Below, piece after piece: positions 1-64,000 of a DNA stretch of 64,000 nt. Source of the DNA: Profundicola chukchiensis (GTDB lineage: Bacteria > Bacteroidota > Bacteroidia > Flavobacteriales > Weeksellaceae); contig NZ_JANAIE010000003.1 of the NCBI RefSeq assembly GCF_029664245.1, positions 372,001 to 436,000 of the forward strand, read 5' to 3'. A program made the position numbers and the translations under genes. Numbering within the stretch: the stretch's first letter is position 1; each line of letters begins with the position of its first letter. Below the pieces are notes generated by a model that saw only the letters and a program-made list of their open reading frames with translations, made no database searches and was not told where the DNA came from.

Positions 1-84
1 TTGAACAGATCTTATATCTTCAAACAAATGAATAATCAAGTGGTAGGTTTCCAAGAAAGATACCCTGACGTTTGTGCGATTTAA
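1..84 (+). CDS. C-terminal end of an unidentified protein (partial)
   Basis: Frame 1 is open from the window edge and stops at TAA 82-84, giving 27 residues that end in ERYPDVCAI. A strong hairpin terminator follows 26 bp later, which supports this being the true 3' end of a gene transcribed into the window. The fragment is too short for me to recognise a family. Confidence 0.5.
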   Translation: MNRSYIFKQMNNQVVGFQERYPDVCAI

Positions 85-110
85 GTTAAAAACTAAAATA
101 AATTTTATTG

Positions 111-141
111 AAAAAGAACACCGTTAAGGTGTTCTTTTTTT
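111..141 (+). terminator. Rho-independent terminator
   Basis: AAAAAGAACACC and GGTGTTCTTTTT form a 12-bp stem around a short GTTAA loop, running into a T-tract. It lies just downstream of the partial gene at the left edge. Confidence 0.85.
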
Positions 142-222
142 ATGTATTGAAATGAGATAGCTTTTAAATTAAGAATCTTAAAATAAACTTAATATAATTA
201 CGTTTTAAAAGAAAGCCTTTGA

Positions 223-708
223 ATGAGGAATATCTATTATCTATTTTTATTACTTGTGATTTCTTCATGCGAATTAAAAGAAAATCCTTTTGATTTCGAT
301 GAAAAGGAAATAGATACTCCTGTGATTGCAATGGACCCTTTTCAGGTGGAACCCGATTTTAATATTAGCTCTTTTGCGACAGTTCCCAACATTGAGGGAA
401 GACCAACTTGCTACTTTTCCTTAACCAAAAATGCCTTTGTAAATCAACAATATATTTATGCTGGAATCAACTTCAATAAACAAAGTTTTATGCAATTGAA
501 TGGTGATTGGGTAGAGTTCTCTTGCCAGGTTTCGGAGGTGAAAGATAGTTTACATATTCGCACAACTAATACAAATTTAGAATTGCAAATAGAGGCTAAG
601 AAAGATTCTGCTACCTTTAATAAAATACAATATAAAGGTGAGATTCTCATTTTAAAAGATGGCAAAGAGCATTTTGCTAGCAGCGTTTATGGTGAATGTG
701 ATTGCTAA
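223..708 (+). CDS. Putative lipoprotein, unknown function
   Basis: A 161-residue protein. It begins with a hydrophobic stretch ending in a good lipobox (VISSC, Cys16), so it is probably an acylated envelope lipoprotein. The mature part starts with an acidic, Pro-rich linker and has a C-terminal CDC. I do not recognise a domain. It lies 42 bp upstream of another small secreted protein on the same strand, and the two may be co-transcribed. The ATG chosen is the one that directly precedes the signal peptide. Confidence 0.75.
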   Translation: MRNIYYLFLLLVISSCELKENPFDFDEKEIDTPVIAMDPFQVEPDFNISSFATVPNIEGRPTCYFSLTKNAFVNQQYIYAGINFNKQSFMQLNGDWVEFSCQVSEVKDSLHIRTTNTNLELQIEAKKDSATFNKIQYKGEILILKDGKEHFASSVYGECDC

Positions 709-750
709 ATATTGGCATGATATTTCTAACAATAAAACTAAACTAATAAT

Positions 751-1254
751 ATGTTAAGTTTAAGATTCCTACTCCCGTTTATTATCTTTTTACAAACTAC
801 AGACTGTAAAGATTCAGACCAACCTATACAAGATACAATGCCAGAAATAGAACAAAATGAAGTGGAACAAACTTCTCAAGAAAACTTCGAAAGTGTTGTA
901 ATGGAATATTACGGAGGAATGCGTGGCGAGAGACAAGTAATGATTATCACCAAGGATGATATTTCATATAGTTATAAAGATTTGAATACTGAGAAACCTT
1001 TAATTCATAAGGAGGCTACACCAACAGAAGTTTGGGCAGAATTAAATCAAGGTTTCAATTTAAATGAATTTAGAAACCTCAAAAGTGGTAGTTCTAAAGT
1101 TGTCTTCGATGGAATGGATTACATCTTTACGGTGAAAGGTGGATTTGGTGAATTAAAAGTTACAAATCCTCTAGATCATGATATCGAAATGAAGAATTTC
1201 TTTGAGAATTTAAAAAATATAATGCAAGAATTTCACGCTCAAAAGGAAGAATAA
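751..1254 (+). CDS. Small secreted or lipoprotein, unknown function
   Basis: A 167-residue protein with an N-terminal hydrophobic segment (residues 4-15) and a Cys at 19 in the context TTDC. That is a poor lipobox, so lipidation is uncertain while export is likely. An acidic Glu/Gln-rich linker follows (about 25-48), then a compact domain with a YYGGMRGER segment and an FDGMDYIF segment. I recognise no family. Its stop lies 2 bp from the stop of the convergent trmN gene. Confidence 0.7.
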   Translation: MLSLRFLLPFIIFLQTTDCKDSDQPIQDTMPEIEQNEVEQTSQENFESVVMEYYGGMRGERQVMIITKDDISYSYKDLNTEKPLIHKEATPTEVWAELNQGFNLNEFRNLKSGSSKVVFDGMDYIFTVKGGFGELKVTNPLDHDIEMKNFFENLKNIMQEFHAQKEE

Positions 1255-1256
1255 AT

Positions 1257-1961
1257 CTAAAACTTTAGATAAAAATCTTTAGTTAGGTTAATATATTCTT
1301 GCGTATAAATATGTCTTTCCACTTCAATGATTAATTCATCTGGAGTGGATTTTTTTTGTTCACGTCCAAATGCAATTAAACTTCTTTTTAATGGTGCGTT
1401 TTCATTTCCTCTCACGCGAGTTATTTTATGAGGGAACAAATTATTTCTTTCTGCTAACTCACAAATATTAATTTCTTCTTTGTAAGGAACGATAACCGAA
1501 AAAATTCCATCGGGTGAAAGTAGGCTATTCACTTTTTCCATTAAATCTGAGAATTCTAGGCTAGATGTGTTGCGAGCTAAATTTCTTTTATTATTCGGCG
1601 CAAAAGTTTTTTCGGTATAGAATGGAGGGTTTGAAACGATTAAATCGAAATACGACGAAAAAAACAGCGTTTTTATATCCGATTTAAGGCATTTTAAACG
1701 ATTAGCCCAGGGGCTATTATCAAAATTAAATTTGCTTTCCTTAAAAGCGTCTAAATCAATTTCGACAGCAGTTATCTGTGCATTTTGAGTTCGCTGTGCA
1801 AGCATTAATGATATCACACCCGTTCCAGCTCCAATATCTAATATTTTTTCTGTCTTATTTTGGATGGGCGTCCACGCACCTAATAAGACGGCATCGGTTC
1901 CAACTTTAGCGGCAGCTTTTTTTTGGGTGACTTGAAATTGTTTAAACTTGAATGTGGACAT
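1257..1961 (-). CDS. trmN: tRNA1(Val) (adenine-37 N6)-methyltransferase, YfiC/TrmN6 family
   Basis: A 234-residue class I SAM-dependent methyltransferase. The SAM-binding motif I reads DIGAGTGVISLML (about residues 42-54), and the catalytic N6-adenine motif NPPF lies in LIVSNPPFYTEK (about 109-120). In this family the enzyme makes m6A37 in the anticodon loop of tRNA-Val. Length and motif order match YfiC. The gene is monocistronic and converges on the secreted-protein gene at 751-1254. A TATATTTG box on the minus strand lies about 15 bp upstream of the ATG. Confidence 0.88.
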   Translation of the reverse strand: MSTFKFKQFQVTQKKAAAKVGTDAVLLGAWTPIQNKTEKILDIGAGTGVISLMLAQRTQNAQITAVEIDLDAFKESKFNFDNSPWANRLKCLKSDIKTLFFSSYFDLIVSNPPFYTEKTFAPNNKRNLARNTSSLEFSDLMEKVNSLLSPDGIFSVIVPYKEEINICELAERNNLFPHKITRVRGNENAPLKRSLIAFGREQKKSTPDELIIEVERHIYTQEYINLTKDFYLKF

Positions 1962-1976
1962 GCTTGCAAATATACG

Positions 1977-1984
1977 TCGCTTGT
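1977..1984 (-). promoter_or_regulatory. Candidate -7 box (TATATTTG) of trmN
   Basis: The minus strand reads TATATTTG, a match to the Bacteroidota TAnnTTTG element, 15 bp upstream of the trmN ATG. No convincing -33 TTG at normal spacing. Confidence 0.5.
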
Positions 1985-2106
1985 TAAATTTAAATATCCA
2001 TTCTTCTTTGGAATCAGATGAATCTAGCTTTTTAACTTAGAAAAGCAATTTTATTATTTTGAACTGGAAATAAATTGACTAAATTTAACATCTTAAATTC
2101 ACAATT

Positions 2107-3354
2107 ATGGAACACAAATTCTATCCAGAGAGTAAAATGATGAGCCACGGATACAATCCGCAGTGGTCAGAAGGAGCTATAAAATGTCCAATTTTCCAAA
2201 CTTCAACTTTTGTTTTTAAATCAGCAGAAGAGGGAAAAGCATTTTTTGAGTTAGCCTATGGTAAAAGAGATCCAGAACCAAATGAGGTTCCGGGATTAAT
2301 TTATTCAAGGTTAAACAATCCAGATTTACAGATTCTAGAAGAGCGTTTGTGTTTATGGGATAAGGCAGAACAAGCTGCTGTTTTCGAAAGTGGAATGTCT
2401 GCTATCACAACTGTTTTATTGGAGTTTTTAAGACCAGGAGACTTATTGCTTTATAGCCGCCCAGTCTATGGTGGAACAGATCACTTTATTAATGAAGTTC
2501 TTCCGCAATTTAATGTAGAAGTTGTAGAATTCTACGCAGGTCAGTCTCAAGAAGAAATTCAAGCAAATATCGATAAAACAGGAAAAGCTGATAGATTAAA
2601 ACTTATTCTTTGCGAAACTCCAGCGAATCCTACTAATGCACAAATAGATTTTGAGGTATGTACAGCTATTAAAGAGCATTATAGTACAGAAGAAAATCCT
2701 GTGTATATGGCGGTAGATAATACTTATATGGGACCACTTTGGCAACATCCATTAGAGCATGGCGCTGATTTAGTGATGTATTCTGCAACAAAATATATTG
2801 GTGGACATTCAGATTTAATCGCGGGTGCTGTATTAGGTTCAAATGAGCTTATGGCACGAATTAAAGGCCTTAGAACTTTCTTAGGTAACATGGCAAGCCC
2901 AAATACAGGTTGGTTGCTTATGCGAAGCCTAGAGACCTTAAAAGTACGTATGGAGGCTCAACAAGCGAATGCTATTAAGATTGCTGATTTCTTGAAGAAT
3001 CACGACAAGGTAGAGAAGGTATATTATTTAGGTCATTTAGAAGAAGGAACAAAAGATTACGAAATTTTCAAAAGACAATGTTCTGGACCAGGAGCAATGG
3101 TTGCTTTTGATGTGAAAGGTGGTGAAAAAGAAGCATTTAAGGTGTTGAATAGTTTAAAACTCATTCAATTAGCTGTTAGTTTAGGCTCAACTGAAAGTTT
3201 AGCTCAACATCCAAAAACAATGACGCACGCTGGTGTTCCAGAGGAGGATTTAGAAAGATTGAGCATTACAGATAAATTAATCAGATTATCTGCAGGTGTA
3301 GAAAATCATGAAGATTTAATTTGGGATTTAGATCAGGCGTTGGCTCAGATTTAA
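2107..3354 (+). CDS. Cystathionine gamma-synthase / methionine gamma-lyase family PLP enzyme
   Basis: A 415-residue fold-type I PLP enzyme of the Cys/Met metabolism family. The cofactor lysine is K229 in SATKYIGGHSD, and the active-site loop ESGMSAITT is present near residue 98. Members are trans-sulfuration synthases (cystathionine gamma-synthase, O-acetylhomoserine sulfhydrylase) or gamma-lyases that release methanethiol and 2-oxobutanoate. The SLGSTESLAQHPKTMTHAG region near the C-terminus fits both. There are no methionine-pathway neighbours to separate these roles, so I leave the substrate open. The gene stands alone and ends at a terminator. Confidence 0.85.
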   Translation: MEHKFYPESKMMSHGYNPQWSEGAIKCPIFQTSTFVFKSAEEGKAFFELAYGKRDPEPNEVPGLIYSRLNNPDLQILEERLCLWDKAEQAAVFESGMSAITTVLLEFLRPGDLLLYSRPVYGGTDHFINEVLPQFNVEVVEFYAGQSQEEIQANIDKTGKADRLKLILCETPANPTNAQIDFEVCTAIKEHYSTEENPVYMAVDNTYMGPLWQHPLEHGADLVMYSATKYIGGHSDLIAGAVLGSNELMARIKGLRTFLGNMASPNTGWLLMRSLETLKVRMEAQQANAIKIADFLKNHDKVEKVYYLGHLEEGTKDYEIFKRQCSGPGAMVAFDVKGGEKEAFKVLNSLKLIQLAVSLGSTESLAQHPKTMTHAGVPEEDLERLSITDKLIRLSAGVENHEDLIWDLDQALAQI

Positions 3355-3379
3355 TTTCTGAATTTTTAGGATAAAGAAT

Positions 3380-3410
3380 GAGGAGATGCAAATGTATCTC
3401 CTCTTTTTGT
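3380..3410 (+). terminator. Rho-independent terminator
   Basis: GAGGAGAT and ATCTCCTC form an 8-bp stem followed by TTTTTGTTTTT. It sits 26 bp after the PLP enzyme stop and just before the convergent gene at 3413. Confidence 0.8.
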
Positions 3411-3412
3411 TT

Positions 3413-4156
3413 TTAAATACCCTTGTTTAATGCTTTAATTTTTTTTCTTAAATCTTTAAAATAAGCAGGAGCTAACCTCATTCGGCTACCATACCAACTA
3501 AACATTTCACCATCCACTAAAACACATTTAGCATTGGGAAATAATTTGTTGATCTCCTCTATATGCTTCTCCTGAAAAGGATAAGGTTCGGAGGAAAGAA
3601 ATATATAATCTGGATTTAAGTTCGAATCCTTTGTGATTTCTGGGTATCGCGATTCCTCTTCACATACATTTTTAAAGCCAGACAATTGAATCATTTCATG
3701 AATAAAAGTATCTTTTCCAATACTCATATAAGGATCTTTCCAAATGAAATATAAGACACTAGAAGGTTCAAAAATGGTTTCAAGTTCCCCAAAATTCTCA
3801 TTAATTTCTTCTACAATTAACTCAGCTTGTGCGTATGTATGCGTTCTTTTACCGATTTGAAGAATCATTTCGTTGTTCTCCTCCAAAGTTGCCACATCGG
3901 TGATTAAAACATCACAATGCTTTTGTAATTCTTCTACTTCAGATTTTAAGTTTTCTTCTCTATTGGCGATAATTAGACTTGGTTTTGCTGCAATTATTTT
4001 ATCAATATGAAGTCCTTTCGTTCCTCCAAATTGGGGAATTTCTTTCACTTCAGGCATCGGATGAATACAAAACTTCGTTCTACCGATGAGTTGATCTTTT
4101 AAGCCTAAATCAAACAATAATTCAGTAATAGAAGGTACGAGTGATATGATTTTCAT
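3413..4156 (-). CDS. BtuF-like helical-backbone metal receptor protein without signal peptide
   Basis: 247 residues, entirely in the periplasmic-binding fold of the BtuF/FhuD class. It starts directly with KIISLVPSITELLFDLG, the usual first strand and helix of cobalamin- or siderophore-binding proteins, and has GRTKFCIHP and the long backbone helix near the middle. Such proteins are normally exported, but no signal peptide is visible and the upstream frame offers none. The longer reading from a TTG at 4162 adds only two residues; the ATG at 4156 is preferred. It follows the lipoprotein gene at 4167-4520 by 10 bp, probably as one operon. No permease or ATPase is nearby. Confidence 0.75.
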   Translation of the reverse strand: MKIISLVPSITELLFDLGLKDQLIGRTKFCIHPMPEVKEIPQFGGTKGLHIDKIIAAKPSLIIANREENLKSEVEELQKHCDVLITDVATLEENNEMILQIGKRTHTYAQAELIVEEINENFGELETIFEPSSVLYFIWKDPYMSIGKDTFIHEMIQLSGFKNVCEEESRYPEITKDSNLNPDYIFLSSEPYPFQEKHIEEINKLFPNAKCVLVDGEMFSWYGSRMRLAPAYFKDLRKKIKALNKGI

Positions 4157-4166
4157 AGCCAAAAAT

Positions 4167-4520
4167 TTAAAGGTCGGTTAAATCAACTTTCCATTGATTA
4201 TTCTCTTTTACTAACTTAATTCTTTTCTCAAAATTCTCACCAACATCATTCGAAATCACATATAGACAGGTGACTGCCTCATTTGAATTATCTAAATCAG
4301 CACAAGCTTTTACTTCAACCTTTACTGGTGGAATTTCGCTGGTTTGTTGGTTAATAATGGAATATAATACTCCTTGAGAATCTTCTGTAACTAAAGACAT
4401 TGCTGTTTCAAATTGAGAAGAATTCATGGCTTCGAGAAATTCCTGAGCTACATTCTTAGGTGAAGAACAAGAATAGATAAGTAAGCTTAAACAGCCTATA
4501 AAAAGAGATTTTTTCAACAT
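4167..4520 (-). CDS. Small lipoprotein, DUF4878-like
   Basis: A 117-residue protein with a clear lipoprotein signal ending in IYSCSS (Cys18). The mature part opens with SPKNVAQEFLEAMNSSQFETAM, typical of the DUF4878/NTF2-like small lipoproteins, and ends in a strand reading NNQWKVDLTDL. The fold is a cone-like NTF2 barrel in that family, with no known catalytic role. It precedes the BtuF-like gene by 10 bp on the same strand, which suggests co-transcription. Confidence 0.7.
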   Translation of the reverse strand: MLKKSLFIGCLSLLIYSCSSPKNVAQEFLEAMNSSQFETAMSLVTEDSQGVLYSIINQQTSEIPPVKVEVKACADLDNSNEAVTCLYVISNDVGENFEKRIKLVKENNQWKVDLTDL

Positions 4521-4603
4521 TTAATACATCATTGAAAAATTAAAGATAGCTTTTCTCAATGAAAATCCTATTAAATTGCAATAGGGAAAAGACGAAAATT
4601 AAC

Positions 4604-5458
4604 TTAAAATTTAATTCGCTTAAACAAGTAAATCGCCCCGAATAATGAAGTAACCAAAGTAATGAAAGAGAACATAAGTGCTACACCCGCAGAAACATCT
4701 GGATTAAAGTTAAGATAACTTGCAGAATAGTAGAAAACAGTTTCTCTAATTCCGATTCCGGCGAATGAAACTACTGACAACACACTGGAAACCAAAAATA
4801 TAAGTATGTAAGTGAAAATATTAGCTTCCGGATGAATGGCTAATAAACTAAATACAATAGTTCCTATTTGAAAGGCTTGAATAACAAAAGAGTAAAGTAG
4901 GGTTGGGTAAAAAACTGATTTAAATCTAGGGAAAAGTAATCCTAAAATATAAGGTCCTACCAATGCGCCAATTAATCCAATGGAGAAAATAACGGCCTTA
5001 ATCCAAAATTCAATGTCTAGAGGGATAAACACGATGCCCAAGCAAATTAGGATGCAAATCGCGCAAAGTCCTATAAAACGATCAAAAAACACGGCTGAAG
5101 TGATAGTCTTAACTGGCTGATCAAAATGTTTGTTGAGCGCAATTACTTTATAAGCATCGCCACCAACACCTCCAGGAATAAAAAAGTTATAGAACATTCC
5201 CAAAAGATAGAGGCGTAAATTATTGATAAAAGAAAGTTGAATTTCTGCTTTTTTAAAGTATAAATCTACGCGTAATACCGATAAAACCTGAGAAATTAAA
5301 AAGGAAATAAAACCAACAAATAATAAAAATTTGTTCGCGATTCTCCATTCTTCAGCCAATAAATCCCAATCGATTTTGGTGAAGACAAAATACAATAAAC
5401 CCAAGCTTACCAGGATTTTGATTGTCGTAAATAGAGGTTTACGCCACGACTTTTTCAC
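4604..5458 (-). CDS. Flippase-like / lysylphosphatidylglycerol synthase TM-region protein (UPF0104)
   Basis: A 284-residue integral membrane protein with about eight hydrophobic segments. It carries the family signature FFIPGGVGGDAYKVIAL (about residues 93-109) and a late GIGIRETVFYY segment. This UPF0104/AglD-like family is the membrane part of MprF and is thought to move or accept lipid-linked substrates. Its start overlaps the end of the upstream polyprenyl-phosphate glycosyltransferase by 20 bp, so translation is probably coupled. The pair likely makes and moves a lipid-linked sugar. Confidence 0.82.
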   Translation of the reverse strand: MKKSWRKPLFTTIKILVSLGLLYFVFTKIDWDLLAEEWRIANKFLLFVGFISFLISQVLSVLRVDLYFKKAEIQLSFINNLRLYLLGMFYNFFIPGGVGGDAYKVIALNKHFDQPVKTITSAVFFDRFIGLCAICILICLGIVFIPLDIEFWIKAVIFSIGLIGALVGPYILGLLFPRFKSVFYPTLLYSFVIQAFQIGTIVFSLLAIHPEANIFTYILIFLVSSVLSVVSFAGIGIRETVFYYSASYLNFNPDVSAGVALMFSFITLVTSLFGAIYLFKRIKF

Positions 5459-6404
5459 CCTTTGTGATTTTTCGGATTCTATATGGACGCATATCTTGAG
5501 ATTCGTAGTATGTTTTCATTAATAAATCCACTACAATTCCCATGGTAATTAATTGAACTCCAGCTAGTAATAATACAACGCCAACAATTAATAATGGACG
5601 AGTTCCTATGTCTTCGCCTAAAAAGAATTTAACAATGAACAACCAAGCCATAATCAATCCGCCTAAACTCAACGAGATTAAACCTGCATTTCCGAATAAG
5701 TGAATCGGACGTTGCATATATTTTCTCATGAAAATAATTAAGGTTAAATCATTGATTACCTTGAATGTACGACCCAAACCATATTTAGATTGTCCGAATT
5801 GTCTAGCATGGTGACGAACTGGAACTTGCGCAATTCTAGCTCCATTTAAATAAGCTAAAAGATTAATAAAACGGTGCATTTCACCATAAAGATTTAAATC
5901 TTTTGCAGTTTCTTTAGTGAAGACTTTTAGCGCACAACCATTGTCCTTAATGTCCATTTTGGTGGCTTTACGGACCATGAAATTGGCGATTTTAGACGGA
6001 ATAGTTCTAACAAAATTATCCTTTCTTTTCTGACGAATTCCTGTAACTACATCAAAATCTCCTTCCTCTAATTTATTGATCATCATTGGAATATCAAGCG
6101 GATCATTTTGCAAATCCCCATCTAAGGTAATGATGTAATCTCCAATAGCTTGGTCGATTCCGGCCGCTAAAGCCAACGACTGACCATAATTTCTTTTAAG
6201 TTCTATAAAAACTAAATTATCGTCTTTGATTTGCTTAGCTCTAATGCGTGTTTCGTCGGTAGAACCATCATCAACTAAAATCAATTCGTATTGATAGTCC
6301 ACCAGAGCTTCTGCAACTTTCTGTGATAATAACTGCACATTATCTTCTTCATTATACACCGGAATCACAATGGATAAAAATGGATTTGCTATCTGATTCA
6401 TCAA
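5439..6404 (-). CDS. DPM1/GtrB-like polyprenyl-phosphate glycosyltransferase (GT2)
   Basis: A 321-residue GT2 enzyme. The GT-A domain holds SIVIPVYNEEDNV near the N-terminus, DDGSTDET, and the DXD-type segment LDGDLQNDP (about residues 95-103). Two hydrophobic helices at about 233-260 and 266-293 anchor it in the inner membrane, as in GtrB/ArnC/DPM1 proteins that transfer a sugar from a nucleotide donor to undecaprenyl phosphate. It overlaps the flippase-like gene downstream and is divergent from an ArnT-like GT-C enzyme. The three together could load, flip and transfer a sugar to an envelope acceptor. Confidence 0.88.
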   Translation of the reverse strand: MMNQIANPFLSIVIPVYNEEDNVQLLSQKVAEALVDYQYELILVDDGSTDETRIRAKQIKDDNLVFIELKRNYGQSLALAAGIDQAIGDYIITLDGDLQNDPLDIPMMINKLEEGDFDVVTGIRQKRKDNFVRTIPSKIANFMVRKATKMDIKDNGCALKVFTKETAKDLNLYGEMHRFINLLAYLNGARIAQVPVRHHARQFGQSKYGLGRTFKVINDLTLIIFMRKYMQRPIHLFGNAGLISLSLGGLIMAWLFIVKFFLGEDIGTRPLLIVGVVLLLAGVQLITMGIVVDLLMKTYYESQDMRPYRIRKITKGEKVVA

Positions 6405-6417
6405 GGAAATTGTATTT

Positions 6418-6445
6418 TAGCTTTGAATAATTTGGTGCAAAGATA
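6418..6445. promoter_or_regulatory. Divergent promoter pair between glycosyltransferase genes
   Basis: The plus strand has TAGCTTTG at 6418-6425 facing the ArnT-like gene. The minus strand has TATCTTTG (plus-strand CAAAGATA, 6438-6445) facing the GT2/flippase pair. Both match TAnnTTTG and lie in a 48-bp spacer, so the two transcription units may be co-regulated. Confidence 0.45.
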
Positions 6446-6452
6446 GACTATT

Positions 6453-8042
6453 ATGATGAATACCATGAAAACCAATAAGGAGGCTGTGATCGTTTTTTTG
6501 GTGGCTAGTTTTCTTTGCTTTTCAAATATTTGGGGGTATCCGATCACGATTTTAGATGAGGCCAAAAACTCCGAAGCCGCACGAGAAATGCTATTAAACA
6601 GGCATTTAGTTCCCACTTTTAATGAGATTTTGCGTACAGACAAACCTTTGCTGCATTATTTATTTATGCAATTAGGTTATATAATTTTTGGTGTAAATGA
6701 ACTAGGAGCAAGGTTTTTTGGAGCTTTTTTCGGTGCAGGATTTATGACTTATTTTTATCTGTTTTTAAGACAACATTCGAGTATAAATAAGGCAAGAATA
6801 GGGACTTTTGTACTGATGAGTTCTTTTTTCTGGATTCAAGAGTTTCATTTGGCCGTTCCTGATCCCTATTTCATCGTAATTTTATGTAGCTCTTGGTTGT
6901 GTTTTTATAATTACTACGCTAACAATTCATCGAAAATCAATCTTTGGTTATTTTATGTCTTAATCGGTTTGGCCACTTTGGCTAAAGGACCTGTAGCAAT
7001 TGGTTTATCTGGTTTGATTGTGCTTTTATTTCTAATTTTTAAGAAAGAATTAAACTGGAATCTTTTTACCAAATATCAAGTAATCTTAGGAGGAATCTTG
7101 GTTTTACTAATATCTGTACCCTGGTTTGTTTGGGTTCATTACGAAACGGCAGGAGCCTATACCGATGGTTTTTTCTTACATCATAATATCAAAAGATTTC
7201 AGGAAGTGAACAGTGGACATGGCGGAATCTTTTTAATTACTTGGGCATTTGTTTTACTGGGATTATTCCCGTTTGGAGCATTTATTCCACAAGGTTTATG
7301 GCACGGTTGGAAGTTCAGAAAACGAAATGATTTAATTGCTTTTTCTTTAGTTATATCCGTGGTGGTAATCGGGTTTTTCAGTATTTCTTCAACCAAATTA
7401 CCTAATTATACACTTCCTGCAATTCCATTTATAACAATTTTAGTGGCTTCCTTTTTCGATGAGGTTTTCAACTTTAAAACTCTAAAAACATGGTCGAACT
7501 ATCTTTCTTTAGGATTAATTGCCTTGGTGAGTATCGCAATTCCAGTGGCTATTTTTATCTTGTTTCAACATAATTTAATTCAACACTTACAAATTACTTT
7601 AACGCTTATTGCGACCGTCATTGTGCTTGTTGGACTTTACTTTATGTGGAAGTATTTAATGAAAAATAATCTTCAGAAATTAATTCTAAGCATCGGTGTT
7701 TTATGGATGACATTAGGCCTGATTATATTTTATTTAATCTATCCAAATTTAGCCCAAATAGAACCTGCAATTCAAGCGCAGAAAGTGATTGAAAATCAAA
7801 AGGTAGTTGTTTTTGATAACTACGATCCAGCTTTTAATATGAATTATCAACTGGTTTATCAAGTGTTTCACGAGGAACAAGAGTTATTAAATTTTATAGA
7901 AAATAATCCGGAGGTTTTAGTGTTAACAAAGAATCGTTCCATCGATAACAAAAGCATTTTTAAATCATCTTTTGATGTTGTTTATGATGAACCATCTGTT
8001 TTTGAGAATTACAGAACAATCATTTTAAAAAAGAAAGATTAA
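6453..8042 (+). CDS. ArnT-like membrane glycosyltransferase (GT39/GT83 superfamily)
   Basis: A 529-residue GT-C fold protein with about 11-12 hydrophobic segments. The first periplasmic loop holds DEAKNSEAAREM, matching the D-E-A-Y-x-E catalytic acidic motif of ArnT/PMT enzymes. LAKGPVAIGLSG and SSTKLPNYTLPAIPF are further family signatures. These enzymes use polyprenyl-phosphate sugars and act at the outer face of the inner membrane, for example on lipid A. The divergent GT2 gene would supply such a donor. Three Met codons occur at residues 1, 2 and 5; the true start may be any of them. Confidence 0.85.
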   Translation: MMNTMKTNKEAVIVFLVASFLCFSNIWGYPITILDEAKNSEAAREMLLNRHLVPTFNEILRTDKPLLHYLFMQLGYIIFGVNELGARFFGAFFGAGFMTYFYLFLRQHSSINKARIGTFVLMSSFFWIQEFHLAVPDPYFIVILCSSWLCFYNYYANNSSKINLWLFYVLIGLATLAKGPVAIGLSGLIVLLFLIFKKELNWNLFTKYQVILGGILVLLISVPWFVWVHYETAGAYTDGFFLHHNIKRFQEVNSGHGGIFLITWAFVLLGLFPFGAFIPQGLWHGWKFRKRNDLIAFSLVISVVVIGFFSISSTKLPNYTLPAIPFITILVASFFDEVFNFKTLKTWSNYLSLGLIALVSIAIPVAIFILFQHNLIQHLQITLTLIATVIVLVGLYFMWKYLMKNNLQKLILSIGVLWMTLGLIIFYLIYPNLAQIEPAIQAQKVIENQKVVVFDNYDPAFNMNYQLVYQVFHEEQELLNFIENNPEVLVLTKNRSIDNKSIFKSSFDVVYDEPSVFENYRTIILKKKD

Positions 8043-8056
8043 AACTGAATAAATTT

Positions 8057-8064
8057 TATATTTG
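8057..8064 (+). promoter_or_regulatory. Candidate -7 box (TATATTTG) of the ElaA-like gene
   Basis: TATATTTG lies 16 bp upstream of the ATG at 8081. No clear -33 TTG. Confidence 0.45.
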
Positions 8065-8080
8065 AATTTAAATCAAGACT

Positions 8081-8524
8081 ATGATCACTTGGCATTTTAA
8101 GAAATTTGAAGACCTAACCACAACCGAATTGTATAATATCATTCAGTTGCGAATAGAGGTTTTTGTAATTGAACAAAATGCTCCTTATCAAGATTGTGAT
8201 GGTAAAGATTTCGAGAGCTTGCATATGTATGGAACTATTGGCGACAAAGTAGTGGCTTATGCAAGAGGAATTCCTGCTGGTATTACATACGACGAACCTT
8301 GTCTAGGACGCGTGGTAACATCTCCTGAATATCGAGGTAAAAAATATGGTGCTCATGTGGTAATGTTAGCCTTAGAAGCTATGAAAACCAATTTTAAGAC
8401 TTCGAATTGTAGAATTTCTGCTCAATTGTATTTACAAGAGTTTTATGAATCTTATGGATTTGTTCGTGTTTCAGATGTTTATTTAGAAGATGGACTTCCA
8501 CACGTTGAAATGCTAAGAGATTAG
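8081..8524 (+). CDS. GNAT acetyltransferase, ElaA family
   Basis: A 147-residue GNAT protein. LRIEVFVIEQNAPYQDCDGKD is the ElaA N-terminal signature, and the acetyl-CoA pyrophosphate loop is in GRVVTSPEYRGKKYGAHV (about residues 84-101). The late LQEFYESYGFV segment is a typical GNAT C-terminal strand-helix. The acceptor substrate is unknown for the family. It sits alone between the ArnT-like gene and the Mur ligase on the same strand. Confidence 0.85.
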   Translation: MITWHFKKFEDLTTTELYNIIQLRIEVFVIEQNAPYQDCDGKDFESLHMYGTIGDKVVAYARGIPAGITYDEPCLGRVVTSPEYRGKKYGAHVVMLALEAMKTNFKTSNCRISAQLYLQEFYESYGFVRVSDVYLEDGLPHVEMLRD

Positions 8525-8648
8525 TTAATATTCTTCTTTTGAACTGCAAATTACTGTGGTTTCTTTCTCTTTCTTACCAAAAAAACTAACTTTGTTTGAT
8601 GTGTTTAGATGATTGAAATAAACACATTATTTAACTTAAAAATAGTAT

Positions 8649-9989
8649 ATGAAAGTTCATTTTATAGCCATAGGAGGTAGCGCAATGCATAATCTTGCAA
8701 TTGCTTTAAAATTAAAAGGATATCAAGTAACTGGATCAGACGATGCTTTGTTTGAGCCTTCTAAATCTCGTTTGGATCAACATGGACTTTTACCTGCTGA
8801 ACTTGGTTGGTATCCAGAGAAAATAACTGAGGATTTAGACGCAGTTATCTTGGGAATGCACGCCCACGCCGACAATCCTGAAATGCTAAAAGCACAGGAA
8901 TTAGGACTTAAAATTTATTCTTATCCAGAATATCTATACGAACAAGCTAAAGACAAAACTCGTGTTGTAATTGGTGGTTCGCATGGAAAAACTACGATTA
9001 CATCTATGATTCTTCATGTTTTGCATTACTATGATCGTGAAGAAGATTATATGGTTGGAGCTCAATTAGAAGGCTTTGATGTCATGGTTAAATTGAGCGA
9101 AGACAGTGATTTTATGATTATGGAAGGCGATGAATACCTTTCGTCGACCTTAGATAGAAGACCTAAATTCTTATTATATCAACCTAATATTGCTTTATTA
9201 AGCGGAATTGCTTGGGATCATATCAATGTTTTCCCAACTTTTGAAAACTATGTAGAGCAGTTTGATGCTTTTGTAAATAGTATCACCAATGGAGGTGTTG
9301 TCGTTTATAATCAGGAGGATATCGAGGTAATGAAAGTGGTTCAAAGATCGCAGAATCCTATTCGTAAGATTCCTTACAAAACGCCTGCACACGAAATTAT
9401 AGACGGAATTACGTATTTAGAAACTGCCGATGGACCAATTCCTTTAGAGATTTTTGGTAAGCATAACTTATCTAATTTAGAAGGTGCAAGATTGATTTGT
9501 AATCAATTGGGTATCATGGATGAAGATTTCTACGAAGCGATTCAAACTTTTAAAGGAGCTTCTAAACGTTTAGAGTTAGTAAAACGTGAAAAAGATTATG
9601 TGGTTTATAAAGATTATGCGCATTCTCCTTCTAAAGTTAGTTCTACAACGGCTGCCGTTAAAGAACAATATCCAAATAAGGAATTAGTAGCATGTTTAGA
9701 GTTGCATACTTATTCATCTTTAAATCCAGAATTCTTAGAACAATATAAAAATGCTTTAGACAAAGCCGATGTTAAAATCGTGAATTATTCAGAAGAGGCT
9801 TTACGCATTAAGCGTCGTGATCCTATCGATCCTTCTTTCATTAAAGAGGCCTTCGGTGATGATAGTATAATCGTCTTTACAGAACCAGAAAAATTACATC
9901 AACATATCGCAGGTTTAGACAAATCCAATCGTGTCTTTCTGATGATGAGTAGTGGAAATTATGGTGGTTTAGACCTTAAAAGCATTTAA
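8649..9989 (+). CDS. mpl: Mur ligase family protein, Mpl-type (peptidoglycan recycling)
   Basis: A 446-residue Mur ligase. It has an N-terminal Rossmann-like domain (HFIAIGGSAMHNLAIALK), a central ATP loop GGSHGKTTITSM (about residues 113-124), and the C-terminal ligase domain containing YKDYAHSPSKV. The GGSAMHNLA start and compact length fit the Mpl/MurC-like group that joins the L-Ala-gamma-D-Glu-mDAP tripeptide to UDP-MurNAc in cell-wall recycling, rather than true MurC. anmK at 41257, another recycling enzyme, is elsewhere in the window. The gene is followed by a terminator. Confidence 0.82.
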   Translation: MKVHFIAIGGSAMHNLAIALKLKGYQVTGSDDALFEPSKSRLDQHGLLPAELGWYPEKITEDLDAVILGMHAHADNPEMLKAQELGLKIYSYPEYLYEQAKDKTRVVIGGSHGKTTITSMILHVLHYYDREEDYMVGAQLEGFDVMVKLSEDSDFMIMEGDEYLSSTLDRRPKFLLYQPNIALLSGIAWDHINVFPTFENYVEQFDAFVNSITNGGVVVYNQEDIEVMKVVQRSQNPIRKIPYKTPAHEIIDGITYLETADGPIPLEIFGKHNLSNLEGARLICNQLGIMDEDFYEAIQTFKGASKRLELVKREKDYVVYKDYAHSPSKVSSTTAAVKEQYPNKELVACLELHTYSSLNPEFLEQYKNALDKADVKIVNYSEEALRIKRRDPIDPSFIKEAFGDDSIIVFTEPEKLHQHIAGLDKSNRVFLMMSSGNYGGLDLKSI

Positions 9990-10012
9990 ATTCCTTTTTA
10001 AAATAAAGAATT

Positions 10013-10043
10013 AAAGCCTGAAATCTTAGATTTTGGGCTTTAT
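10013..10043 (+). terminator. Rho-independent terminator after mpl
   Basis: AAAGCC-TG-AAATC pairs with GATTT-TG-GGCTTT around TTA, followed by ATTTG. The T-tract is short. Confidence 0.6.
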
Positions 10044-10126
10044 TTGTATTTGTAAATAGCTATAAATCAGGTTTAAATAAGTTTTTATCATAATTAAATG
10101 TTAAAAACATATTAAATATTTAATTA

Positions 10127-10161
10127 GTTCGGTAATTACCGAACCAAGTGTCTTATATTTG
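10127..10161 (+). promoter_or_regulatory. Palindromic operator and -7 box of the RND efflux operon
   Basis: GTTCGGTAATTACCGAAC at 10127-10144 is a perfect 18-bp palindrome. TATATTTG at 10154-10161 matches the -7 element, and the ATG follows at 10171. A dimer of the regulator encoded immediately downstream, bound here, would cover the promoter spacer, so autorepression of the whole efflux operon is likely. Confidence 0.7.
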
Positions 10162-10170
10162 CACCCGATT

Positions 10171-10650
10171 ATGGATATTAAGAAATTAGATGAATCGTTG
10201 TTTCAGGATATGAGCTCCCATTATATGGAGCTTTATCACTTTCCTCCTTTGACGGCAAACATATTCACCTATCTCATGTTTGATTTTGAGCAAAAGGGAA
10301 TTACGTTTGAGCAAATTTTGGAGGCATCCTGTGCTAGTAAGAGTTCGGTTTCAAATGCACTGAACGTGTTACAGCAAAGTAATTACGTAGAAGTTATCAG
10401 TAAACTCGGTGAGCGCAAGCGTTATTATCGAGTTAACAAATCTATTTTTAAGATTCAATTTCAAGATAGCATCTCAAAGTTGAAGCGTAATTATAGTATT
10501 TTAGAGAGGTTTGCAGAAAAACGTCGCGAAGCCTTGGATTTAGAAGACGAACAATTAGAGAAAATCAATCTTCATTTAGATTTACAAAAGAAGACGATTG
10601 GATTGTTTGAAGAAACTTTAGTAAAAATTAATCAAATTAAAAATAAATAA
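10171..10650 (+). CDS. GbsR/MarR-type winged-helix transcriptional regulator
   Basis: 159 residues. A winged-helix DNA-binding domain (about 25-95) includes a helix-turn-helix reading ASKSSVSNALNVLQQSNYVEV and a wing with LGERKRYYRV. A long C-terminal helical region (about 100-159) is probably for dimerisation. It heads the RND operon with 8 bp to the adaptor gene. I use ATG 10171 rather than TTG 10159, because that TTG is part of the TATATTTG promoter box. The leader would be only a few nucleotides. The effector is likely a pump substrate, by analogy with MarR-type pump regulators. Confidence 0.83.
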   Translation: MDIKKLDESLFQDMSSHYMELYHFPPLTANIFTYLMFDFEQKGITFEQILEASCASKSSVSNALNVLQQSNYVEVISKLGERKRYYRVNKSIFKIQFQDSISKLKRNYSILERFAEKRREALDLEDEQLEKINLHLDLQKKTIGLFEETLVKINQIKNK

Positions 10651-10658
10651 TTGAATAT

Positions 10659-11837
10659 ATGAGAAATGCATTCTTTTTATGTGCTATGACTCTGTTCTTC
10701 TTAAGTTGTAAGAATGAACAGCCAGGTGGTATGCAACAACAAGCAAAACCATATCCGGTGCTAGAGGTAGCGGAAAGAGACGTGGTGGGGTACCAAGAAT
10801 TCCCGACACAAATACAAGGTGTGAACAATAACGAGGTTCGCGCAAAAATTCAAGGATATATAACCCAAGTTTTAGTAGACGAAGGGCAAGTTGTTCGTAA
10901 AGGCCAAGTATTATTTCGTTTAGAAACGAATACTTTAAACCAATCTGCAACGGCTGCTAAAGCAGGAATCCAAGCTTCTCAAGCAACTATTGAAGCGGCA
11001 AAAGCAAGAGTAAATGCGGCAAAAGTTGAGGTAAATAGATTAAAACCTCTAGTAGAAAGAAATATTATTTCTTCTGTTCAATTAGAAACAGCTAATGCTA
11101 ACTTAATGAATGCTCAAAGTCAATTGGCACAAGCGCAAGCGGGATACAGCCAATCTAGTGCATCTTATCAAGAAGTTCAGGCTAATATTGGATATTCTGT
11201 GATTAGATCTCCTATTTCTGGTACAGTAGGAAAAATCAACCAAAGAGAAGGTAGTTTAGTCGGTCCTACAAGTCCATTGCCTATTACTACAGTTTCTCAG
11301 ACGAATCAAGTTTATGCTTATTTCGCCATGAACGAGAGTCAATATCTTGATTTCTTGGATCAAACAGAAGGTAAAACAGCTGATGATAAATTAAAAAATA
11401 CACCAGATGTAGATTTAATTTTGGCTAATGGAATGAAATACGAAAAAACGGGTCGCATTGAGGCAGTAACAGGTCAAATCGATCCAAATTCGGGTACTGT
11501 ACAGTTTAGAGCTTCTTTTGATAATGAAAACAAAATGTTGAGCAATGGAAACAGTGGTACAATCCGTATTCCTCAACAATACAAAAATGCTATGGTGGTT
11601 CCAGAGCAGTCTACATTTGAGCAACAAGGTTTAGTTTATGTTTATAAAGTTGTAAATGATACGGTTGTATCTACCAAAGTAGACGTAGCTGCTAGATTAG
11701 AAAACATGGCTTTAATTTCAGGTGGACTTAAGAAAGGAGATAAGATTGTAGCGAAAGGAGTTGGAATCTTAAGAAATGGTGCTGCCATTGTTCCTCAGCC
11801 AGTTAAGTTTGATAGTATTGTTCCAAAAGCAAATTAA
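10659..11837 (+). CDS. RND efflux periplasmic adaptor (membrane fusion protein)
   Basis: A 392-residue lipoprotein (lipobox FFLSC, Cys17). Domain order is that of AcrA/MexA: barrel-sandwich strands with YITQVLVDEGQVVRKGQVLFRL (about 66-87), a long coiled coil rich in Ala/Gln (about 95-175), the second lipoyl half RSPISGTVGKI, then beta-barrel and membrane-proximal domains. It bridges the RND pump and the outer-membrane factor encoded next. The pump gene starts 33 bp downstream. Confidence 0.93.
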   Translation: MRNAFFLCAMTLFFLSCKNEQPGGMQQQAKPYPVLEVAERDVVGYQEFPTQIQGVNNNEVRAKIQGYITQVLVDEGQVVRKGQVLFRLETNTLNQSATAAKAGIQASQATIEAAKARVNAAKVEVNRLKPLVERNIISSVQLETANANLMNAQSQLAQAQAGYSQSSASYQEVQANIGYSVIRSPISGTVGKINQREGSLVGPTSPLPITTVSQTNQVYAYFAMNESQYLDFLDQTEGKTADDKLKNTPDVDLILANGMKYEKTGRIEAVTGQIDPNSGTVQFRASFDNENKMLSNGNSGTIRIPQQYKNAMVVPEQSTFEQQGLVYVYKVVNDTVVSTKVDVAARLENMALISGGLKKGDKIVAKGVGILRNGAAIVPQPVKFDSIVPKAN

Positions 11838-11870
11838 TTAAAGAATTAATAAGCTTTAAAAAAGAAAATT

Positions 11871-14800
11871 ATGATTAAAACATTTATAGAAAGACCTGTA
11901 TTGTCTACAGTTATTTCCATTATTATCGTCCTTTTGGGGATATTGGGAATCATGACATTACCGGTTACAACCTATCCAGATATTGCACCACCAACGGTTC
12001 AGATTAGAGCCAACTATCCAGGTGCAAACGCTGAAACGGTTCTTCGTTCGGTAATTATTCCGATTGAGGAGCAAGTGAACGGGGTTGAGGGGATGACTTA
12101 TATTTCTTCTACTGCAAGTAACAACGGTTCGGCATCTATTACAGTTTATTTTGAACAAGATATTGACCCAGATTTAGCGGCGGTAAACGTTCAAAACCGT
12201 GTGGCAAGAGCTAACGCGATTCTACCAAGTGAGGTTACTCAGAGTGGTATTACTACACAGAAACAACAGTCGAGTTCACTGATGTTTATGACCTTCTATT
12301 CAGAGAATGACGATTTCGATGCTAGTTATCTTCAAAACTACTTAGACATTAATGTTGTTCCAGAGTTGAAAAGGATTAATGGTGTAGGTGAGGCGCAGGT
12401 TTATGGTTCTAAGACTTACTCTATGAGAGTATGGTTGAACCCAGAAAAAATGGCGGCTTATGGAATCGTTCCTTCGGATGTTTCAGCAGCGATTAATAGC
12501 CAGAGTTTGGAGGCTGCAGCTGGTTCTGTGGGAGAAAATAGTAATCAATCTTTTGAGTACGTAATTCGTTATTCAGGAAAGTTTGATGAGGTAGAACAAT
12601 ACAAAAACATTGTAATTAAGTCGATTGGTAATGGTCAGTTTTTAAGATTAAAAGACGTTGCTAATATCGAATTAGGGTCGCTTGCTTATACAGCTGGTTC
12701 TGCCTTTAATGGTAACCCTGCGGTGAGTATGGGTATTAGCCAAACACCAGGTTCGAACGCACAAGAGATTATTGACAATATTAAATCTTACTTAGAAACT
12801 TCGGTTTCACCTAACTTGCCAGAAGGAATCAACTATCAAATTAACTATGATACCAACGAATTCCTTGAGGCATCGATTCAAAAAGTAATCACGACTTTAT
12901 TAGAAGCCTTCGTGTTGGTGTTCTTGGTGGTTTATATCTTCTTACAAGACTTTAAATCTACCTTAATTCCTGCGATTGCAGTACCGGTTTCGATTATTGG
13001 TACATTCTTCTTCTTGAATTTATTTGGTTATACCATCAACTTATTGACATTATTCGCATTGATTCTCGCCATTGGTATTGTGGTCGATGACGCGATTGTT
13101 GTGGTGGAAGCCGTGCACGCTAAACTTGAGCATACCACGCATAATGCTAAAAATGCGACCATAGAAGCGATGCACGAGATTACAGGTGCGATTATTACGA
13201 TTACGATTGTAATGGCGGCGGTATTCGTTCCGGTGACCTTCATTACAGGACCAACGGGAGTTTTCTACGAACAGTTTGGTATTACCCTAATGATTGCGAT
13301 TGCGATTTCAGCTGTTAACGCATTAACTTTAAGTCCAGCTTTGTGTGCGGTATTCTTAAAACCAACTCAATACAGCAAGGAATACGAAGAGAAAAACTGG
13401 TTACAGAAATTCTTCCATAAGTTCAACATTGCTTTCAACGCAGGAACAAGAAGATATGCTAAAACCTTTACTTTCTTTATTCGTCATAGATGGGTAACTA
13501 TTTTAATGTTAATCTTAGCGGGTGTTACTATTTACTTTGCTAATGCTAATATGCAAACAGGTTTCGTACCTAACGAAGATAGAGGTATTGTGATGTTCAA
13601 CGTAGACTTACCATCGAGTGCAACGCGTGAGCGTACAGAAATCGCGATGAAAGAGTTTACCGAAAAAGCAAATCAATTACCAGGTGTACACAGTGTTACA
13701 GCGATTTCAGGATTTAGTATTATGAATGGTTCGGGTGGTAACTACGGATTCGGTTTCGTTAAGTTAGATCCATTCGATGAAAGAAATACAGATGAAACTC
13801 AAATTAACGCGATTGTAGGAAGATTGTTTGGTGTGGGTGCTACGGTAGCCGATGCGAATATGATTTTCTTTACGCCTCCAAGTATTCAAGGATTTGGTGC
13901 GAGTTCAGGGGTTGAATTCTCGTTAATTGATAAATCAGGTGGAGACTTAGAAAACCTAGATGAGGTAGCTAAAAACTTTAGTTATGCCTTGAGTCAACGT
14001 CCAGAAATGCAGTATGCACAAACTTCGTTTAACATTAATTTCCCTCAGTATGAAATGGATATTAACGTTCCAAGAGCTATGGAAGCAGGTGTATCTGTAA
14101 ACAGTATTTTGAGTGCAATGCAAGGTTATATCGGAGGTTTATACTCGGCTAACTTTAGTAAATATGGTAAACAATATCGTGTGATGATTCAGGCGAATCC
14201 AGACGATCGTAATGATATTGGAAGTATCAACAACTTATACGTCAGAACCAACACCGGTGAAATGACACCTATTTCTCAATTCGTTGAGATGAAACGTGTA
14301 TATGGTCCACAAACGGTAAATAGGTTTAACTTATTCCAATCTGCTGGATTCAACGGGGCTACCAACCCTGGATATTCAACGGGTGACGCGATTAATGTTG
14401 TGAACGAAGTGGCTAGTCAAGTATTACCAAATCAATTCGACATTATGTACTCAGGTTTAACACGTGAGGAGGTGAGTTCAGGATCTCAAGCATCTATCAT
14501 TTTTGTATTGAGTTTGATTTTCGTTTACTTCTTATTATCAGCACAATATGAAAGTTATATTGTTCCGTTTAGTGTGATTTTATCATTGCCATTTGGAGTG
14601 ATGGGAGCTTATTTAGGACAATGGGCATTTGGATTAGAGAACAACATTTATTTCCAAATTGCATTAATTATGTTGATCGGACTACTAGCCAAGAACGCGA
14701 TTCTGATTGTAGAGTTCGCGCTTCAAAGACGTAGAATGGGTAAGAGTATTTCATTAGCTGCTATTGATGCTGCGAAAGCTCGTTTAAGACCTATTTTAAT

Positions 14801-15038
14801 GACTTCTTTCGCGTTTATCTTTGGTATGTTACCATTGGTGTTCGCATCGGGTACAGGTGCTGTAGGAAACCGTTCTATTGCAACGGGTGCGGCTTCTGGA
14901 TTGTTAATCGGAACTATATTCGGAGTGATTGTAATTCCAGTATTATTCGTGATTTTCCAGAAAATACAAGAGAGAATCGTTCCTATTAAGTTCGATTTAT
15001 ATGAAGAACAAATGAAAAAACAAGAGAATGAACAATAA
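11871..15038 (+). CDS. RND efflux transporter, AcrB/MexB (HAE1) family
   Basis: 1055 residues, the full length of HAE1 pumps. It begins MIKTFIERPVLSTVISIII (TM1). TM4 holds the proton-relay pair D406-D407 in GIVVDDAIVVVEA, and TM10 has LIGLLAKNAILIVEFA with the conserved Lys. Two large periplasmic loops lie between TM1-2 and TM7-8. It exports hydrophobic drugs, bile salts or similar compounds using proton motive force. It shares an operon with the adaptor and the outer-membrane factor, whose gene overlaps its end by 11 bp. Confidence 0.95.
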   Translation: MIKTFIERPVLSTVISIIIVLLGILGIMTLPVTTYPDIAPPTVQIRANYPGANAETVLRSVIIPIEEQVNGVEGMTYISSTASNNGSASITVYFEQDIDPDLAAVNVQNRVARANAILPSEVTQSGITTQKQQSSSLMFMTFYSENDDFDASYLQNYLDINVVPELKRINGVGEAQVYGSKTYSMRVWLNPEKMAAYGIVPSDVSAAINSQSLEAAAGSVGENSNQSFEYVIRYSGKFDEVEQYKNIVIKSIGNGQFLRLKDVANIELGSLAYTAGSAFNGNPAVSMGISQTPGSNAQEIIDNIKSYLETSVSPNLPEGINYQINYDTNEFLEASIQKVITTLLEAFVLVFLVVYIFLQDFKSTLIPAIAVPVSIIGTFFFLNLFGYTINLLTLFALILAIGIVVDDAIVVVEAVHAKLEHTTHNAKNATIEAMHEITGAIITITIVMAAVFVPVTFITGPTGVFYEQFGITLMIAIAISAVNALTLSPALCAVFLKPTQYSKEYEEKNWLQKFFHKFNIAFNAGTRRYAKTFTFFIRHRWVTILMLILAGVTIYFANANMQTGFVPNEDRGIVMFNVDLPSSATRERTEIAMKEFTEKANQLPGVHSVTAISGFSIMNGSGGNYGFGFVKLDPFDERNTDETQINAIVGRLFGVGATVADANMIFFTPPSIQGFGASSGVEFSLIDKSGGDLENLDEVAKNFSYALSQRPEMQYAQTSFNINFPQYEMDINVPRAMEAGVSVNSILSAMQGYIGGLYSANFSKYGKQYRVMIQANPDDRNDIGSINNLYVRTNTGEMTPISQFVEMKRVYGPQTVNRFNLFQSAGFNGATNPGYSTGDAINVVNEVASQVLPNQFDIMYSGLTREEVSSGSQASIIFVLSLIFVYFLLSAQYESYIVPFSVILSLPFGVMGAYLGQWAFGLENNIYFQIALIMLIGLLAKNAILIVEFALQRRRMGKSISLAAIDAAKARLRPILMTSFAFIFGMLPLVFASGTGAVGNRSIATGAASGLLIGTIFGVIVIPVLFVIFQKIQERIVPIKFDLYEEQMKKQENEQ

Positions 15039-16434
15039 TTGGATAAAATATAGTTTCATCGCGTTTGCTGCTCTATTCTTACAGTCTTGTCTTTCTGTGC
15101 AAGAGTATAAAAGAGCAGAGGATATTGAAAAAGAAGCTTATTATAGAACAGATCGTCTTCCTCAGGATAGCGTTTCGATAGCAGATTTCAGCTATACCGA
15201 GATTTTTAAAGACAGTTTATTGCAGAAATACATAAGTCAAGGTTTGGAAAACAACCTTGACATTAGAATAGCTTTACAAAATATTGCTACTTCTGAAGCT
15301 TATGTAAGACAGTCTAAAGCTGCTTATTTACCGACGTTGAGCGGAGGTCCTAATGTAAGTTGGGGAACACCATCTTTAAACTCTCAGCAAGGTATGATGC
15401 TAGACGAGAGAAAATGGTCTACGCAGTATGGTCTTGGAATTAATTCAAGCTGGGAGGCTGATATTTGGGGTAAATTAAAGAGTGCAGAAAAAGCGCAATA
15501 TGCTATGTACTTACAATCTGTAGCTGGTCATCAGGCGGTTAAATCAAGAATTGTTAGTGGAATTGCTTCTTTATATTTCCAATTATTGGCATTAGATGAG
15601 CAACACAGAACAACTTCTGAAAGCATTAAACTTCAATTAGAAAGTTTAGAAACGACTAAGGCCTTAAAAGAAGCTGGTCAGGTAACGGAAGTGGCTGTTC
15701 AGCAAACAGATGCATTGGCATTAAACTACCAAGCGAGGTTAGTTGAAATTGAAAATTCAATTAAAATTGTTGAAAATCAGTTGTCTTATTTAATGGGTGA
15801 AACGCCTCAAGCCATCAAGAGAACGAATATAGAAAGTCAATTTATTCCATCTGAATTAAAAACAGGATTTGCGGTAGATTTACTAAGAAATCGTCCAGAT
15901 GTTATGGCAGCAGAGTATGCGTTAATTTCATCATTTGAACAAACGCAAGTGGCTAGATTGAGCATGTATCCTTCTTTAAATTTATCTTTAGGAGCAGGTT
16001 TACAAGCATTAGAAATTGAGGATTTCTTCTCAGCGAGTTCATTCTTTGCTAATATTATGGGAGGTTTAACGCAACCAATATTCCAACAAAGAAGATTAAA
16101 AACTCAAAAAGAGGTGAGTGAAATTGCTCAAGAAAGAGCTTTATTAGACTTCAAGAAATCTTTATTATCAGCAAGTAACGAAGTTTCTAATGCTTTACAG
16201 ATTTACGGAAGTCAAGATGAAATCATAGCTTTAAAAACCAAAGAATACGAGAATTATAGCCGTGCAACGGAATACTCTCAAGAGTTACTAAACTATGGTA
16301 TGGCGAATTATCTAGAAGTAATTACAGCACAACAAAGTGCCTTGAATGCTAAGTTAGCAGAAATCAATGCTAAGTACACAAAATTAACTGCAATGGTTGA
16401 TTTGTATAGCGCTCTAGGTGGAGGTTGGAAATAA
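15028..16434 (+). CDS. Outer-membrane efflux factor, NodT/OprM family lipoprotein
   Basis: A 468-residue protein with a lipobox LQSC (Cys21), followed by two repeated TolC-like halves rich in long helices. LRNRPDVMAAEYALISS is the NodT-family signature, and the C-terminus ends in LYSALGGGWK. It forms the outer-membrane duct of the tripartite pump. The start overlaps the RND gene by 11 bp, implying translational coupling. A strong terminator follows, so the operon is regulator-adaptor-pump-duct. Confidence 0.92.
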   Translation: MNNNWIKYSFIAFAALFLQSCLSVQEYKRAEDIEKEAYYRTDRLPQDSVSIADFSYTEIFKDSLLQKYISQGLENNLDIRIALQNIATSEAYVRQSKAAYLPTLSGGPNVSWGTPSLNSQQGMMLDERKWSTQYGLGINSSWEADIWGKLKSAEKAQYAMYLQSVAGHQAVKSRIVSGIASLYFQLLALDEQHRTTSESIKLQLESLETTKALKEAGQVTEVAVQQTDALALNYQARLVEIENSIKIVENQLSYLMGETPQAIKRTNIESQFIPSELKTGFAVDLLRNRPDVMAAEYALISSFEQTQVARLSMYPSLNLSLGAGLQALEIEDFFSASSFFANIMGGLTQPIFQQRRLKTQKEVSEIAQERALLDFKKSLLSASNEVSNALQIYGSQDEIIALKTKEYENYSRATEYSQELLNYGMANYLEVITAQQSALNAKLAEINAKYTKLTAMVDLYSALGGGWK

Positions 16435-16469
16435 AAATACCATTTTTCTATTTTATAATTTTTAATTTG

Positions 16470-16500
16470 AATCCCTAGTGCTTTACTAGGGATTTTTTTT
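16470..16500 (+). terminator. Rho-independent terminator of the RND operon
   Basis: AATCCCTAGT and ACTAGGGATT form a 10-bp stem around GCTTT, followed by T6. Confidence 0.9.
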
Positions 16501-16538
16501 GTATTAAACTTTAAAATTTTATGAATCCTGCAAAGTTT

Positions 16539-16570
16539 TTGACAATCTATCAGAAGATATTGTATTTTTG
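16539..16570 (+). promoter_or_regulatory. Promoter of the GlmS-like gene
   Basis: TTG at 16539-16541 and TATTTTTG at 16563-16570 are separated by 21 bp, close to the Bacteroidota TTG-N19-TAnnTTTG promoter. This is the best two-part match in the window. The ATG is at 16614. Confidence 0.55.
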
Positions 16571-16613
16571 AATTCCATTCAATTAATACTTAACAATCTA
16601 AACCAAGAAAAAT

Positions 16614-18452
16614 ATGTCAGGAATTATAGGTTACATAGGAAAAGGAGAGGCTTTTCCGGTTTTATTACATGGATTAAATCGTTTCGAATTTCGTGGGTAT
16701 GATAGCGTGGGAACAGGAACCATCTCAAATGGTGAGTTTGAATTTCATAAACACGCAGGAAAATTAAAAGATCTAAAAGAAAAATTAGGTGATAATACGC
16801 CAAAAGGGCACATAGGTATTGCGCACTCTAGATGGGCAACACACGGAATTTCGAATCAACTAAATTCGCATCCACATGTTTCTAATTCTGGTAGACTAGC
16901 CATTGTACATAAAGGGATTGTTGAGAACTATGCGAGTTTAAAAGAAAAATTAGTTGAAGAAGGATATAAATTTCATACTGAAACAGATACAGAAGTTTTA
17001 ATCAACTGGATTGAGCATATTCAAAAAGAAGGTGATTTAAATCTTCTAGAAGCAATTCAAGTTGCCATGAATCAAGTGGTTGGAGCTTATTCTTTAATCG
17101 TTATCGATAAAGAAGAAAATGCTATGTATGCTGTAAGAAAAGGAGCTCAGTTGGTGATTGGAGTTGATAAAGATGCCTATGTAGTAGCAACCGATTCTGC
17201 ACCGTTGAGTACGCTTACCGATGAGGTAATTTACATGGAAGAGAAAGATGTTTATCGTTTAGCACATGGAGAAGAAATCAAGGTTCTAAACTTAGATAAT
17301 ATCACCAAAACTCCAATAATTGAAAAGTTAGAAGAAGCCTTAGAGACCATTGAAAAAGATGGTTATGATCACTTCATGTTGAAAGAGATCTACGAACAAC
17401 CTCAAATGATTATTGATTCATTCCGTGGACGAATGAATGCTAGTGAAGGTTGGGTACGTTTAGGTGGTGTAAATGAGTATAGAAATAAGCTAAATAAAAC
17501 CAAAAGAATGATCTTTGGTGCTTGTGGTACTTCTTGGCATGCTGCTTTGGTTGGAGAGTATTTAATCGAGGAATTAGCTCGAATTCCAGTGGAAGTGGAG
17601 TACGCGTCTGAGTTCCGTTACAGAAACCCAATTATTGATGGTGATGATGTATTTGTTGCGATTTCACAATCTGGGGAAACAGCCGATACGATTGCTGCAA
17701 TAGAGTTGGCGAAAGAAAATCAAGCTTTAATTTATGGTATTTGTAACTCAGTAGGTTCTACAATTTCTAAAATGTCTCATGCTGGATCTTATACGCATGC
17801 AGGTCAAGAGATAGGAATTGCATCTACCAAGGCCTTTACCACTCAGGTTGTTATTTTAACTTTAATGGCATTGCAATTAGCAGATTATAAAGGTAATTTA
17901 TCTAAAACTCAGTTAAATGCAACATTGTTTGAGTTAGAGCAAATTCCAGAAAAGATTAGAAAAATTTTAAAACTAGATGATGAGATTAAAGCGATTGCAA
18001 AAGAATATCACCAAGCGAATAATTTCTTATTCTTAGGTCGTGGTGCTTGTTATCCTATTGCTTTAGAGGGAGCTTTAAAATTAAAAGAGATTTCTTATAT
18101 CCATGCAGAGGGCTATCCAGCAGCTGAAATGAAACACGGACCTATTGCATTGATTGATGAAAATATGCCTGTTGTAGTGGTAGCAAATAATGATTCTGCT
18201 TACGAGAAAATCGTATCTAATATTCAAGAAGTGAAAGCGCGTAAAGGAAAAGTTATTGCTATTGTGAATGAAGGAGATACAGTGATTAAGGGAATTGCAG
18301 ATCACGTGATTGAAATACCAGCGACTTTAGAGATTTTCGCTCCTTTAGTTTCAGTGGTTCCATTGCAATTATTAGCTTACCATATTGCTGTTTGGAGAGG
18401 TGCAGATGTGGATAATCCAAGAAACTTAACTAAATCAGTTACAGTAGAATAA
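16614..18452 (+). CDS. GlmS paralog (glucosamine-6-phosphate synthase) with degenerate glutaminase site
   Basis: 612 residues with the GlmS layout: an N-terminal Ntn-type glutaminase domain (1-240) and two SIS sugar-isomerase domains (about 290-430 and 460-600). The isomerase half looks intact: CGTSWHA, ISQSGETADT, EIGIASTKAFTTQ, ALEGALKLKEIS, GYPAAEMKHGP and the terminal NLTKSVTVE. The glutaminase half lacks key residues. The protein starts MSGIIGYIG, where family members start MCGI with the N-terminal Cys as nucleophile. The oxyanion-hole Asn of HNGI is Lys100 here (VHKGIVENY). HSRWATHG is kept. So glutamine hydrolysis should be lost. It could work with free ammonia, act as a sugar-phosphate isomerase, or be regulatory; a normal glmS probably exists elsewhere. 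Confidence 0.85.
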   Translation: MSGIIGYIGKGEAFPVLLHGLNRFEFRGYDSVGTGTISNGEFEFHKHAGKLKDLKEKLGDNTPKGHIGIAHSRWATHGISNQLNSHPHVSNSGRLAIVHKGIVENYASLKEKLVEEGYKFHTETDTEVLINWIEHIQKEGDLNLLEAIQVAMNQVVGAYSLIVIDKEENAMYAVRKGAQLVIGVDKDAYVVATDSAPLSTLTDEVIYMEEKDVYRLAHGEEIKVLNLDNITKTPIIEKLEEALETIEKDGYDHFMLKEIYEQPQMIIDSFRGRMNASEGWVRLGGVNEYRNKLNKTKRMIFGACGTSWHAALVGEYLIEELARIPVEVEYASEFRYRNPIIDGDDVFVAISQSGETADTIAAIELAKENQALIYGICNSVGSTISKMSHAGSYTHAGQEIGIASTKAFTTQVVILTLMALQLADYKGNLSKTQLNATLFELEQIPEKIRKILKLDDEIKAIAKEYHQANNFLFLGRGACYPIALEGALKLKEISYIHAEGYPAAEMKHGPIALIDENMPVVVVANNDSAYEKIVSNIQEVKARKGKVIAIVNEGDTVIKGIADHVIEIPATLEIFAPLVSVVPLQLLAYHIAVWRGADVDNPRNLTKSVTVE

Positions 18453-18470
18453 AATAAATTAATAAAAATA

Positions 18471-18507
18471 AAAAAGCCTTCTTGCATGCGTAAGAAGGCT
18501 TTTTTTT
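18471..18507. terminator. Bidirectional terminator between the GlmS-like gene and pyrD
   Basis: AAAAAGCCTTCTT and AAGAAGGCTTTTT form a 13-bp stem with A and T tracts on both sides, serving the two convergent genes. Confidence 0.9.
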
Positions 18508-18526
18508 GACTGTATATTTTTAAACT

Positions 18527-19540
18527 TTAAAGTCCTTTACAAATATTCTTCACGATGCCGGGTCCTTCGTAGATAAACCCAGTATAAACCTGAAGTAAAC
18601 TTGCACCAGCTTCTAATTTTTCTTTAGCATCCTCTGCATTGAAAATTCCTCCCACACCAATGATAATCAACTTACCCTTTGATTGCGTATGAAGATATTT
18701 TATCACTTCTGTACTTCGTTGAGTTAAAGGTTTTCCACTAACCCCACCTGCTTCTGAAACGACTTTAGGATCTCCCATTAAGCCCTCTCTAGCAATAGTA
18801 GTATTGGTAGCAACAATTCCATTTAGGTTTAAATTCAAAGCAATTTCTATAATATCATCTAATTGACTTTGGCTTAAGTCTGGAGCGATTTTAAGCAATA
18901 TAGGACGAGCTTTACCTAATTCTGTGTTGATGAGTTGCAAACGAGATAATAATCGTTGTAGTGGCTCTTTTTCTTGTAGTTCGCGCAAGTTGGGAGTGTT
19001 GGGGCTGCTTACATTTACCACAAAATAATCTACATAATCGTACAATTTACGAAAGCAATATTCATAATCATCTATGGCTCTTTCGTTCGGTGTAGTTTTA
19101 TTTTTCCCAATATTTCCGCCTACAATAATGTCTGATTTTCTCTTTTTCAATCTTTCTACCGCAGCATCAACTCCCTCATTATTAAATCCCATACGATTGA
19201 TTAATGCTTCATCGCTAGGAAGTCTAAATAAGCGTGGTTTATCATTCCCAGCTTGTGGTTTCGGGGTTAAGGTTCCGATTTCTACATAGCCAAAACCTAA
19301 TTTAGCTAAATCATCTATATACTTGGCATCCTTGTCAAACCCAGCAGCAAGTCCAATCGGGTTTTTAAATTTTAAACCCCATAATTCTCTGTTCAATGAT
19401 TTTTTATCAAACGAAAATTGACTTTTAATAATAGGACTGAAAAGAAAAGAACTTCCCCAAGTGTGGAGTTTATTCATGACCCAATGATGCGCTTCTTCTG
19501 GATCTTTTTTAAACAATAATTTCTTGATGAGTGGATACAT
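18527..19540 (-). CDS. pyrD: Dihydroorotate dehydrogenase (quinone), class 2
   Basis: A 337-residue FMN enzyme that oxidises dihydroorotate to orotate with quinone as acceptor. The N-terminal helix region ([12 protein letters not shown]) used for membrane association is present, which marks class 2. The active-site segment [14 protein letters not shown] carries the catalytic Ser. [14 protein letters not shown] and [19 protein letters not shown] are FMN-site signatures. The next pyrimidine step, pyrE/pyrF, is encoded 2 kb away on the same strand as a fusion. A CAAAAATA (-7 on the minus strand) lies 13 bp upstream. Confidence 0.94.
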
Positions 19541-19553
19541 AGCCTGAAAGAGT

Positions 19554-19561
19554 CAAAAATA
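19554..19561 (-). promoter_or_regulatory. Candidate -7 box (TATTTTTG) of pyrD
   Basis: The minus strand reads TATTTTTG 13 bp upstream of the pyrD ATG. Confidence 0.4.
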
Positions 19562-19771
19562 CAAATCTAGGTTGATATCTGCATCCTAAATTTCAATATC
19601 CTTTTAATTCTTTGATTCGGTTATTTTCCTTATTTTAGAAATCTCAAATTTTGAACAGTTTTAATTTTATTTTAAAGTAGAAAAGGCTTTGCAAATAGAT
19701 TAAAATTTATGTTTATTAGATTTAAACTTCACCTTAAAAATTAGCATAAAACTTATAAATTACCCTAAAAT

Positions 19772-21460
19772 ATGACCCAAGAAAAAGCACTGGCTATATT
19801 GAAATCAGGACGGAATGTTTTCCTTACAGGTTCGGCAGGAACCGGGAAAACCTATGTCTTAAATCAATATATCAAATACCTACAAGAAAGGAGAGTGCCA
19901 GTGGCTATTACGGCCAGTACAGGGATTGCGGCCACGCATATGAACGGAATGACGATTCATGCTTGGTCTGGTATTGGTGTTCGGGATCATATGACGCTAC
20001 GTCATTTGCAGACTTTAAAGACTAAAAAGTACATGCAAAATAAGATGGATGAGGTGGCGGTTCTTATTATCGATGAGATCTCTATGTTACATCTTAAGCA
20101 GTTCTCTATGGTAGATGAGGTTTTGCAATATTTCAAAGGGAATAATCTGCCTTTTGGGGGAATTCAAGTGGTTTTTTCTGGAGATTTTTATCAGTTGCCT
20201 CCCATTGGTGAGCATCACGAAACTTCTAAAGACAAGTTCTGTTTTATGTCTAATTCTTGGGTGAGAGCCAATTTGCATGTTTGTTATTTAACCAAGCAGT
20301 TTCGTCAGACAGAAAACGAGTTAAATTTTGTATTGAATGAAATAAGAAATGGCGAAATGAGCCAATCTGTAGTGCAATTGCTTGAGGAAAAAGTGCAAGA
20401 AAGTATGTACGAGGATGAGGAGATTTTCCCTCAATTATATACTCACAATGCTGATGTGGATAGAATTAACGAATTTAAAATCAAAGAATTAGATTCTAAG
20501 CCTAAGAAATTTAAAGGTAAAGCATCTGGTAACAAAGTTCTATGCGAAACCATGGTGAAAAGTATTCTTGCGCCAGAATTATTAGAGTTGAAGATAGGAG
20601 CGGAGGTGATGTTTGTTAGAAATAATTGGGAAGAAGGTTATTTCAATGGAACATTAGGAACGGTGAGGGAATTCAGCGAAAATGGTTTTCCTTTGGTTGA
20701 AACCCGCGATGGAGATTGGATTGAGGCCAAATCCGAAACTTGGAAGGTAGATGATGAACAGGGCAAAACCTTGGCTTCGTTTACTCAGATTCCATTGCGT
20801 TTGGCTTGGGCGATTACAGTTCATAAAAGTCAGGGTATGACCTTAGATGCCGCCACTATTGATTTAAGAAAAACCTTTGAAAAAGGACAAGGTTATGTGG
20901 CTTTATCGCGACTAAGAGACATGAAGGGGCTGCGACTAAAAGGCGTAAATCCTATGGTGATGCAATTAGATGAATTGGCTCGAAAGGCAGATAAACGTTT
21001 TATGGAATTATCCCAAGAGATTGATTTTAACCTTCATACATCTGATTTAGAGAAAGACTTTGATTCGTTTGTGGTGAGAAATGGAGGAACGATTGATAAA
21101 CGAGAGATTAAAAAGGTTAAAGAGAAAAAGAAGTTAAAAGCTTCTAATAAATCCAAAGTTCCTACACATTTAATTACCAAAGAGCTTTTAGACGAAGGCA
21201 TGAATTTAAAGGAAATTGCCGAAGAAAGAGGATATGTTGAGAGCACGATTTTAGGACATTTCTTTAAAATTAAATTAGAATTCCCTGAAACAGATTTTTC
21301 TGTATTAAAGCCAGAAGATGAGGTGATTAAGCGTGTTCAAGAGGCTCTAGATAAATCAGATGAGGATAAAGAAAACACTTCGCTGAAATATCTTTATGAA
21401 GCCAATAATGCCGAAATAACCTATGATAAAATCAGGCGGGCTTTATTGTTCATTAAATAA
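19772..21460 (+). CDS. Pif1/RecD-like superfamily 1B DNA helicase with C-terminal HTH domain
   Basis: A 562-residue SF1 helicase. Walker A is GSAGTGKT (residues 20-27), Walker B is LIIDEISML (about 97-105), motif III is VVFSGDFYQLPP, and the C-terminal UvrD_C_2-type segment reads AWAITVHKSQGMTLDAA (about 350-366). A basic linker (KKVKEKKKLKASNKSK) leads to a helix-turn-helix-like domain (about 465-560) resembling HTH_40 tails of bacterial Pif1-like proteins. It probably acts 5'-3' on forks or G-quadruplexes, by family. It sits between pyrD and the UMP synthase gene on the opposite strand. Confidence 0.85.
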   Translation: MTQEKALAILKSGRNVFLTGSAGTGKTYVLNQYIKYLQERRVPVAITASTGIAATHMNGMTIHAWSGIGVRDHMTLRHLQTLKTKKYMQNKMDEVAVLIIDEISMLHLKQFSMVDEVLQYFKGNNLPFGGIQVVFSGDFYQLPPIGEHHETSKDKFCFMSNSWVRANLHVCYLTKQFRQTENELNFVLNEIRNGEMSQSVVQLLEEKVQESMYEDEEIFPQLYTHNADVDRINEFKIKELDSKPKKFKGKASGNKVLCETMVKSILAPELLELKIGAEVMFVRNNWEEGYFNGTLGTVREFSENGFPLVETRDGDWIEAKSETWKVDDEQGKTLASFTQIPLRLAWAITVHKSQGMTLDAATIDLRKTFEKGQGYVALSRLRDMKGLRLKGVNPMVMQLDELARKADKRFMELSQEIDFNLHTSDLEKDFDSFVVRNGGTIDKREIKKVKEKKKLKASNKSKVPTHLITKELLDEGMNLKEIAEERGYVESTILGHFFKIKLEFPETDFSVLKPEDEVIKRVQEALDKSDEDKENTSLKYLYEANNAEITYDKIRRALLFIK

Positions 21461-21467
21461 ACGTGTA

Positions 21468-21502
21468 TAAAAAAAATCCCAATCGATTTAATCAATTGGG
21501 AT
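21468..21502 (-). terminator. Terminator of the UMP synthase gene
   Basis: On the minus strand ATCCCAAT and ATTGGGAT form a stem followed by T8. It lies between the convergent helicase and UMP synthase genes. Confidence 0.8.
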
Positions 21503-21525
21503 CTTATATTTTTAAATCTTAAGGC

Positions 21526-22875
21526 TTAAGAAAGGCTGTCTTCATATGCTTTCCAACCTTGCTGGCGATATTCTTCGGTAGCTGCAACGGGATCATTGGC
21601 TTTATAAATTCCGCGTCCTACAATCATAAAGTCCGTTAGGTACTCAGAGAATACCTTCTTAGGCGTGTTGTATTGTTGTCCTTTGCTATCGCCTTTTTTG
21701 TCTATGTTAACGCCAGGCGTCAATAACAATAAATCATCTGGAACTTGTCTTTGAGCTACTACTGCGAATACATCCGCTGATTTTTGAGCAATATTTAATG
21801 CTTTAGAAACATAATAATCATCGGTTAAAGCACCTGCAGAAGACATTTCTACAATGGCTACAACACCAGTTGGTTCAAAAACGTCAAAGCTTTTTTCTCC
21901 AGCAATAGGGTGTGCTGTTACCATATCAACCCAATCTGCAAAACGGTAAACACCTTGTTTGAACTGTAATTCTTGGGTATTTCCAATATCAGCGAATTTT
22001 CTATCCTCAAATAATAAGAAGTCCTTTTCTCTTGCAATAGTTCTTAGTTCAGTGACTAAATCCCAACTAAAATCAGTGATGATATCTGAATGTAATTTTA
22101 AGGCAACAATTTTATCTCCAATTCCTTTAGCTAAATTGATTAACTCTAGGGAACTCACAACATCTGCCGAGGCAATTAAGTTAGATTTTTTACGTAACGC
22201 AATGTCAATCATGTTTTTACCTACAGGATGCTGAACTTCTTTATCTTGTAGAGGGGTTCTTTTTCTGCTAGGAGCTTGTGGAGGCATACTTAAGAAATCC
22301 TTGATTTTCTTTACTTCTCCTTCATCCAATCTTTTGTATTTGAATAAAATATCAATTACCTCGTTAATGGTAAATAAGGTATGAACATTATATCCTTTTT
22401 CTTCTAATCGCTGAATACCACCTTGTTCTCTGTCTAATACAACAACCAAATCGGTAACAACTAAACCTTCTTTTTCAACTTCGTCGATGGTTTCTACCAA
22501 ACTTTTACCGCTGGTAATTACGTCCTCTACCAACAAACAATTTTGTCCATCGTGAAAAACACCTTCCAACATGCGTTTTGTTCCATAGCCTTTGTTTTCC
22601 TTTCTTTTAATGATCAAAGGAATCCCACTTTCTAAGGACATTGTGGTCGCCATAGGCAAAGCGGCATAAGGAACGCCACAAATCAGTTCAAGTTTTGAAT
22701 TATCAACCAATTGCAATAAATTGTTTGACAATGTTTTTAATAATTGTGGGCTAGATGCTAGCGGTCTTAAATCCACATAAAAAGGAGATTCAATACCACT
22801 TTTAAGGGTGAAACTTCCAAATTTAATAATTCCGAGTTCGTAGGCTTTTAATAAAAAATCTTCGCGTGCTTGCAT
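21526..22875 (-). CDS. Bifunctional UMP synthase: orotate phosphoribosyltransferase - OMP decarboxylase fusion
   Basis: 449 residues. The N-terminal domain (1-190) is an orotate phosphoribosyltransferase with the PRPP motif LLVEDVITSGKSL (about 113-125). The C-terminal domain (about 215-449) is an OMP decarboxylase with DRKFADIGNT (D291, K293, D296), EMSSAGAL, LLTPGV and FMIVGRGIY. The domain order and the DRKFADIGNT motif are those of eukaryotic UMPS/URA3 decarboxylases; E. coli PyrF reads DLKFHDIPNT. The protein converts orotate to UMP in two steps. A single reading frame with no internal start or stop supports a true fusion. Possibly acquired laterally. Confidence 0.93.
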   Translation of the reverse strand: MQAREDFLLKAYELGIIKFGSFTLKSGIESPFYVDLRPLASSPQLLKTLSNNLLQLVDNSKLELICGVPYAALPMATTMSLESGIPLIIKRKENKGYGTKRMLEGVFHDGQNCLLVEDVITSGKSLVETIDEVEKEGLVVTDLVVVLDREQGGIQRLEEKGYNVHTLFTINEVIDILFKYKRLDEGEVKKIKDFLSMPPQAPSRKRTPLQDKEVQHPVGKNMIDIALRKKSNLIASADVVSSLELINLAKGIGDKIVALKLHSDIITDFSWDLVTELRTIAREKDFLLFEDRKFADIGNTQELQFKQGVYRFADWVDMVTAHPIAGEKSFDVFEPTGVVAIVEMSSAGALTDDYYVSKALNIAQKSADVFAVVAQRQVPDDLLLLTPGVNIDKKGDSKGQQYNTPKKVFSEYLTDFMIVGRGIYKANDPVAATEEYRQQGWKAYEDSLS

Positions 22876-22933
22876 GTTGTTGAATTAAATTGTCATGATG
22901 AAAATAAAAATCTTTCTGCTGACAAATTTTGTG

Positions 22934-22941
22934 CAAAGTTA
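22934..22941 (-). promoter_or_regulatory. Candidate -7 box (TAACTTTG) of the UMP synthase gene
   Basis: The minus strand reads TAACTTTG 58 bp upstream of the ATG. Confidence 0.45.
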
Positions 22942-22997
22942 AGGCAATTCATCCTCTTTTGCTATGATATTTAATTCAATTTTTAAATAAACAAAAT

Positions 22998-23025
22998 AGG
23001 TCACCAAACCTTTGAGTGGTGACCT
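22998..23025 (-). terminator. Hairpin downstream of the nitroreductase gene
   Basis: AGGTCACCA and TGGTGACCT form a 9-bp perfect stem with a 10-nt loop. On the minus strand it is followed by ATTTTG, a weak T-tract. Probably the nitroreductase terminator. Confidence 0.55.
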
Positions 23026-23095
23026 GTTTGTATGAGATTTACATCACAATTCTAATGAGAATCATTAAATAGACGATAATTTAGAAGTATAACAT

Positions 23096-23124
23096 CTTTC
23101 TACCTTCTACCCTAGACTTTCTAC
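23096..23124. repeat. Degenerate CTTTCTAC micro-repeats
   Basis: Short units CTTTCTAC, CTTCTAC and CTTTCTAC recur with a period of 7-12 bp just past the nitroreductase stop. The reverse complement array lies on the other side of the gene at 23743. Confidence 0.5.
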
Positions 23125-23129
23125 TAAAA

Positions 23130-23687
23130 TCAATTTCTAAAAACAACAAAATCCTTCCAATCATGTTCCTTCACAGGGAATTCTTGATCTGTTTTTCCTA
23201 AGTAGAAAAGTCCTAAGCAATTTTCGTTTTCCTCCAACGATAAATAATCGTCTAAATGTCTCACTAAGCCGGGCGTACTCCAATAACCACCCATTCCCAA
23301 TTCGGTTGCTTTCAACCATAAATTCTGAACCGACATGGCAATTGCAGCATGCTCTTCCCACTCCGGAACGGATTGTGAAATGTGATGCACAATACAAATC
23401 ATAACTTGAGATTGATCAACTTTTTCTTGAATAGATTTCATTTTATTCTCAATAAATTTTTCAGGATCTGTGGTTTCTTTATAAACAGAAGCCAATTTTT
23501 CACCCAAGGCATTTTTAGCTTCGCCTGTAAAAACATGAAAACGCCAAGGTCTTGTTTTCTTATGATTCGGTGCAAAAGCCGTAACGGATAATAAGGCTTC
23601 TAACTCTTCCTGCGTAATCTTTTCTTGGTTATAATCTTTTGGATACGTGCTTTTTCTGGATTTTATGATGTTATCTAATGAGTTCAT
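23130..23687 (-). CDS. Nitroreductase family protein (YdjA-like)
   Basis: A 185-residue FMN-dependent nitroreductase-fold protein. The N-terminal RKSTYPKDY segment and APNHKKTRPWRFHVF (about residues 38-52) match the minimal YdjA-type subfamily, and LGMGGYWSTPG (about 130-140) is the usual C-terminal flavin-site loop. These enzymes use NAD(P)H and act on quinones or nitro compounds; the natural substrate is unknown. Both flanks carry short repeat arrays in inverted orientation. It stands alone. Confidence 0.85.
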   Translation of the reverse strand: MNSLDNIIKSRKSTYPKDYNQEKITQEELEALLSVTAFAPNHKKTRPWRFHVFTGEAKNALGEKLASVYKETTDPEKFIENKMKSIQEKVDQSQVMICIVHHISQSVPEWEEHAAIAMSVQNLWLKATELGMGGYWSTPGLVRHLDDYLSLEENENCLGLFYLGKTDQEFPVKEHDWKDFVVFRN

Positions 23688-23742
23688 TTTTTATTTAATT
23701 TAATAAAGTTGAAATATACGGAAAATTGGAGCAGTCAGCTGA

Positions 23743-23803
23743 GTAGAAAGTCAGAAGTAGAAAGAGGTTTTTACAGTTCCCAGTTCACGGTTCGCAGTTC
23801 AGG
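23743..23803. repeat. Degenerate GTAGAAAG and CAGTTC micro-repeats
   Basis: GTAGAAAG occurs twice (23743-23764), the reverse complement of the CTTTCTAC units at 23096. It is followed by CAGTTCC, CAGTTCA, CGGTTCG and CAGTTCA in a 7-bp rhythm (about 23774-23802). Non-coding filler of a kind common between flavobacterial genes. Confidence 0.5.
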
Positions 23804-23867
23804 ATTTTTCGTTGCAAAGCTGACTTGCCAAAAAGATTTATACTTAGTCCAAAATCTCTTTCCAACG

Positions 23868-23960
23868 CTAGACCCTGAATCAAGTTCAGGGTGACGCTTC
23901 GTGTCCAATTTTTTCGTTTAAGCAATTTTTAATCAACTTTAAGCTACAATTAAACTACTT
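23868..23960 (-). repeat. Composite intergenic repeat, copy 1
   Basis: Read on the minus strand: an AT-rich block with AAGTAGTTTAA, GCTTAAAG and TTAAAAATTGCTTAA (23960-23918), then GGACACGAAGCGTCA (23906-23892), then the REP-like palindrome ACCCTGAA-TTCAGGGT (23887-23872). The same order of elements appears at 33181-33266 on the plus strand. Confidence 0.65.
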
Positions 23961-23970
23961 TAAACAACCT

Positions 23971-24951
23971 TTAATCCACCACCATCAAATTACAACCTCG
24001 TAAATCTGAATGATCTAATCGCCCAAGAATTTCTAATTGATTTTCTGAATGAAATCGTCCTAAATCGTCGGTCGCAATAAAACTACAAGAGTTTATATTA
24101 GCAAAATCAATCACGTTGATTCCACCCGACATTCTTGGATCAACATATGAAAGTGGATCTTCCTTGTCTCGTAATAAAATTTTCATCCAAGGTGGCGTTT
24201 CAAAAAGACCATTTTTTCTGGCGTAAGCTTGTGACAGTAATTCGGTCATGCCATATTCCGATTGAATTTGCTCAACTTGAAATTCATCCTTCAAGAAAGC
24301 ATGTAATTCTGGACGAGTTAGTTCTGCTCGCCTTCCTTTCATACCGCCCGTTTCCATAATGATTAGGTCAGATAGATCTTGTGGATGTTGTTCTGCAAAG
24401 TCCATTAAGGCAAATGAAACTCCAATGAGAATAAGTTTTTTGTCTTTTGGAGCATTTTTGATGTCTTCGGCCAACTGTTGATGATCGTAGAGATAATAAG
24501 ATTTATTTTCTTGACCGGTTTTCTGCATCCAAATATCTGCCATTTCAATCAAAGAAGAACCTTTTCTTTCGGCATATGCAGGTAGAAGTGGAAAAACAAT
24601 ATAATCCTTGAAATCACCATAAAAGTATTCAAAACTCGCATCCAATTGTTGATGATAGATGCTTAAATCAGTAATATGATGATAGCTCGTAAGCGTTCCG
24701 GTAGTGCCCGAACTGCTAAAAGTTTTCTCAATATCTCCTTTACTTGAGACAACCTTAAACTCTTTGAAAAAAGAAATAGGAATAAAAGGAATTTCTTCTA
24801 TACTAGCGATAGAATCAACTTTTGTCCCTAAATGAGAAAGAAATTTTTTGTACACCGAATTGTGTTCCGCTTGAAATCTAAAAATCTCTAAAGCTTTTGT
24901 TGTAAACTCGGCAGGAGTAAAATTTCTAAATAAATCTTTGGCATCAAACAT
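23971..24951 (-). CDS. LuxE/PaaK-like acyl-protein synthetase
   Basis: 326 residues resembling the LuxE acyl-protein synthetase domain of the adenylate-forming superfamily. The phosphate-binding loop is FSSSGTTGTLTSYH (about residues 80-93). EYGMTELLSQAYA (about 220-232) matches the superfamily motif ending in TE. The C-terminal LGRLDHSDLRGCNLMVVD closes the adenylation domain. No luxCDAB genes are nearby, so luminescence is not implied. In Bacteroidota such proteins may act as acyl-transfer enzymes; the substrate is unknown. Its TATCTTTG box lies only 4 bp upstream of the ATG, so the mRNA may be leaderless. Confidence 0.82.
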   Translation of the reverse strand: MFDAKDLFRNFTPAEFTTKALEIFRFQAEHNSVYKKFLSHLGTKVDSIASIEEIPFIPISFFKEFKVVSSKGDIEKTFSSSGTTGTLTSYHHITDLSIYHQQLDASFEYFYGDFKDYIVFPLLPAYAERKGSSLIEMADIWMQKTGQENKSYYLYDHQQLAEDIKNAPKDKKLILIGVSFALMDFAEQHPQDLSDLIIMETGGMKGRRAELTRPELHAFLKDEFQVEQIQSEYGMTELLSQAYARKNGLFETPPWMKILLRDKEDPLSYVDPRMSGGINVIDFANINSCSFIATDDLGRFHSENQLEILGRLDHSDLRGCNLMVVD

Positions 24952-24955
24952 TCGG

Positions 24956-24963
24956 CAAAGATA
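24956..24963 (-). promoter_or_regulatory. Candidate -7 box (TATCTTTG) of the LuxE-like gene
   Basis: The minus strand reads TATCTTTG ending 4 bp before the ATG at 24951, which would place the transcription start at or next to the start codon. Confidence 0.5.
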
Positions 24964-25081
24964 TAGATTTAGTTTGCTGATATATATACTTCAAATTAAA
25001 ATGGAACATAGGATGGATAGGAGTAAGGATAATTTGTTGAAAATGCCCTTGTAAATAATAGTGTATAGAGGATATAATTTT

Positions 25082-25089
25082 TATCTTTG
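25082..25089 (+). promoter_or_regulatory. Candidate -7 box (TATCTTTG) of purA
   Basis: TATCTTTG lies 37 bp upstream of the purA ATG. Confidence 0.5.
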
Positions 25090-25090
25090 A

Positions 25091-26413
<1,323 letters not shown>

Positions 26414-26418
26414 GTGAT

Positions 26419-26456
26419 GTAGTTTAAAAGTTGGTTAATCAGTTTAAAATAGTTTA
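26419..26456. repeat. Left arm of inverted repeat flanking the four-helix-bundle gene
   Basis: GTAGTTTAA at 26419-26427, then TTAATCAGTTTAAAATAGTT from 26435. The reverse complement of 26840-26888 gives GTAGTTTAA, then TTAATGATGGTTTAAAATTG, in the same order. The arms end right at the ATG and at the stop of the gene between them. Confidence 0.65.
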
Positions 26457-26840
26457 ATGTCAAAAATTAAACATTTTGAGGATTTAGAAACTTGGCAATT
26501 AGCAAGAGAGTTGTCATTATCTATATATCGATTAACCAAAACATTTCCGAACGAATTTGAATTGGTTTCTCAGATGAGAAGGTCGGCTCTTTCTGTTATG
26601 GACAACATAGCAGAGGGATTCGAAAGAGGAGGAAAGACAGAGTATATACAGTTTCTATATTTGGCAAAAGGTTCTTGTGGTGAATTGCGTTCTCAGCTTT
26701 ATTCGGCATTAGATAGGGAACACTTGAGTCAGGAAGATTTTGAGCAATATCGTAAAAGATGCATTAAAATTTCTGTCAAATTGAGCAATATGATAACTCA
26801 ATTAAAGAACTCACCTCATTCGGGAGATAAATTCAAATAA
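26457..26840 (+). CDS. Four-helix-bundle protein (23S rRNA intervening-sequence protein family)
   Basis: 127 residues of the S23/IVP family. The diagnostic core is MRRSALSVMDNIAEGFERGG (about residues 39-58), followed by EYIQFLYLAKGSCGELRSQL. The fold is an antiparallel four-helix bundle that forms a homopentamer in known members, related to the Avd accessory protein of diversity-generating retroelements. Members occur inside 23S rRNA intervening sequences or free-standing; the function is unknown. Here it sits between purA and purB and is framed by AT-rich inverted repeats, so it looks like an insertion into a metabolic pair. No reverse transcriptase is nearby. Confidence 0.9.
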   Translation: MSKIKHFEDLETWQLARELSLSIYRLTKTFPNEFELVSQMRRSALSVMDNIAEGFERGGKTEYIQFLYLAKGSCGELRSQLYSALDREHLSQEDFEQYRKRCIKISVKLSNMITQLKNSPHSGDKFK

Positions 26841-26888
26841 AACAATTTTAAACCATCATTAAGCAATTTTTAAATAAATTTAAACTAC
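26840..26888. repeat. Right arm of inverted repeat flanking the four-helix-bundle gene
   Basis: AAACAATTTTAAACCATCAT then TTAAGCAATTTTTAA and TTAAACTAC, inverted relative to the arm at 26419-26456. The 15-mer TTAAGCAATTTTTAA also occurs exactly at 23918-23932 in composite repeat copy 1. Confidence 0.65.
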
Positions 26889-26894
26889 TTCAAT

Positions 26895-28325
26895 ATGAGT
26901 AATAAATACGAAAACCCCTTAGTATCTAGATATGCGAGTGCAGAAATGCTTTTTAACTTTTCTCCGGATAAGAAATTCGGGACTTGGAGAGAGCTTTGGA
27001 TTGCTTTAGCAGAAATTCAAAAAGACTTAGGTTTAGATATTTCTCAAGAACAAATAGACGAACTTAAAGCGAATGTAGACAACATCGATTATGAGGTTGC
27101 TGCTAAGTACGAAAAAGAATTCCGTCATGATGTAATGGCTCACGTACATACCTACGGAGACGTTGCGCCAAAAGCAAAAGCAATCATTCACTTAGGTGCT
27201 ACTTCTGCATTTGTGGGTGACAACACAGACTTAATCCAGTTGAGAGACGGGATGCAATTGGTGAAGAAAAAGCTAATCAACGTAATGGCTGGTTTGGCCA
27301 AATTCGCCAAAGAATATAAAGACCTTCCAACTTTAGGATTCACACATTACCAACCAGCGCAGTTAACAACGGTAGGTAAGCGTGCAACGCTTTGGTTACA
27401 AAGTGTTTTAATGGATTTTGAGGAATTAGAATTTAGATTAGAAACCTTAAGATTCCGTGGCGTTAAAGGAACAACTGGAACTGCAGCAAGTTTCAAGGAG
27501 TTATTTAATGGAGATTATACCAAAGTTAAAGACTTAGACAGAAGACTTTCAGAGCGTTTTGGATTCAAAAATGTATTTGGCGTAACAGGTCAAACATACG
27601 ATAGAAAAGTGGACGCTGAGGTGATGGCATTGCTTTCAAACATTGCACAATCTGCACATAAATTCTCAAACGATATCCGTTTGTTACAGAATTTAAAAGA
27701 GATCGAAGAGCCATTCGAGAAAAACCAAATCGGTTCATCTGCCATGGCTTACAAGCGAAATCCAATGCGTTGCGAGCGAATCGGAGCTTTGGCTAAATTC
27801 GTAATGACGATCGGTCGTGGATCTGATTTAGTAGCAGCTACACAATGGTTTGAGAGAACCTTAGATGACTCTGCTAACAAGCGTTTAACGATTCCTCAGG
27901 CATTTTTAGCCATTGATTCTATCCTTGGAATCTGGGTGAATGTTTTAGACGGTTTAGTAGTTTACGAAAAGATGATTGCTAAGCATATCAACGACGAATT
28001 ACCATTCATGGCAACTGAATACATGATTATGGAAGGCGTTAAAAATGGAGGAGACCGTCAGGAATTACACGAAATCATCCGTGTTCACTCAATGGAAGCA
28101 GCGAAACAAGTTAAAATAGAAGGTAAGCCAAACGATTTGGTAGAGCGTATTTTAGCTGATGATAGCTTCCCGATAGACAAAGTAAAAATGCAAGAAGTTA
28201 TGGACCCAATGAACTTCATTGGTTTCGCTCCAATCCAAACAGAGGAGTTTTTAGCAAACGAGATTCAACCTATTCTTGACCAAAATCAAGACTTAATCGG
28301 AATGGATTTTAAACTAAAAGTATAA
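26895..28325 (+). CDS. purB: Adenylosuccinate lyase, eukaryote-like long type
   Basis: 476 residues of the fumarase/aspartase superfamily. It cleaves SAICAR and adenylosuccinate, releasing fumarate. The flexible signature loop GSSAMAYKRNPMRCERIG (about 276-293) includes the catalytic Ser. HLGATSAFVGDNTDLIQLRD and QWFERTLDDSANKRL resemble animal ADSL more than the shorter E. coli PurB. Animal ADSL reads SSAMPYKRNP, so one Pro is Ala here. It is on the same strand as purA, with one gene between, and ends at a terminator. Confidence 0.95.
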   Translation: MSNKYENPLVSRYASAEMLFNFSPDKKFGTWRELWIALAEIQKDLGLDISQEQIDELKANVDNIDYEVAAKYEKEFRHDVMAHVHTYGDVAPKAKAIIHLGATSAFVGDNTDLIQLRDGMQLVKKKLINVMAGLAKFAKEYKDLPTLGFTHYQPAQLTTVGKRATLWLQSVLMDFEELEFRLETLRFRGVKGTTGTAASFKELFNGDYTKVKDLDRRLSERFGFKNVFGVTGQTYDRKVDAEVMALLSNIAQSAHKFSNDIRLLQNLKEIEEPFEKNQIGSSAMAYKRNPMRCERIGALAKFVMTIGRGSDLVAATQWFERTLDDSANKRLTIPQAFLAIDSILGIWVNVLDGLVVYEKMIAKHINDELPFMATEYMIMEGVKNGGDRQELHEIIRVHSMEAAKQVKIEGKPNDLVERILADDSFPIDKVKMQEVMDPMNFIGFAPIQTEEFLANEIQPILDQNQDLIGMDFKLKV

Positions 28326-28351
28326 AACACATTCAGTTTTAAATAAATAAG

Positions 28352-28383
28352 AAAAGCCTTGGAAGGATTTCCAAGGCTTTTTC
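28352..28383 (+). terminator. Terminator after purB
   Basis: AAAAGCCTTGGAA and TTTCCAAGGCTTTT form a stem of 12-13 bp ending in a T-tract. It may also serve the convergent gene at 28414. Confidence 0.9.
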
Positions 28384-28413
28384 TTTTCAGTCAATTGGTA
28401 GTATTAAAGTTAA

Positions 28414-28791
28414 TTAAGAATCAATTTTCTGCACAGCGCTACCGTCGCTCACTTTAGTTTCTGGCTCGCCTTTTCTATAATAAACATAGCTCTTACTTCC
28501 CTGAATATCAATCTTCTCGCTACTATCCACTACAACTTGGCAACCATCACCTTCCACAATCACTTCACTTGCATCTCCAGCACCATGAACCACTATATTA
28601 TTTCCCTTTACAATCAGTTTTTCACCATTTAGAGAGACGCTTTCCTCCTTGTTGTCACCTTCAATCACAATGCTTCCATCTGGCTGCGCAACTACCTCTA
28701 CGGCTTCTTTTTCAACTTTCTTCATCTCATCTTGTGCGAAGCCCATAACACCTAATCCTACTAAACTTACTGATAACAATAATTTTTTCAT
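28414..28791 (-). CDS. Secreted beta-rich protein, DUF3060-like
   Basis: A 125-residue protein with a standard signal peptide (cleavage after GFA, about residue 19). The mature part alternates short hydrophobic strands: SIVIEGDNKEESVSLNG, LIVKGNNIVVHG, EVIVEGDGCQVVVD and KIDIQGS. This stacked-strand pattern resembles DUF3060 proteins. No catalytic motif is seen. It stands alone between purB and the accessory stretch. Confidence 0.7.
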   Translation of the reverse strand: MKKLLLSVSLVGLGVMGFAQDEMKKVEKEAVEVVAQPDGSIVIEGDNKEESVSLNGEKLIVKGNNIVVHGAGDASEVIVEGDGCQVVVDSSEKIDIQGSKSYVYYRKGEPETKVSDGSAVQKIDS

Positions 28792-29253
28792 TTCTTCTGT
28801 TTTTATGAATTAATAATTCAAAGGTGGGCATCCTAAAACTTAATTTCTGCTAAAGAATTGTGAATTAACTTGAGTTCAACAGAAATCGCTAATAAAGACT
28901 AAATCTTACCAAAAACTTAGCATTTCTTATCTAATAATTAAGAAAACTATTCGTTTCTGCGTGAAATTGGGCCAAAATGAGGTAAATGTAATAAGATGTA
29001 TTTGGGCGGTTTAACGGGCTATCCGCTGTATCTAATTTGTAGATTGCTACAAAATAAACGACGAAAAAGGAGTTTGCACTCAGGTGCTCCACTCTTTTTC
29101 GCCGTATTTTGTTTTAGCAATCCACGGCATTAGATGCCGCTTCTATCCCTACCACGTTAGAAACTAATTTATTAATAACTTTTCTTGTATTTAACAAAAT
29201 AAATTTGGATTTAGATTTTAGATTTTTGTTTTCATAATAACAATTTAAATTAT
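28792..29253. other. Gene-free region with one structured repeat
   Basis: About 460 bp without a supported gene. It holds AT-rich sequence and the structured element at 29004-29156. I see no tRNA, riboswitch or open frame that looks coding. Confidence 0.6.
29004..29156. repeat. Structured, relatively GC-rich palindromic element
   Basis: It starts GGGCGG, then GGGCTATCCGCTGTATCTAA, and ends ATTAGATGCCGCTTCTATCC. Between them is a long imperfect stem: GATTGCTA (29042-29049) with TAGCAATC (29115-29122), and ACGACGAAAAAGGAG with CTCTTTTTCGCCGT. The centre has GCACTCAGGTGC. The ends recall, from memory, a repeated GGGCTATCCG...TCTATCCCT element common in flavobacterial genomes. No ORF lies inside. 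Confidence 0.6.
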
Positions 29254-29523
29254 ATTTTTAAGAAAAATCTTTTATTTGGAGCATTATTTATGCTCATGGG
29301 AACGCTTGCATTTGCTAAGTCTATTTCAGAAAATAATGTCCATGATGTAAAACAGGAAACAATTTGGATGGAAGTAGTTGGAGATTGCGTAGTTACAGTT
29401 TATGGAGTGGATAGGTTTGGTAATAGAACTGGAACTAAACATACATTCGTATTCGCCGATGTTGAATCACAAGAAGAATGTGATCGTTTGGCTAGAAATC
29501 TGAAAAGAATTTTGTCAACATAA
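29254..29523 (+). CDS. Small secreted protein with apparent non-AUG start, unknown function
   Basis: The first in-frame ATG is at 29290 and gives MLMGTLAFAKS, which cuts a signal peptide in half. Upstream in frame from ATT 29254 the codons read (I)FKKNLLFGALF before MLMGTLAFA, a textbook signal peptide with Lys-Lys and an AFA cleavage site. No ATG, GTG or TTG precedes the stop at 29212-29214. So either ATT (29254) starts the protein (89 aa) or the original ATG has been lost. The mature part (about 68 aa) has two Cys (GDCVV and EECDR) and a C-terminal helix. The GLPGLI gene follows 58 bp later. Confidence 0.6.
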   Translation: MFKKNLLFGALFMLMGTLAFAKSISENNVHDVKQETIWMEVVGDCVVTVYGVDRFGNRTGTKHTFVFADVESQEECDRLARNLKRILST

Positions 29524-29581
29524 CAACTTGTAATTTCTAAAATTTCTTCTAATTTTTGGATAATCATAATAGTAAAATTAT

Positions 29582-30340
29582 ATGAAAGCAATAATTATCT
29601 ATTTACTTGGTAGTATTAGTTTGATAGCTCAAAGTTTTGATTTATTAGCTACCTACACACTTGAACTAAATACTGATTTTCCTAATTCTCACACGACATC
29701 ATTATTTATAAATTCGAACGAAAATATTTCTTATTATATTTTAGATTTCGGAGGAATTAAAGAGAATGAGTTTAATGAAGACTCCAATGAAATTATTGTG
29801 AGATCCAAAAACACTGACAATCTATTGATTTATAATAAACTAAATGAATTTATTATCTCCCAAGAGTTAACTTTTAATGATTCCTTTTGGGTGAAAGAAA
29901 GTCTTAGTTTTGATTGGGAGATCAGCAATGAAACCAAAGAATCTGATGGCTATGTAATGCAGAAAGCAACTACAACTTTTAGAGGAAGAGACTACATCGC
30001 TTGGTTTACCAAAGAAATTCCTATTCCTATGGGGCCTTATAAATTTTATGGTTTGCCAGGTTTAATATTAGAAATTTATGATACAGATAATATTTATCAT
30101 TGGACGATTACAAAAATTGAAGAAAACAAAACAATAGCTTCAAATAATTTATATCCTGAGCATCATGATTTTCTAAGCATGAAACAGTTCGTAGAAAAAA
30201 AAGAGAATTCTGATAACCAAATCGATGCTAGCATTATCAGTAGGTTGCCCAAAGGTGCAAATTTAAAAAGTGTTAAGTCCAGCACTATGCCTGTGGAACG
30301 AAAGGGAATTGAAATCAAATTTGAGTGGGAGGAAGATTAA
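29582..30340 (+). CDS. GLPGLI family secreted protein
   Basis: A 252-residue protein with a short signal peptide (MKAIIIYLLGSISLIAQ) and the defining motif KFYGLPGLILEIYD (about residues 154-167), preceded by AWFTKEIPIPMGPY. GLPGLI proteins are almost confined to Bacteroidota and have no established biochemical role; they are often encoded beside TonB-dependent-receptor-like barrels. That is the case here: the next gene is such a barrel, 197 bp downstream. A small secreted protein gene lies 58 bp upstream. Confidence 0.9.
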   Translation: MKAIIIYLLGSISLIAQSFDLLATYTLELNTDFPNSHTTSLFINSNENISYYILDFGGIKENEFNEDSNEIIVRSKNTDNLLIYNKLNEFIISQELTFNDSFWVKESLSFDWEISNETKESDGYVMQKATTTFRGRDYIAWFTKEIPIPMGPYKFYGLPGLILEIYDTDNIYHWTITKIEENKTIASNNLYPEHHDFLSMKQFVEKKENSDNQIDASIISRLPKGANLKSVKSSTMPVERKGIEIKFEWEED

Positions 30341-30537
30341 AAGCTTTAATCTTAAATACTTAGAAGATGTTTCTTTTATATTATATAGAAGAGAAATCTT
30401 TCTTTAATGAAAAAAATACCAAATCATTTATTGTAGGAAAAATGTCAATGAATTGAATATGCTTAATTATAGAAAATTAGTGCCGTGTGATCTACCAAAT
30501 TTGATTAATGAAACAATTTAGTCAAGTGGTCCTTAGT

Positions 30538-33174
30538 ATGAAACACGTTTATTTAATTTTATTCTTCTGCATTATTGCTCAAACAGCCAACGCTCAAATT
30601 TCAGGCAATATCTATAGTTCTGAGCAGATTCCTGTGGGACAGGTAATTGTTAAACTACAAAAAGACAAAAACATTTTGTCCTATGCCACAAGTAACAAGG
30701 CAGGAGAATATACTTTACCCATTAAAGAAACTGGAAATTTCGATCTTATCTTTTCTTCTTTGCGCTATGAGGAGGTAATGATTCCCATCACAATAGACAA
30801 GTTAGATGCAGAAATTACACAAGACATAACTTTGTTTTCTAAAGAAATAATACTCCTCAACGAAACTATCGCAATTGCCAAAAAGCCTATCACCGCCAAA
30901 AAAGACACTATTGTATATGACGCAGCCTTCTTCTTAAACGGTAATGAACAGGTGGTAGAGGATTTGTTGAAAAAACTTCCAGGGCTCACCGTGGACGAAA
31001 ATGGGACCATAAAAGTTGGAGAACAAGAAGTAGAGAAGGTAATGATAGAAAATGATGATTTCTTTGAAAAAGGTTATAAAATCGTTACTAAAAACATGCC
31101 TGTCCATCCCATAGACAAAGTGGAGCTCATTCAACGATATTCTAACAACAAACACCTAAAAGGGATAGAGAAAAGCGATAAAGTGGCGCTGAACCTTAAG
31201 CTAAAAGATGACGCCAAAAACCAATGGTTTGGCAATGCAGAATTGGGAATTGATGTGAGCAGTTTAGATTATTATAAACTCAGCGGCAATCTAATGAGTT
31301 TTGGCAAGAAGAATAAATACTATTTTCTTACACATTTAAACAACATTGGAAAAGATGCAACGGGCGGATTAAGCCATCTCATCAACCCCAATAGCAGAGG
31401 AAATAACTTTGTAGGAGATGGTTTTGGCACAGAACAATATATTCACAAACAAGGAATGAGATTAGGTTTTAAAGACGAGAGAACCAAAATCAATAACGAA
31501 GAGCTCATATCATTAAACGCAATTTTTAATCCCAATGAGAAATTGAAAATTAAACCCATAATTTTCTTTAATTCCGACGAAAATACTTTTGTTAGACAAC
31601 AAGTACAATCCTATCATCTGCCAGGTCAAGAAGATTTTACAAACTTCGAAGATTATAGTTTGCGTAATGCTTTTCAAAATATTTTTGCTAAAGTTGATGT
31701 TTCCTATGATTTCACCAAGAACAAAACTCTAGAAATCAGCTCGAAATTCAATACCAAAGACGGTGATGATATAAGCCAAATAAATTTTAATGCACATGAT
31801 TTACAGGAGAATGTAAATACCCAAATCCAGCGATTTGACCAGGAAATTCAATACACCCAAAAACTGTCAGAGACTAAAGTAATTATCTTACAGGGTAGAT
31901 TTATTTACGATGAAAATCAACAAGATTATTTCACCAACACCAACTATTTTGGGGATTTCACTCAATCTAATTCATCCGAAAACGTTCGTCAGAAATCTAA
32001 CAACCATGGGAATTTATTGGGGATAAGTTTTAAATATTTAGACCGTAAGAAAAATGGTAATCTTTTGGAAATCAATCTTCAAAATAAATTAGAAAACCAG
32101 AATTTACATAACTTGCTTTATTTCTCTCAAAACCCAAGAATTAATGACATTCAATACTCGGAAAATAACTTGAATGTAAAATCAAGTTATATTTATAAAA
32201 TAAATGCGAAGCTGAGTCTTCGCGGAGAATTAAGCGCGCAGAATTTTGATCTAAACTATGATAATCTAAATATTTCTGAAAAGTCTCATGTTTGGAGCGT
32301 CAACCCAAGTTTTGGAATTGATTATGACTTAAACGAAAAACATAAATTCAAAACGAATTATACCTGGAACGCCAATTCCGCACCTGTTGGCTATCTGAAT
32401 GCCGATTACATTCTTACAGCCTATAACAACCTGAACCTTGGCTTGTCAACGCCAGCGGTCTTCAATAAAAGTAGTTTGTTTTTTAGCTATCATTACGGAA
32501 TATGGACGGACAAGCTCATGTTCAACACCTACTTATTTTACAATAAGGACGCTGATTATTTATCTTCTAATAACTTAATAACTCAGGACTACTCTGTTGG
32601 ACAATACCTCACTTATAAAGATAGAAAAACATTTACGCTCAACGGAAGTTTAGATTATTATTTAAAATTTATTTCATCTAATCTTAAATTCAAAGGAGGT
32701 ATGTTCCAAAGTACCTATGCCAACCAAGTAAACAATTCCGCACTACGAAAGATCACAACTTCCAACTATAATTATGGATTAGAATTTCGTACAGGCTTCG
32801 ATGGTTTGTTTAATGTTCACCTAGGTACAAAAAACACACATCAACGGATGGAAGTCGATGGTTTTAAAAATAAATATGTGAATAATAATTCATTTGTAGA
32901 TACCTATTTTAATATTTCGGAAAAGTTTGATTTCCAGACCAATTTAGACTATTACTATTTTGGGAATTTAGAGCAAAACAAGCATTATTATTTTGTGGAC
33001 GCTACAGCTAGGTATAAGTTAATGGAAAATAAATTCACCTTGGGACTTCAGGCCAAGAATTTATTTAATACTTCAACTTTCACAGTAAATAGCCTTAGTG
33101 ACATCAGTCAATCGGTGACATCTTATCGCTTGCTTCCACGTTACATCATGGCAAGCTTTGAATTTAGGTTTTGA
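30538..33174 (+). CDS. TonB-dependent-receptor-like outer-membrane barrel with N-terminal carboxypeptidase-regulatory-like domain
   Basis: 878 residues from ATG 30538, which gives a clean signal peptide (MKHVYLILFFCIIAQTANAQ). The frame opens at ATG 30508, but that adds ten residues before it. After an Ig-like CarboxypepD_reg-type domain (about 20-100) comes a plug-like region (VVEDLLKKLPGLTVDENGTI, about 140-160), then a long barrel of alternating strands ending in Phe (MASFEFRF). No obvious TonB box. These barrels typically accompany GLPGLI genes; cargo unknown. Probably outer-membrane import or surface assembly. Confidence 0.85.
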   Translation: MKHVYLILFFCIIAQTANAQISGNIYSSEQIPVGQVIVKLQKDKNILSYATSNKAGEYTLPIKETGNFDLIFSSLRYEEVMIPITIDKLDAEITQDITLFSKEIILLNETIAIAKKPITAKKDTIVYDAAFFLNGNEQVVEDLLKKLPGLTVDENGTIKVGEQEVEKVMIENDDFFEKGYKIVTKNMPVHPIDKVELIQRYSNNKHLKGIEKSDKVALNLKLKDDAKNQWFGNAELGIDVSSLDYYKLSGNLMSFGKKNKYYFLTHLNNIGKDATGGLSHLINPNSRGNNFVGDGFGTEQYIHKQGMRLGFKDERTKINNEELISLNAIFNPNEKLKIKPIIFFNSDENTFVRQQVQSYHLPGQEDFTNFEDYSLRNAFQNIFAKVDVSYDFTKNKTLEISSKFNTKDGDDISQINFNAHDLQENVNTQIQRFDQEIQYTQKLSETKVIILQGRFIYDENQQDYFTNTNYFGDFTQSNSSENVRQKSNNHGNLLGISFKYLDRKKNGNLLEINLQNKLENQNLHNLLYFSQNPRINDIQYSENNLNVKSSYIYKINAKLSLRGELSAQNFDLNYDNLNISEKSHVWSVNPSFGIDYDLNEKHKFKTNYTWNANSAPVGYLNADYILTAYNNLNLGLSTPAVFNKSSLFFSYHYGIWTDKLMFNTYLFYNKDADYLSSNNLITQDYSVGQYLTYKDRKTFTLNGSLDYYLKFISSNLKFKGGMFQSTYANQVNNSALRKITTSNYNYGLEFRTGFDGLFNVHLGTKNTHQRMEVDGFKNKYVNNNSFVDTYFNISEKFDFQTNLDYYYFGNLEQNKHYYFVDATARYKLMENKFTLGLQAKNLFNTSTFTVNSLSDISQSVTSYRLLPRYIMASFEFRF

Positions 33175-33180
33175 TGAGAA

Positions 33181-33266
33181 AGTAGTTTAAAACTGCTTAA
33201 TTGAGGCTTAAAATTGTTACATGAAAATATAGGACACGAACCGTCATTCCCCACTTGAGGCGGAAT
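33181..33266 (+). repeat. Composite intergenic repeat, copy 2
   Basis: An AT-rich block AGTAGTTTAAAACTGCTTAA then GCTTAAAATTGTT (33181-33218), then GGACACGAACCGTCA (33232-33246), then an imperfect REP-like palindrome ATTCC-GGAAT (33246-33266). The order and the GGACACGAA-CGTCA linker match copy 1 at 23868-23960, with one mismatch in the 15-bp linker. Confidence 0.65.
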
Positions 33267-33317
33267 TTAATGTGGTAATTTATCTTCTATTGTTAAATGT
33301 ATGCTGAAGCCAAAAGC

Positions 33318-33473
33318 TTAGATTGTTTTTTGTTTCTCTGAAGTTTTAGGGCCATAACCGCAGCCAGTACTACATCCACCGCTTTTCTTAGCAAATGGAG
33401 CAATCACACGATTATATAAATATATAAGCGCAATTAAAAAGATGATTCCGATAATTAAATATTCCCAATTCAT
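33318..33473 (-). CDS. FeoB-associated Cys-rich membrane protein
   Basis: 51 residues from ATG 33473: one TM helix (YLIIGIIFLIALIYLYNRVI) and a Cys-rich tail GGCSTGCGYG. This matches the small FeoB-associated Cys-rich family, thought to help FeoB in ferrous iron uptake. A longer frame from 33527 would run back into feoB and is rejected: the ATG at 33473 is 4 bp after the feoB stop, as expected for an operon. It is the last gene of feoA-feoB-Cys-rich. Confidence 0.88.
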   Translation of the reverse strand: MNWEYLIIGIIFLIALIYLYNRVIAPFAKKSGGCSTGCGYGPKTSEKQKTI

Positions 33474-33477
33474 ACTA

Positions 33478-35568
33478 TTATTGTAACAAATTGTACGCCA
33501 AGAAAGCACATAAATAAGCAAATCCACTCATGAGAACCAATTGAATTAGAGGCCATTTCCATGTTTTGGTTTCTCTATATACAATCGCCAGCGTGCTCAT
33601 ACACTGCATCGCAAAGGCATAAAACAACAACAATGAAACACCCGTCGCAAGATTAAAGACTAAAGTTCCATCAGGATTCTTCTCTCTTCGCATACGCTCC
33701 ACAATTTGTGTTTCGTCTTCTGTATCCGATCCAATGCTGTAAATCGTCGCCATAGTACCTACAAAGACTTCTCTGGCAGCAAAGGATGTAAGAACCCCAA
33801 TACTAATCTTCCAATCATAACCAATAGGCCTAAAAACAGGTTCTATCGTCTTTCCGATGTGGCCAAGCATGGAATATTCTAATTTATGAGCTTCTAAATG
33901 ATGCGCCTGTTCGGATTCTGTCCAAGAATTTTCAATGGATTGTTTTGCAACAATATCCTCAGCATTCTTGAATTGTTCTCCCGGTCCCCAAGCACTTAAT
34001 ACCCATAAAATAACAGAAACCGCCAAAATGATTCGTCCAGCACCAAAAATAAATGCGGAAACTTTCTCCCATAAACCTAAAAATAGATTTCTCCAATCGG
34101 GAACATGATAAGCGGGCATCTCCATAATCAAATAACTTTTATACTGAGATTTAAGGACTTTCTTACCAATAAAAGCAAAAATTAAAGCCGCAAATAAGCC
34201 TAATAAATAAAGCGCCATTAATACAATTCCCTGTAAATCAAATCCAAGGAATGAATGTTTAGGGATCACCAAAGCAATTAAAATGGCATAAACAGGTAGT
34301 CGCGCAGAACAAGTCATAAATGGTGCAACCAAAACGGTTAAGAGCCTTTCTCTTGTGTTTTCAATATTACGTGCCGCCATAATCCCAGGAATAGCACATG
34401 CTACACTAGACATCAAGGGTACAACAGATTTACCGCTAAGACCAAAAGGCTTCATCCATTTGTCCATCAAGAAAACCACCCGACTCATATAACCTGATTC
34501 CTCTAAAAGCAAGAGGAAGAATATCAATATACTGATCTGTGGAATAAAAATCACCACTCCACCAATTCCTGGAATAATCCCGTCTGCAATTAAACTCGAT
34601 AATGGTCCGTCGCCTAAAATCCCTTGTGCCTGACTTTGCAACATGGCGAATAAGCTATCGATGGCATCCATAGGCACTTCAGCCCATGAATAAATCGCTT
34701 GGAACATTAAAAATAAGAGTCCAAAGAAAATAATATATCCCCAAAAACCGTGGGTCAAAACATTATCTAATTTCTCAGAAAATGACCTTTTCTTTTCTCC
34801 TGAAGAACTTTCTACTTGCTCTACAATCGCATCAATTTCATCATAACGATACAATGTTTCTGCAATCTGCATTCGCGCAGGAACCATATGATTTTGTTTG
34901 CGAATGTTTTCTATCGTAGATTTTTCTTCTGCAGTTAGATGTAGAATATTGGGTTGAGCAGCATATTGAAAAGCTAAATAGTCACTTTTCAACTTCAGCT
35001 TCTCTCTAATTTCTTTTACGGGATTCACATACAACAGAGGAACCTCAAATTTGGCAGGTTCTTTTGCAAACTCCGTAGATATGCTTTCTTTGATTACATC
35101 AAGTCCCTCACCCGTTCTAGCATTACTTGGAATGACTTGCGTATGTAAGGATTGAGATAATTTTTCAATATTTATTTTAATTCGGCCTTTTTCGGCTTCG
35201 TCCATCATATTCAGAACGAACTTAACAGGAATGCCTAAATCTTGAACTTGTTTAAAAAGCAGTAAACTACGTTTAAGTCGTAAAGGATGTCCTACAACAA
35301 AAACCTTATCTGGAAAATCAGGATGTTCAGGATTGCTTAAAATATCAAAAACTACTTCTTCATCCGCTGCTTTTGGATAGAGCGAATAAGTACCAGGAAA
35401 ATCATACAGCTGTATAGATTGCCCGTTTTCGGTAAAAAAACCAATACGTTTATCTACCGTCGTTCCAGGATAATTCCCGACGCGTTGCTTTAGGCCAGTT
35501 AAACGATTGAATAAAGTTGACTTACCCACATTGGGGTTACCGATTAATGCAACTTTTATAGAATTCAT
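33478..35568 (-). CDS. feoB: Ferrous iron transport protein B
   Basis: A 696-residue inner-membrane Fe(II) transporter with an N-terminal GTPase domain. G1 is GNPNVGKST (about residues 10-18), G3 lies in YDFPGTYSLYP, and G4 is NMMDE. A helical spacer follows, then two Gate-type TM blocks; PGIGGVVIFIPQISIL and SCARLPVYAILIAL hold the conserved Cys of the pore. The start overlaps feoA by 4 bp (ATGA), so translation is coupled. Confidence 0.96.
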   Translation of the reverse strand: MNSIKVALIGNPNVGKSTLFNRLTGLKQRVGNYPGTTVDKRIGFFTENGQSIQLYDFPGTYSLYPKAADEEVVFDILSNPEHPDFPDKVFVVGHPLRLKRSLLLFKQVQDLGIPVKFVLNMMDEAEKGRIKINIEKLSQSLHTQVIPSNARTGEGLDVIKESISTEFAKEPAKFEVPLLYVNPVKEIREKLKLKSDYLAFQYAAQPNILHLTAEEKSTIENIRKQNHMVPARMQIAETLYRYDEIDAIVEQVESSSGEKKRSFSEKLDNVLTHGFWGYIIFFGLLFLMFQAIYSWAEVPMDAIDSLFAMLQSQAQGILGDGPLSSLIADGIIPGIGGVVIFIPQISILIFFLLLLEESGYMSRVVFLMDKWMKPFGLSGKSVVPLMSSVACAIPGIMAARNIENTRERLLTVLVAPFMTCSARLPVYAILIALVIPKHSFLGFDLQGIVLMALYLLGLFAALIFAFIGKKVLKSQYKSYLIMEMPAYHVPDWRNLFLGLWEKVSAFIFGAGRIILAVSVILWVLSAWGPGEQFKNAEDIVAKQSIENSWTESEQAHHLEAHKLEYSMLGHIGKTIEPVFRPIGYDWKISIGVLTSFAAREVFVGTMATIYSIGSDTEDETQIVERMRREKNPDGTLVFNLATGVSLLLFYAFAMQCMSTLAIVYRETKTWKWPLIQLVLMSGFAYLCAFLAYNLLQ

Positions 35569-35798
35569 TTCTCTTTTTTAACCAATACTGCGCTTGCTTC
35601 AGACTTACCTAAAGCTAAAACACAACTTGTTTTACATAGAGAAATACAAATAGGTCCATTAAAGGGTGCAGAACATCGAAACTCAATGTCTTCACCAGGA
35701 ACAATTCCTAGTTCTAAAAATTTGGCGGGGATGTCTTCGGTGCTAAATCCTAAGATGGTAGCTCTTTCCCCTTTCTTTAAATCTGCAAGATTTGTCAA
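35565..35798 (-). CDS. feoA: Ferrous iron transport protein A
   Basis: 77 residues forming a small SH3-like domain. LKKGERATILGFS and FLELGIVPGEDIEF are FeoA signatures. It works with FeoB, probably by modulating its GTPase. It is the first gene of the feo operon and overlaps feoB by 4 bp. The minus strand has TACATTTG 27 bp upstream (35826-35833). A near-palindrome TTTAATTAATCTAAA (35841-35855) could bind a metal-dependent repressor, but the match is weak. Confidence 0.92.
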   Translation of the reverse strand: MTNLADLKKGERATILGFSTEDIPAKFLELGIVPGEDIEFRCSAPFNGPICISLCKTSCVLALGKSEASAVLVKKEK

Positions 35799-35887
35799 AG
35801 CAGTTAATTATTTTAGAATGAGAAACAAATGTACTTAATTTTTAATTAATCTAAATAAGTTCAAGCTATGATTATTGACATCCAATA

Positions 35888-35895
35888 TAATTTTG
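35888..35895 (+). promoter_or_regulatory. Candidate -7 box (TAATTTTG)
   Basis: TAATTTTG lies 25 bp upstream of the ATG of the DUF3124-like gene, in the spacer shared with the divergent feo operon. Confidence 0.4.
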
Positions 35896-35920
35896 TAACT
35901 TTTCATTCTGAAATTTATCC

Positions 35921-36487
35921 ATGAAATACGCTTGGTTCTTATTCATAATCACCGCTTTAGTTAATATTCAATGCGAACCTCCAAAACCTAGAGTTTTATT
36001 AGAAGAGGAAGAACGAGTTCGAAGACGTGCTATTCGAAACATTGAAGATGATATTAACGATGCGTGGATGCACAGAAAATATAACTACAAAGATGGGGAG
36101 GTGCTGACAGAAGGCAATACCTATTTGGCGGTTTATACAGAAATTTATGCTAGGTCAGAAAAGCGAACTTATCCACTAACTGCTACTTTGAGTATTAGAA
36201 ATACGAGTTTAACTGACTCGGTATTTATCAATAAATCTGAATACTATGATACCCATGGTGAGTTAATCCGTACTTATTTTGACCGAACTATTTACGTGGC
36301 TCCTATGGAAACAGTAGAGATTATTGTAGGTGAGGACAATGAACAAGGTGGATCAGGAGGTAATTTTGTTTTCCATTGGGCGACAAGAAATCCTGAAAAC
36401 AAACCTATGTTCGAAGCGGTAATGATTTCCGCAAGTGGTCAACAAGGAATCTCTATCATGACGCAAGGTATTGATATACACGATTAA
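35921..36487 (+). CDS. Lipoprotein, DUF3124 family
   Basis: A 188-residue protein with a signal peptide and Cys18 (NIQC). A charged linker (EEEERVRRRAIRNIEDD) leads to a beta-sandwich-like domain with TLSIRNTSLTDS, YYDTHGELIRTY, VAPMETVEIIV and GGSGGNFVFHW, which are DUF3124 hallmarks. Function unknown. It is divergent from feoA and precedes two further small lipoprotein genes. Confidence 0.8.
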   Translation: MKYAWFLFIITALVNIQCEPPKPRVLLEEEERVRRRAIRNIEDDINDAWMHRKYNYKDGEVLTEGNTYLAVYTEIYARSEKRTYPLTATLSIRNTSLTDSVFINKSEYYDTHGELIRTYFDRTIYVAPMETVEIIVGEDNEQGGSGGNFVFHWATRNPENKPMFEAVMISASGQQGISIMTQGIDIHD

Positions 36488-36514
36488 AAAAATCTAAAAC
36501 TCACTTGAAAACAA

Positions 36515-36522
36515 TATATTTG
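36515..36522 (+). promoter_or_regulatory. Candidate -7 box (TATATTTG) of the DUF4920/cytochrome pair
   Basis: TATATTTG lies 22 bp upstream of the ATG at 36545. Confidence 0.45.
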
Positions 36523-36544
36523 CTATATACTTAATATTATAACT

Positions 36545-37027
36545 ATGAAATTACTTGCTTACTTAATGGTCTTCACTTTTATATTCTCTTGCAGCGAACA
36601 AAAGAATGAGGACGTTAAAATGATTGAAGACTATGCTTCTTTTGGTAAAGAAATCACTGCAGACGGCGCTATTTCTCAGGTAGAAATGTTGGCAAAATTC
36701 AATGAATTGCAAGTAGGTGATACTGCAACGATTAAGTTTGCATCTAAGGTGAATTCAGTTTGTCAAGCAAAAGGATGTTGGATGAAACTAGCATTAGATC
36801 CAGAAACTGAAACCATGGTTAAATTTAAAGATTATGACTTTTTTGTTCCTAAGGACATCGCTGACTCAGACGCTATTGTAGAAGGAAAAGCATACAAAGA
36901 AGAAATGACGGTTGAAGATCAACAACACTACGCAAAAGACGCTGGAAAATCTGAAGAAGAAATTGCTGCCATTACAGAACCTAAAATGGTTTATAACTTT
37001 GAGGCTGAAGGTGTTTTGATTAAATAA
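36545..37027 (+). CDS. Lipoprotein, DUF4920 family
   Basis: 160 residues. Lipobox FIFSC (Cys16), then the DUF4920 beta domain: SFGKEITADGAIS, GDTATIKFASKVNSVCQAKGCWMKL and FKDYDFFVPKD. The C-x-A-K-G-C-W motif (two Cys) is the family's conserved core and may bind metal or form a disulfide. The monoheme cytochrome gene follows 6 bp later, so the two are co-transcribed and may share an envelope redox or metal role. Confidence 0.8.
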   Translation: MKLLAYLMVFTFIFSCSEQKNEDVKMIEDYASFGKEITADGAISQVEMLAKFNELQVGDTATIKFASKVNSVCQAKGCWMKLALDPETETMVKFKDYDFFVPKDIADSDAIVEGKAYKEEMTVEDQQHYAKDAGKSEEEIAAITEPKMVYNFEAEGVLIK

Positions 37028-37033
37028 AAATTT

Positions 37034-37444
37034 ATGAGAATTTTATTGAGCCTAAGTTTCATCTTATTAATTTCATCTTGTCAGGAAAAGAAAAGCAAGT
37101 ACGTTTTAGATGAAAAATCTGAAATGGCTCAGCTGATGCTCGATATGCATGCTAGCCTAGATGAGGTTCAGCTTAAAATTAAAAATGGAGAAAATATAGG
37201 GGATTATCCAGAAGAGTTTGATAAGGTTATAGATGCAGAAATGACCGATGAGTCTATGCGTTCCGATAGTTGGGAAAGCTTTGCCAATGCCTTAATTGAA
37301 TCAGAAAGGGCCTTATATAATGCCGCTCCAGAAGAACAAGAACAAGCTTATAAAAATGTAGTTAATTCATGTTTAGCTTGTCACACCAATGTTGGTTGCA
37401 GTGGACCAATTCCTAAGATTAAAAAGTTAAGCTGGAAACCTTAA
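37034..37444 (+). CDS. Monoheme cytochrome c-like lipoprotein
   Basis: 136 residues. Lipobox LISSC (Cys16). A helical domain ends in the heme c-binding motif C113-L-A-C-H117, followed by TNVGCSGPIPKIKKL. The near-C-terminal position of CxxCH after a helical bundle resembles cytochrome c'-type proteins. It would be matured in the periplasm and carry electrons or bind a ligand. It shares a short spacer with the DUF4920 gene. Confidence 0.8.
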   Translation: MRILLSLSFILLISSCQEKKSKYVLDEKSEMAQLMLDMHASLDEVQLKIKNGENIGDYPEEFDKVIDAEMTDESMRSDSWESFANALIESERALYNAAPEEQEQAYKNVVNSCLACHTNVGCSGPIPKIKKLSWKP

Positions 37445-37492
37445 TTCAATAAATCTTGATAACGAATCAACATCTAATTTCCTTTTAGATGT

Positions 37493-37500
37493 TAACTTTG
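37493..37500 (+). promoter_or_regulatory. Candidate -7 box (TAACTTTG) of pgi
   Basis: TAACTTTG lies 62 bp upstream of the pgi ATG. It overlaps the 3' end of a hairpin (AACATCTA/TAGATGTT, 37469-37493) that may end the preceding transcript, though it lacks a T-tract. Confidence 0.45.
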
Positions 37501-37562
37501 TGCCATAAAATTAGTTCAAAACTCAACTTGAATTAAAGATTAATCTCGCTATAACATTTAAA

Positions 37563-39218
37563 ATGAATCACATGAAAAATATTAATCCTACTCAAACAGA
37601 GGCTTGGAAAAAGTTACAAACGCATTTCGGTGAAATCAAACAAAGCCATTTAAGAGATTTATTCGAGCAAAATCAAAATAGATTTCAGGATTTTCATGTG
37701 AAGTTCGAGGAAATATTATTCGATTATTCTAAAAATAGAATGACCGAAGCCACGAGAGATTTATTAATTCAATTGGCAGAGGAATGTGATCTAAAATCTG
37801 CTATAAATTCCATGTTTAGCGGAGAAAATATAAATCAAACAGAAGATAGAGCAGTTCTGCATACAGCATTGAGAAATTTTGAGGATGAACCCATATTAGT
37901 AGATGGAAAAGATGTTTTGCCTGAGGTGGAGAAAGTGAGAAATCGAATGAAACTTTTTACAGCCAAGGTGATTTCTGGCGCATGGAAAGGTTTCTCTGGT
38001 CAACAAATTACCGATGTAGTTAATATCGGGATTGGTGGTTCTGACCTTGGTCCTGTGATGGTAGTGGAAGCTTTAAAACATTATAAATCTAGATTAAATG
38101 TTCACTTTGTTTCTAACATCGACGGAACGCATATAAGTGAAACTTTAAAAGATTTAAATCCGGAAACCACTTTATTCATCATTGCGTCTAAGACATTTAC
38201 AACGCAGGAAACCATGACCAACGCACAAACGGCGAAGGATTGGTTCTTGAATTCCGAAGCAAAGGAAACTGATGTAGCTAAGCACTTTGTGGCACTTTCT
38301 ACCAACGAAGAAGGCGTAACAGCTTTCGGGATTGATAAAGCTAACATGTTTGAGTTTTGGGATTGGGTTGGCGGAAGATATTCTTTGTGGTCGGCGATTG
38401 GATTGAGTATTTCGCTAGCTGTGGGATATGATAATTTCGAGAAATTATTAAAAGGAGCATATAAAACAGATGTTCATTTTAATGAAGCTGAATTCAATGA
38501 AAATATTCCTGTTTTAATGGGATTAATAGGAATTTGGTATAACAATTTCTTTGACGCAGAATCTTATGCCATCTTGCCTTACGAGCAGTATTTACACCGA
38601 TTTTCTGCTTATTTGCAACAAGGAGATATGGAATCCAATGGTAAATCTGTAGATAGAAACGGCGATAAAGTAGATTATCAAACCGGGCCGATAATTTGGG
38701 GAGAGCCAGGAACCAATGGTCAACACGCGTTTTATCAATTAATCCATCAGGGAACAAAAATGATTCCGGCAGATTTCTTGGGAGCAGTCGAAAGTCATAA
38801 TCCAACAGGAGATCATCATGTGAAATTAATGGCAAATTTCTTTGCTCAAACAGAAGCATTAGCTTTTGGTAAAACCGAAGCCCAAGTCCGTGAAGAGTTA
38901 AATAAGGAAGGAAAATCCCCAGAGCAAATAGATTTTTTAACGCCTTATAAAGTCTTTGATGGAAATCATCCTACCAATTCATTTTTATATCAGAAACTTA
39001 CACCAGAAGTATTGGGTAGCTTAATCGCTATGTATGAACATAAAATCTTTGTTCAAGGTGTGATTTGGAATATTTTCAGTTTCGATCAGTGGGGCGTGGA
39101 ATTAGGAAAACAGCTCGCAAAGACAGTCTTAAATGAGCTAAATTCTACAGATGAGGTGAAATCGCATGATAGTTCAACCAACGGACTTATGAATGCATTT
39201 AAGCAAATGAGAAAATAA
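37563..39218 (+). CDS. pgi: Glucose-6-phosphate isomerase
   Basis: A 551-residue SIS-fold enzyme interconverting glucose-6-P and fructose-6-[29 protein letters not shown] and the catalytic segment [17 protein letters not shown] are family signatures, and [11 protein letters not shown] near the C-terminus carries the late catalytic Lys. A second ATG at residue 4 (37572) could be the true start. The gene appears monocistronic; the sulfotransferase gene follows after 52 bp. Confidence 0.97.
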
Positions 39219-39270
39219 ATAAAGTTCTATTTTAATTTTATCTTTAGCCTCAGAAGCGAAGCAAGCATTC

Positions 39271-40074
39271 ATGTCACAAAATATTTATTTTCATGTTGGG
39301 TTAAGCAAAACGGGTTCTACTTTTTTGCAGCATCAAGTTTTTCCAAAGCTTCAGGGAATCTATTATTTGCCAACGGTAAAATATAGACATGCCTTGAAAT
39401 TGCTTCCTAAAATCCATGATGAAAGGGTTTTGGTTTCAAGAGAATTCGATCAGCAATTCGAACAAGAAGTGAAGAAGTTTTCGGCGCAGTATCCACAAGC
39501 TTATCCGATTATTGTCTTGCGTGAACACAGTAGTTGGGCAGTTTCTAATTATAAAAGATTTGTGAAAAATGGACATTCCATTTCTTTCAAAGAATTTATT
39601 GATATCGAACGCGATAAAGGCTTATTTAAGAAAAGAGATTTTGATTACGAGCGCTATATCGACTTATTAGAACAGTATTTCGCCCAAAAACCACTGATTC
39701 TTTTTTACGAAGACTTACAAAAAGAACCTGTTAAATTCGTGAGAAAAATAATGGATTATACAGGTGCAGAGTTGAATTATTCAGACGTAAATTGGAATCC
39801 TAGACACGTTTCTTATGATATCGATTCTTTAAAATTAGTAAGGAAACTAAGCAATAAGATTCAGTTTCAAAAGAAATTAGAAGTGCACACCAAGCCAAGA
39901 GGATTCTTATATAATTTATATGCTAATATAGTTAGATACAGCATTTTATATGCGAGTAAATTATTTCCTAAAACTTGGTTTCCAACAGAAGAATTTATAA
40001 ATCCAGCTGAAATTGAAGAGTTAAGACAATACTTCAGCCCACAATGGGATAGCTTGAGAAACAAGACCCACTAA
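39271..40074 (+). CDS. Sulfotransferase family protein
   Basis: 267 residues. The PAPS 5'-phosphosulfate loop is HVGLSKTGSTFLQ (about residues 8-20), and VLREHSSWAVSNYKRFV (about 88-104) resembles the 3'-phosphate-binding PxxxxxSxY segment. LILFYEDLQKEPVKFV is a common late motif. It would sulfonate a carbohydrate, lipid or peptide acceptor. No PAPS synthesis or polysaccharide genes are adjacent, so the acceptor is unknown. Placed between pgi and holB. Confidence 0.8.
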   Translation: MSQNIYFHVGLSKTGSTFLQHQVFPKLQGIYYLPTVKYRHALKLLPKIHDERVLVSREFDQQFEQEVKKFSAQYPQAYPIIVLREHSSWAVSNYKRFVKNGHSISFKEFIDIERDKGLFKKRDFDYERYIDLLEQYFAQKPLILFYEDLQKEPVKFVRKIMDYTGAELNYSDVNWNPRHVSYDIDSLKLVRKLSNKIQFQKKLEVHTKPRGFLYNLYANIVRYSILYASKLFPKTWFPTEEFINPAEIEELRQYFSPQWDSLRNKTH

Positions 40075-40081
40075 ATTTAAT

Positions 40082-40089
40082 TATCTTTG
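40082..40089 (+). promoter_or_regulatory. Candidate -7 box (TATCTTTG) of holB
   Basis: TATCTTTG lies 27 bp upstream of the holB ATG. Confidence 0.45.
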
Positions 40090-40116
40090 ACTCAACTTAG
40101 AAAGCAAGCAAATTAA

Positions 40117-41244
40117 ATGAACATCCACAAAGAACTACAAGAAGAATTAAATCATTCCATCGAGAGAGATAGAATTAGTCATGCTTTGTTGTTTAGTGGA
40201 AAATGTGGTTATGGAACACTACCACTTGCGCTATGGTATGCCGGCCGGTTACTTTGTACTGACGAATCAGAGAAATGTAGGAATGATGTGATGTCGGGTT
40301 TAAATCCAGATTTACACTTTGTTTATCCTGTTACCACTACCGATAAAGTTCCAAGAAAGCCTACCAGCAAGGATTATATTTCAGATTGGCTAGATTTTAT
40401 TGCTCAGAATAAATTTGCAGATGGTTTTGCCTGGCTTCAGCATATTGGCGCTGATGGTAAACAAGGTTTAATTAATGTAGATCAATCCAAAGAGATTTTA
40501 AAAAACTTAAGCTTAAGAAGTTATGCTGGTGGTTATAAGGTGATGATTATTTGGTTGCCAGAAACTTTGAACATTTCGGCGTCTAACAAACTTTTAAAAA
40601 TAATCGAAGAGCCGCCTCAGAAAACAGTTATCATTATGATCTCTGAAAAGGCCGAGGAGTTATTGCCAACGATTTTGTCTCGTTGTCAGCTGATTAAAGT
40701 TCCGAGGTTGTCTCAATTAGAGGTAGAGGAGGTTTTAGTACAACAATTTTCTGTAGATCCCAACTTAGCCGAAGAAGCAGCTGCAGTTTCTCAGGGTGAT
40801 GTTTCGCTTGCGCTAGAAAGTCTATTACATCAGACAGAATCTTTTGAAACCTTGTTTATACAGTGGGTTAGAAATGCTTTTAGAGCTAAAAAAGATGTTA
40901 CGGCTTTGGTGGATATTTATGATTGGTCACAAGAAATTGCCGCTTGGAACGACCGCGAAAAGCATAAACAATTCTTGAGCTATTGTGCAGACATCTTTAG
41001 ACAAGCATTAGTTCAAAGTTATGGTGCATCTGATTTAGTTTTAAATCAAATTAAGTCCGAAACCTTTAAATGGGATGGTTTTGCTAACTTTATTCATGGT
41101 TCTAATATCGAGGATATTCTCAATGAAATTAATGAAGCTTCCTATCATATCGAGCGAAATGGAAATGCAAAAATCATTTTCTTAGATATGGGAATCAAAA
41201 TGACAAGATTTATCCATAAAAAGGAACCGAATCCTACTTCTTAA
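40117..41244 (+). CDS. holB: DNA polymerase III subunit delta'
   Basis: A 375-residue clamp-loader AAA+ subunit. The N-terminal loop GKCGYGTLPLA takes the Walker A place but lacks the GKT lysine, normal for delta', which does not hydrolyse ATP. The sensor segment ILSRCQLIKVPRL contains the SRC motif. The zinc module typical of E. coli delta' is largely lost (only LLC and EKC remain near residues 46-56). LNPDLHFVYP matches Bacteroidota delta'. The gene probably forms an operon with anmK, 12 bp downstream. Confidence 0.9.
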   Translation: MNIHKELQEELNHSIERDRISHALLFSGKCGYGTLPLALWYAGRLLCTDESEKCRNDVMSGLNPDLHFVYPVTTTDKVPRKPTSKDYISDWLDFIAQNKFADGFAWLQHIGADGKQGLINVDQSKEILKNLSLRSYAGGYKVMIIWLPETLNISASNKLLKIIEEPPQKTVIIMISEKAEELLPTILSRCQLIKVPRLSQLEVEEVLVQQFSVDPNLAEEAAAVSQGDVSLALESLLHQTESFETLFIQWVRNAFRAKKDVTALVDIYDWSQEIAAWNDREKHKQFLSYCADIFRQALVQSYGASDLVLNQIKSETFKWDGFANFIHGSNIEDILNEINEASYHIERNGNAKIIFLDMGIKMTRFIHKKEPNPTS

Positions 41245-41256
41245 AAATATCTTGAC

Positions 41257-42318
41257 ATGAACAGCATGCGCATTATTGGAATCATGTCCGGAACTTCTTT
41301 GGATGGAATTGACCTGGTTTGTGTTGATTTTGACTTTTCAGAAGATCAACTGAAATGGAATATTATAGCTACTTCATTTTTTGAATATGATGAAGAATGG
41401 CGTAATAAGTTAGCTAATGCACATTTGCTTTCCGCAACAGACTTATTGTCTCTAGACGTGGAATATGGTCAATATTTAGGTCATAAATCTAATACCTTTA
41501 TTCAAGAAAAGAATTTAAGTGAAATTGATGCGATTGCCAGCCATGGTCATACTATTTTTCATCAACCCAATAAGAAGTTTACACTTCAAATCGGTCATGG
41601 AGCTCATATTCAAACCATCACAAAACTAAAAGTAATCTCTGATTTTAGGTCACAAGATGTTGCCCTAGGCGGACAAGGAGCGCCTCTAGTGCCCATAGGC
41701 GATAGATTACTATTTGCTGATTACAACGCTTGCGTAAACTTAGGAGGCTTTGCTAATATCTCTTTTGATGACTCAACCGGTAAACGAATAGCTTTCGATA
41801 TTTGCCCTGTTAATTTTGTTCTAAACTCACTTTGTCGCGAAATTGGAATGGATTACGACTTCAATGGTGAAATAGCTTCTAAGGCGATTGTAGATAGTAA
41901 TTTATTGAATGAACTGAATAGCTTGCCCTTTTATCAACAATCTGCTCCAAAATCTTTAGGTCGAGAGTGGGTTGAAACGCATGTGGATTCGATTCTGAGC
42001 AATTCTTCTCTCTCAATAGAATCTAAGATTGCAACTTTCACACAACACGTAGCTTATCAAATAGCAGAAGTTTTAAATGAAAATCAATTAAATCGTGTTT
42101 TATTCAGCGGAGGTGGAGCCAAAAATTTAACATTAATTTCACATTTAGAAAATCAAACCCAAAGTGAAATAATTATTGCCAATAATCAAATCACAGATTA
42201 TAAAGAAGCCTTAATTTTTGCTTTATTGGGAGCTCTAAAACTAAAAGGAGAAATAAATATCTTATCATCTGTTACAGGCGCTTCTAGAGATTCTTCTGGA
42301 GGAATTATTTATTCTTAA
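41257..42318 (+). CDS. anmK: Anhydro-N-acetylmuramic acid kinase
   Basis: A 353-residue ASKHA kinase that opens and phosphorylates anhMurNAc to MurNAc-6-P in peptidoglycan recycling. GIMSGTSLDGIDLV starts the nucleotide-binding domain, LGGQGAPLVPIGD is the sugar-site signature, and FSGGGAKNLTLI the late ATP motif. It follows holB by 12 bp. It complements the Mpl-type ligase at 8649. Confidence 0.95.
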   Translation: MNSMRIIGIMSGTSLDGIDLVCVDFDFSEDQLKWNIIATSFFEYDEEWRNKLANAHLLSATDLLSLDVEYGQYLGHKSNTFIQEKNLSEIDAIASHGHTIFHQPNKKFTLQIGHGAHIQTITKLKVISDFRSQDVALGGQGAPLVPIGDRLLFADYNACVNLGGFANISFDDSTGKRIAFDICPVNFVLNSLCREIGMDYDFNGEIASKAIVDSNLLNELNSLPFYQQSAPKSLGREWVETHVDSILSNSSLSIESKIATFTQHVAYQIAEVLNENQLNRVLFSGGGAKNLTLISHLENQTQSEIIIANNQITDYKEALIFALLGALKLKGEINILSSVTGASRDSSGGIIYS

Positions 42319-42418
42319 AACACAATTTATTTTACTTTAATTTTAATAGCTATCTCTTTATTAAAATTAGGCTTTTCTTTTTCCAATTTTTGTAACTTGC
42401 ACGATAAATTTTAATGTT

Positions 42419-43942
42419 ATGTTAAGACATTTTTTGGGCAATAGCCCAACATGGTACAAGTTTATCATGATAGGTTTTATGGTGCTGAATGTTGTACTTT
42501 ATTTTGCACTTCCAGCCATAATGGACGAACATACGGCGATGTCGATATTATCTTGGCTGTTTATTGGTGAGTTCATTTTCACCTTAGCCATGGCCTTAAA
42601 ATGTTATCCTCTTCAATCGGGTGGTCTTTTGGCAATTCAGATTATGATTTTAGGATTAACTTCACCTCAAAATGCTTATAATGAGGTGGCTGCCAATCTA
42701 GAAGTAATCTTGCTTTTAATGTTTATGGTGGCGGGTATTTTCTTTATGAAACCACTATTGATGTATATTTTTAGTAAGGTTTTCGTCAAGATTAAATCAA
42801 AATTACTACTCTCATTTCTATTTGTTCTGATAGCGGCAATGCTATCGGCCTTTTTAGATGCACTAACGGTTACGGCTGTATTAATAAGTGTTGCGGTTGG
42901 TTTCTATGGTGTTTATCATAAAATTCATTCGAGTGATGCAGATTATGATGGTAGCGGAACTTTAGATAGAAAAGAATTAAGCGGCGAGACTTTAGAGAAA
43001 TTCCGTGCTTTCTTGCGATCATTAATGATGCATGGTGCGGTGGGAACTGCTTTAGGTGGGGTTATGACTTTGGTAGGTGAGCCTCAAAACTTATTGATTG
43101 GAGAAAAAATGGGAGAGGACTTTGTTTCTTTCTTCTTGCATATGGCGCCTGTAACAATACCTGTATTCATCTGTGGATTGGCGACTTCTTTACTATTAGA
43201 GAAGTTTAAATTATTCGGATATGGAGAAAAATTGCCTCCAATTGCGCGTCAGATTATAGAAGCTTATACGATAGAAGTAGATAAAAACCGTACCCCAAAA
43301 GAGAAATATGGCTTAATTGTACAAGCCGTTGCGGCAGTATTATTAATCTTAGGATTAGCAACTCATATTGCGCCTGTTGGATTTATTGGATTAGGTATTA
43401 TCATCTTCCAAACGGCATTTATGGGAATTACAGAAGAGCATAACTTAGGTAAATCCTTTGAGGAAGCTCTACCGTTCACAGCCTTATTAGTGGTTTTCTT
43501 CGTTGTGGTTGCTATGATTCACGATCAGCATTTATTTACGCCTATTATTGAATCAGTTTTAGCTTTACCATTTGATCAACAGCCAGGTATGTTCTATGCT
43601 GCCAATGGTTTATTGTCTATGATTAGTGATAACGTTTTCGTGGCAACAGTTTATATCAATGAGGTTTTTGCGGCTTATGAAAACGGAAATATCACCAAAG
43701 AACATATGGATACTTTAGCAGTTGCTATTAACACCGGTACCAACTTACCATCAGTTGCTACTCCTAATGGTCAGGCTGCATTCTTGTTCTTATTAACGAG
43801 TTCTATTGCACCTTTAATCGACCTTTCTTATGGTAGAATGGTGAAAATGGCGCTTCCATACACCATCGTTTTAGGATTGATTGGTTATTTATGTATTACA
43901 AACTATGACTTTATATTAGGCTTAATGGGAATGTCGCATTAA
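42419..43942 (+). CDS. nhaB: Na+/H+ antiporter NhaB with an EF-hand-like loop
   Basis: A 507-residue multi-TM antiporter of the NhaB family. [44 protein letters not shown] and [14 protein letters not shown] are NhaB signatures. The hydrophilic loop after TM5 holds a canonical EF-hand: [12 protein letters not shown] (residues 175-186), with D1, D3, S5, D9 and E12 in calcium-ligand positions. E. coli NhaB also has a polar loop here but, as I recall, not this motif. It expels Na+ in exchange for protons. A bidirectional terminator follows. Confidence 0.93.
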
Positions 43943-43972
43943 GAAGCGAAAGACTCATCAAGTTTTAAATAA

Positions 43973-44008
43973 AAAAGCATCCTAGATTTTAAATTTAGGA
44001 TGCTTTTC
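43973..44008. terminator. Bidirectional terminator after nhaB
   Basis: AAAAGCATCCTA and TAGGATGCTTTT form a 12-bp stem with A and T tracts on either side, between convergent genes. Confidence 0.88.
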
Positions 44009-44029
44009 TTATAAAGTTTAAGTCAGAAA

Positions 44030-44482
44030 TTATCTTTCTAAGAATTTCTTTAAATTCCTATTCAACGAGGTTTCCCAAAAGCCAATCAGTCTATCTGGAG
44101 TCAGTTCTGGTAGGTCAACAGCTAAGTGGTGAATGCTCTCTTGGGTAACAATCACTTCGGTTTGATCACCATCCTTTTCTAAATCCCAATTAACCGTGCT
44201 ACTAGCTTGGCTCAAGTCTGGATAAGCCCAAGTATGTCGGAAATTGTTAGGTGCTTCCATTTCTAGGATTAAACACTCGTGTAGCATCTGATCTTCTCCA
44301 AACAACTCCAAGAAACGAAAGGTGTCCCCATCTCTCAATTCATCGGTGTCAATAGCTGCAAACCATTGTTTCAATAAGGAAGGACTTGTAATCGCATTCC
44401 AAACAGCATCTATAGATGCGTTGATTTTAGTGGAAACTTGTATAGGCTCTAGGTCTTGTGGTATGTTCTTTTTTTCTTCCAT
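44030..44482 (-). CDS. SRPBCC (AHSA1-like) domain protein
   Basis: 150 residues of the START/Bet v1-like fold, AHSA1 type. STKINASIDAVWNAITSPSLLKQWF is the typical first strand and helix, and GFWETSLNRNLKKFLE the C-terminal helix. Such proteins bind hydrophobic ligands or, in the eukaryotic relative Aha1, Hsp90; the bacterial role is unknown. It follows the ChaB-like gene by 8 bp and is likely co-transcribed. Confidence 0.83.
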   Translation of the reverse strand: MEEKKNIPQDLEPIQVSTKINASIDAVWNAITSPSLLKQWFAAIDTDELRDGDTFRFLELFGEDQMLHECLILEMEAPNNFRHTWAYPDLSQASSTVNWDLEKDGDQTEVIVTQESIHHLAVDLPELTPDRLIGFWETSLNRNLKKFLER

Positions 44483-44490
44483 AGCTCTGT

Positions 44491-44694
44491 TTATTTTTTG
44501 ATTTTAACCCATTTATCTTTGTCATTCTTGTGGTAAACATTCTTCACAGCACTCCATGCGGTAGCATGCATTCGGCTTTCATCCTCATATTGCTCTTCTG
44601 CACTGTTAAAGGCGGCTTGATAGATTTCTTGCGCATGTTTGGGTAAAACATTCTGCACATCTTCTGGCAAATCTTTTAAGGTTTTATAAGGCAT
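44491..44694 (-). CDS. ChaB family protein
   Basis: 67 residues matching ChaB: MPYKTLKDLPEDVQNVLPKH, AQEIYQAAFNSA, and ATAWSAVKNVYHK before a basic tail (DKDKWVKIKK). ChaB was linked to the ChaA cation antiporter in E. coli, but its activity is unclear. It leads a two-gene unit with the SRPBCC gene. Confidence 0.88.
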   Translation of the reverse strand: MPYKTLKDLPEDVQNVLPKHAQEIYQAAFNSAEEQYEDESRMHATAWSAVKNVYHKNDKDKWVKIKK

Positions 44695-45044
44695 AATCTT
44701 GGTTTTATAGAATCTTTTATCATCAAAAATGATGTCAGATTATAATTTAAGAAGGGCTAATTTTGATTTAATCTTATTTATTTAATTTTAAAATTGAATA
44801 CTTTGCAATTTTTGCTGCTGTATAAATATACGGACAGATTAGCTCATCTCAAAGTTTATAGATAGCTGCGTATTGATGTGTACAAAGTACAAGTTCTTTG
44901 TCCTTAGAAGCTTTGATGCTCTTTTACTCGGAAATATTAATAGTTATTTTAACATTCTGATTACAAGCTTATGAATGAATATCAAGCTTTTGATACTAAT
45001 TCATTCTCAAAGAATTAATGTAATTTTGAAAAAACTAAGAAAAC
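44695..45044. other. Intergenic region between chaB-like gene and lplA
   Basis: 350 bp of AT-rich sequence carrying the divergent promoters. TAATTTTG at 45022-45029 is a likely -7 box for lplA. A small hairpin (ATCAT/ATGAT) lies near 44725. I see no coding frame, repeat family or RNA gene here. Confidence 0.5.
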
Positions 45045-46031
45045 ATGCTCATAATTGAATCTACTTCCCATGATGCTTATGTCAACATTGCGTCAGAAGA
45101 GTTTTTAATGAAGAATTACCCAGACCAAGATATATTCCTATTGTATGTGAATGCTCCATCGATTATTGTGGGGAAATTCCAAAATACTTTAGCGGAGATC
45201 AATTTGGATTATGTCAAAGAAAACAACATCAAGGTTGTTAGGCGTATGTCGGGTGGTGGAGCTGTATATCATGATTTAGGAAACTTGAATTTTTCTTTTC
45301 ATGTGCCGCACAAAGATCAGGATTTCATGGACTTTAGTCAATTTACTAAGCCTGTTGTTGATATGTTAAACGAAATGGGCGTTAATGCCGAATTAGTGGG
45401 TAGAAATGACTTATTGGTGGATGGTAAGAAGTTCAGTGGAAACGCTAAACTTTCTCGACACGGGAAAATTGTTCAGCATGGAACGATTTTAATAGATTCA
45501 GAGATGGAGATTTTGGCGAGTGCTTTAAAAGTAAACCCTCTTAAGTTTGTTGATAAAGCAACGAAATCTACACGTTCGCGTGTGACTAACTTAATTCACT
45601 ATTTACCTGAAGGAACGACAACCGAAAGCTTTAAGAAGCTATTGATAGATTTTATTTTAAAAGAAAATGAACACGCTGAGATCCATTCTTTCACAGAAGA
45701 TGAAATGAAGGAAATCCATAAATTAGTGGAAGAAAAATATAGTACTTGGGATTGGAATTTCGGTTTCTCTCCGAATTATAATTTCCAAAGAGCGATTAAG
45801 GTTCCGGCTGGATTTATAGAAGCTCACATAGAAGTAGAGCGAGGTGGAAACATGAAGAAAGTCAAGATTTTCGGGGATTTCTTTGCATCTCAGCCAATCG
45901 AAGAATTTGAAGATTATTTAATCGGTCAAAATCACGATATAGACTTTTTAGAAGAGCACTTATCTAAAATAGATTTAACCCAATATTTTGGGAAAGTGAC
46001 TGTAGAAGAAATTTTGCCTTTGTTTAAATAA
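45045..46031 (+). CDS. lplA: Lipoate-protein ligase A
   Basis: 328 residues. It adenylates lipoate and attaches it to lipoyl domains. RRMSGGGAVYHDLGNLNFSF (about residues 66-85) and GRNDLLVDGKKFSGNAK with the catalytic Lys (about 125-141) are signatures; the C-terminal accessory domain (about 240-328) is present, as in full-length LplA. A perfect hairpin terminator overlaps its last codons. Confidence 0.94.
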   Translation: MLIIESTSHDAYVNIASEEFLMKNYPDQDIFLLYVNAPSIIVGKFQNTLAEINLDYVKENNIKVVRRMSGGGAVYHDLGNLNFSFHVPHKDQDFMDFSQFTKPVVDMLNEMGVNAELVGRNDLLVDGKKFSGNAKLSRHGKIVQHGTILIDSEMEILASALKVNPLKFVDKATKSTRSRVTNLIHYLPEGTTTESFKKLLIDFILKENEHAEIHSFTEDEMKEIHKLVEEKYSTWDWNFGFSPNYNFQRAIKVPAGFIEAHIEVERGGNMKKVKIFGDFFASQPIEEFEDYLIGQNHDIDFLEEHLSKIDLTQYFGKVTVEEILPLFK

Positions 46032-46047
46032 TCAACAAAGGCAAAAT
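46011..46047. terminator. Bidirectional terminator overlapping the lplA 3' end
   Basis: ATTTTGCCTTTGTT and AACAAAGGCAAAAT form a perfect 14-bp stem; the left arm lies inside the last codons of lplA. It serves lplA and the convergent alcohol dehydrogenase gene. Confidence 0.85.
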
Positions 46048-46062
46048 TTAATTTATTTGGTT

Positions 46063-47220
46063 TTAATAACTCATTTCTACAATCATACGAGCATCTTGTG
46101 GCGTCACGATTTGGTTTTCTCCAATGCCTGACCAACCTCTATCGGTAAATCTTTGCTCAATAGTTTCTGCTGTTTTCTCAATGTTTTCAGCATACTCAGA
46201 AAGTTTGGTTTTAACGCCTAGCGAATGATAAAATTCTTCGGTCTTGTCGATAGCTTGTTTAGCTTTATCTTCTAAACTTCCTTCTGTAATTCCCCAAACA
46301 CGCTCAGCATATTGTGCTAATTTCTCTTTTTTAGCCTCAAAGTTGTGCTTATAATGCGGAATTCCGATAATAGCTAAAGTTCTAGCGTGATCAATTCCGT
46401 ATAATGCTGTTAGCTCATGTCCCATAGCGTGTACCGCCCAATCGGTAGGAACACCTTGTGAAATTAATCCATTTAAAGCCATGGTACAACTCCACATAAA
46501 GTTGGCTTTGGCAGCATAATCCTCTTTGTTTTCTAAAACTTTTGGCGCGTCATTCACTAAAGTAGAAAGAATACTTTCTGCAAATCTATCTTGTAAATCT
46601 GCTCCAATCGGATAGGTCATATATTGCTCTAACACGTGATTAAAGGCATCTACAATACCATTCACCACTTGGCGCTCTGGAATTGAATTAATCACATTTG
46701 GGTCTAAAATCGAAAACTGAGGGAAAAGAAGAGGACTTCCCATAGAAAGCTTTTCTTTTGTCTCTCTACGCGAAACCACAAAACCAGAATTCATTTCTGA
46801 ACCGGTTGCAGGTAAGGTTAAGACTGTTCCAAAAGGAATCGCATCATCTATTTTAGCTCTCGTTTGGACCATTTCCCATGTGTCGCCATCATATTTAGAT
46901 GCCGCTGAAATAAATTTAGCTCCATCAATCACAGATCCACCTCCAACAGCTAAAATAAAGTCTATCTTTTCTTTCTTAACGACCTCTACAGCCTCCATTA
47001 AGATTTCATATTCTGGATTCGCAGGAACACCGCCAAACTCAATAATTTGATGACTTTTTAAGGCTTCGGTGGTTTGATCATAAACCCCATTTTTCTTAAT
47101 ACTTCCTCCACCATAAAGCATTAAAATCTTTGAATTGGCTGGAATTTCTTTACTTAATCTTTCGATTTGCCCATCACCAAAGATAATTTTGGTTGGGTTT
47201 TGATATATAAAATTATTCAT
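46063..47220 (-). CDS. Iron-containing alcohol dehydrogenase, YqhD/BdhA-like
   Basis: 385 residues of the group III metal-dependent ADH family. The dinucleotide region has LYGGGSIKKNGVYDQ (about 35-49) and GGGSVIDGAKFISA (about 93-106). The metal-binding His are in WAVHAMGHELTALYGIDHA (about 260-278). The GGGS-IKKNGVYD signature is that of NADPH-dependent aldehyde reductases such as YqhD, which detoxify short aldehydes. Monocistronic, divergent from the cardiolipin synthase gene. Confidence 0.92.
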   Translation of the reverse strand: MNNFIYQNPTKIIFGDGQIERLSKEIPANSKILMLYGGGSIKKNGVYDQTTEALKSHQIIEFGGVPANPEYEILMEAVEVVKKEKIDFILAVGGGSVIDGAKFISAASKYDGDTWEMVQTRAKIDDAIPFGTVLTLPATGSEMNSGFVVSRRETKEKLSMGSPLLFPQFSILDPNVINSIPERQVVNGIVDAFNHVLEQYMTYPIGADLQDRFAESILSTLVNDAPKVLENKEDYAAKANFMWSCTMALNGLISQGVPTDWAVHAMGHELTALYGIDHARTLAIIGIPHYKHNFEAKKEKLAQYAERVWGITEGSLEDKAKQAIDKTEEFYHSLGVKTKLSEYAENIEKTAETIEQRFTDRGWSGIGENQIVTPQDARMIVEMSY

Positions 47221-47251
47221 GTTATATGTTTTTGCTAAAAATTAGTGGTCA

Positions 47252-47259
47252 CAAAGTTA
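47252..47259 (-). promoter_or_regulatory. Candidate -7 box (TAACTTTG) of the alcohol dehydrogenase gene
   Basis: The minus strand reads TAACTTTG 31 bp upstream of the ATG. Confidence 0.45.
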
Positions 47260-47332
47260 CGACCTTAGCTTATATGTTAAAGTTTACCTCAATTCTTAGT
47301 CCAAAGTGTTCAATTTAATCTTACTTAAATCT

Positions 47333-47340
47333 TATATTTG
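47333..47340 (+). promoter_or_regulatory. Candidate -7 box (TATATTTG) of cardiolipin synthase
   Basis: TATATTTG ends 5 bp before the ATG at 47346, implying a nearly leaderless transcript. Confidence 0.5.
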
Positions 47341-47345
47341 AATAT

Positions 47346-48791
47346 ATGAATTGGTTTATCGTTTTAGAGGTTATTTATTATCTTTTTTTAATTGCGGTTG
47401 CACTTAAAATATTAAACGATACCCAATCTTCTACCAAAGCAGCTGCTTATATCTTGTTGCTGTTTATTCTTCCGGTCGCAGGAATCATTATTTATCTTTC
47501 ATTTGGTTTAAACTATCGTAAAAGCGGAATTTATTCTAAGAAGATAGAAATGGATGAAGCGCAATCTAAACATGTAGATAGTTTAATCAGCGATTATATT
47601 TCAACCAATACACCTAAATTTAAAAAGGAGCATTTTGAATATATGGGTTTAAGTAATATGGTTTATGAAGATAATCAAAGCTTTACCACCCGAAACAACA
47701 AAGTTAAAATCCTTCAAAATGGTGAAAATAAATTCCGTGAATTATTAGAGGCTCTGCGAAATGCTAAGCACCATATCCACATTGAATATTATATCTATGA
47801 GGATGATGAAATCGGAAATGATTTAGCCAATATCCTTATGGAAAAGGCTAGGGAAGGCGTTGAGGTGAGATTTATTTATGATGATTTTGGAAGCCGAAGT
47901 ATTCGAAAAACCATTGTTCCCAAGTTAAGAGAAAGCGGTGTAGAGGCTTATGCTTTTTATGAAATTACCTTTATTTATTTAGCCAACCGTTTAAATTATC
48001 GCAATCACAGAAAAATTGTTATTATCGATGGCGACACCTCTTTTGTGGGAGGTGTAAATGTGAGCGATAAGTATATCAACAAAAGTGCTCAGGATTTGTA
48101 TTGGAGAGATACACACATTAAAATTGATGGAGAAGCGACATGGCTATTACAACAAATTTTCTTCGCCGATTGGAACTTTTGTGCGAATCAGCAATTAAAA
48201 CCTTCCAAAGAGTATTTTAGAAATCAACCGCGTTTAGATCAAGGAAATTGGGTGCAGATTGTATCTAGTGGACCCGACTCTAAGATGCCAAGTATTTTGT
48301 ATAGTTATTTGCAAGCCATTGGTTTAGCTAAAAATGAAATCTGCATTACTACACCTTATTTAATTCCAGGCGAGGAGTTTTTACATGCTTTGTATATGGC
48401 AGTATTGCGTGGCGTTAAAGTTAAAATCCTACTACCAGAAGTTTCAGATTCTTGGTTTGTCAACACGGTTTGTCGCTCTTATTTTGGCGATTTACTTGAA
48501 AATGGAGTAGAGATCTACCTTTATCAAAAAGGATTTATTCATGCTAAAACCATGGTTTGTGATGATAAACTTGCCGTTGTTGGAACAGCAAACCTAGATC
48601 ACCGAAGCTTTGACTTGAACTTTGAAGTGAATGCGATTATGTATGATGACGATTTGGCTAAAGAGCTTAAAGCCAGTTATTATCAAGATTTAGAAAACGC
48701 TCGAAAACTTGAACTTGAAGAATGGAATGAACGTAAAAAAGTTGTTCAATTATTAGAGAAAAGCCTTAGAATTGTTGCTCCTCTCATGTAG
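47346..48791 (+). CDS. cls: Cardiolipin synthase
   Basis: 481 residues. Two N-terminal TM helices (about 4-22 and 33-53) are followed by two PLD domains with complete HKD motifs: HRKIVIID (about residue 223) and HAKTMVCD (about 398), followed by GTANLDHRSFDLNFEVN. It condenses phosphatidylglycerol to cardiolipin at the inner membrane. The TATATTTG box sits almost at the start codon. It converges on the Kef-like gene with 8 bp between the stops. Confidence 0.94.
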   Translation: MNWFIVLEVIYYLFLIAVALKILNDTQSSTKAAAYILLLFILPVAGIIIYLSFGLNYRKSGIYSKKIEMDEAQSKHVDSLISDYISTNTPKFKKEHFEYMGLSNMVYEDNQSFTTRNNKVKILQNGENKFRELLEALRNAKHHIHIEYYIYEDDEIGNDLANILMEKAREGVEVRFIYDDFGSRSIRKTIVPKLRESGVEAYAFYEITFIYLANRLNYRNHRKIVIIDGDTSFVGGVNVSDKYINKSAQDLYWRDTHIKIDGEATWLLQQIFFADWNFCANQQLKPSKEYFRNQPRLDQGNWVQIVSSGPDSKMPSILYSYLQAIGLAKNEICITTPYLIPGEEFLHALYMAVLRGVKVKILLPEVSDSWFVNTVCRSYFGDLLENGVEIYLYQKGFIHAKTMVCDDKLAVVGTANLDHRSFDLNFEVNAIMYDDDLAKELKASYYQDLENARKLELEEWNERKKVVQLLEKSLRIVAPLM

Positions 48792-48799
48792 TTTTATTC

Positions 48800-50647
48800 T
48801 TATTCATCTAACTCGTCCACCCACTTTTCAGAGGACTTAAATACATATAAATCTGTTTTAAGAATATCCTCTTGCATATTGATTTCATTTCTTAAAGTAT
48901 CAAAATATGCCTTCTGATCATGGCGTTTTTTAGACAGTTTTTGAGTGGTATGTGTATCGTATTTAATGAACTTATAACCTTGTCTGGTCGCCGTATATCT
49001 TCTCATTCCTAAACTCGTAAGCGCATCTACTCCTAAATGCACGGCGGTATATAGCGTTTCTCGATAATAGTTGTCGATTCCAATATCAATGAAGTTATAG
49101 GCATCAATACGATTTCTTGCTCTCACCATAATCTTAAGATTAGGGAAGTTTTTACGTACAATTTCAGCCATTTTTAGATTCACTTCTGGATTATCTACAC
49201 AAGCAATAAATAGTTTAGCTTTAGAAGCATGTGCAGCCTTTAACAACTCTAAACGTGTTGCATCACCATAGAATACCTTATAGCCCATTTTTCTAAGAAT
49301 GTCCACTCTTTCGGAGTCATGATCCAAAATCGTCATGCTGATATTATTGGCGTGCAATAACCTAGATACCGTACTCCCAAAGTGTCCGAATCCTGCAATA
49401 ATTACCTCATTATCATCTATATCATCAGGAATTTCTGCACTTTCTTCGTTGGCTGTTTTAGTTCCCACTTGAGGCAACAAGAACATATCATTAAACAAGA
49501 ACAAGAATGGCGTTAAAAACATACTAAGCGCAATAACGGCCATCATTTGATCTGAAATCTCTAATGGAATAATGTTCAGCTGCGAAGCAAAACTTAAGAT
49601 AACAAAACCAAATTCACCCGCCTGACACATGATAAAGGCGAAGATGAGGTTCTGGTCTAGTGATTTACTATAAAGCTTTCCTAAAGCAAATAAAACAATA
49701 AACTTAACCAACATCAATGAAGCTACAGAAGCCAATATAAACAAAGGTTGGTCGAGTACTAGCGGGAAATTCACCGAAGCGCCAACCCCAATGAAGAATA
49801 GACCTAATAAAAGTCCTTTAAAAGGGGCTATATCTCCTTCTAGTTCGTGTCTAAACTCTGAGTTGGCCAATACCACTCCCGATAAGAAGGCACCCAAGGC
49901 AGGGCTTAATCCAATGATTTGCATTAAATATGAAACACCTACAACTAATAATAGAGCTGAAGCTGTAAATAGCTCTTGTAATCTCGCTTTTGCAACCCAA
50001 CGCAAGGCTGGACTAATAACGAATTTACCCGCTAACGCAATTCCGCCAATAGCTCCAATCACGATCAACACTTGTAACCATGGTGCTAAATTGGAAATGA
50101 TGGATTGAGAAACCGTGTTTTCTATGTCATCAGCAGCCAAGAAAGGAATCATGGCTAGAATAGGGATGACCGCAATATCCTGAAATAAGAGCACCGCAAA
50201 CGATGACCGTCCTGCTGTGGTATTGCTGAGGTTTTTCTCACCTAAAATCTGTAATACAATCGCTGTGGATGAAAGAGATAGCGTAAGGGAAACGGCAATC
50301 GAAACATTCATGTCCCAACCGAGAACATAATACATTCCGGCAAAGAGGAGGGCAGAACTTAAGATCACCTGAAAGAGCCCCATGCCGACGATAAAACGCC
50401 GCAGTCGCCAGAATTTCTTAGGTTCTAGTTCAAGACCAATTAAGAAAAGCATCATTACCACACCAAACTCGGCGAAGTGCATTACGTCTTTTCCCTTTTG
50501 TCCAATTAAACCTAGAATATAAGGGCCGATGATCATACCGGCAATGATGTAACCCAAAACAGAACTTAACCCCAATCTTTTTGCGATCGGAACGCATAAG
50601 ACCGCTGCCGATAGATAAATTACCGCTTGTAATAAAAAATCATCCAA
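48800..50647 (-). CDS. Kef-type K+/H+ antiporter (CPA2) with TrkA-N domain
   Basis: 615 residues. About 12 TM helices (1-390) of the CPA2 family, with LLFQDIAVIPILAMIPF, are followed by a Rossmann RCK/TrkA-N domain (about 410-530; VIIAGFGHFGSTVSRLL, GYKVFYGDATRLELLKAA) and a charged C-terminal helix, as in KefB/KefC. Its start overlaps the upstream KefF/KefG-like gene by 8 bp, an arrangement I recall for E. coli kefF-kefC. KefC there is gated by glutathione conjugates; Bacteroidota mostly lack glutathione, so the ligand here may differ. Confidence 0.9.
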   Translation of the reverse strand: MDDFLLQAVIYLSAAVLCVPIAKRLGLSSVLGYIIAGMIIGPYILGLIGQKGKDVMHFAEFGVVMMLFLIGLELEPKKFWRLRRFIVGMGLFQVILSSALLFAGMYYVLGWDMNVSIAVSLTLSLSSTAIVLQILGEKNLSNTTAGRSSFAVLLFQDIAVIPILAMIPFLAADDIENTVSQSIISNLAPWLQVLIVIGAIGGIALAGKFVISPALRWVAKARLQELFTASALLLVVGVSYLMQIIGLSPALGAFLSGVVLANSEFRHELEGDIAPFKGLLLGLFFIGVGASVNFPLVLDQPLFILASVASLMLVKFIVLFALGKLYSKSLDQNLIFAFIMCQAGEFGFVILSFASQLNIIPLEISDQMMAVIALSMFLTPFLFLFNDMFLLPQVGTKTANEESAEIPDDIDDNEVIIAGFGHFGSTVSRLLHANNISMTILDHDSERVDILRKMGYKVFYGDATRLELLKAAHASKAKLFIACVDNPEVNLKMAEIVRKNFPNLKIMVRARNRIDAYNFIDIGIDNYYRETLYTAVHLGVDALTSLGMRRYTATRQGYKFIKYDTHTTQKLSKKRHDQKAYFDTLRNEINMQEDILKTDLYVFKSSEKWVDELDE

Positions 50648-51254
50648 AAGGTTTCTGTTTATAAGTTAGCCAATCATTTAAGGATTTAAATTGCAAAATT
50701 TCTTGTGCAGAAACAAAATTAGAAATTAAAGCTTCTAAAATATAACCGTAGTTCCTTCCTTTTTTGTGAATATCTACTAATGAGTTCATTTTGTCGATTC
50801 TCACCATATAAGGCGGCAAATACTGCATATTGCTAAACTCTACTGTTTTCTGAAAAGGCAGTAAATAATCCATCGTGTCGCGATCGTCTGGACTATTATC
50901 CAAATAAGAATGATTTTGTGGACCAATACTCATCACCTGAAAAACTGCTTTTCCTTTGAGCTTGTGAATATCTAAATCGTTTTCTGTTTCAAAATGCAGC
51001 ACCATATCCATCCATTGTTTTAGCAAGGCCGGACAAGAATACCAGTAAAAAGGATGCTGCCAAATAATGATATCATGATTTAAAATTAAATCTTGCTCTC
51101 GATTGGTATCAATCTCAAAATCAGGATATTCTTCATACAAATCATTAAAAGTAATATATTCACTATCAGGAATATATTTATTAATAATTTGGTTTACCCT
51201 GGATTTTTCATACAAAGGATGAGCAAAAAGAATTAGAATTTTATTCTTCTTCAT
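50640..51254 (-). CDS. KefF/KefG-like NAD(P)H oxidoreductase
   Basis: A 204-residue flavodoxin-fold quinone oxidoreductase. LILFAHPLYEKSRVNQ is the FMN-phosphate loop, and WQHPFYWYSCPALLKQWMDMV the family signature. In E. coli such proteins are ancillary subunits needed for full KefC/KefB activity. The gene overlaps the Kef-like antiporter gene by 8 bp, which strongly supports a joint complex. Confidence 0.9.
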   Translation of the reverse strand: MKKNKILILFAHPLYEKSRVNQIINKYIPDSEYITFNDLYEEYPDFEIDTNREQDLILNHDIIIWQHPFYWYSCPALLKQWMDMVLHFETENDLDIHKLKGKAVFQVMSIGPQNHSYLDNSPDDRDTMDYLLPFQKTVEFSNMQYLPPYMVRIDKMNSLVDIHKKGRNYGYILEALISNFVSAQEILQFKSLNDWLTYKQKPFG

Positions 51255-51371
51255 TTAGTTTTAAATCGTGATTAAATAACTGAACTCTAAAATTACAATT
51301 TATAATTTAATTTTTTTCCCAAAAAGATTAAAATTAAAAATGATAAACATCGCTTGTAGTACATTATAGCG

Positions 51372-51420
51372 AATAAAAAATGTCTCAAAATTATTTAATT
51401 AAACAATTATTGAGACATTC
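51372..51420 (-). terminator. Terminator of typA
   Basis: On the minus strand AATGTCTCAA pairs with TTGAGACATT across a 21-nt AT-rich loop that can itself pair, followed by T6. Confidence 0.8.
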
Positions 51421-51476
51421 TATTTATTTAAATTCCATCGAACAAATTCAATGAAATGATGCTAATGCATCGAGCT

Positions 51477-53297
51477 TTATTTTTGATTTGCTAAAGCTGG
51501 ATTCGCATTACGCTTTCTATCATTTTCAGTTAATAAAATCTTTCTTAAACGGATAGATTTTGGTGTAACCTCTACGTACTCATCTTTTTGAATGTACTCT
51601 AAAGCTTCCTCTAAAGAAAATTTCTTAGCTGGAGCAATCTTCAATTTATCATCAGCACCTGCCGAACGAATGTTGGTTAACTTCTTAGTCTTAGTAATGT
51701 TGATAACCATATCCTCTGCACGCGTGTTTTCTCCAATTACCTGTCCTTCGTAGATAGACTCACCTGGATCAACAAAGAAAGTTCCTCTATCTTGTAACTT
51801 GTTCAAAGAGTAAGGAATTGCCTCACCTTTTTCCATAGAAATTAAAGAACCATTTTGTCTTTCTGGGATACCACCTTTCATTGGTTGATATTCTTTGAAA
51901 CGGTGTGCCATAATAGCCTCACCTGCAGTAGCTGTTAAGATTTGGTTTCTTAATCCAATGATACCTCTAGAAGGAATAATGAATTCACAAACCATACGCT
52001 CACCTCTGGTAACCATACTTAGTAATTCACCTTTTCTTAAGGTAACAAACTCAACTGCTTTACCACTTAAGTTTTCTGGTAAGTCAATGGTTAATTCCTC
52101 AACTGGCTCACATTTAACTCCGTCGATTTCGCGGATAATTACTTGTGGCTGACCAATTTGAAGCTCGTAACCCTCTCTACGCATGGTTTCAATCAATACA
52201 GATAAGTGCATAACACCACGACCGTAAACAATAAATTTATCGGCTGAATCTGTAGGCTCAACACGCATCGCAAGGTTTTTCTCAAGCTCTTTTTCAAGTC
52301 TTTCTTTAATGTGACGAGACGTTACTAATTTACCCTCTTTACCAAAGAATGGTGAATCGTTAATGGTAAATAACATACTCATTGTTGGCTCGTCGATATC
52401 AATCGTTGGTAATCCTTCTGGATTATCTCCTGTTGCTACGGTATCACCAATCTCAAATCCTTCTAAACCAACAATAGCACAAATATCTCCTGCTTCAACT
52501 TCCTCAACTTTCTTACGACCTAATCCGTCGAATACATGTAATTCCTTGATTTTAGATTTCACTAAACTTCCATCTCTTTTCACCAAAGTAACTTGCATGT
52601 TATCTTTTAAAACACCACGTTGTAAACGTCCGATAGCAATACGTCCTGTAAAGCTAGAGAAGTCTAAAGATGTAATTAACATCTGTGGCGTTCCTTCTTT
52701 GTCTACGTTAGGGGCTGGAATTTCCTTAACTACCATTTCCAATAAAGGATCGATGGTGTCGGTAGGTTGTTTCCAATCCTCACTCATCCAATTGTTTTTG
52801 GCTGAACCATAAACTGTTGGGAAATCTAATTGTTCTTCAGATGCACCCAATTCGAACATTAAGTCAAACACTTTTTCGTGAACTTCGTCCGGGGTACAAT
52901 TGTCTTTATCTACTTTGTTAACTACAACGATAACTTTTTTACCTAAATCAATGGCTTTACCTAATACAAAACGTGTTTGTGGCATCGGTCCTTCAAAGGC
53001 GTCTACCAATAATAAAACTCCGTCTGCCATGTTCAATACACGCTCTACCTCACCACCAAAATCGGCGTGACCAGGCGTGTCGATAACGTTGATCTTTGTG
53101 TCTTTGTATTGAACAGATACGTTCTTTGATACAATCGTGATGCCTCGCTCACGCTCCTGATCGTTGTTATCTAAAATTAAGTCTCCAGTTGATTCGTTAT
53201 TACGAAATGTTGCACAATGATGTAGGATCTTATCCACTAATGTGGTCTTACCGTGGTCAACGTGTGCAATAATCGCAATATTTCTAATATTCTCCAT
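51477..53297 (-). CDS. typA: Ribosome-associated translational GTPase TypA/BipA
   Basis: 606 residues from ATG 53297 ([19 protein letters not shown]). The frame stays open to 53360, but those 21 residues are not family sequence. G1 is AHVDHGKT, G3 [12 protein letters not shown]4 NKVDKD. EF-G-like domains follow and the BipA-specific C-terminal domain ends the protein. It acts in ribosome assembly and stress or cold adaptation. TACTTTTG lies 19 bp upstream. Monocistronic. Confidence 0.95.
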
Positions 53298-53316
53298 AGG
53301 TGCTATTTTCGCGGTG

Positions 53317-53324
53317 CAAAAGTA
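53317..53324 (-). promoter_or_regulatory. Candidate -7 box (TACTTTTG) of typA
   Basis: The minus strand reads TACTTTTG 19 bp upstream of ATG 53297. This also supports the shorter start, because the longer frame would begin upstream of the promoter. Confidence 0.5.
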
Positions 53325-53422
53325 CGATGAAATAATAGAAAATATATTACACACCAACAAATTTATAGTGATTTTGTTTTAAACAAGAAAGCTATGAAGG
53401 ATTGATACAGCGTGTATTTCAT

Positions 53423-53458
53423 AAAAAAAGCGCATCAAATGGGTGATTTGATGCGCTT
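53423..53458 (-). terminator. Terminator of nhaA
   Basis: AAGCGCATCAAAT and ATTTGATGCGCTT form a perfect 13-bp stem around GGGTG; on the minus strand a T7 tract follows. Confidence 0.92.
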
Positions 53459-53487
53459 ATAAGCTTTTAAAAAATTATTAGAATTTC

Positions 53488-54819
53488 TTATTCTATCGTC
53501 TTCGCATTTCGTGCATTTGCGACTTTAATCGTTATAAATCCTAAAACACTAGCAATCAATGTGGCCATTAAAACACCAATTTTAGCTTGCATATCCGAAA
53601 TTGGGTCGTTAAATGCTAATCCTGCAATAAATAGCGACATCGTAAAACCAATCGCTGCTAATAATCCAGCTCCTAGTAAATGCAATTTGTTCATGCCTTC
53701 AGGTAATTTGGCGATTTTAAGCTTGATAATAATAAAGCTAACAAGGTAAACACCAACTACTTTACCAATTAATAAACCTAAAATTACACCTAAAGTAATA
53801 GGAGCAAATAATAGCTCGAAGAATTCACCTTCAATGGTGATACCTGCATTGGCAAAAGCGAATATCGGCATGACAATAAACGCTACCAATGGATGCATAC
53901 CATGTTCTAGTTTCTGTAGAGGTGGCATCGCATAGTCAGACATAGTCTTCATTTGGCTTAATACCACAACCTGATCTTCTGTAAGTGTTGCCGCTTTGGT
54001 TTTATCTAAGCTCTCAAAGGTTTTCAATAATCTTTGCATCTTACGAGCAAAAATAGTCTCTGGAACTTTGGCAGAGGCTGGAATAGTAAGTGCCGCCAAT
54101 ACAGCCGCAATCGTAGCGTGAATACCCGAAAGCAAGAAGGCAACCCATAAACCGACAATACCTAAGATGGCATAAACCAAGGAAGATCTAACACCAATTC
54201 GGTTGGCTATAATCATCATCACAAGGAAACCACCAGCAACTAACAAGCTAATTTCTTCAATATTAGAAGTATAGAAAAAGGCAATAATTAATACCGCTCC
54301 AATATCATCGGCAATAGCCAAGGCAGTTAAAAACACTTTTAATGAAATCGGAACTCGATCCCCGAGAATATACAATAGACCTAAAACAAAGGCGATATCT
54401 GTGGCCATAGGAACTCCCCAACCATTGCTCGCTTCTCCCGAAGGGTTGAAGAACAAATAGATAAGGGCAGGGAATATCATTCCTCCAATAGCGGCTCCAA
54501 TAGGCAATATGGCGTTTTTGGGATTACTTAATTCCCCAGAAATAATTTCTCGCTTGAGCTCTAGACCTACCACAAAGAAGAAAACAGCCATCAAACCATC
54601 GTTGATCCAATGATGTAAATCTTTGTCGATCATGTATTCTCCGACCCCAATTTTGAAATGGATTTGCCATAACTCGTGATACCAGTGTTGTAGTGGAGAA
54701 TTGGCAATCACCATCGCCAAGACAGCGGTGGTAAATAATAGAATACCACTGGTGGTACTTCTATTCATAAACTTTTGTAGTGGATCTATAAATACAACAT
54801 CGACTATTTCTTTACTCAT
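53488..54819 (-). CDS. nhaA: Na+/H+ antiporter NhaA
   Basis: A 443-residue antiporter. The essential residues are visible: MATDIAFVLGLL (TM4 Asp) and LAIADDIGAVLIIAFF (TM5 Asp pair). FFVVGLELKREIISGELSNP is the NhaA hallmark. A roughly 35-residue charged insertion (about 255-300, KMQRLLKTFESLDKTKAATL) occurs mid-protein. It exports Na+ or Li+ for protons. It stands alone with its own terminator; the third cation antiporter in 12.5 kb, with NhaB and the Kef-like protein. Confidence 0.95.
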   Translation of the reverse strand: MSKEIVDVVFIDPLQKFMNRSTTSGILLFTTAVLAMVIANSPLQHWYHELWQIHFKIGVGEYMIDKDLHHWINDGLMAVFFFVVGLELKREIISGELSNPKNAILPIGAAIGGMIFPALIYLFFNPSGEASNGWGVPMATDIAFVLGLLYILGDRVPISLKVFLTALAIADDIGAVLIIAFFYTSNIEEISLLVAGGFLVMMIIANRIGVRSSLVYAILGIVGLWVAFLLSGIHATIAAVLAALTIPASAKVPETIFARKMQRLLKTFESLDKTKAATLTEDQVVVLSQMKTMSDYAMPPLQKLEHGMHPLVAFIVMPIFAFANAGITIEGEFFELLFAPITLGVILGLLIGKVVGVYLVSFIIIKLKIAKLPEGMNKLHLLGAGLLAAIGFTMSLFIAGLAFNDPISDMQAKIGVLMATLIASVLGFITIKVANARNAKTIE

Positions 54820-55254
54820 ATATGAATCTATCTAGGTTATCAATCGTTAGCTAATATTATAGCTAGAAATTTTGGTGATTTAAAAAAGTACAGGACTTTT
54901 TTCTATCAGGGTTTTCCTAAAAATTAATTTTATACCAGGGCTTAGATTTCATCTAAGATTCGCCTCAATAAAGCCTTGAGTAGCTAGTATAATCAATCAT
55001 TCAAAACTCATTGAGTTTCGCTTAGGAGGTGACAAATTTACAATATTTAGGTGAAAAATATGATGTATCCGACCATATATCAGTGTTAAGAGATAGTCAA
55101 ATTATAGTTTTGTTAATTATTTTGCTTGATTAGCAATATGAGCTTAGGTCGAAATGCGCTCAAAATTTCTGTCTTTTTAGCCCTATTTTATCTAAGACTT
55201 AAATTAACATTCATGTGTTGTTAACTTATTTCATATCAGTTAGTTAAAAGCTTT

Positions 55255-55416
55255 ATGCGCATCTTGTCATGAAAAGATATGGATTTTACTAAAAAAAGCT
55301 CAAAAGCTTTTTATAAAAACCTCAAGAGCTTTTTGGAAAAAGTACAAGAGCTTTTTTAGAAAACCTCAAGAGCTTTTTTTTACTTTATACGCATAAAGTT
55401 GACAAAAGATGCGGAT
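55255..55416. repeat. Four 22-23-bp tandem units framed by inverted arms
   Basis: Units of the form AAAA-CCTCAAGAGCTTTTT occur four times from 55291 to 55381 with small changes. They are framed by ATGCGCATCTTGTCA (from 55255) and its near reverse complement TGACAAAAGATGCGGAT (55400-55416). Several units can fold as AAAGCT/AGCTTT hairpins. Confidence 0.65.
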
Positions 55417-55602
55417 GAATTCTGCAAAAGATCTAGATGAATTTAAAATAAGCTCTACATCTTTCTAAATCCTTAGCGTAAAAGGCTTCAATTTTTTAAG
55501 TCCAATGGCTTTAAACTTTTTATCAAAATAGCTTTAAAACTACTTAGGCCTGGTGGAATTAAGTTCCTAATCAAATTCTACGGCTTTTAACAATTACTTT
55601 TG

Positions 55603-55610
55603 TATTTTTG
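55603..55610 (+). promoter_or_regulatory. Candidate -7 box (TATTTTTG) of kbl
   Basis: TATTTTTG lies 17 bp upstream of the kbl ATG. Confidence 0.45.
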
Positions 55611-55627
55611 AACAAATTCGGAATATT

Positions 55628-56821
55628 ATGTACAGCAAAAAATTTCAAGATCATTTACAGCAATCTTTAAATGAGATAGATAATGATGGTTTATATAAAA
55701 GAGAACGTATCATTACTTCTGCACAAGGAGCAGAGATAACTGCCAATGGCAAAGAGTTATTGAACTTTTGTGCCAACAATTATTTAGGTTTATCAAATCA
55801 TCCAGAAGTGATCAAGGCTTCTCAGGAAATGATGAACTCTCATGGTTATGGTCTTTCTTCTGTTCGCTTTATCTGTGGTACCCAAGATATCCACAAAGAG
55901 TTGGAAGCTAAAATCGCTAAATACTTAGGCACAGAGGATACGATTTTATATGCTGCATGTTTTGATGCGAATGGTGGAGTTTTCGAACCATTATTCACCG
56001 CTGAGGACGCTATTATTTCTGATGAATTAAACCATGCTTCTATTATTGACGGAGTAAGATTGTGTAAAGCAGCTCGCTACCGCTACAAGAACAACGATAT
56101 GGAGGATTTGGAAGCTCAATTAATTGAAGCCAACAAACAAAACCACAGATTCAAAATTATTGTAACTGATGGTGTATTCTCTATGGATGGTATTGTTGCC
56201 AACCTAAAAGGTGTATGTGATTTAGCTGATAAATACGATGCTTTGGTGATGGTAGATGATTCACACGCAACTGGATTTATTGGTAAAACAGGTCGTGGTA
56301 CACACGAGGCGATGGAAGTAATGGATAGAGTAGATATCATTACCTCAACTTTAGGTAAAGCCTTAGGTGGAGCTTTAGGAGGGTTTACTTCTGGTAAGAA
56401 AGAAATCATTGATATGTTGAGACAAAGATCTCGTCCATATTTATTCTCTAACTCATTAGCGCCAGGAATTGTGGGGGCAGCGATCAAAGTATTAGATATG
56501 ATTTCTGATGACACCAGTCTTCGTGATAAAGTAATGGAAAACTCAGAGTACTTTAGAAAAGAAATGAAAGCCAGAGGATTTGATATTCCAGATGGTGATG
56601 CAGCGATTGTACCGGTAATGCTTTATGATGCTAAACTTTCACAAGTGATGGCGGATAAATTACTAGAAGAAGGAATTTATGTAATTGGATTCTTCTATCC
56701 AGTAGTTCCTAAAGGAAAAGCAAGAATTAGAGTTCAATTATCTGCAGCTCACACCAAAGAGCAATTAGACAAAGCTATTGCAGCTTTCGAAAAGATTGGA
56801 AAAGAGTTAGATGTAATTTAA
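55628..56821 (+). CDS. kbl: Glycine C-acetyltransferase (2-amino-3-ketobutyrate CoA ligase)
   Basis: A 397-residue alpha-oxoamine synthase with [34 protein letters not shown] and the PLP Lys in [14 protein letters not shown] (about residue 243) are signatures. It makes acetyl-CoA and glycine from aminoketobutyrate in threonine breakdown. tdh, its usual partner, is not in the window. The close relatives BioF and SPT are possible, but the [10 protein letters not shown] start and length fit Kbl best. Confidence 0.92.
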
Positions 56822-56849
56822 TTTCATAGTTTTAATTTTAATAGAGGAG

Positions 56850-56877
56850 GCCCGGTTATTTTTAACCGGGCTTTTTT
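56850..56877 (+). terminator. Terminator after kbl
   Basis: GCCCGGTTA and TAACCGGGC form a perfect 9-bp stem with a TTTT loop, followed by T6. Confidence 0.95.
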
Positions 56878-56998
56878 ATGCGCTTTGATTGAGTTCAAAG
56901 AGCTTTGTTGGGTCTACTACTGAGATTTATTAGGTTGTTAAGAAAAGTATAAGGCATGTTTTTTGAATTTATGCTCGGGTTAGCATTCGTTAAAATTT

Positions 56999-58633
56999 AT
57001 GACCAGAAAACAATTTATTATAAAAATGGGATTAGGAGCATTTGGATTAGTCATCGGAAGAACAATGATTGGAAAAATTCTATCAGAGCCCTTTTATAAG
57101 AATGGAGGTCATTATCCCATCATTATTGTTGGAACAGGATATGGTAGCGCCGTAGCTGCCGAAAGATTGGCTACCCAAGGTCACAAAGTCTTAATGCTAG
57201 AAGTTGGTTTAGATTGGGAAGGTTATAAACAACAGAACCCAGATTTTAAATTTCATAAGATGACTTTCCCCGGTAAGGAAAGCACTTGGATGAATAAAAA
57301 GCCACAAGCGCCGATAGAATTGGGAAATATGGCGAGGTTCGATGAGTTTACGGGCGTTCTACAACGAATAGATTACGAGCATGTAAAGGTATATTTAGGA
57401 AAAGGTGTTGGCGGAGGTTCCTTGGTCAATGGCGGCATGACGGTTGTTCCCGATAGAAATTATTTTCAAGAGATATATCATAAAGTTGGCGTTGAGTTGT
57501 CTGATGCAGAGTTAGATGAGTTTTATACGACTTACTTCCCGCGTGCTAATGAAGGCGTTGGAAAACAAGATGCGCCCGAAGATATTGTCAATTCTAAATG
57601 GTACAAATTTGCTAGAGTTGGAGTGCAAGAGGGAATTGATGCAGGATTTGAGCCGGTAGATGTTCCGAACTTGTATGATTTCGATTATATGCGCAAAGAA
57701 ATTGCCGGAGAAGTTCCTGGTTCGGCTACGGATAAGGAAGTGATTTATGGAAACAATTACGGTAAACGAGATTTAACCAAAACTTACCTAAAAAGAGCCT
57801 TGGCAACGGGTAATGTTACCATTATGCCTCAACATAAAGTGGTTGAAATCAAAGAAAACTTCGATGGAACTTATCAGCTCGAGATTGAACAAATTGATAC
57901 TTTAGATCGTGCGGTTGAAACTAAAACTTTCACTTGCGACAAGCTATTCATTGGTGCAGGAAGTCTGGGTACGACAGCTTTATTATTAAAGTCTAAACTC
58001 AAAGGTGGTTTATCTAAAATAGATGCCAATGTAGGTAAATACTGGGGAAATAATGGAAATACCATGGCCAGTCGCAATACCCTGAACTTTATTGGGCATA
58101 CTTCTCGAGGGCTGAAACAATCTACCATGCCGATTCGTGGCTTGAGTAATTTTGATGATCCAGAGCATCCCTTCTTTGCTGAAATTGCACCAATGCCTGT
58201 GATGGGAGCTTATACAGGATTATACTTAATCGTGAATAAACTTAAGAAGTTTGGTGAGTTTAGTTATGATTTAACCAATGACGAATTAAAGCTAGATTGG
58301 AACGAAAGCCATACCGCACACATGAGAAAAAACGCTGAGTTTTTCCTGGACCGTATGAATGAACATGGATCTAAAGGTTGGTTTGGATCTAAGTTTAGTA
58401 ACAACAAAATGCTGATGCCTAAAAACGGAGTCGATGAAAGTATTTGTTATCACCCGTTAGGTGGCGTAGTCTTAGGCAAAGCTACTGACTTATACGGAAG
58501 GCTCAAAGGCTATAAAAACCTATATATTATGGATGGTTCATTAATCCCCGGAAGCTTAGGTGTTAATCCATATGTTACCATTACCGCCATCGCCGAAAGA
58601 AATATCGATAAAATTATTGCTCAGGATTTTTAA
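56999..58633 (+). CDS. Cholesterol-oxidase-like GMC oxidoreductase, copy 1
   Basis: A 544-residue FAD enzyme of the GMC family closest to class I cholesterol oxidase (ChoA). The Rossmann loop is IIIVGTGYGSAVAAERL (about 41-57), then GKGVGGGSLVNGGM and FPRANEGVG. The three catalytic residues of Streptomyces ChoA align: E395 in FAEIAPMP, H485 in YHPLGG and N523 in GVNPYVT. ChoA oxidises 3-beta-hydroxysterols and isomerises the double bond, making H2O2. The N-terminus MTRKQFIIKMGLGAFGLVIG looks like a Tat signal with RK in place of RR. A second copy follows 241 bp later. Confidence 0.85.
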   Translation: MTRKQFIIKMGLGAFGLVIGRTMIGKILSEPFYKNGGHYPIIIVGTGYGSAVAAERLATQGHKVLMLEVGLDWEGYKQQNPDFKFHKMTFPGKESTWMNKKPQAPIELGNMARFDEFTGVLQRIDYEHVKVYLGKGVGGGSLVNGGMTVVPDRNYFQEIYHKVGVELSDAELDEFYTTYFPRANEGVGKQDAPEDIVNSKWYKFARVGVQEGIDAGFEPVDVPNLYDFDYMRKEIAGEVPGSATDKEVIYGNNYGKRDLTKTYLKRALATGNVTIMPQHKVVEIKENFDGTYQLEIEQIDTLDRAVETKTFTCDKLFIGAGSLGTTALLLKSKLKGGLSKIDANVGKYWGNNGNTMASRNTLNFIGHTSRGLKQSTMPIRGLSNFDDPEHPFFAEIAPMPVMGAYTGLYLIVNKLKKFGEFSYDLTNDELKLDWNESHTAHMRKNAEFFLDRMNEHGSKGWFGSKFSNNKMLMPKNGVDESICYHPLGGVVLGKATDLYGRLKGYKNLYIMDGSLIPGSLGVNPYVTITAIAERNIDKIIAQDF

Positions 58634-58724
58634 GCTTGTCTTTGAATCATTGATGAGATGATTTCTATGTGGTTAGACTCTATCTAAATTGCTATGCATG
58701 AATGTTAATTAATCATTCAAATGA

Positions 58725-58732
58725 TATCTTTG
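58725..58732 (+). promoter_or_regulatory. Candidate -7 box (TATCTTTG) upstream of GMC copy 2
   Basis: TATCTTTG lies 142 bp upstream of the ATG at 58875, giving a long leader if used. The second GMC gene may thus have its own promoter, shared with the two secreted-protein genes after it. Confidence 0.45.
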
Positions 58733-58874
58733 TAGCATAAATTTTTTGATTCTCTTATTATTCTTCAATATCTGAAATTGAATGATATAAACTAGTATTT
58801 AATACTTATAAAACTATTAAATAGCATGACAATGAGAGTTTAAACTTTATACAAATCAAACTAAACTAACTATT

Positions 58875-60512
58875 ATGACACGGAAAGAATTCCTGAAAAA
58901 ATTAGGCCTGGGAGCATTTGGTCTAGTGATTGGGAGGTCGATGATTGGTAAAGCTTTAGCTGCACCCATATATCAAAACGGTGGGAACTTCCCAATCATC
59001 ATTATAGGAACAGGCTATGGTAGTGCTGTTTCTGCGGAAAGATTAGCCCAAGCAGGTCATCAGGTTTTGATGCTAGAGATGGGATTGGACTGGGATGGTT
59101 ATAAACAACAGAATCCAGGCTTTAAATTCCCTAAAATGACTTCGCCAAGCAAGCAAAGCACTTGGATGAACACCAAACCACAAGCACCGATAGAGCTTGG
59201 GAACATGGCTAACTTTGATAAGTTCACTGGAATTTTAGAACGAGTGGATTACGATCATATCAAGATTTATCAAGGAAAAGGAGTTGGTGGAGGTTCTTTA
59301 GTAAATGGTGGAATGACGGTTACGCCAGATCGCAACTACTTTAAACAGGTTTTTGAGGACGTGGGGGTGAACTTTACAGAGCAGGAATTAGATGATTTCT
59401 TCAATGTTTATTTCCCAAGAGCAAATACCAATGTAGGAAGGCAAGTCGCTCCTCAAGATGTAGTAGATTCTGAGTGGTATAAATTTGCGCGAGTTGGGAT
59501 TCAAGAAGGAGTTGCAGCTGGGTTTACACCCGTAGATGTGCCTAATCTGTATGATTTTGAACACATGCGCCAAGAAATTGCAGGAAATGCACCACGTTCT
59601 GCTACGAACATTGAGGTGTTATATGGGAATAACCATGGCAAACAAGATTTGACCAAAACCTACATCAAAAGGGCATTGAATACAGGAAATGTTACAATTC
59701 TACCTCAGCATAAAGTAGATCATATCATCGAAAACTATGATGGTACATTTACTTTGAAAGTTCAACAAATTGATACGCTAAATAGAGATGTTTGTATTAA
59801 AGAATTTACCTGTGAGAAATTGTTTGTTGGTGCGGGAAGCTTGGGAACTACAGAGTTATTGCAAAAATCTAAGTATTTAGGAAAGCTCAAAAAGCTTAAT
59901 GATGAGGTAGGAAAGTATTGGGGGAACAATGGTAACGTAATGGCAAGCCGTCGCTCTAATGCTGATTTTTTTGGGCATACTTCTAGAGGAGCTAATCAAT
60001 CTACCATGCCGATTAGAGGATTAGATAATTTTAATGATCCTGTGTATCCCTTTTTTGCGGAGATTGCACCTATGCCAACTTTAGGAAGTTTAACCTCCTT
60101 GTATTTAATAGTTAATAAACTGAAGCGCTTTGGTAAGCTATCTTATGATGGCTATAGGAGAAAACTACAATTAGAGTGGGATGCAAGACATACTGCACAC
60201 ATGAGAACTAATGCAGAGTATTTTTTAAACCAAATGAATGAGCATGGTTCTAAGTCTAATTTTGGAAGTAAATTTATAAACAATACCACTTTCTTCCCAA
60301 ATAATGGAGTAGACGAAAGCATTTGTTATCATCCACTAGGTGGTGTGGTCTTAGGAAAAGCTACTGATATGTTTGGTAGACTTAAAGGCTATTCAAACTT
60401 ATATGTAATGGATGGATCTTTGATTCCTGGAACTTTGGGAGTTAATCCTTACGTAAGTATTACGGCTATTGCAGAGAGAAATATAGAACACATTATCAAC
60501 CATGATTTTTAA
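58875..60512 (+). CDS. Cholesterol-oxidase-like GMC oxidoreductase, copy 2
   Basis: A 545-residue tandem paralog of the preceding gene, very similar throughout. IIIIGTGYGSAVSAERL, GKGVGGGSLVNGGMTVTP and FPRANTNVG are kept. Catalytic-site equivalents of ChoA are E396 (FAEIAPMP), H486 (YHPLGG) and N524 (GVNPYVS). The start MTRKEFLKKLGLGAFGLVIG is a good Tat-like signal with RK instead of RR, ending near ALAAP. The gene for a secreted protein follows after 6 bp, so the oxidase and both secreted proteins form one operon. Confidence 0.87.
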   Translation: MTRKEFLKKLGLGAFGLVIGRSMIGKALAAPIYQNGGNFPIIIIGTGYGSAVSAERLAQAGHQVLMLEMGLDWDGYKQQNPGFKFPKMTSPSKQSTWMNTKPQAPIELGNMANFDKFTGILERVDYDHIKIYQGKGVGGGSLVNGGMTVTPDRNYFKQVFEDVGVNFTEQELDDFFNVYFPRANTNVGRQVAPQDVVDSEWYKFARVGIQEGVAAGFTPVDVPNLYDFEHMRQEIAGNAPRSATNIEVLYGNNHGKQDLTKTYIKRALNTGNVTILPQHKVDHIIENYDGTFTLKVQQIDTLNRDVCIKEFTCEKLFVGAGSLGTTELLQKSKYLGKLKKLNDEVGKYWGNNGNVMASRRSNADFFGHTSRGANQSTMPIRGLDNFNDPVYPFFAEIAPMPTLGSLTSLYLIVNKLKRFGKLSYDGYRRKLQLEWDARHTAHMRTNAEYFLNQMNEHGSKSNFGSKFINNTTFFPNNGVDESICYHPLGGVVLGKATDMFGRLKGYSNLYVMDGSLIPGTLGVNPYVSITAIAERNIEHIINHDF

Positions 60513-60518
60513 ATTAAA

Positions 60519-61238
60519 ATGAAAAAAATATATACAATTTTAGCAATTTTTTGCGCACTATCGAGTTCGTTGGCTCAAGTTGGAATTAATACAGAAACAC
60601 CGGAGGCAACTTTAGATGTTAATGGAAATATGAGATTAAGACAAAGTCCTGAAACAGATAAGACCAACTTTGTTTTGTCTGCAGACGAAGAGGGTTTTGT
60701 TCAACAAATTCCTTTATCTAGCTTAAATCTAGAAGCTGTGAATCTAGAAAGTGCAACATTTGTAGCAGGAGTTAATTCTAATGTAAACGATAGCCCTGTA
60801 GTATTAGACCTATGGACCGAACAAGAAACAAACGGTCTAGAAGGTATTAAGCGTTATTATTTTTTAGGGCAAAATGTTTCTGTTACGCTGCCTAGAAATA
60901 AATCTGTTCTAGGTGACCATACGGCTAGGGTTATCACATTTGTAGTGGTTCGTAACAATGAGTTTGGAGGAAGTGCATTGAGTAGTTGGAATGTATTATT
61001 CCAAACGAAATTACACCAAGAGAAATCAAATTCTTTTCAAGGAGGAAATGGGGGTGTGTTTTTATATGATAGTTACTTTGGTGGGTCAAGCTTAGGCTCT
61101 AATTCCGATGTGTCAACTCCGGGTAACGCTGGTGGTTATAGAAGAAGCATCAACCTATCTAGTGAAAACTCCATACGAGATAAAGAAATTAATTTCTATG
61201 ATTTTGGAGGTAAGTGGATCATGACGGTAAACGATTAA
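60519..61238 (+). CDS. Secreted QVGINT-type protein, paralog 1
   Basis: A 239-residue secreted protein. Signal peptide MKKIYTILAIFCALSSSLA, then QVGINTETPEATLDVNGNMR, an N-terminal motif common on Bacteroidota surface proteins and reminiscent of phage-fibre-type beta repeats. The rest is probably beta-rich: VVLDLWTEQETNGLEGIKRYYFLGQ in the middle and INFYDFGGKWIMTVND at the end. It shares this layout with the next gene. No C-terminal sorting domain is evident. Function unknown; the gene lies 6 bp after a cholesterol-oxidase-like gene and 3 bp before its own paralog. Confidence 0.8.
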   Translation: MKKIYTILAIFCALSSSLAQVGINTETPEATLDVNGNMRLRQSPETDKTNFVLSADEEGFVQQIPLSSLNLEAVNLESATFVAGVNSNVNDSPVVLDLWTEQETNGLEGIKRYYFLGQNVSVTLPRNKSVLGDHTARVITFVVVRNNEFGGSALSSWNVLFQTKLHQEKSNSFQGGNGGVFLYDSYFGGSSLGSNSDVSTPGNAGGYRRSINLSSENSIRDKEINFYDFGGKWIMTVND

Positions 61239-61241
61239 GCG

Positions 61242-62027
61242 ATGAAAAAATTAATATATTTTTTAAGTTTAATCCCTAGCCTTGCCTTGGCTCAAGTAGG
61301 TGTAGGAACCGATCAGCCGACCCATGATTTAGATATAGATGGGAATTTACGTATTAGAGAAATCCTAACAGACTCTTCAGCTATAGGTCTTGTCTTAAGT
61401 GTAAATGAGGATGGAATTGTTAATTTAATAGACTCTGAAAAGCTAAGAAAACCTAACGAGTCAGGTGAGAATGCGCCAAAACCTGCCTATGATCAAATTA
61501 TTGATCCTAAAAAAGACTATAGCCCTGACTTACCTAATGATGAGCGATATTTGCCTACCTTAGATTTGTGGTCAGACCAAGAACTCTATGGTCCAGAAGG
61601 TATTCAAAGAGTATATTTTTTAGGTCTAAGGCAAAGGGTAACCCTGCCTCAGAATATTACTACCGAAGGAGACGGTAAAATTAGGAAGATAAGCTTTGTA
61701 GTAATTCAGAATAATGCTCCAGAGGGCTTTGGTGATACGGAAATGTCACAACTTTTTGATCGTTGGCAGATAACCTTTCAAACTAAGAAATTTGAAATGG
61801 AGGCAAATGGTGGCGAAGGCTGTTTTGTGGACGATGCAACTTATTTATATAAACCTAATACAGCTTCTTCGGGCTTATTTGTTCCAAATCCATTATTGGC
61901 TTATGAGGCAGAGGGGGGTGATGCAACTAGAGCTCATGTAAAAATGCGTTATCAAAATCAAATTAGAGATCGAGCTATAGTATTCTATGATTTTGGAGGA
62001 AAATGGGTGATGTCGGTTAGGGATTAA
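61242..62027 (+). CDS. Secreted QVGVGT-type protein, paralog 2
   Basis: 261 residues. Signal peptide ending LALA, then QVGVGTDQPTHDLDIDGNLR. It shares with the preceding protein LDLWSDQELYGPEGIQRVYFLG, a VTLPQN segment, ITFQTKKF and the final IVFYDFGGKWVMSVRD, so the two arose by duplication. It has a longer linker (PNESGENAPKPAYDQI) and one Cys (EGCFVDDATY). The last gene before a strong terminator, 3 bp after its paralog. Confidence 0.8.
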   Translation: MKKLIYFLSLIPSLALAQVGVGTDQPTHDLDIDGNLRIREILTDSSAIGLVLSVNEDGIVNLIDSEKLRKPNESGENAPKPAYDQIIDPKKDYSPDLPNDERYLPTLDLWSDQELYGPEGIQRVYFLGLRQRVTLPQNITTEGDGKIRKISFVVIQNNAPEGFGDTEMSQLFDRWQITFQTKKFEMEANGGEGCFVDDATYLYKPNTASSGLFVPNPLLAYEAEGGDATRAHVKMRYQNQIRDRAIVFYDFGGKWVMSVRD

Positions 62028-62052
62028 GAATTTTATTTAGTTAAAATGAAAA

Positions 62053-62088
62053 AAAAAATCTCATTGAAGAAATTCAATGAGATTTTTT
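62053..62088 (+). terminator. Terminator of the GMC/secreted-protein operon
   Basis: AAATCTCATTGAA and TTCAATGAGATTT form a 13-bp stem with T6 after it. Confidence 0.92.
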
Positions 62089-62273
62089 GTTTAATACTAA
62101 GTAATAAATTGAATTATCCATCAAAGTAATATAATTAAAATATTTAACAAATTACAAAAAATTGAGACTTTATAATTGCTTAAAATAGAGTTGTTTTGTT
62201 ATTTACAACGCACGTATAAAACGGTGCATTTTTTGTTAGTCTTATGCCTTATTAAGTATAAAAGAAACAAACT

Positions 62274-63311
62274 ATGATAGAATTAGGTGTTGGTATGTTT
62301 GGCGACGTGCAAGTCAATGATAAAACAGGTGAAATTCAATCTTCGGGTCAGCGTATGCAAGAGATCTTAGAAGAGATAAAATTAATGGATGAGGTAGGTT
62401 TAGACTTCTTTGGGATGGGAGAGCATCACCGAGAGGATTATGCGGTTTCTGCGCCAGAGATTTTGTTGGCGGCAGCTGCTCCTTTAACCAAGAATATTAA
62501 ATTAGGAAGTGCGGTTTCTGTGATTAGTTCAGCCGATCCGGTAAAGCTTTACCAAGATTTCTCTATGGTAGACTTGTTATCCGACGGTCGTGCGGAAATC
62601 ATGGCAGGACGTGGTTCTTTTATTGAATCTTTTCCTTTGTTCGGGAATGATTTAAAGAACTATGATGCCTTATTTGATGAGAAATTAAGACTCTTGTTAG
62701 AGCTGAACGAGAAAGAAGAAATCACTTGGACAGGGAAATTCAGACCATCTCTTAATCAGCAAAAAATATATCCACAGCCAAAGAATGGTAAAATGCCTAT
62801 TTGGATTGCGGTAGGTGGAACGCCACAATCTGTGATTCGTGCAGGTAAATTAGGGCTACCGGTGATGTTTGCCATTATTGGAGGAACGCTAGATAGATTC
62901 CAGCCTCTTTTAGATTATTATCGTCAGGCATGGCAAGACAGCGGACATTCTATGGATGATTTTCAGGTGGGTGTGCATATGCATGCTTTGTTTGGGGAAG
63001 ATTCAGATGAAATAGCAGATTGGTATTATCCGTATTATTCAGCACAAATGAATAGAATCGGAAAAACTAGAAATTGGCCGCCATATCAAAGAAATCAATA
63101 TGATTTTGGTCGTGCTAAATTTGGGCATTTAATTGTGGGTGATCCTGAATATGCGATTGATAAAATCTTATATACGATTGAGTTATTTGGTTTAACAAGA
63201 TTTTCTGCCCATATGGACGTAGGAGCGCCAGATCATAAACAAATGATGAAAGCGATTGAGATTTATGGAGATAAAATAGCTCCAAAAGTTAGAGAAGCTT
63301 TAAAGAAATAA
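62274..63311 (+). CDS. Luciferase-like (LLM class) flavin-dependent oxidoreductase
   Basis: 345 residues of the bacterial luciferase-like TIM-barrel family. ELGVGMFGDV near the start, MGEHHREDYAVSAPEI (about 46-61), LSDGRAEIMAGRGSFIESFPLFG (about 103-125) and PIWIAVGGTPQSVIRAGKLG are typical flavin-site segments of the LLM class. Substrate unknown. It stands alone after the GMC operon; no other luciferase component is near, and the LuxE-like gene is 37 kb away. Confidence 0.88.
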   Translation: MIELGVGMFGDVQVNDKTGEIQSSGQRMQEILEEIKLMDEVGLDFFGMGEHHREDYAVSAPEILLAAAAPLTKNIKLGSAVSVISSADPVKLYQDFSMVDLLSDGRAEIMAGRGSFIESFPLFGNDLKNYDALFDEKLRLLLELNEKEEITWTGKFRPSLNQQKIYPQPKNGKMPIWIAVGGTPQSVIRAGKLGLPVMFAIIGGTLDRFQPLLDYYRQAWQDSGHSMDDFQVGVHMHALFGEDSDEIADWYYPYYSAQMNRIGKTRNWPPYQRNQYDFGRAKFGHLIVGDPEYAIDKILYTIELFGLTRFSAHMDVGAPDHKQMMKAIEIYGDKIAPKVREALKK

Positions 63312-63352
63312 ATAGAATGAACTGAGTCTTAAATCAGTTTTTTGATAGCATA

Positions 63353-63384
63353 AAAAAAGCCCACTCCTAGGAGTGGGCTTTTAA
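63353..63384. terminator. Bidirectional terminator
   Basis: AAAAGCCCACTCCT and AGGAGTGGGCTTTT form a perfect 14-bp inverted repeat with A and T tracts, between convergent genes. Confidence 0.93.
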
Positions 63385-63402
63385 ATTAAATTTAAAATAA
63401 GA

Positions 63403-63999
63403 TTATAGGGGTTTCACCTCTTGTAATAAAACCTCAACGGCTTTCTTTAACTGAAGGTCATCTCCACTTAACAAAGATTCTGGCGTGTTGTAAACCTCGA
63501 TATCTGGCTCTAATTGGTTGTTTTCCATAGCCACACCTTGCATGTCAACTACAGTTACCTGCGGAATTCCGAATACAATGCTAGGATCGATTTGACGTTC
63601 CCACCATACTGCTGTCATAGTTCCTGGTACAGGCGCTCCAACAAGTTTTCCTAGGCCTAATTCTTTGTAAACCCAAGGGAAACCATGTGCATTAGAGTAG
63701 TTGCCTTCGCTCATTAAAACAATAGAAGGCTTCGTCCATTTGTTGAAAGGATCACTACCAATGTATTTGCCTCTTGGAGCAAATTGCTGATATTCTTTAC
63801 CGCCTAATAGCGTTACCAAATCATCGTGTAACCATCCACCACCATTGAATCGGGTGTCTACTACAACAGCTTTTTTACCTCTGAATTTACCTAATAAATT
63901 CTTGTAAACTTCTCTAAAGCTAGAGCTGTCCATTCCTTTGATATGAACATAACCAATTTCTCCGTTTGAGTATTTTTCGGTTAAAGCTTCTCTTTGTTT
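63403..63999 (-). CDS. Tricorn-like S41 family peptidase, C-terminal part (runs off window)
   Basis: 199 codons of an S41 peptidase whose 5' part lies beyond the right edge. The frame stays open past the Met at 63933 to the edge, where EIGYVHIKGMDSSSFREVY continues the family sequence, so that Met is internal. VVVDTRFNGGGWLHDDLV is the S41 substrate loop, and VLMSEGNYSNAHGFPW holds the expected nucleophile Ser. It resembles the catalytic core (C2) of tricorn-protease homologs, which degrade peptides and are exported in Bacteroidota. Confidence 0.88.
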   Translation of the reverse strand, partial: KQREALTEKYSNGEIGYVHIKGMDSSSFREVYKNLLGKFRGKKAVVVDTRFNGGGWLHDDLVTLLGGKEYQQFAPRGKYIGSDPFNKWTKPSIVLMSEGNYSNAHGFPWVYKELGLGKLVGAPVPGTMTAVWWERQIDPSIVFGIPQVTVVDMQGVAMENNQLEPDIEVYNTPESLLSGDDLQLKKAVEVLLQEVKPL

Positions 64000-64000
64000 C

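Follow-up and report, generated by a model that had tools for sequence, protein, structure and literature searches.

A rare GlmS lineage of the Bacteroidota with serine and lysine at the glutaminase site, a candidate ammonia-using glucosamine 6-phosphate synthase

The first amino sugar of the bacterial wall is the product of glucosamine-6-phosphate (GlcN6P) synthase, GlmS, an enzyme described in PMC9272926 as unable to use ammonia and, in not accepting it, as unique among amidotransferases. In the same account, Cys1 is the sole catalytic residue of the glutaminase domain, the catalytic roles of the isomerase domain fall to Glu488, His504 and Lys603, and deletion of GlmS is reported to be lethal in bacteria. 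We analysed a GlmS gene that departs from this description within a 64,000-nucleotide stretch of DNA, the whole of which is referred to here as the window.

The window protein matches the GlmS equivalog model TIGR01135 over positions 2-607 of 607, scoring 734 bits against a cut-off of 418, and this full-length match places it in the GlmS family (Table 1). Neither Cys1 nor Asn98, the latter presumably part of the oxyanion hole in E. coli GlmS, is present. A sequence-only reading of this DNA had claimed Ser at residue 2 and Lys at residue 100, and both were confirmed (TCA and AAA); both also occur in a second assembly, in a protein 77% identical to that of the window, and sequencing error or chance is therefore judged unlikely. 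That reading was also right that the HSRWATHG motif (residues 71-78) and the SIS motifs are present, and every SIS residue checked is intact. The promoter-like element, a match to TTTG-N21-TATTTTTG, which we take to be the Bacteroidetes promoter consensus, suggests that the gene may be transcribed on its own; ahead of the copy in the second assembly, no such pattern was found.

Table 1. Features of the window GlmS gene (window coordinates).
Feature	Position	Strand	Basis or remark
Ser2/Lys100-type GlmS gene	16614..18452	+	ORF of 612 aa, ATG start, uninterrupted
Codon 2, TCA = Ser, replaces catalytic Cys1 (mature numbering)	16617..16619	+	Sequence and homologue alignment
Codon 100, AAA = Lys (VHKGIVEN), replaces Asn98 (E. 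coli mature numbering)	16911..16913	+	Sequence and alignment
Class II glutaminase (Ntn) half, residues 1-242	16614..17339	+	Divergent, frame open; boundary set in this analysis
Isomerase half, residues 243-612, two SIS stretches	17340..18449	+	Catalytic residues kept, strongly constrained
Codon 402, Ile; Val in 153/153 distinct Cys2 sequences (E. coli Val399, isomerase site)	17817..17819	+	Common to L054
Codon 606, Thr; Ala in 153/153 distinct Cys2 sequences (E. coli Ala602, C-tail adjoining Lys603)	18429..18431	+	Common to L054
Promoter-like TTTG-N21-TATTTTTG	16538..16570	+	Pattern match
Terminator-like inverted repeat, then T run	18475..18507	+	Read by eye

Residue identities were taken solely from the sequences fetched, which comprised 166 full-length GlmS loci, 155 of them distinct. 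Cys2 was found in 153 of the 155, each with Asn at column 100, and the Ser2 and Lys100 pair in the other two, the window protein and L054. The latter comes from the metagenome-assembled genome (MAG) DX1.bin71 ('Bacteroidetes bacterium') and was among the best 80 loci in a scan of genome contigs. Among 148 sampled genomes of the window's family, including the window's own genome (G000), 144 had a GlmS match at E <= 1e-60, and G000 alone carried two full-length GlmS. The other two sampled genomes of the genus have one GlmS each, so that the Ser/Lys form occurs in one of three. Across 395 genomes of the order, 45 had a match at E <= 1e-231; leaving aside the gene of the window itself, the closest of these was 59% identical. 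An exact-motif search with HKG[IV][IV]EN, Met also being permitted at the bracketed positions, matched 5 of 395 phylum genomes, and the window's was the only GlmS among them; the backward control pattern matched in 3 of the 395. This kind of GlmS is thus real and seems to be rare, with two members known. No natural GlmS lacking Cys1 was found among the open-licence papers listed, judged by titles and abstract starts.

The genome G000, which is 99.96% complete, does hold the normal GlmS that the sequence-only reading had supposed might exist, with MCGIVGYIG and VHNGIIEN, on another contig and behind a DUF4270 gene. The two GlmS of G000 are 55% identical. In a tree of 76 rows chosen from 157 available distinct sequences (quick search, no bootstrap), the window GlmS and L054 formed one branch with an SH-aLRT of 100; its stem measures 0.97 changes per site, and the two tips 0.23 and 0.26. 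This branch adjoins Chitinophagaceae-like GlmS (support 97) and is widely separated from the normal GlmS both of the window's family and of its order's families, its exact place being unsure because the stem is long. A recent duplication of G000's own GlmS was rejected, given the 55% identity and the distant tree position. The Ser2/Lys pair is therefore conserved in a clade, with two members so far on one branch, and, since it marks a clade, selection is favoured over random decay, as had been proposed.

We then compared the two halves of the protein at columns conserved in at least 95% of the Cys-type set, to which the normal G000 GlmS itself belongs. Among 82 such columns in the glutaminase half, 20 are changed in the window protein, 22 in L054 and 1 in the normal G000 GlmS; among 166 in the isomerase half, the corresponding numbers are 8, 13 and 1. 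The earlier remark that the rest of the protein is well kept thus holds for the isomerase half and fails for the glutaminase half. Identity between the window protein and L054 is 66% in the glutaminase half and 85% in the isomerase half, a divergence ratio of 2.28, compared with a mean of 1.22 (sd 0.25, 95th percentile 1.69) for Cys-type pairs of 74-81% identity (n=759, non-independent). NG86 estimates of dN/dS were 0.235/1.53 for the glutaminase half and 0.103/2.79 for the isomerase half, of which the direction alone counts, dS being saturated; maximum-likelihood values were unstable. Constraint on the glutaminase half is thus relaxed without having been lost, and that on the isomerase half is tight. 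A copy that is decaying and now serves no function might be expected to show the fast divergence of the glutaminase half and the occurrence in only one of three sampled genomes of the genus. However, the 612-codon frame is open, dN is far below dS, the isomerase residues are kept and the same changes occur in two genomes at different loci, and we regard decay as extremely improbable.

In both the window protein and L054, the isomerase catalytic residues (E. coli E481, K485, E488, H504 and K603) and the sugar-site residues T302, S303, S347, Q348, S349 and T352 are unchanged, part of the roles given to them here being those we presume; Glu488, His504 and Lys603 are thus all in place in the window protein. 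Where the other 153 sequences show no variation, the changes that the two proteins share include Val399 to Ile and Ala602 to Thr. Both positions are named as isomerase-site contacts in docking (PMC9272926). In human GFAT2, Ala676 is listed among the contacts of the gate Trp (PMC7948480), and we have taken it, counting back from the C-terminus, as the probable counterpart of Ala602.

The glutamine-site residues Arg73, Trp74, Thr76, His77, His86, Gly99 and Asp123 are kept in the window protein, which could point to continued binding or use of glutamine. The protein might then be a GlmS that still uses glutamine, with Ser1, perhaps together with Lys98, as the nucleophile in place of Cys1. Serine acts as the N-terminal nucleophile in other Ntn hydrolases, and removal of Met would still expose it; the retention of the other checked glutamine-site residues and the constraint that remains on the glutaminase half are in keeping with such an enzyme. 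Nevertheless, we consider it quite unlikely: Asn98 is lost as well, 20 of 82 conserved sites are gone, the divergence ratio exceeds the 95th percentile of the Cys-type pairs, and Cys1 is named in PMC9272926 as the sole catalytic residue of the domain. That the window GlmS would be unable to cut glutamine follows from known chemistry.

The genome DX1.bin71 (G488) bears on what the Ser/Lys form may do. It belongs to the order of the window's genome: within the family of DX1.bin71, at least two members share match coordinates with group f3 members of that order (G615/G149 and G519/G408). It has one GlmS above the cut-off, the Ser/Lys gene L054, and two weak matches far below. The usual glmS slot is DUF4270-glmS-atpD: DUF4270 lies within 1.5 kb upstream of glmS in 28 of the 29 other fetched family loci, and atpD within 1.5 kb downstream in 5 of those 28, as well as in L040 and L046 from the order search. 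In L116, atpD is 2.4 kb from glmS. In total, seven relatives have glmS between DUF4270 and atpD. In DX1.bin71 this slot, which lies well within a contig of 43.9 kb, reads glgA-like gene, DUF4270, 227 bp, atpD and holds no glmS; no convincing GlmS remnant was found in the 227 bp, the best match having an E of 0.026 over 29 residues.

The contig bearing L054 fits the DX1.bin71 genome by its rpsA and its tetranucleotide profile. It holds the genome's only full-length rpsA match, 86% identical to that of the congener G510 and 76-83% identical to those of five other family members, and its tetranucleotide correlation is 0.99 with two other DX1.bin71 contigs and 0.81-0.94 with six stretches of other genomes. 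Since the stated coverage of this contig is about 3.4x and the MAG may be incomplete, a normal glmS could be in unassembled DNA. In the family of DX1.bin71, 10 of 149 sampled genomes have no GlmS match, probably through incompleteness; absence alone is therefore little evidence, and the empty slot is more telling. DX1.bin71 seems to have lost the normal GlmS and apparently has the Ser/Lys form as its sole one.

We also noted a Cys-type GlmS in G510, the only other genome compared from the genus of DX1.bin71, at positions 1513-3348 of a 4.3 kb contig (C199, L191). It has no DUF4270 match beside it, falls on a long branch among Cytophagales-like sequences, and is either a contaminant or a second, different glmS replacement. 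The DUF4270 gene of G510 ends a contig, which makes its slot unreadable.

With moderate confidence, we propose that the window protein is a glutamine-independent, ammonia-using GlcN6P synthase, an activity that we infer from its sequence. Since GlmS deletion is reported to be lethal and the Ser/Lys form is the only one found, the DX1.bin71 lineage should make GlcN6P with it; with Cys1 and Asn98 gone, free ammonia would be the likeliest source of nitrogen. The empty slot and the lack of a detected normal GlmS in DX1.bin71 strengthen the ammonia reading, one of three functions that the sequence-only reading had offered. The Ser/Lys GlmS would still dimerise and bind fructose 6-phosphate, and its glutaminase half would no longer cut glutamine and would survive as a scaffold and lid. 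Free ammonia would enter the isomerase site, where Thr and Ile stand at the positions of Ala602 and Val399, and glucosamine 6-phosphate would be formed. In G000, the Ser/Lys form would work alongside the normal enzyme, for example under ample ammonia or scarce glutamine, or while glutamine-analogue antibiotics block the Cys1 enzyme. Such use of ammonia would be unusual, since characterised GlmS is described as not using it.

Another candidate function, likewise among those offered in the sequence-only reading, is that of a sugar-phosphate isomerase, or of a GlcN6P deaminase releasing ammonia; here the protein would have no synthase role in vivo. Human GFAT2 is reported to isomerise Fru6P to Glc6P without glutamine (PMC7948480). 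For the deaminase NagB (TIGR00502), no match was found in the whole genomes of G000, DX1.bin71 and G018, and one was found in G042, of the same genus as G000. A deaminase might thus be wanted in both carriers of the Ser/Lys form, but G018, a congener of G000 with a single Cys-type GlmS, likewise lacks a NagB match. The SIS half is somewhat similar to the NagB-II and GlmD models, yet the window protein reaches only 127.6 bits against a cut-off of 430 for NagB-II and 119.6 against 580 for GlmD, and the normal G000 GlmS scores alike (134 and 106). In addition, isomerisation looks to be covered by the ORF at 37563-39218 of the window, which reads to us like a glucose-6-phosphate isomerase, and DX1.bin71, with this as the only GlmS found, should need GlcN6P. 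We consider an isomerase or deaminase role unlikely. As neither G000 nor DX1.bin71 has a NagB match, NagB acting in reverse is no evident bypass.

The sequence-only reading had also offered that the protein regulates a normal GlmS. A regulatory or hetero-oligomeric partner of that kind, or an enzyme supplied with ammonia by a separate glutaminase in trans, would find a normal GlmS to pair with in G000, and bacterial GlmS is described as a dimer (PMC9272926). In DX1.bin71, however, no normal GlmS was detected and its usual slot is empty, which disfavours regulation. Around the L054 copy, moreover, only GlmS was matched among the 12 genes near the window locus (stretches of 17.8-19.0 kb), and the ORF lists of both loci, inspected by eye, hold no glutaminase-like neighbour. 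We regard a partner role as decidedly improbable. Of the earlier functional reading, the existence of a normal GlmS and the clade-wide residue pair are therefore supported, and the regulatory role is disfavoured.

The two copies lie in different surroundings. We take the window gene to sit between an RND-type efflux operon, which it follows, and pyrD, and the L054 gene to be flanked by a peptidase-like gene and rpsA. The neighbours of pyrD in G042 differ from those in the window, and near pyrD in G018 no other window gene was matched; around rpsA in four relatives, rpsA alone was matched out of ten genes of the L054 region. The simplest reading is that both Ser/Lys copies would have been acquired horizontally. 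Plasmid or phage spread of the Ser/Lys form was considered and rejected: 819 plasmid records had a match, the top-ranked being 56% identical and one record, outside the 15 listed, falling in the 60-80% band, and the two viral contigs with a match were 53% identical and had both MCGI and HNGI. These two IMG/VR contigs, L189 and L190, carry GlmS with identical first 130 residues and the normal Cys and Asn, the L189 sequence forming a long branch near Saprospiraceae-type GlmS.

The spread of the gene, more than its chemistry, might be explained by a spare GlmS that escapes antibiotics attacking Cys1, such as bacilysin/anticapsin and FMDP. The window gene does come after the putative RND-type efflux operon, but by eye no efflux operon adjoins the L054 copy. 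These inhibitors are described as binding covalently in the glutamine pocket (PMC4908143), and Cys1 is named as a target (PMC9272926); to help the cell, however, the escape would require the same glutamine-independent activity, and as a separate explanation we hold it to be very improbable. More tentatively than for the activity itself, we suggest a GlmS lineage that gave up glutamine, uses ammonia, spreads horizontally between families of the Bacteroidota and may have replaced the essential glutamine-dependent enzyme in one lineage. If true, this would allow whatever keeps ordinary GlmS from using ammonia to be tested directly, and would provide a GlmS that should be out of reach of Cys1-directed inhibitors.

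Two further features of the window were noted in passing. At 21526-22875 on the minus strand, close to pyrD (18527-19540), a single ORF of 449 aa seems to be a pyrE-pyrF fusion, that is, orotate phosphoribosyltransferase with OMP decarboxylase. At 56999-58633 and 58875-60512, an apparent tandem duplication has left two adjoining similar proteins of about 545 aa, which we take to be oxidoreductase-like, of the GMC type.

Among known systems, E. coli GlmS (1jxa, 2j6h and 4amv) has the same full-length two-domain architecture, with a phmmer match of 1-612 to 4amv, and shares with the window protein the isomerase catalytic residues and most of the glutamine-site residues. The window protein differs from it in Cys1 to Ser, Asn98 to Lys, Ala602 to Thr and Val399 to Ile, and in an unusually divergent glutaminase half. 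In its predicted structure (mean pLDDT 82.7), solved GlmS chains rank first by Foldseek, with a whole-chain TM of 0.52-0.59 for full-length rows and 0.85-0.93, by target length, for isomerase-domain chains; because the domains are placed differently from those of solved GlmS, no active-site geometry was read from the model. The engineered E. coli GlmS C1A (PDB 3ooj) is likewise full-length without the Cys1 nucleophile, but it was made in the laboratory, whereas here the loss is natural and accompanied by a second active-site change. GlmD and NagB-II deaminases share the SIS isomerase fold and the same sugar phosphate. However, a glutaminase domain is lacking in both (model lengths 323 and 330), while the window protein has a GATase_6 match at residues 65-177, and this domain, together with scores far below the cut-offs, places the protein outside both. 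Beta-lactam synthetase and relatives of asparagine synthetase B are class II amidotransferase relatives that have kept a glutaminase-like domain without the catalytic Cys, although their synthetase domain and reaction differ from those of the window protein. By sequence and domains, the window protein is best placed with GlmS, but not as a glutamine-dependent GlmS, since two residues that define the glutamine-using enzyme are replaced. Among the systems compared, the nearest evolutionary parallel may be the NAD synthetases, for which PMC3376133 describes members that use glutamine and others that use ammonia, along with loss in particular lineages and horizontal transfer, as would apply here. 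The ammonia-using NAD synthetase has no glutaminase domain and is thought in that account to be ancestral, whereas in the Ser/Lys GlmS the domain stays and the loss would be derived.
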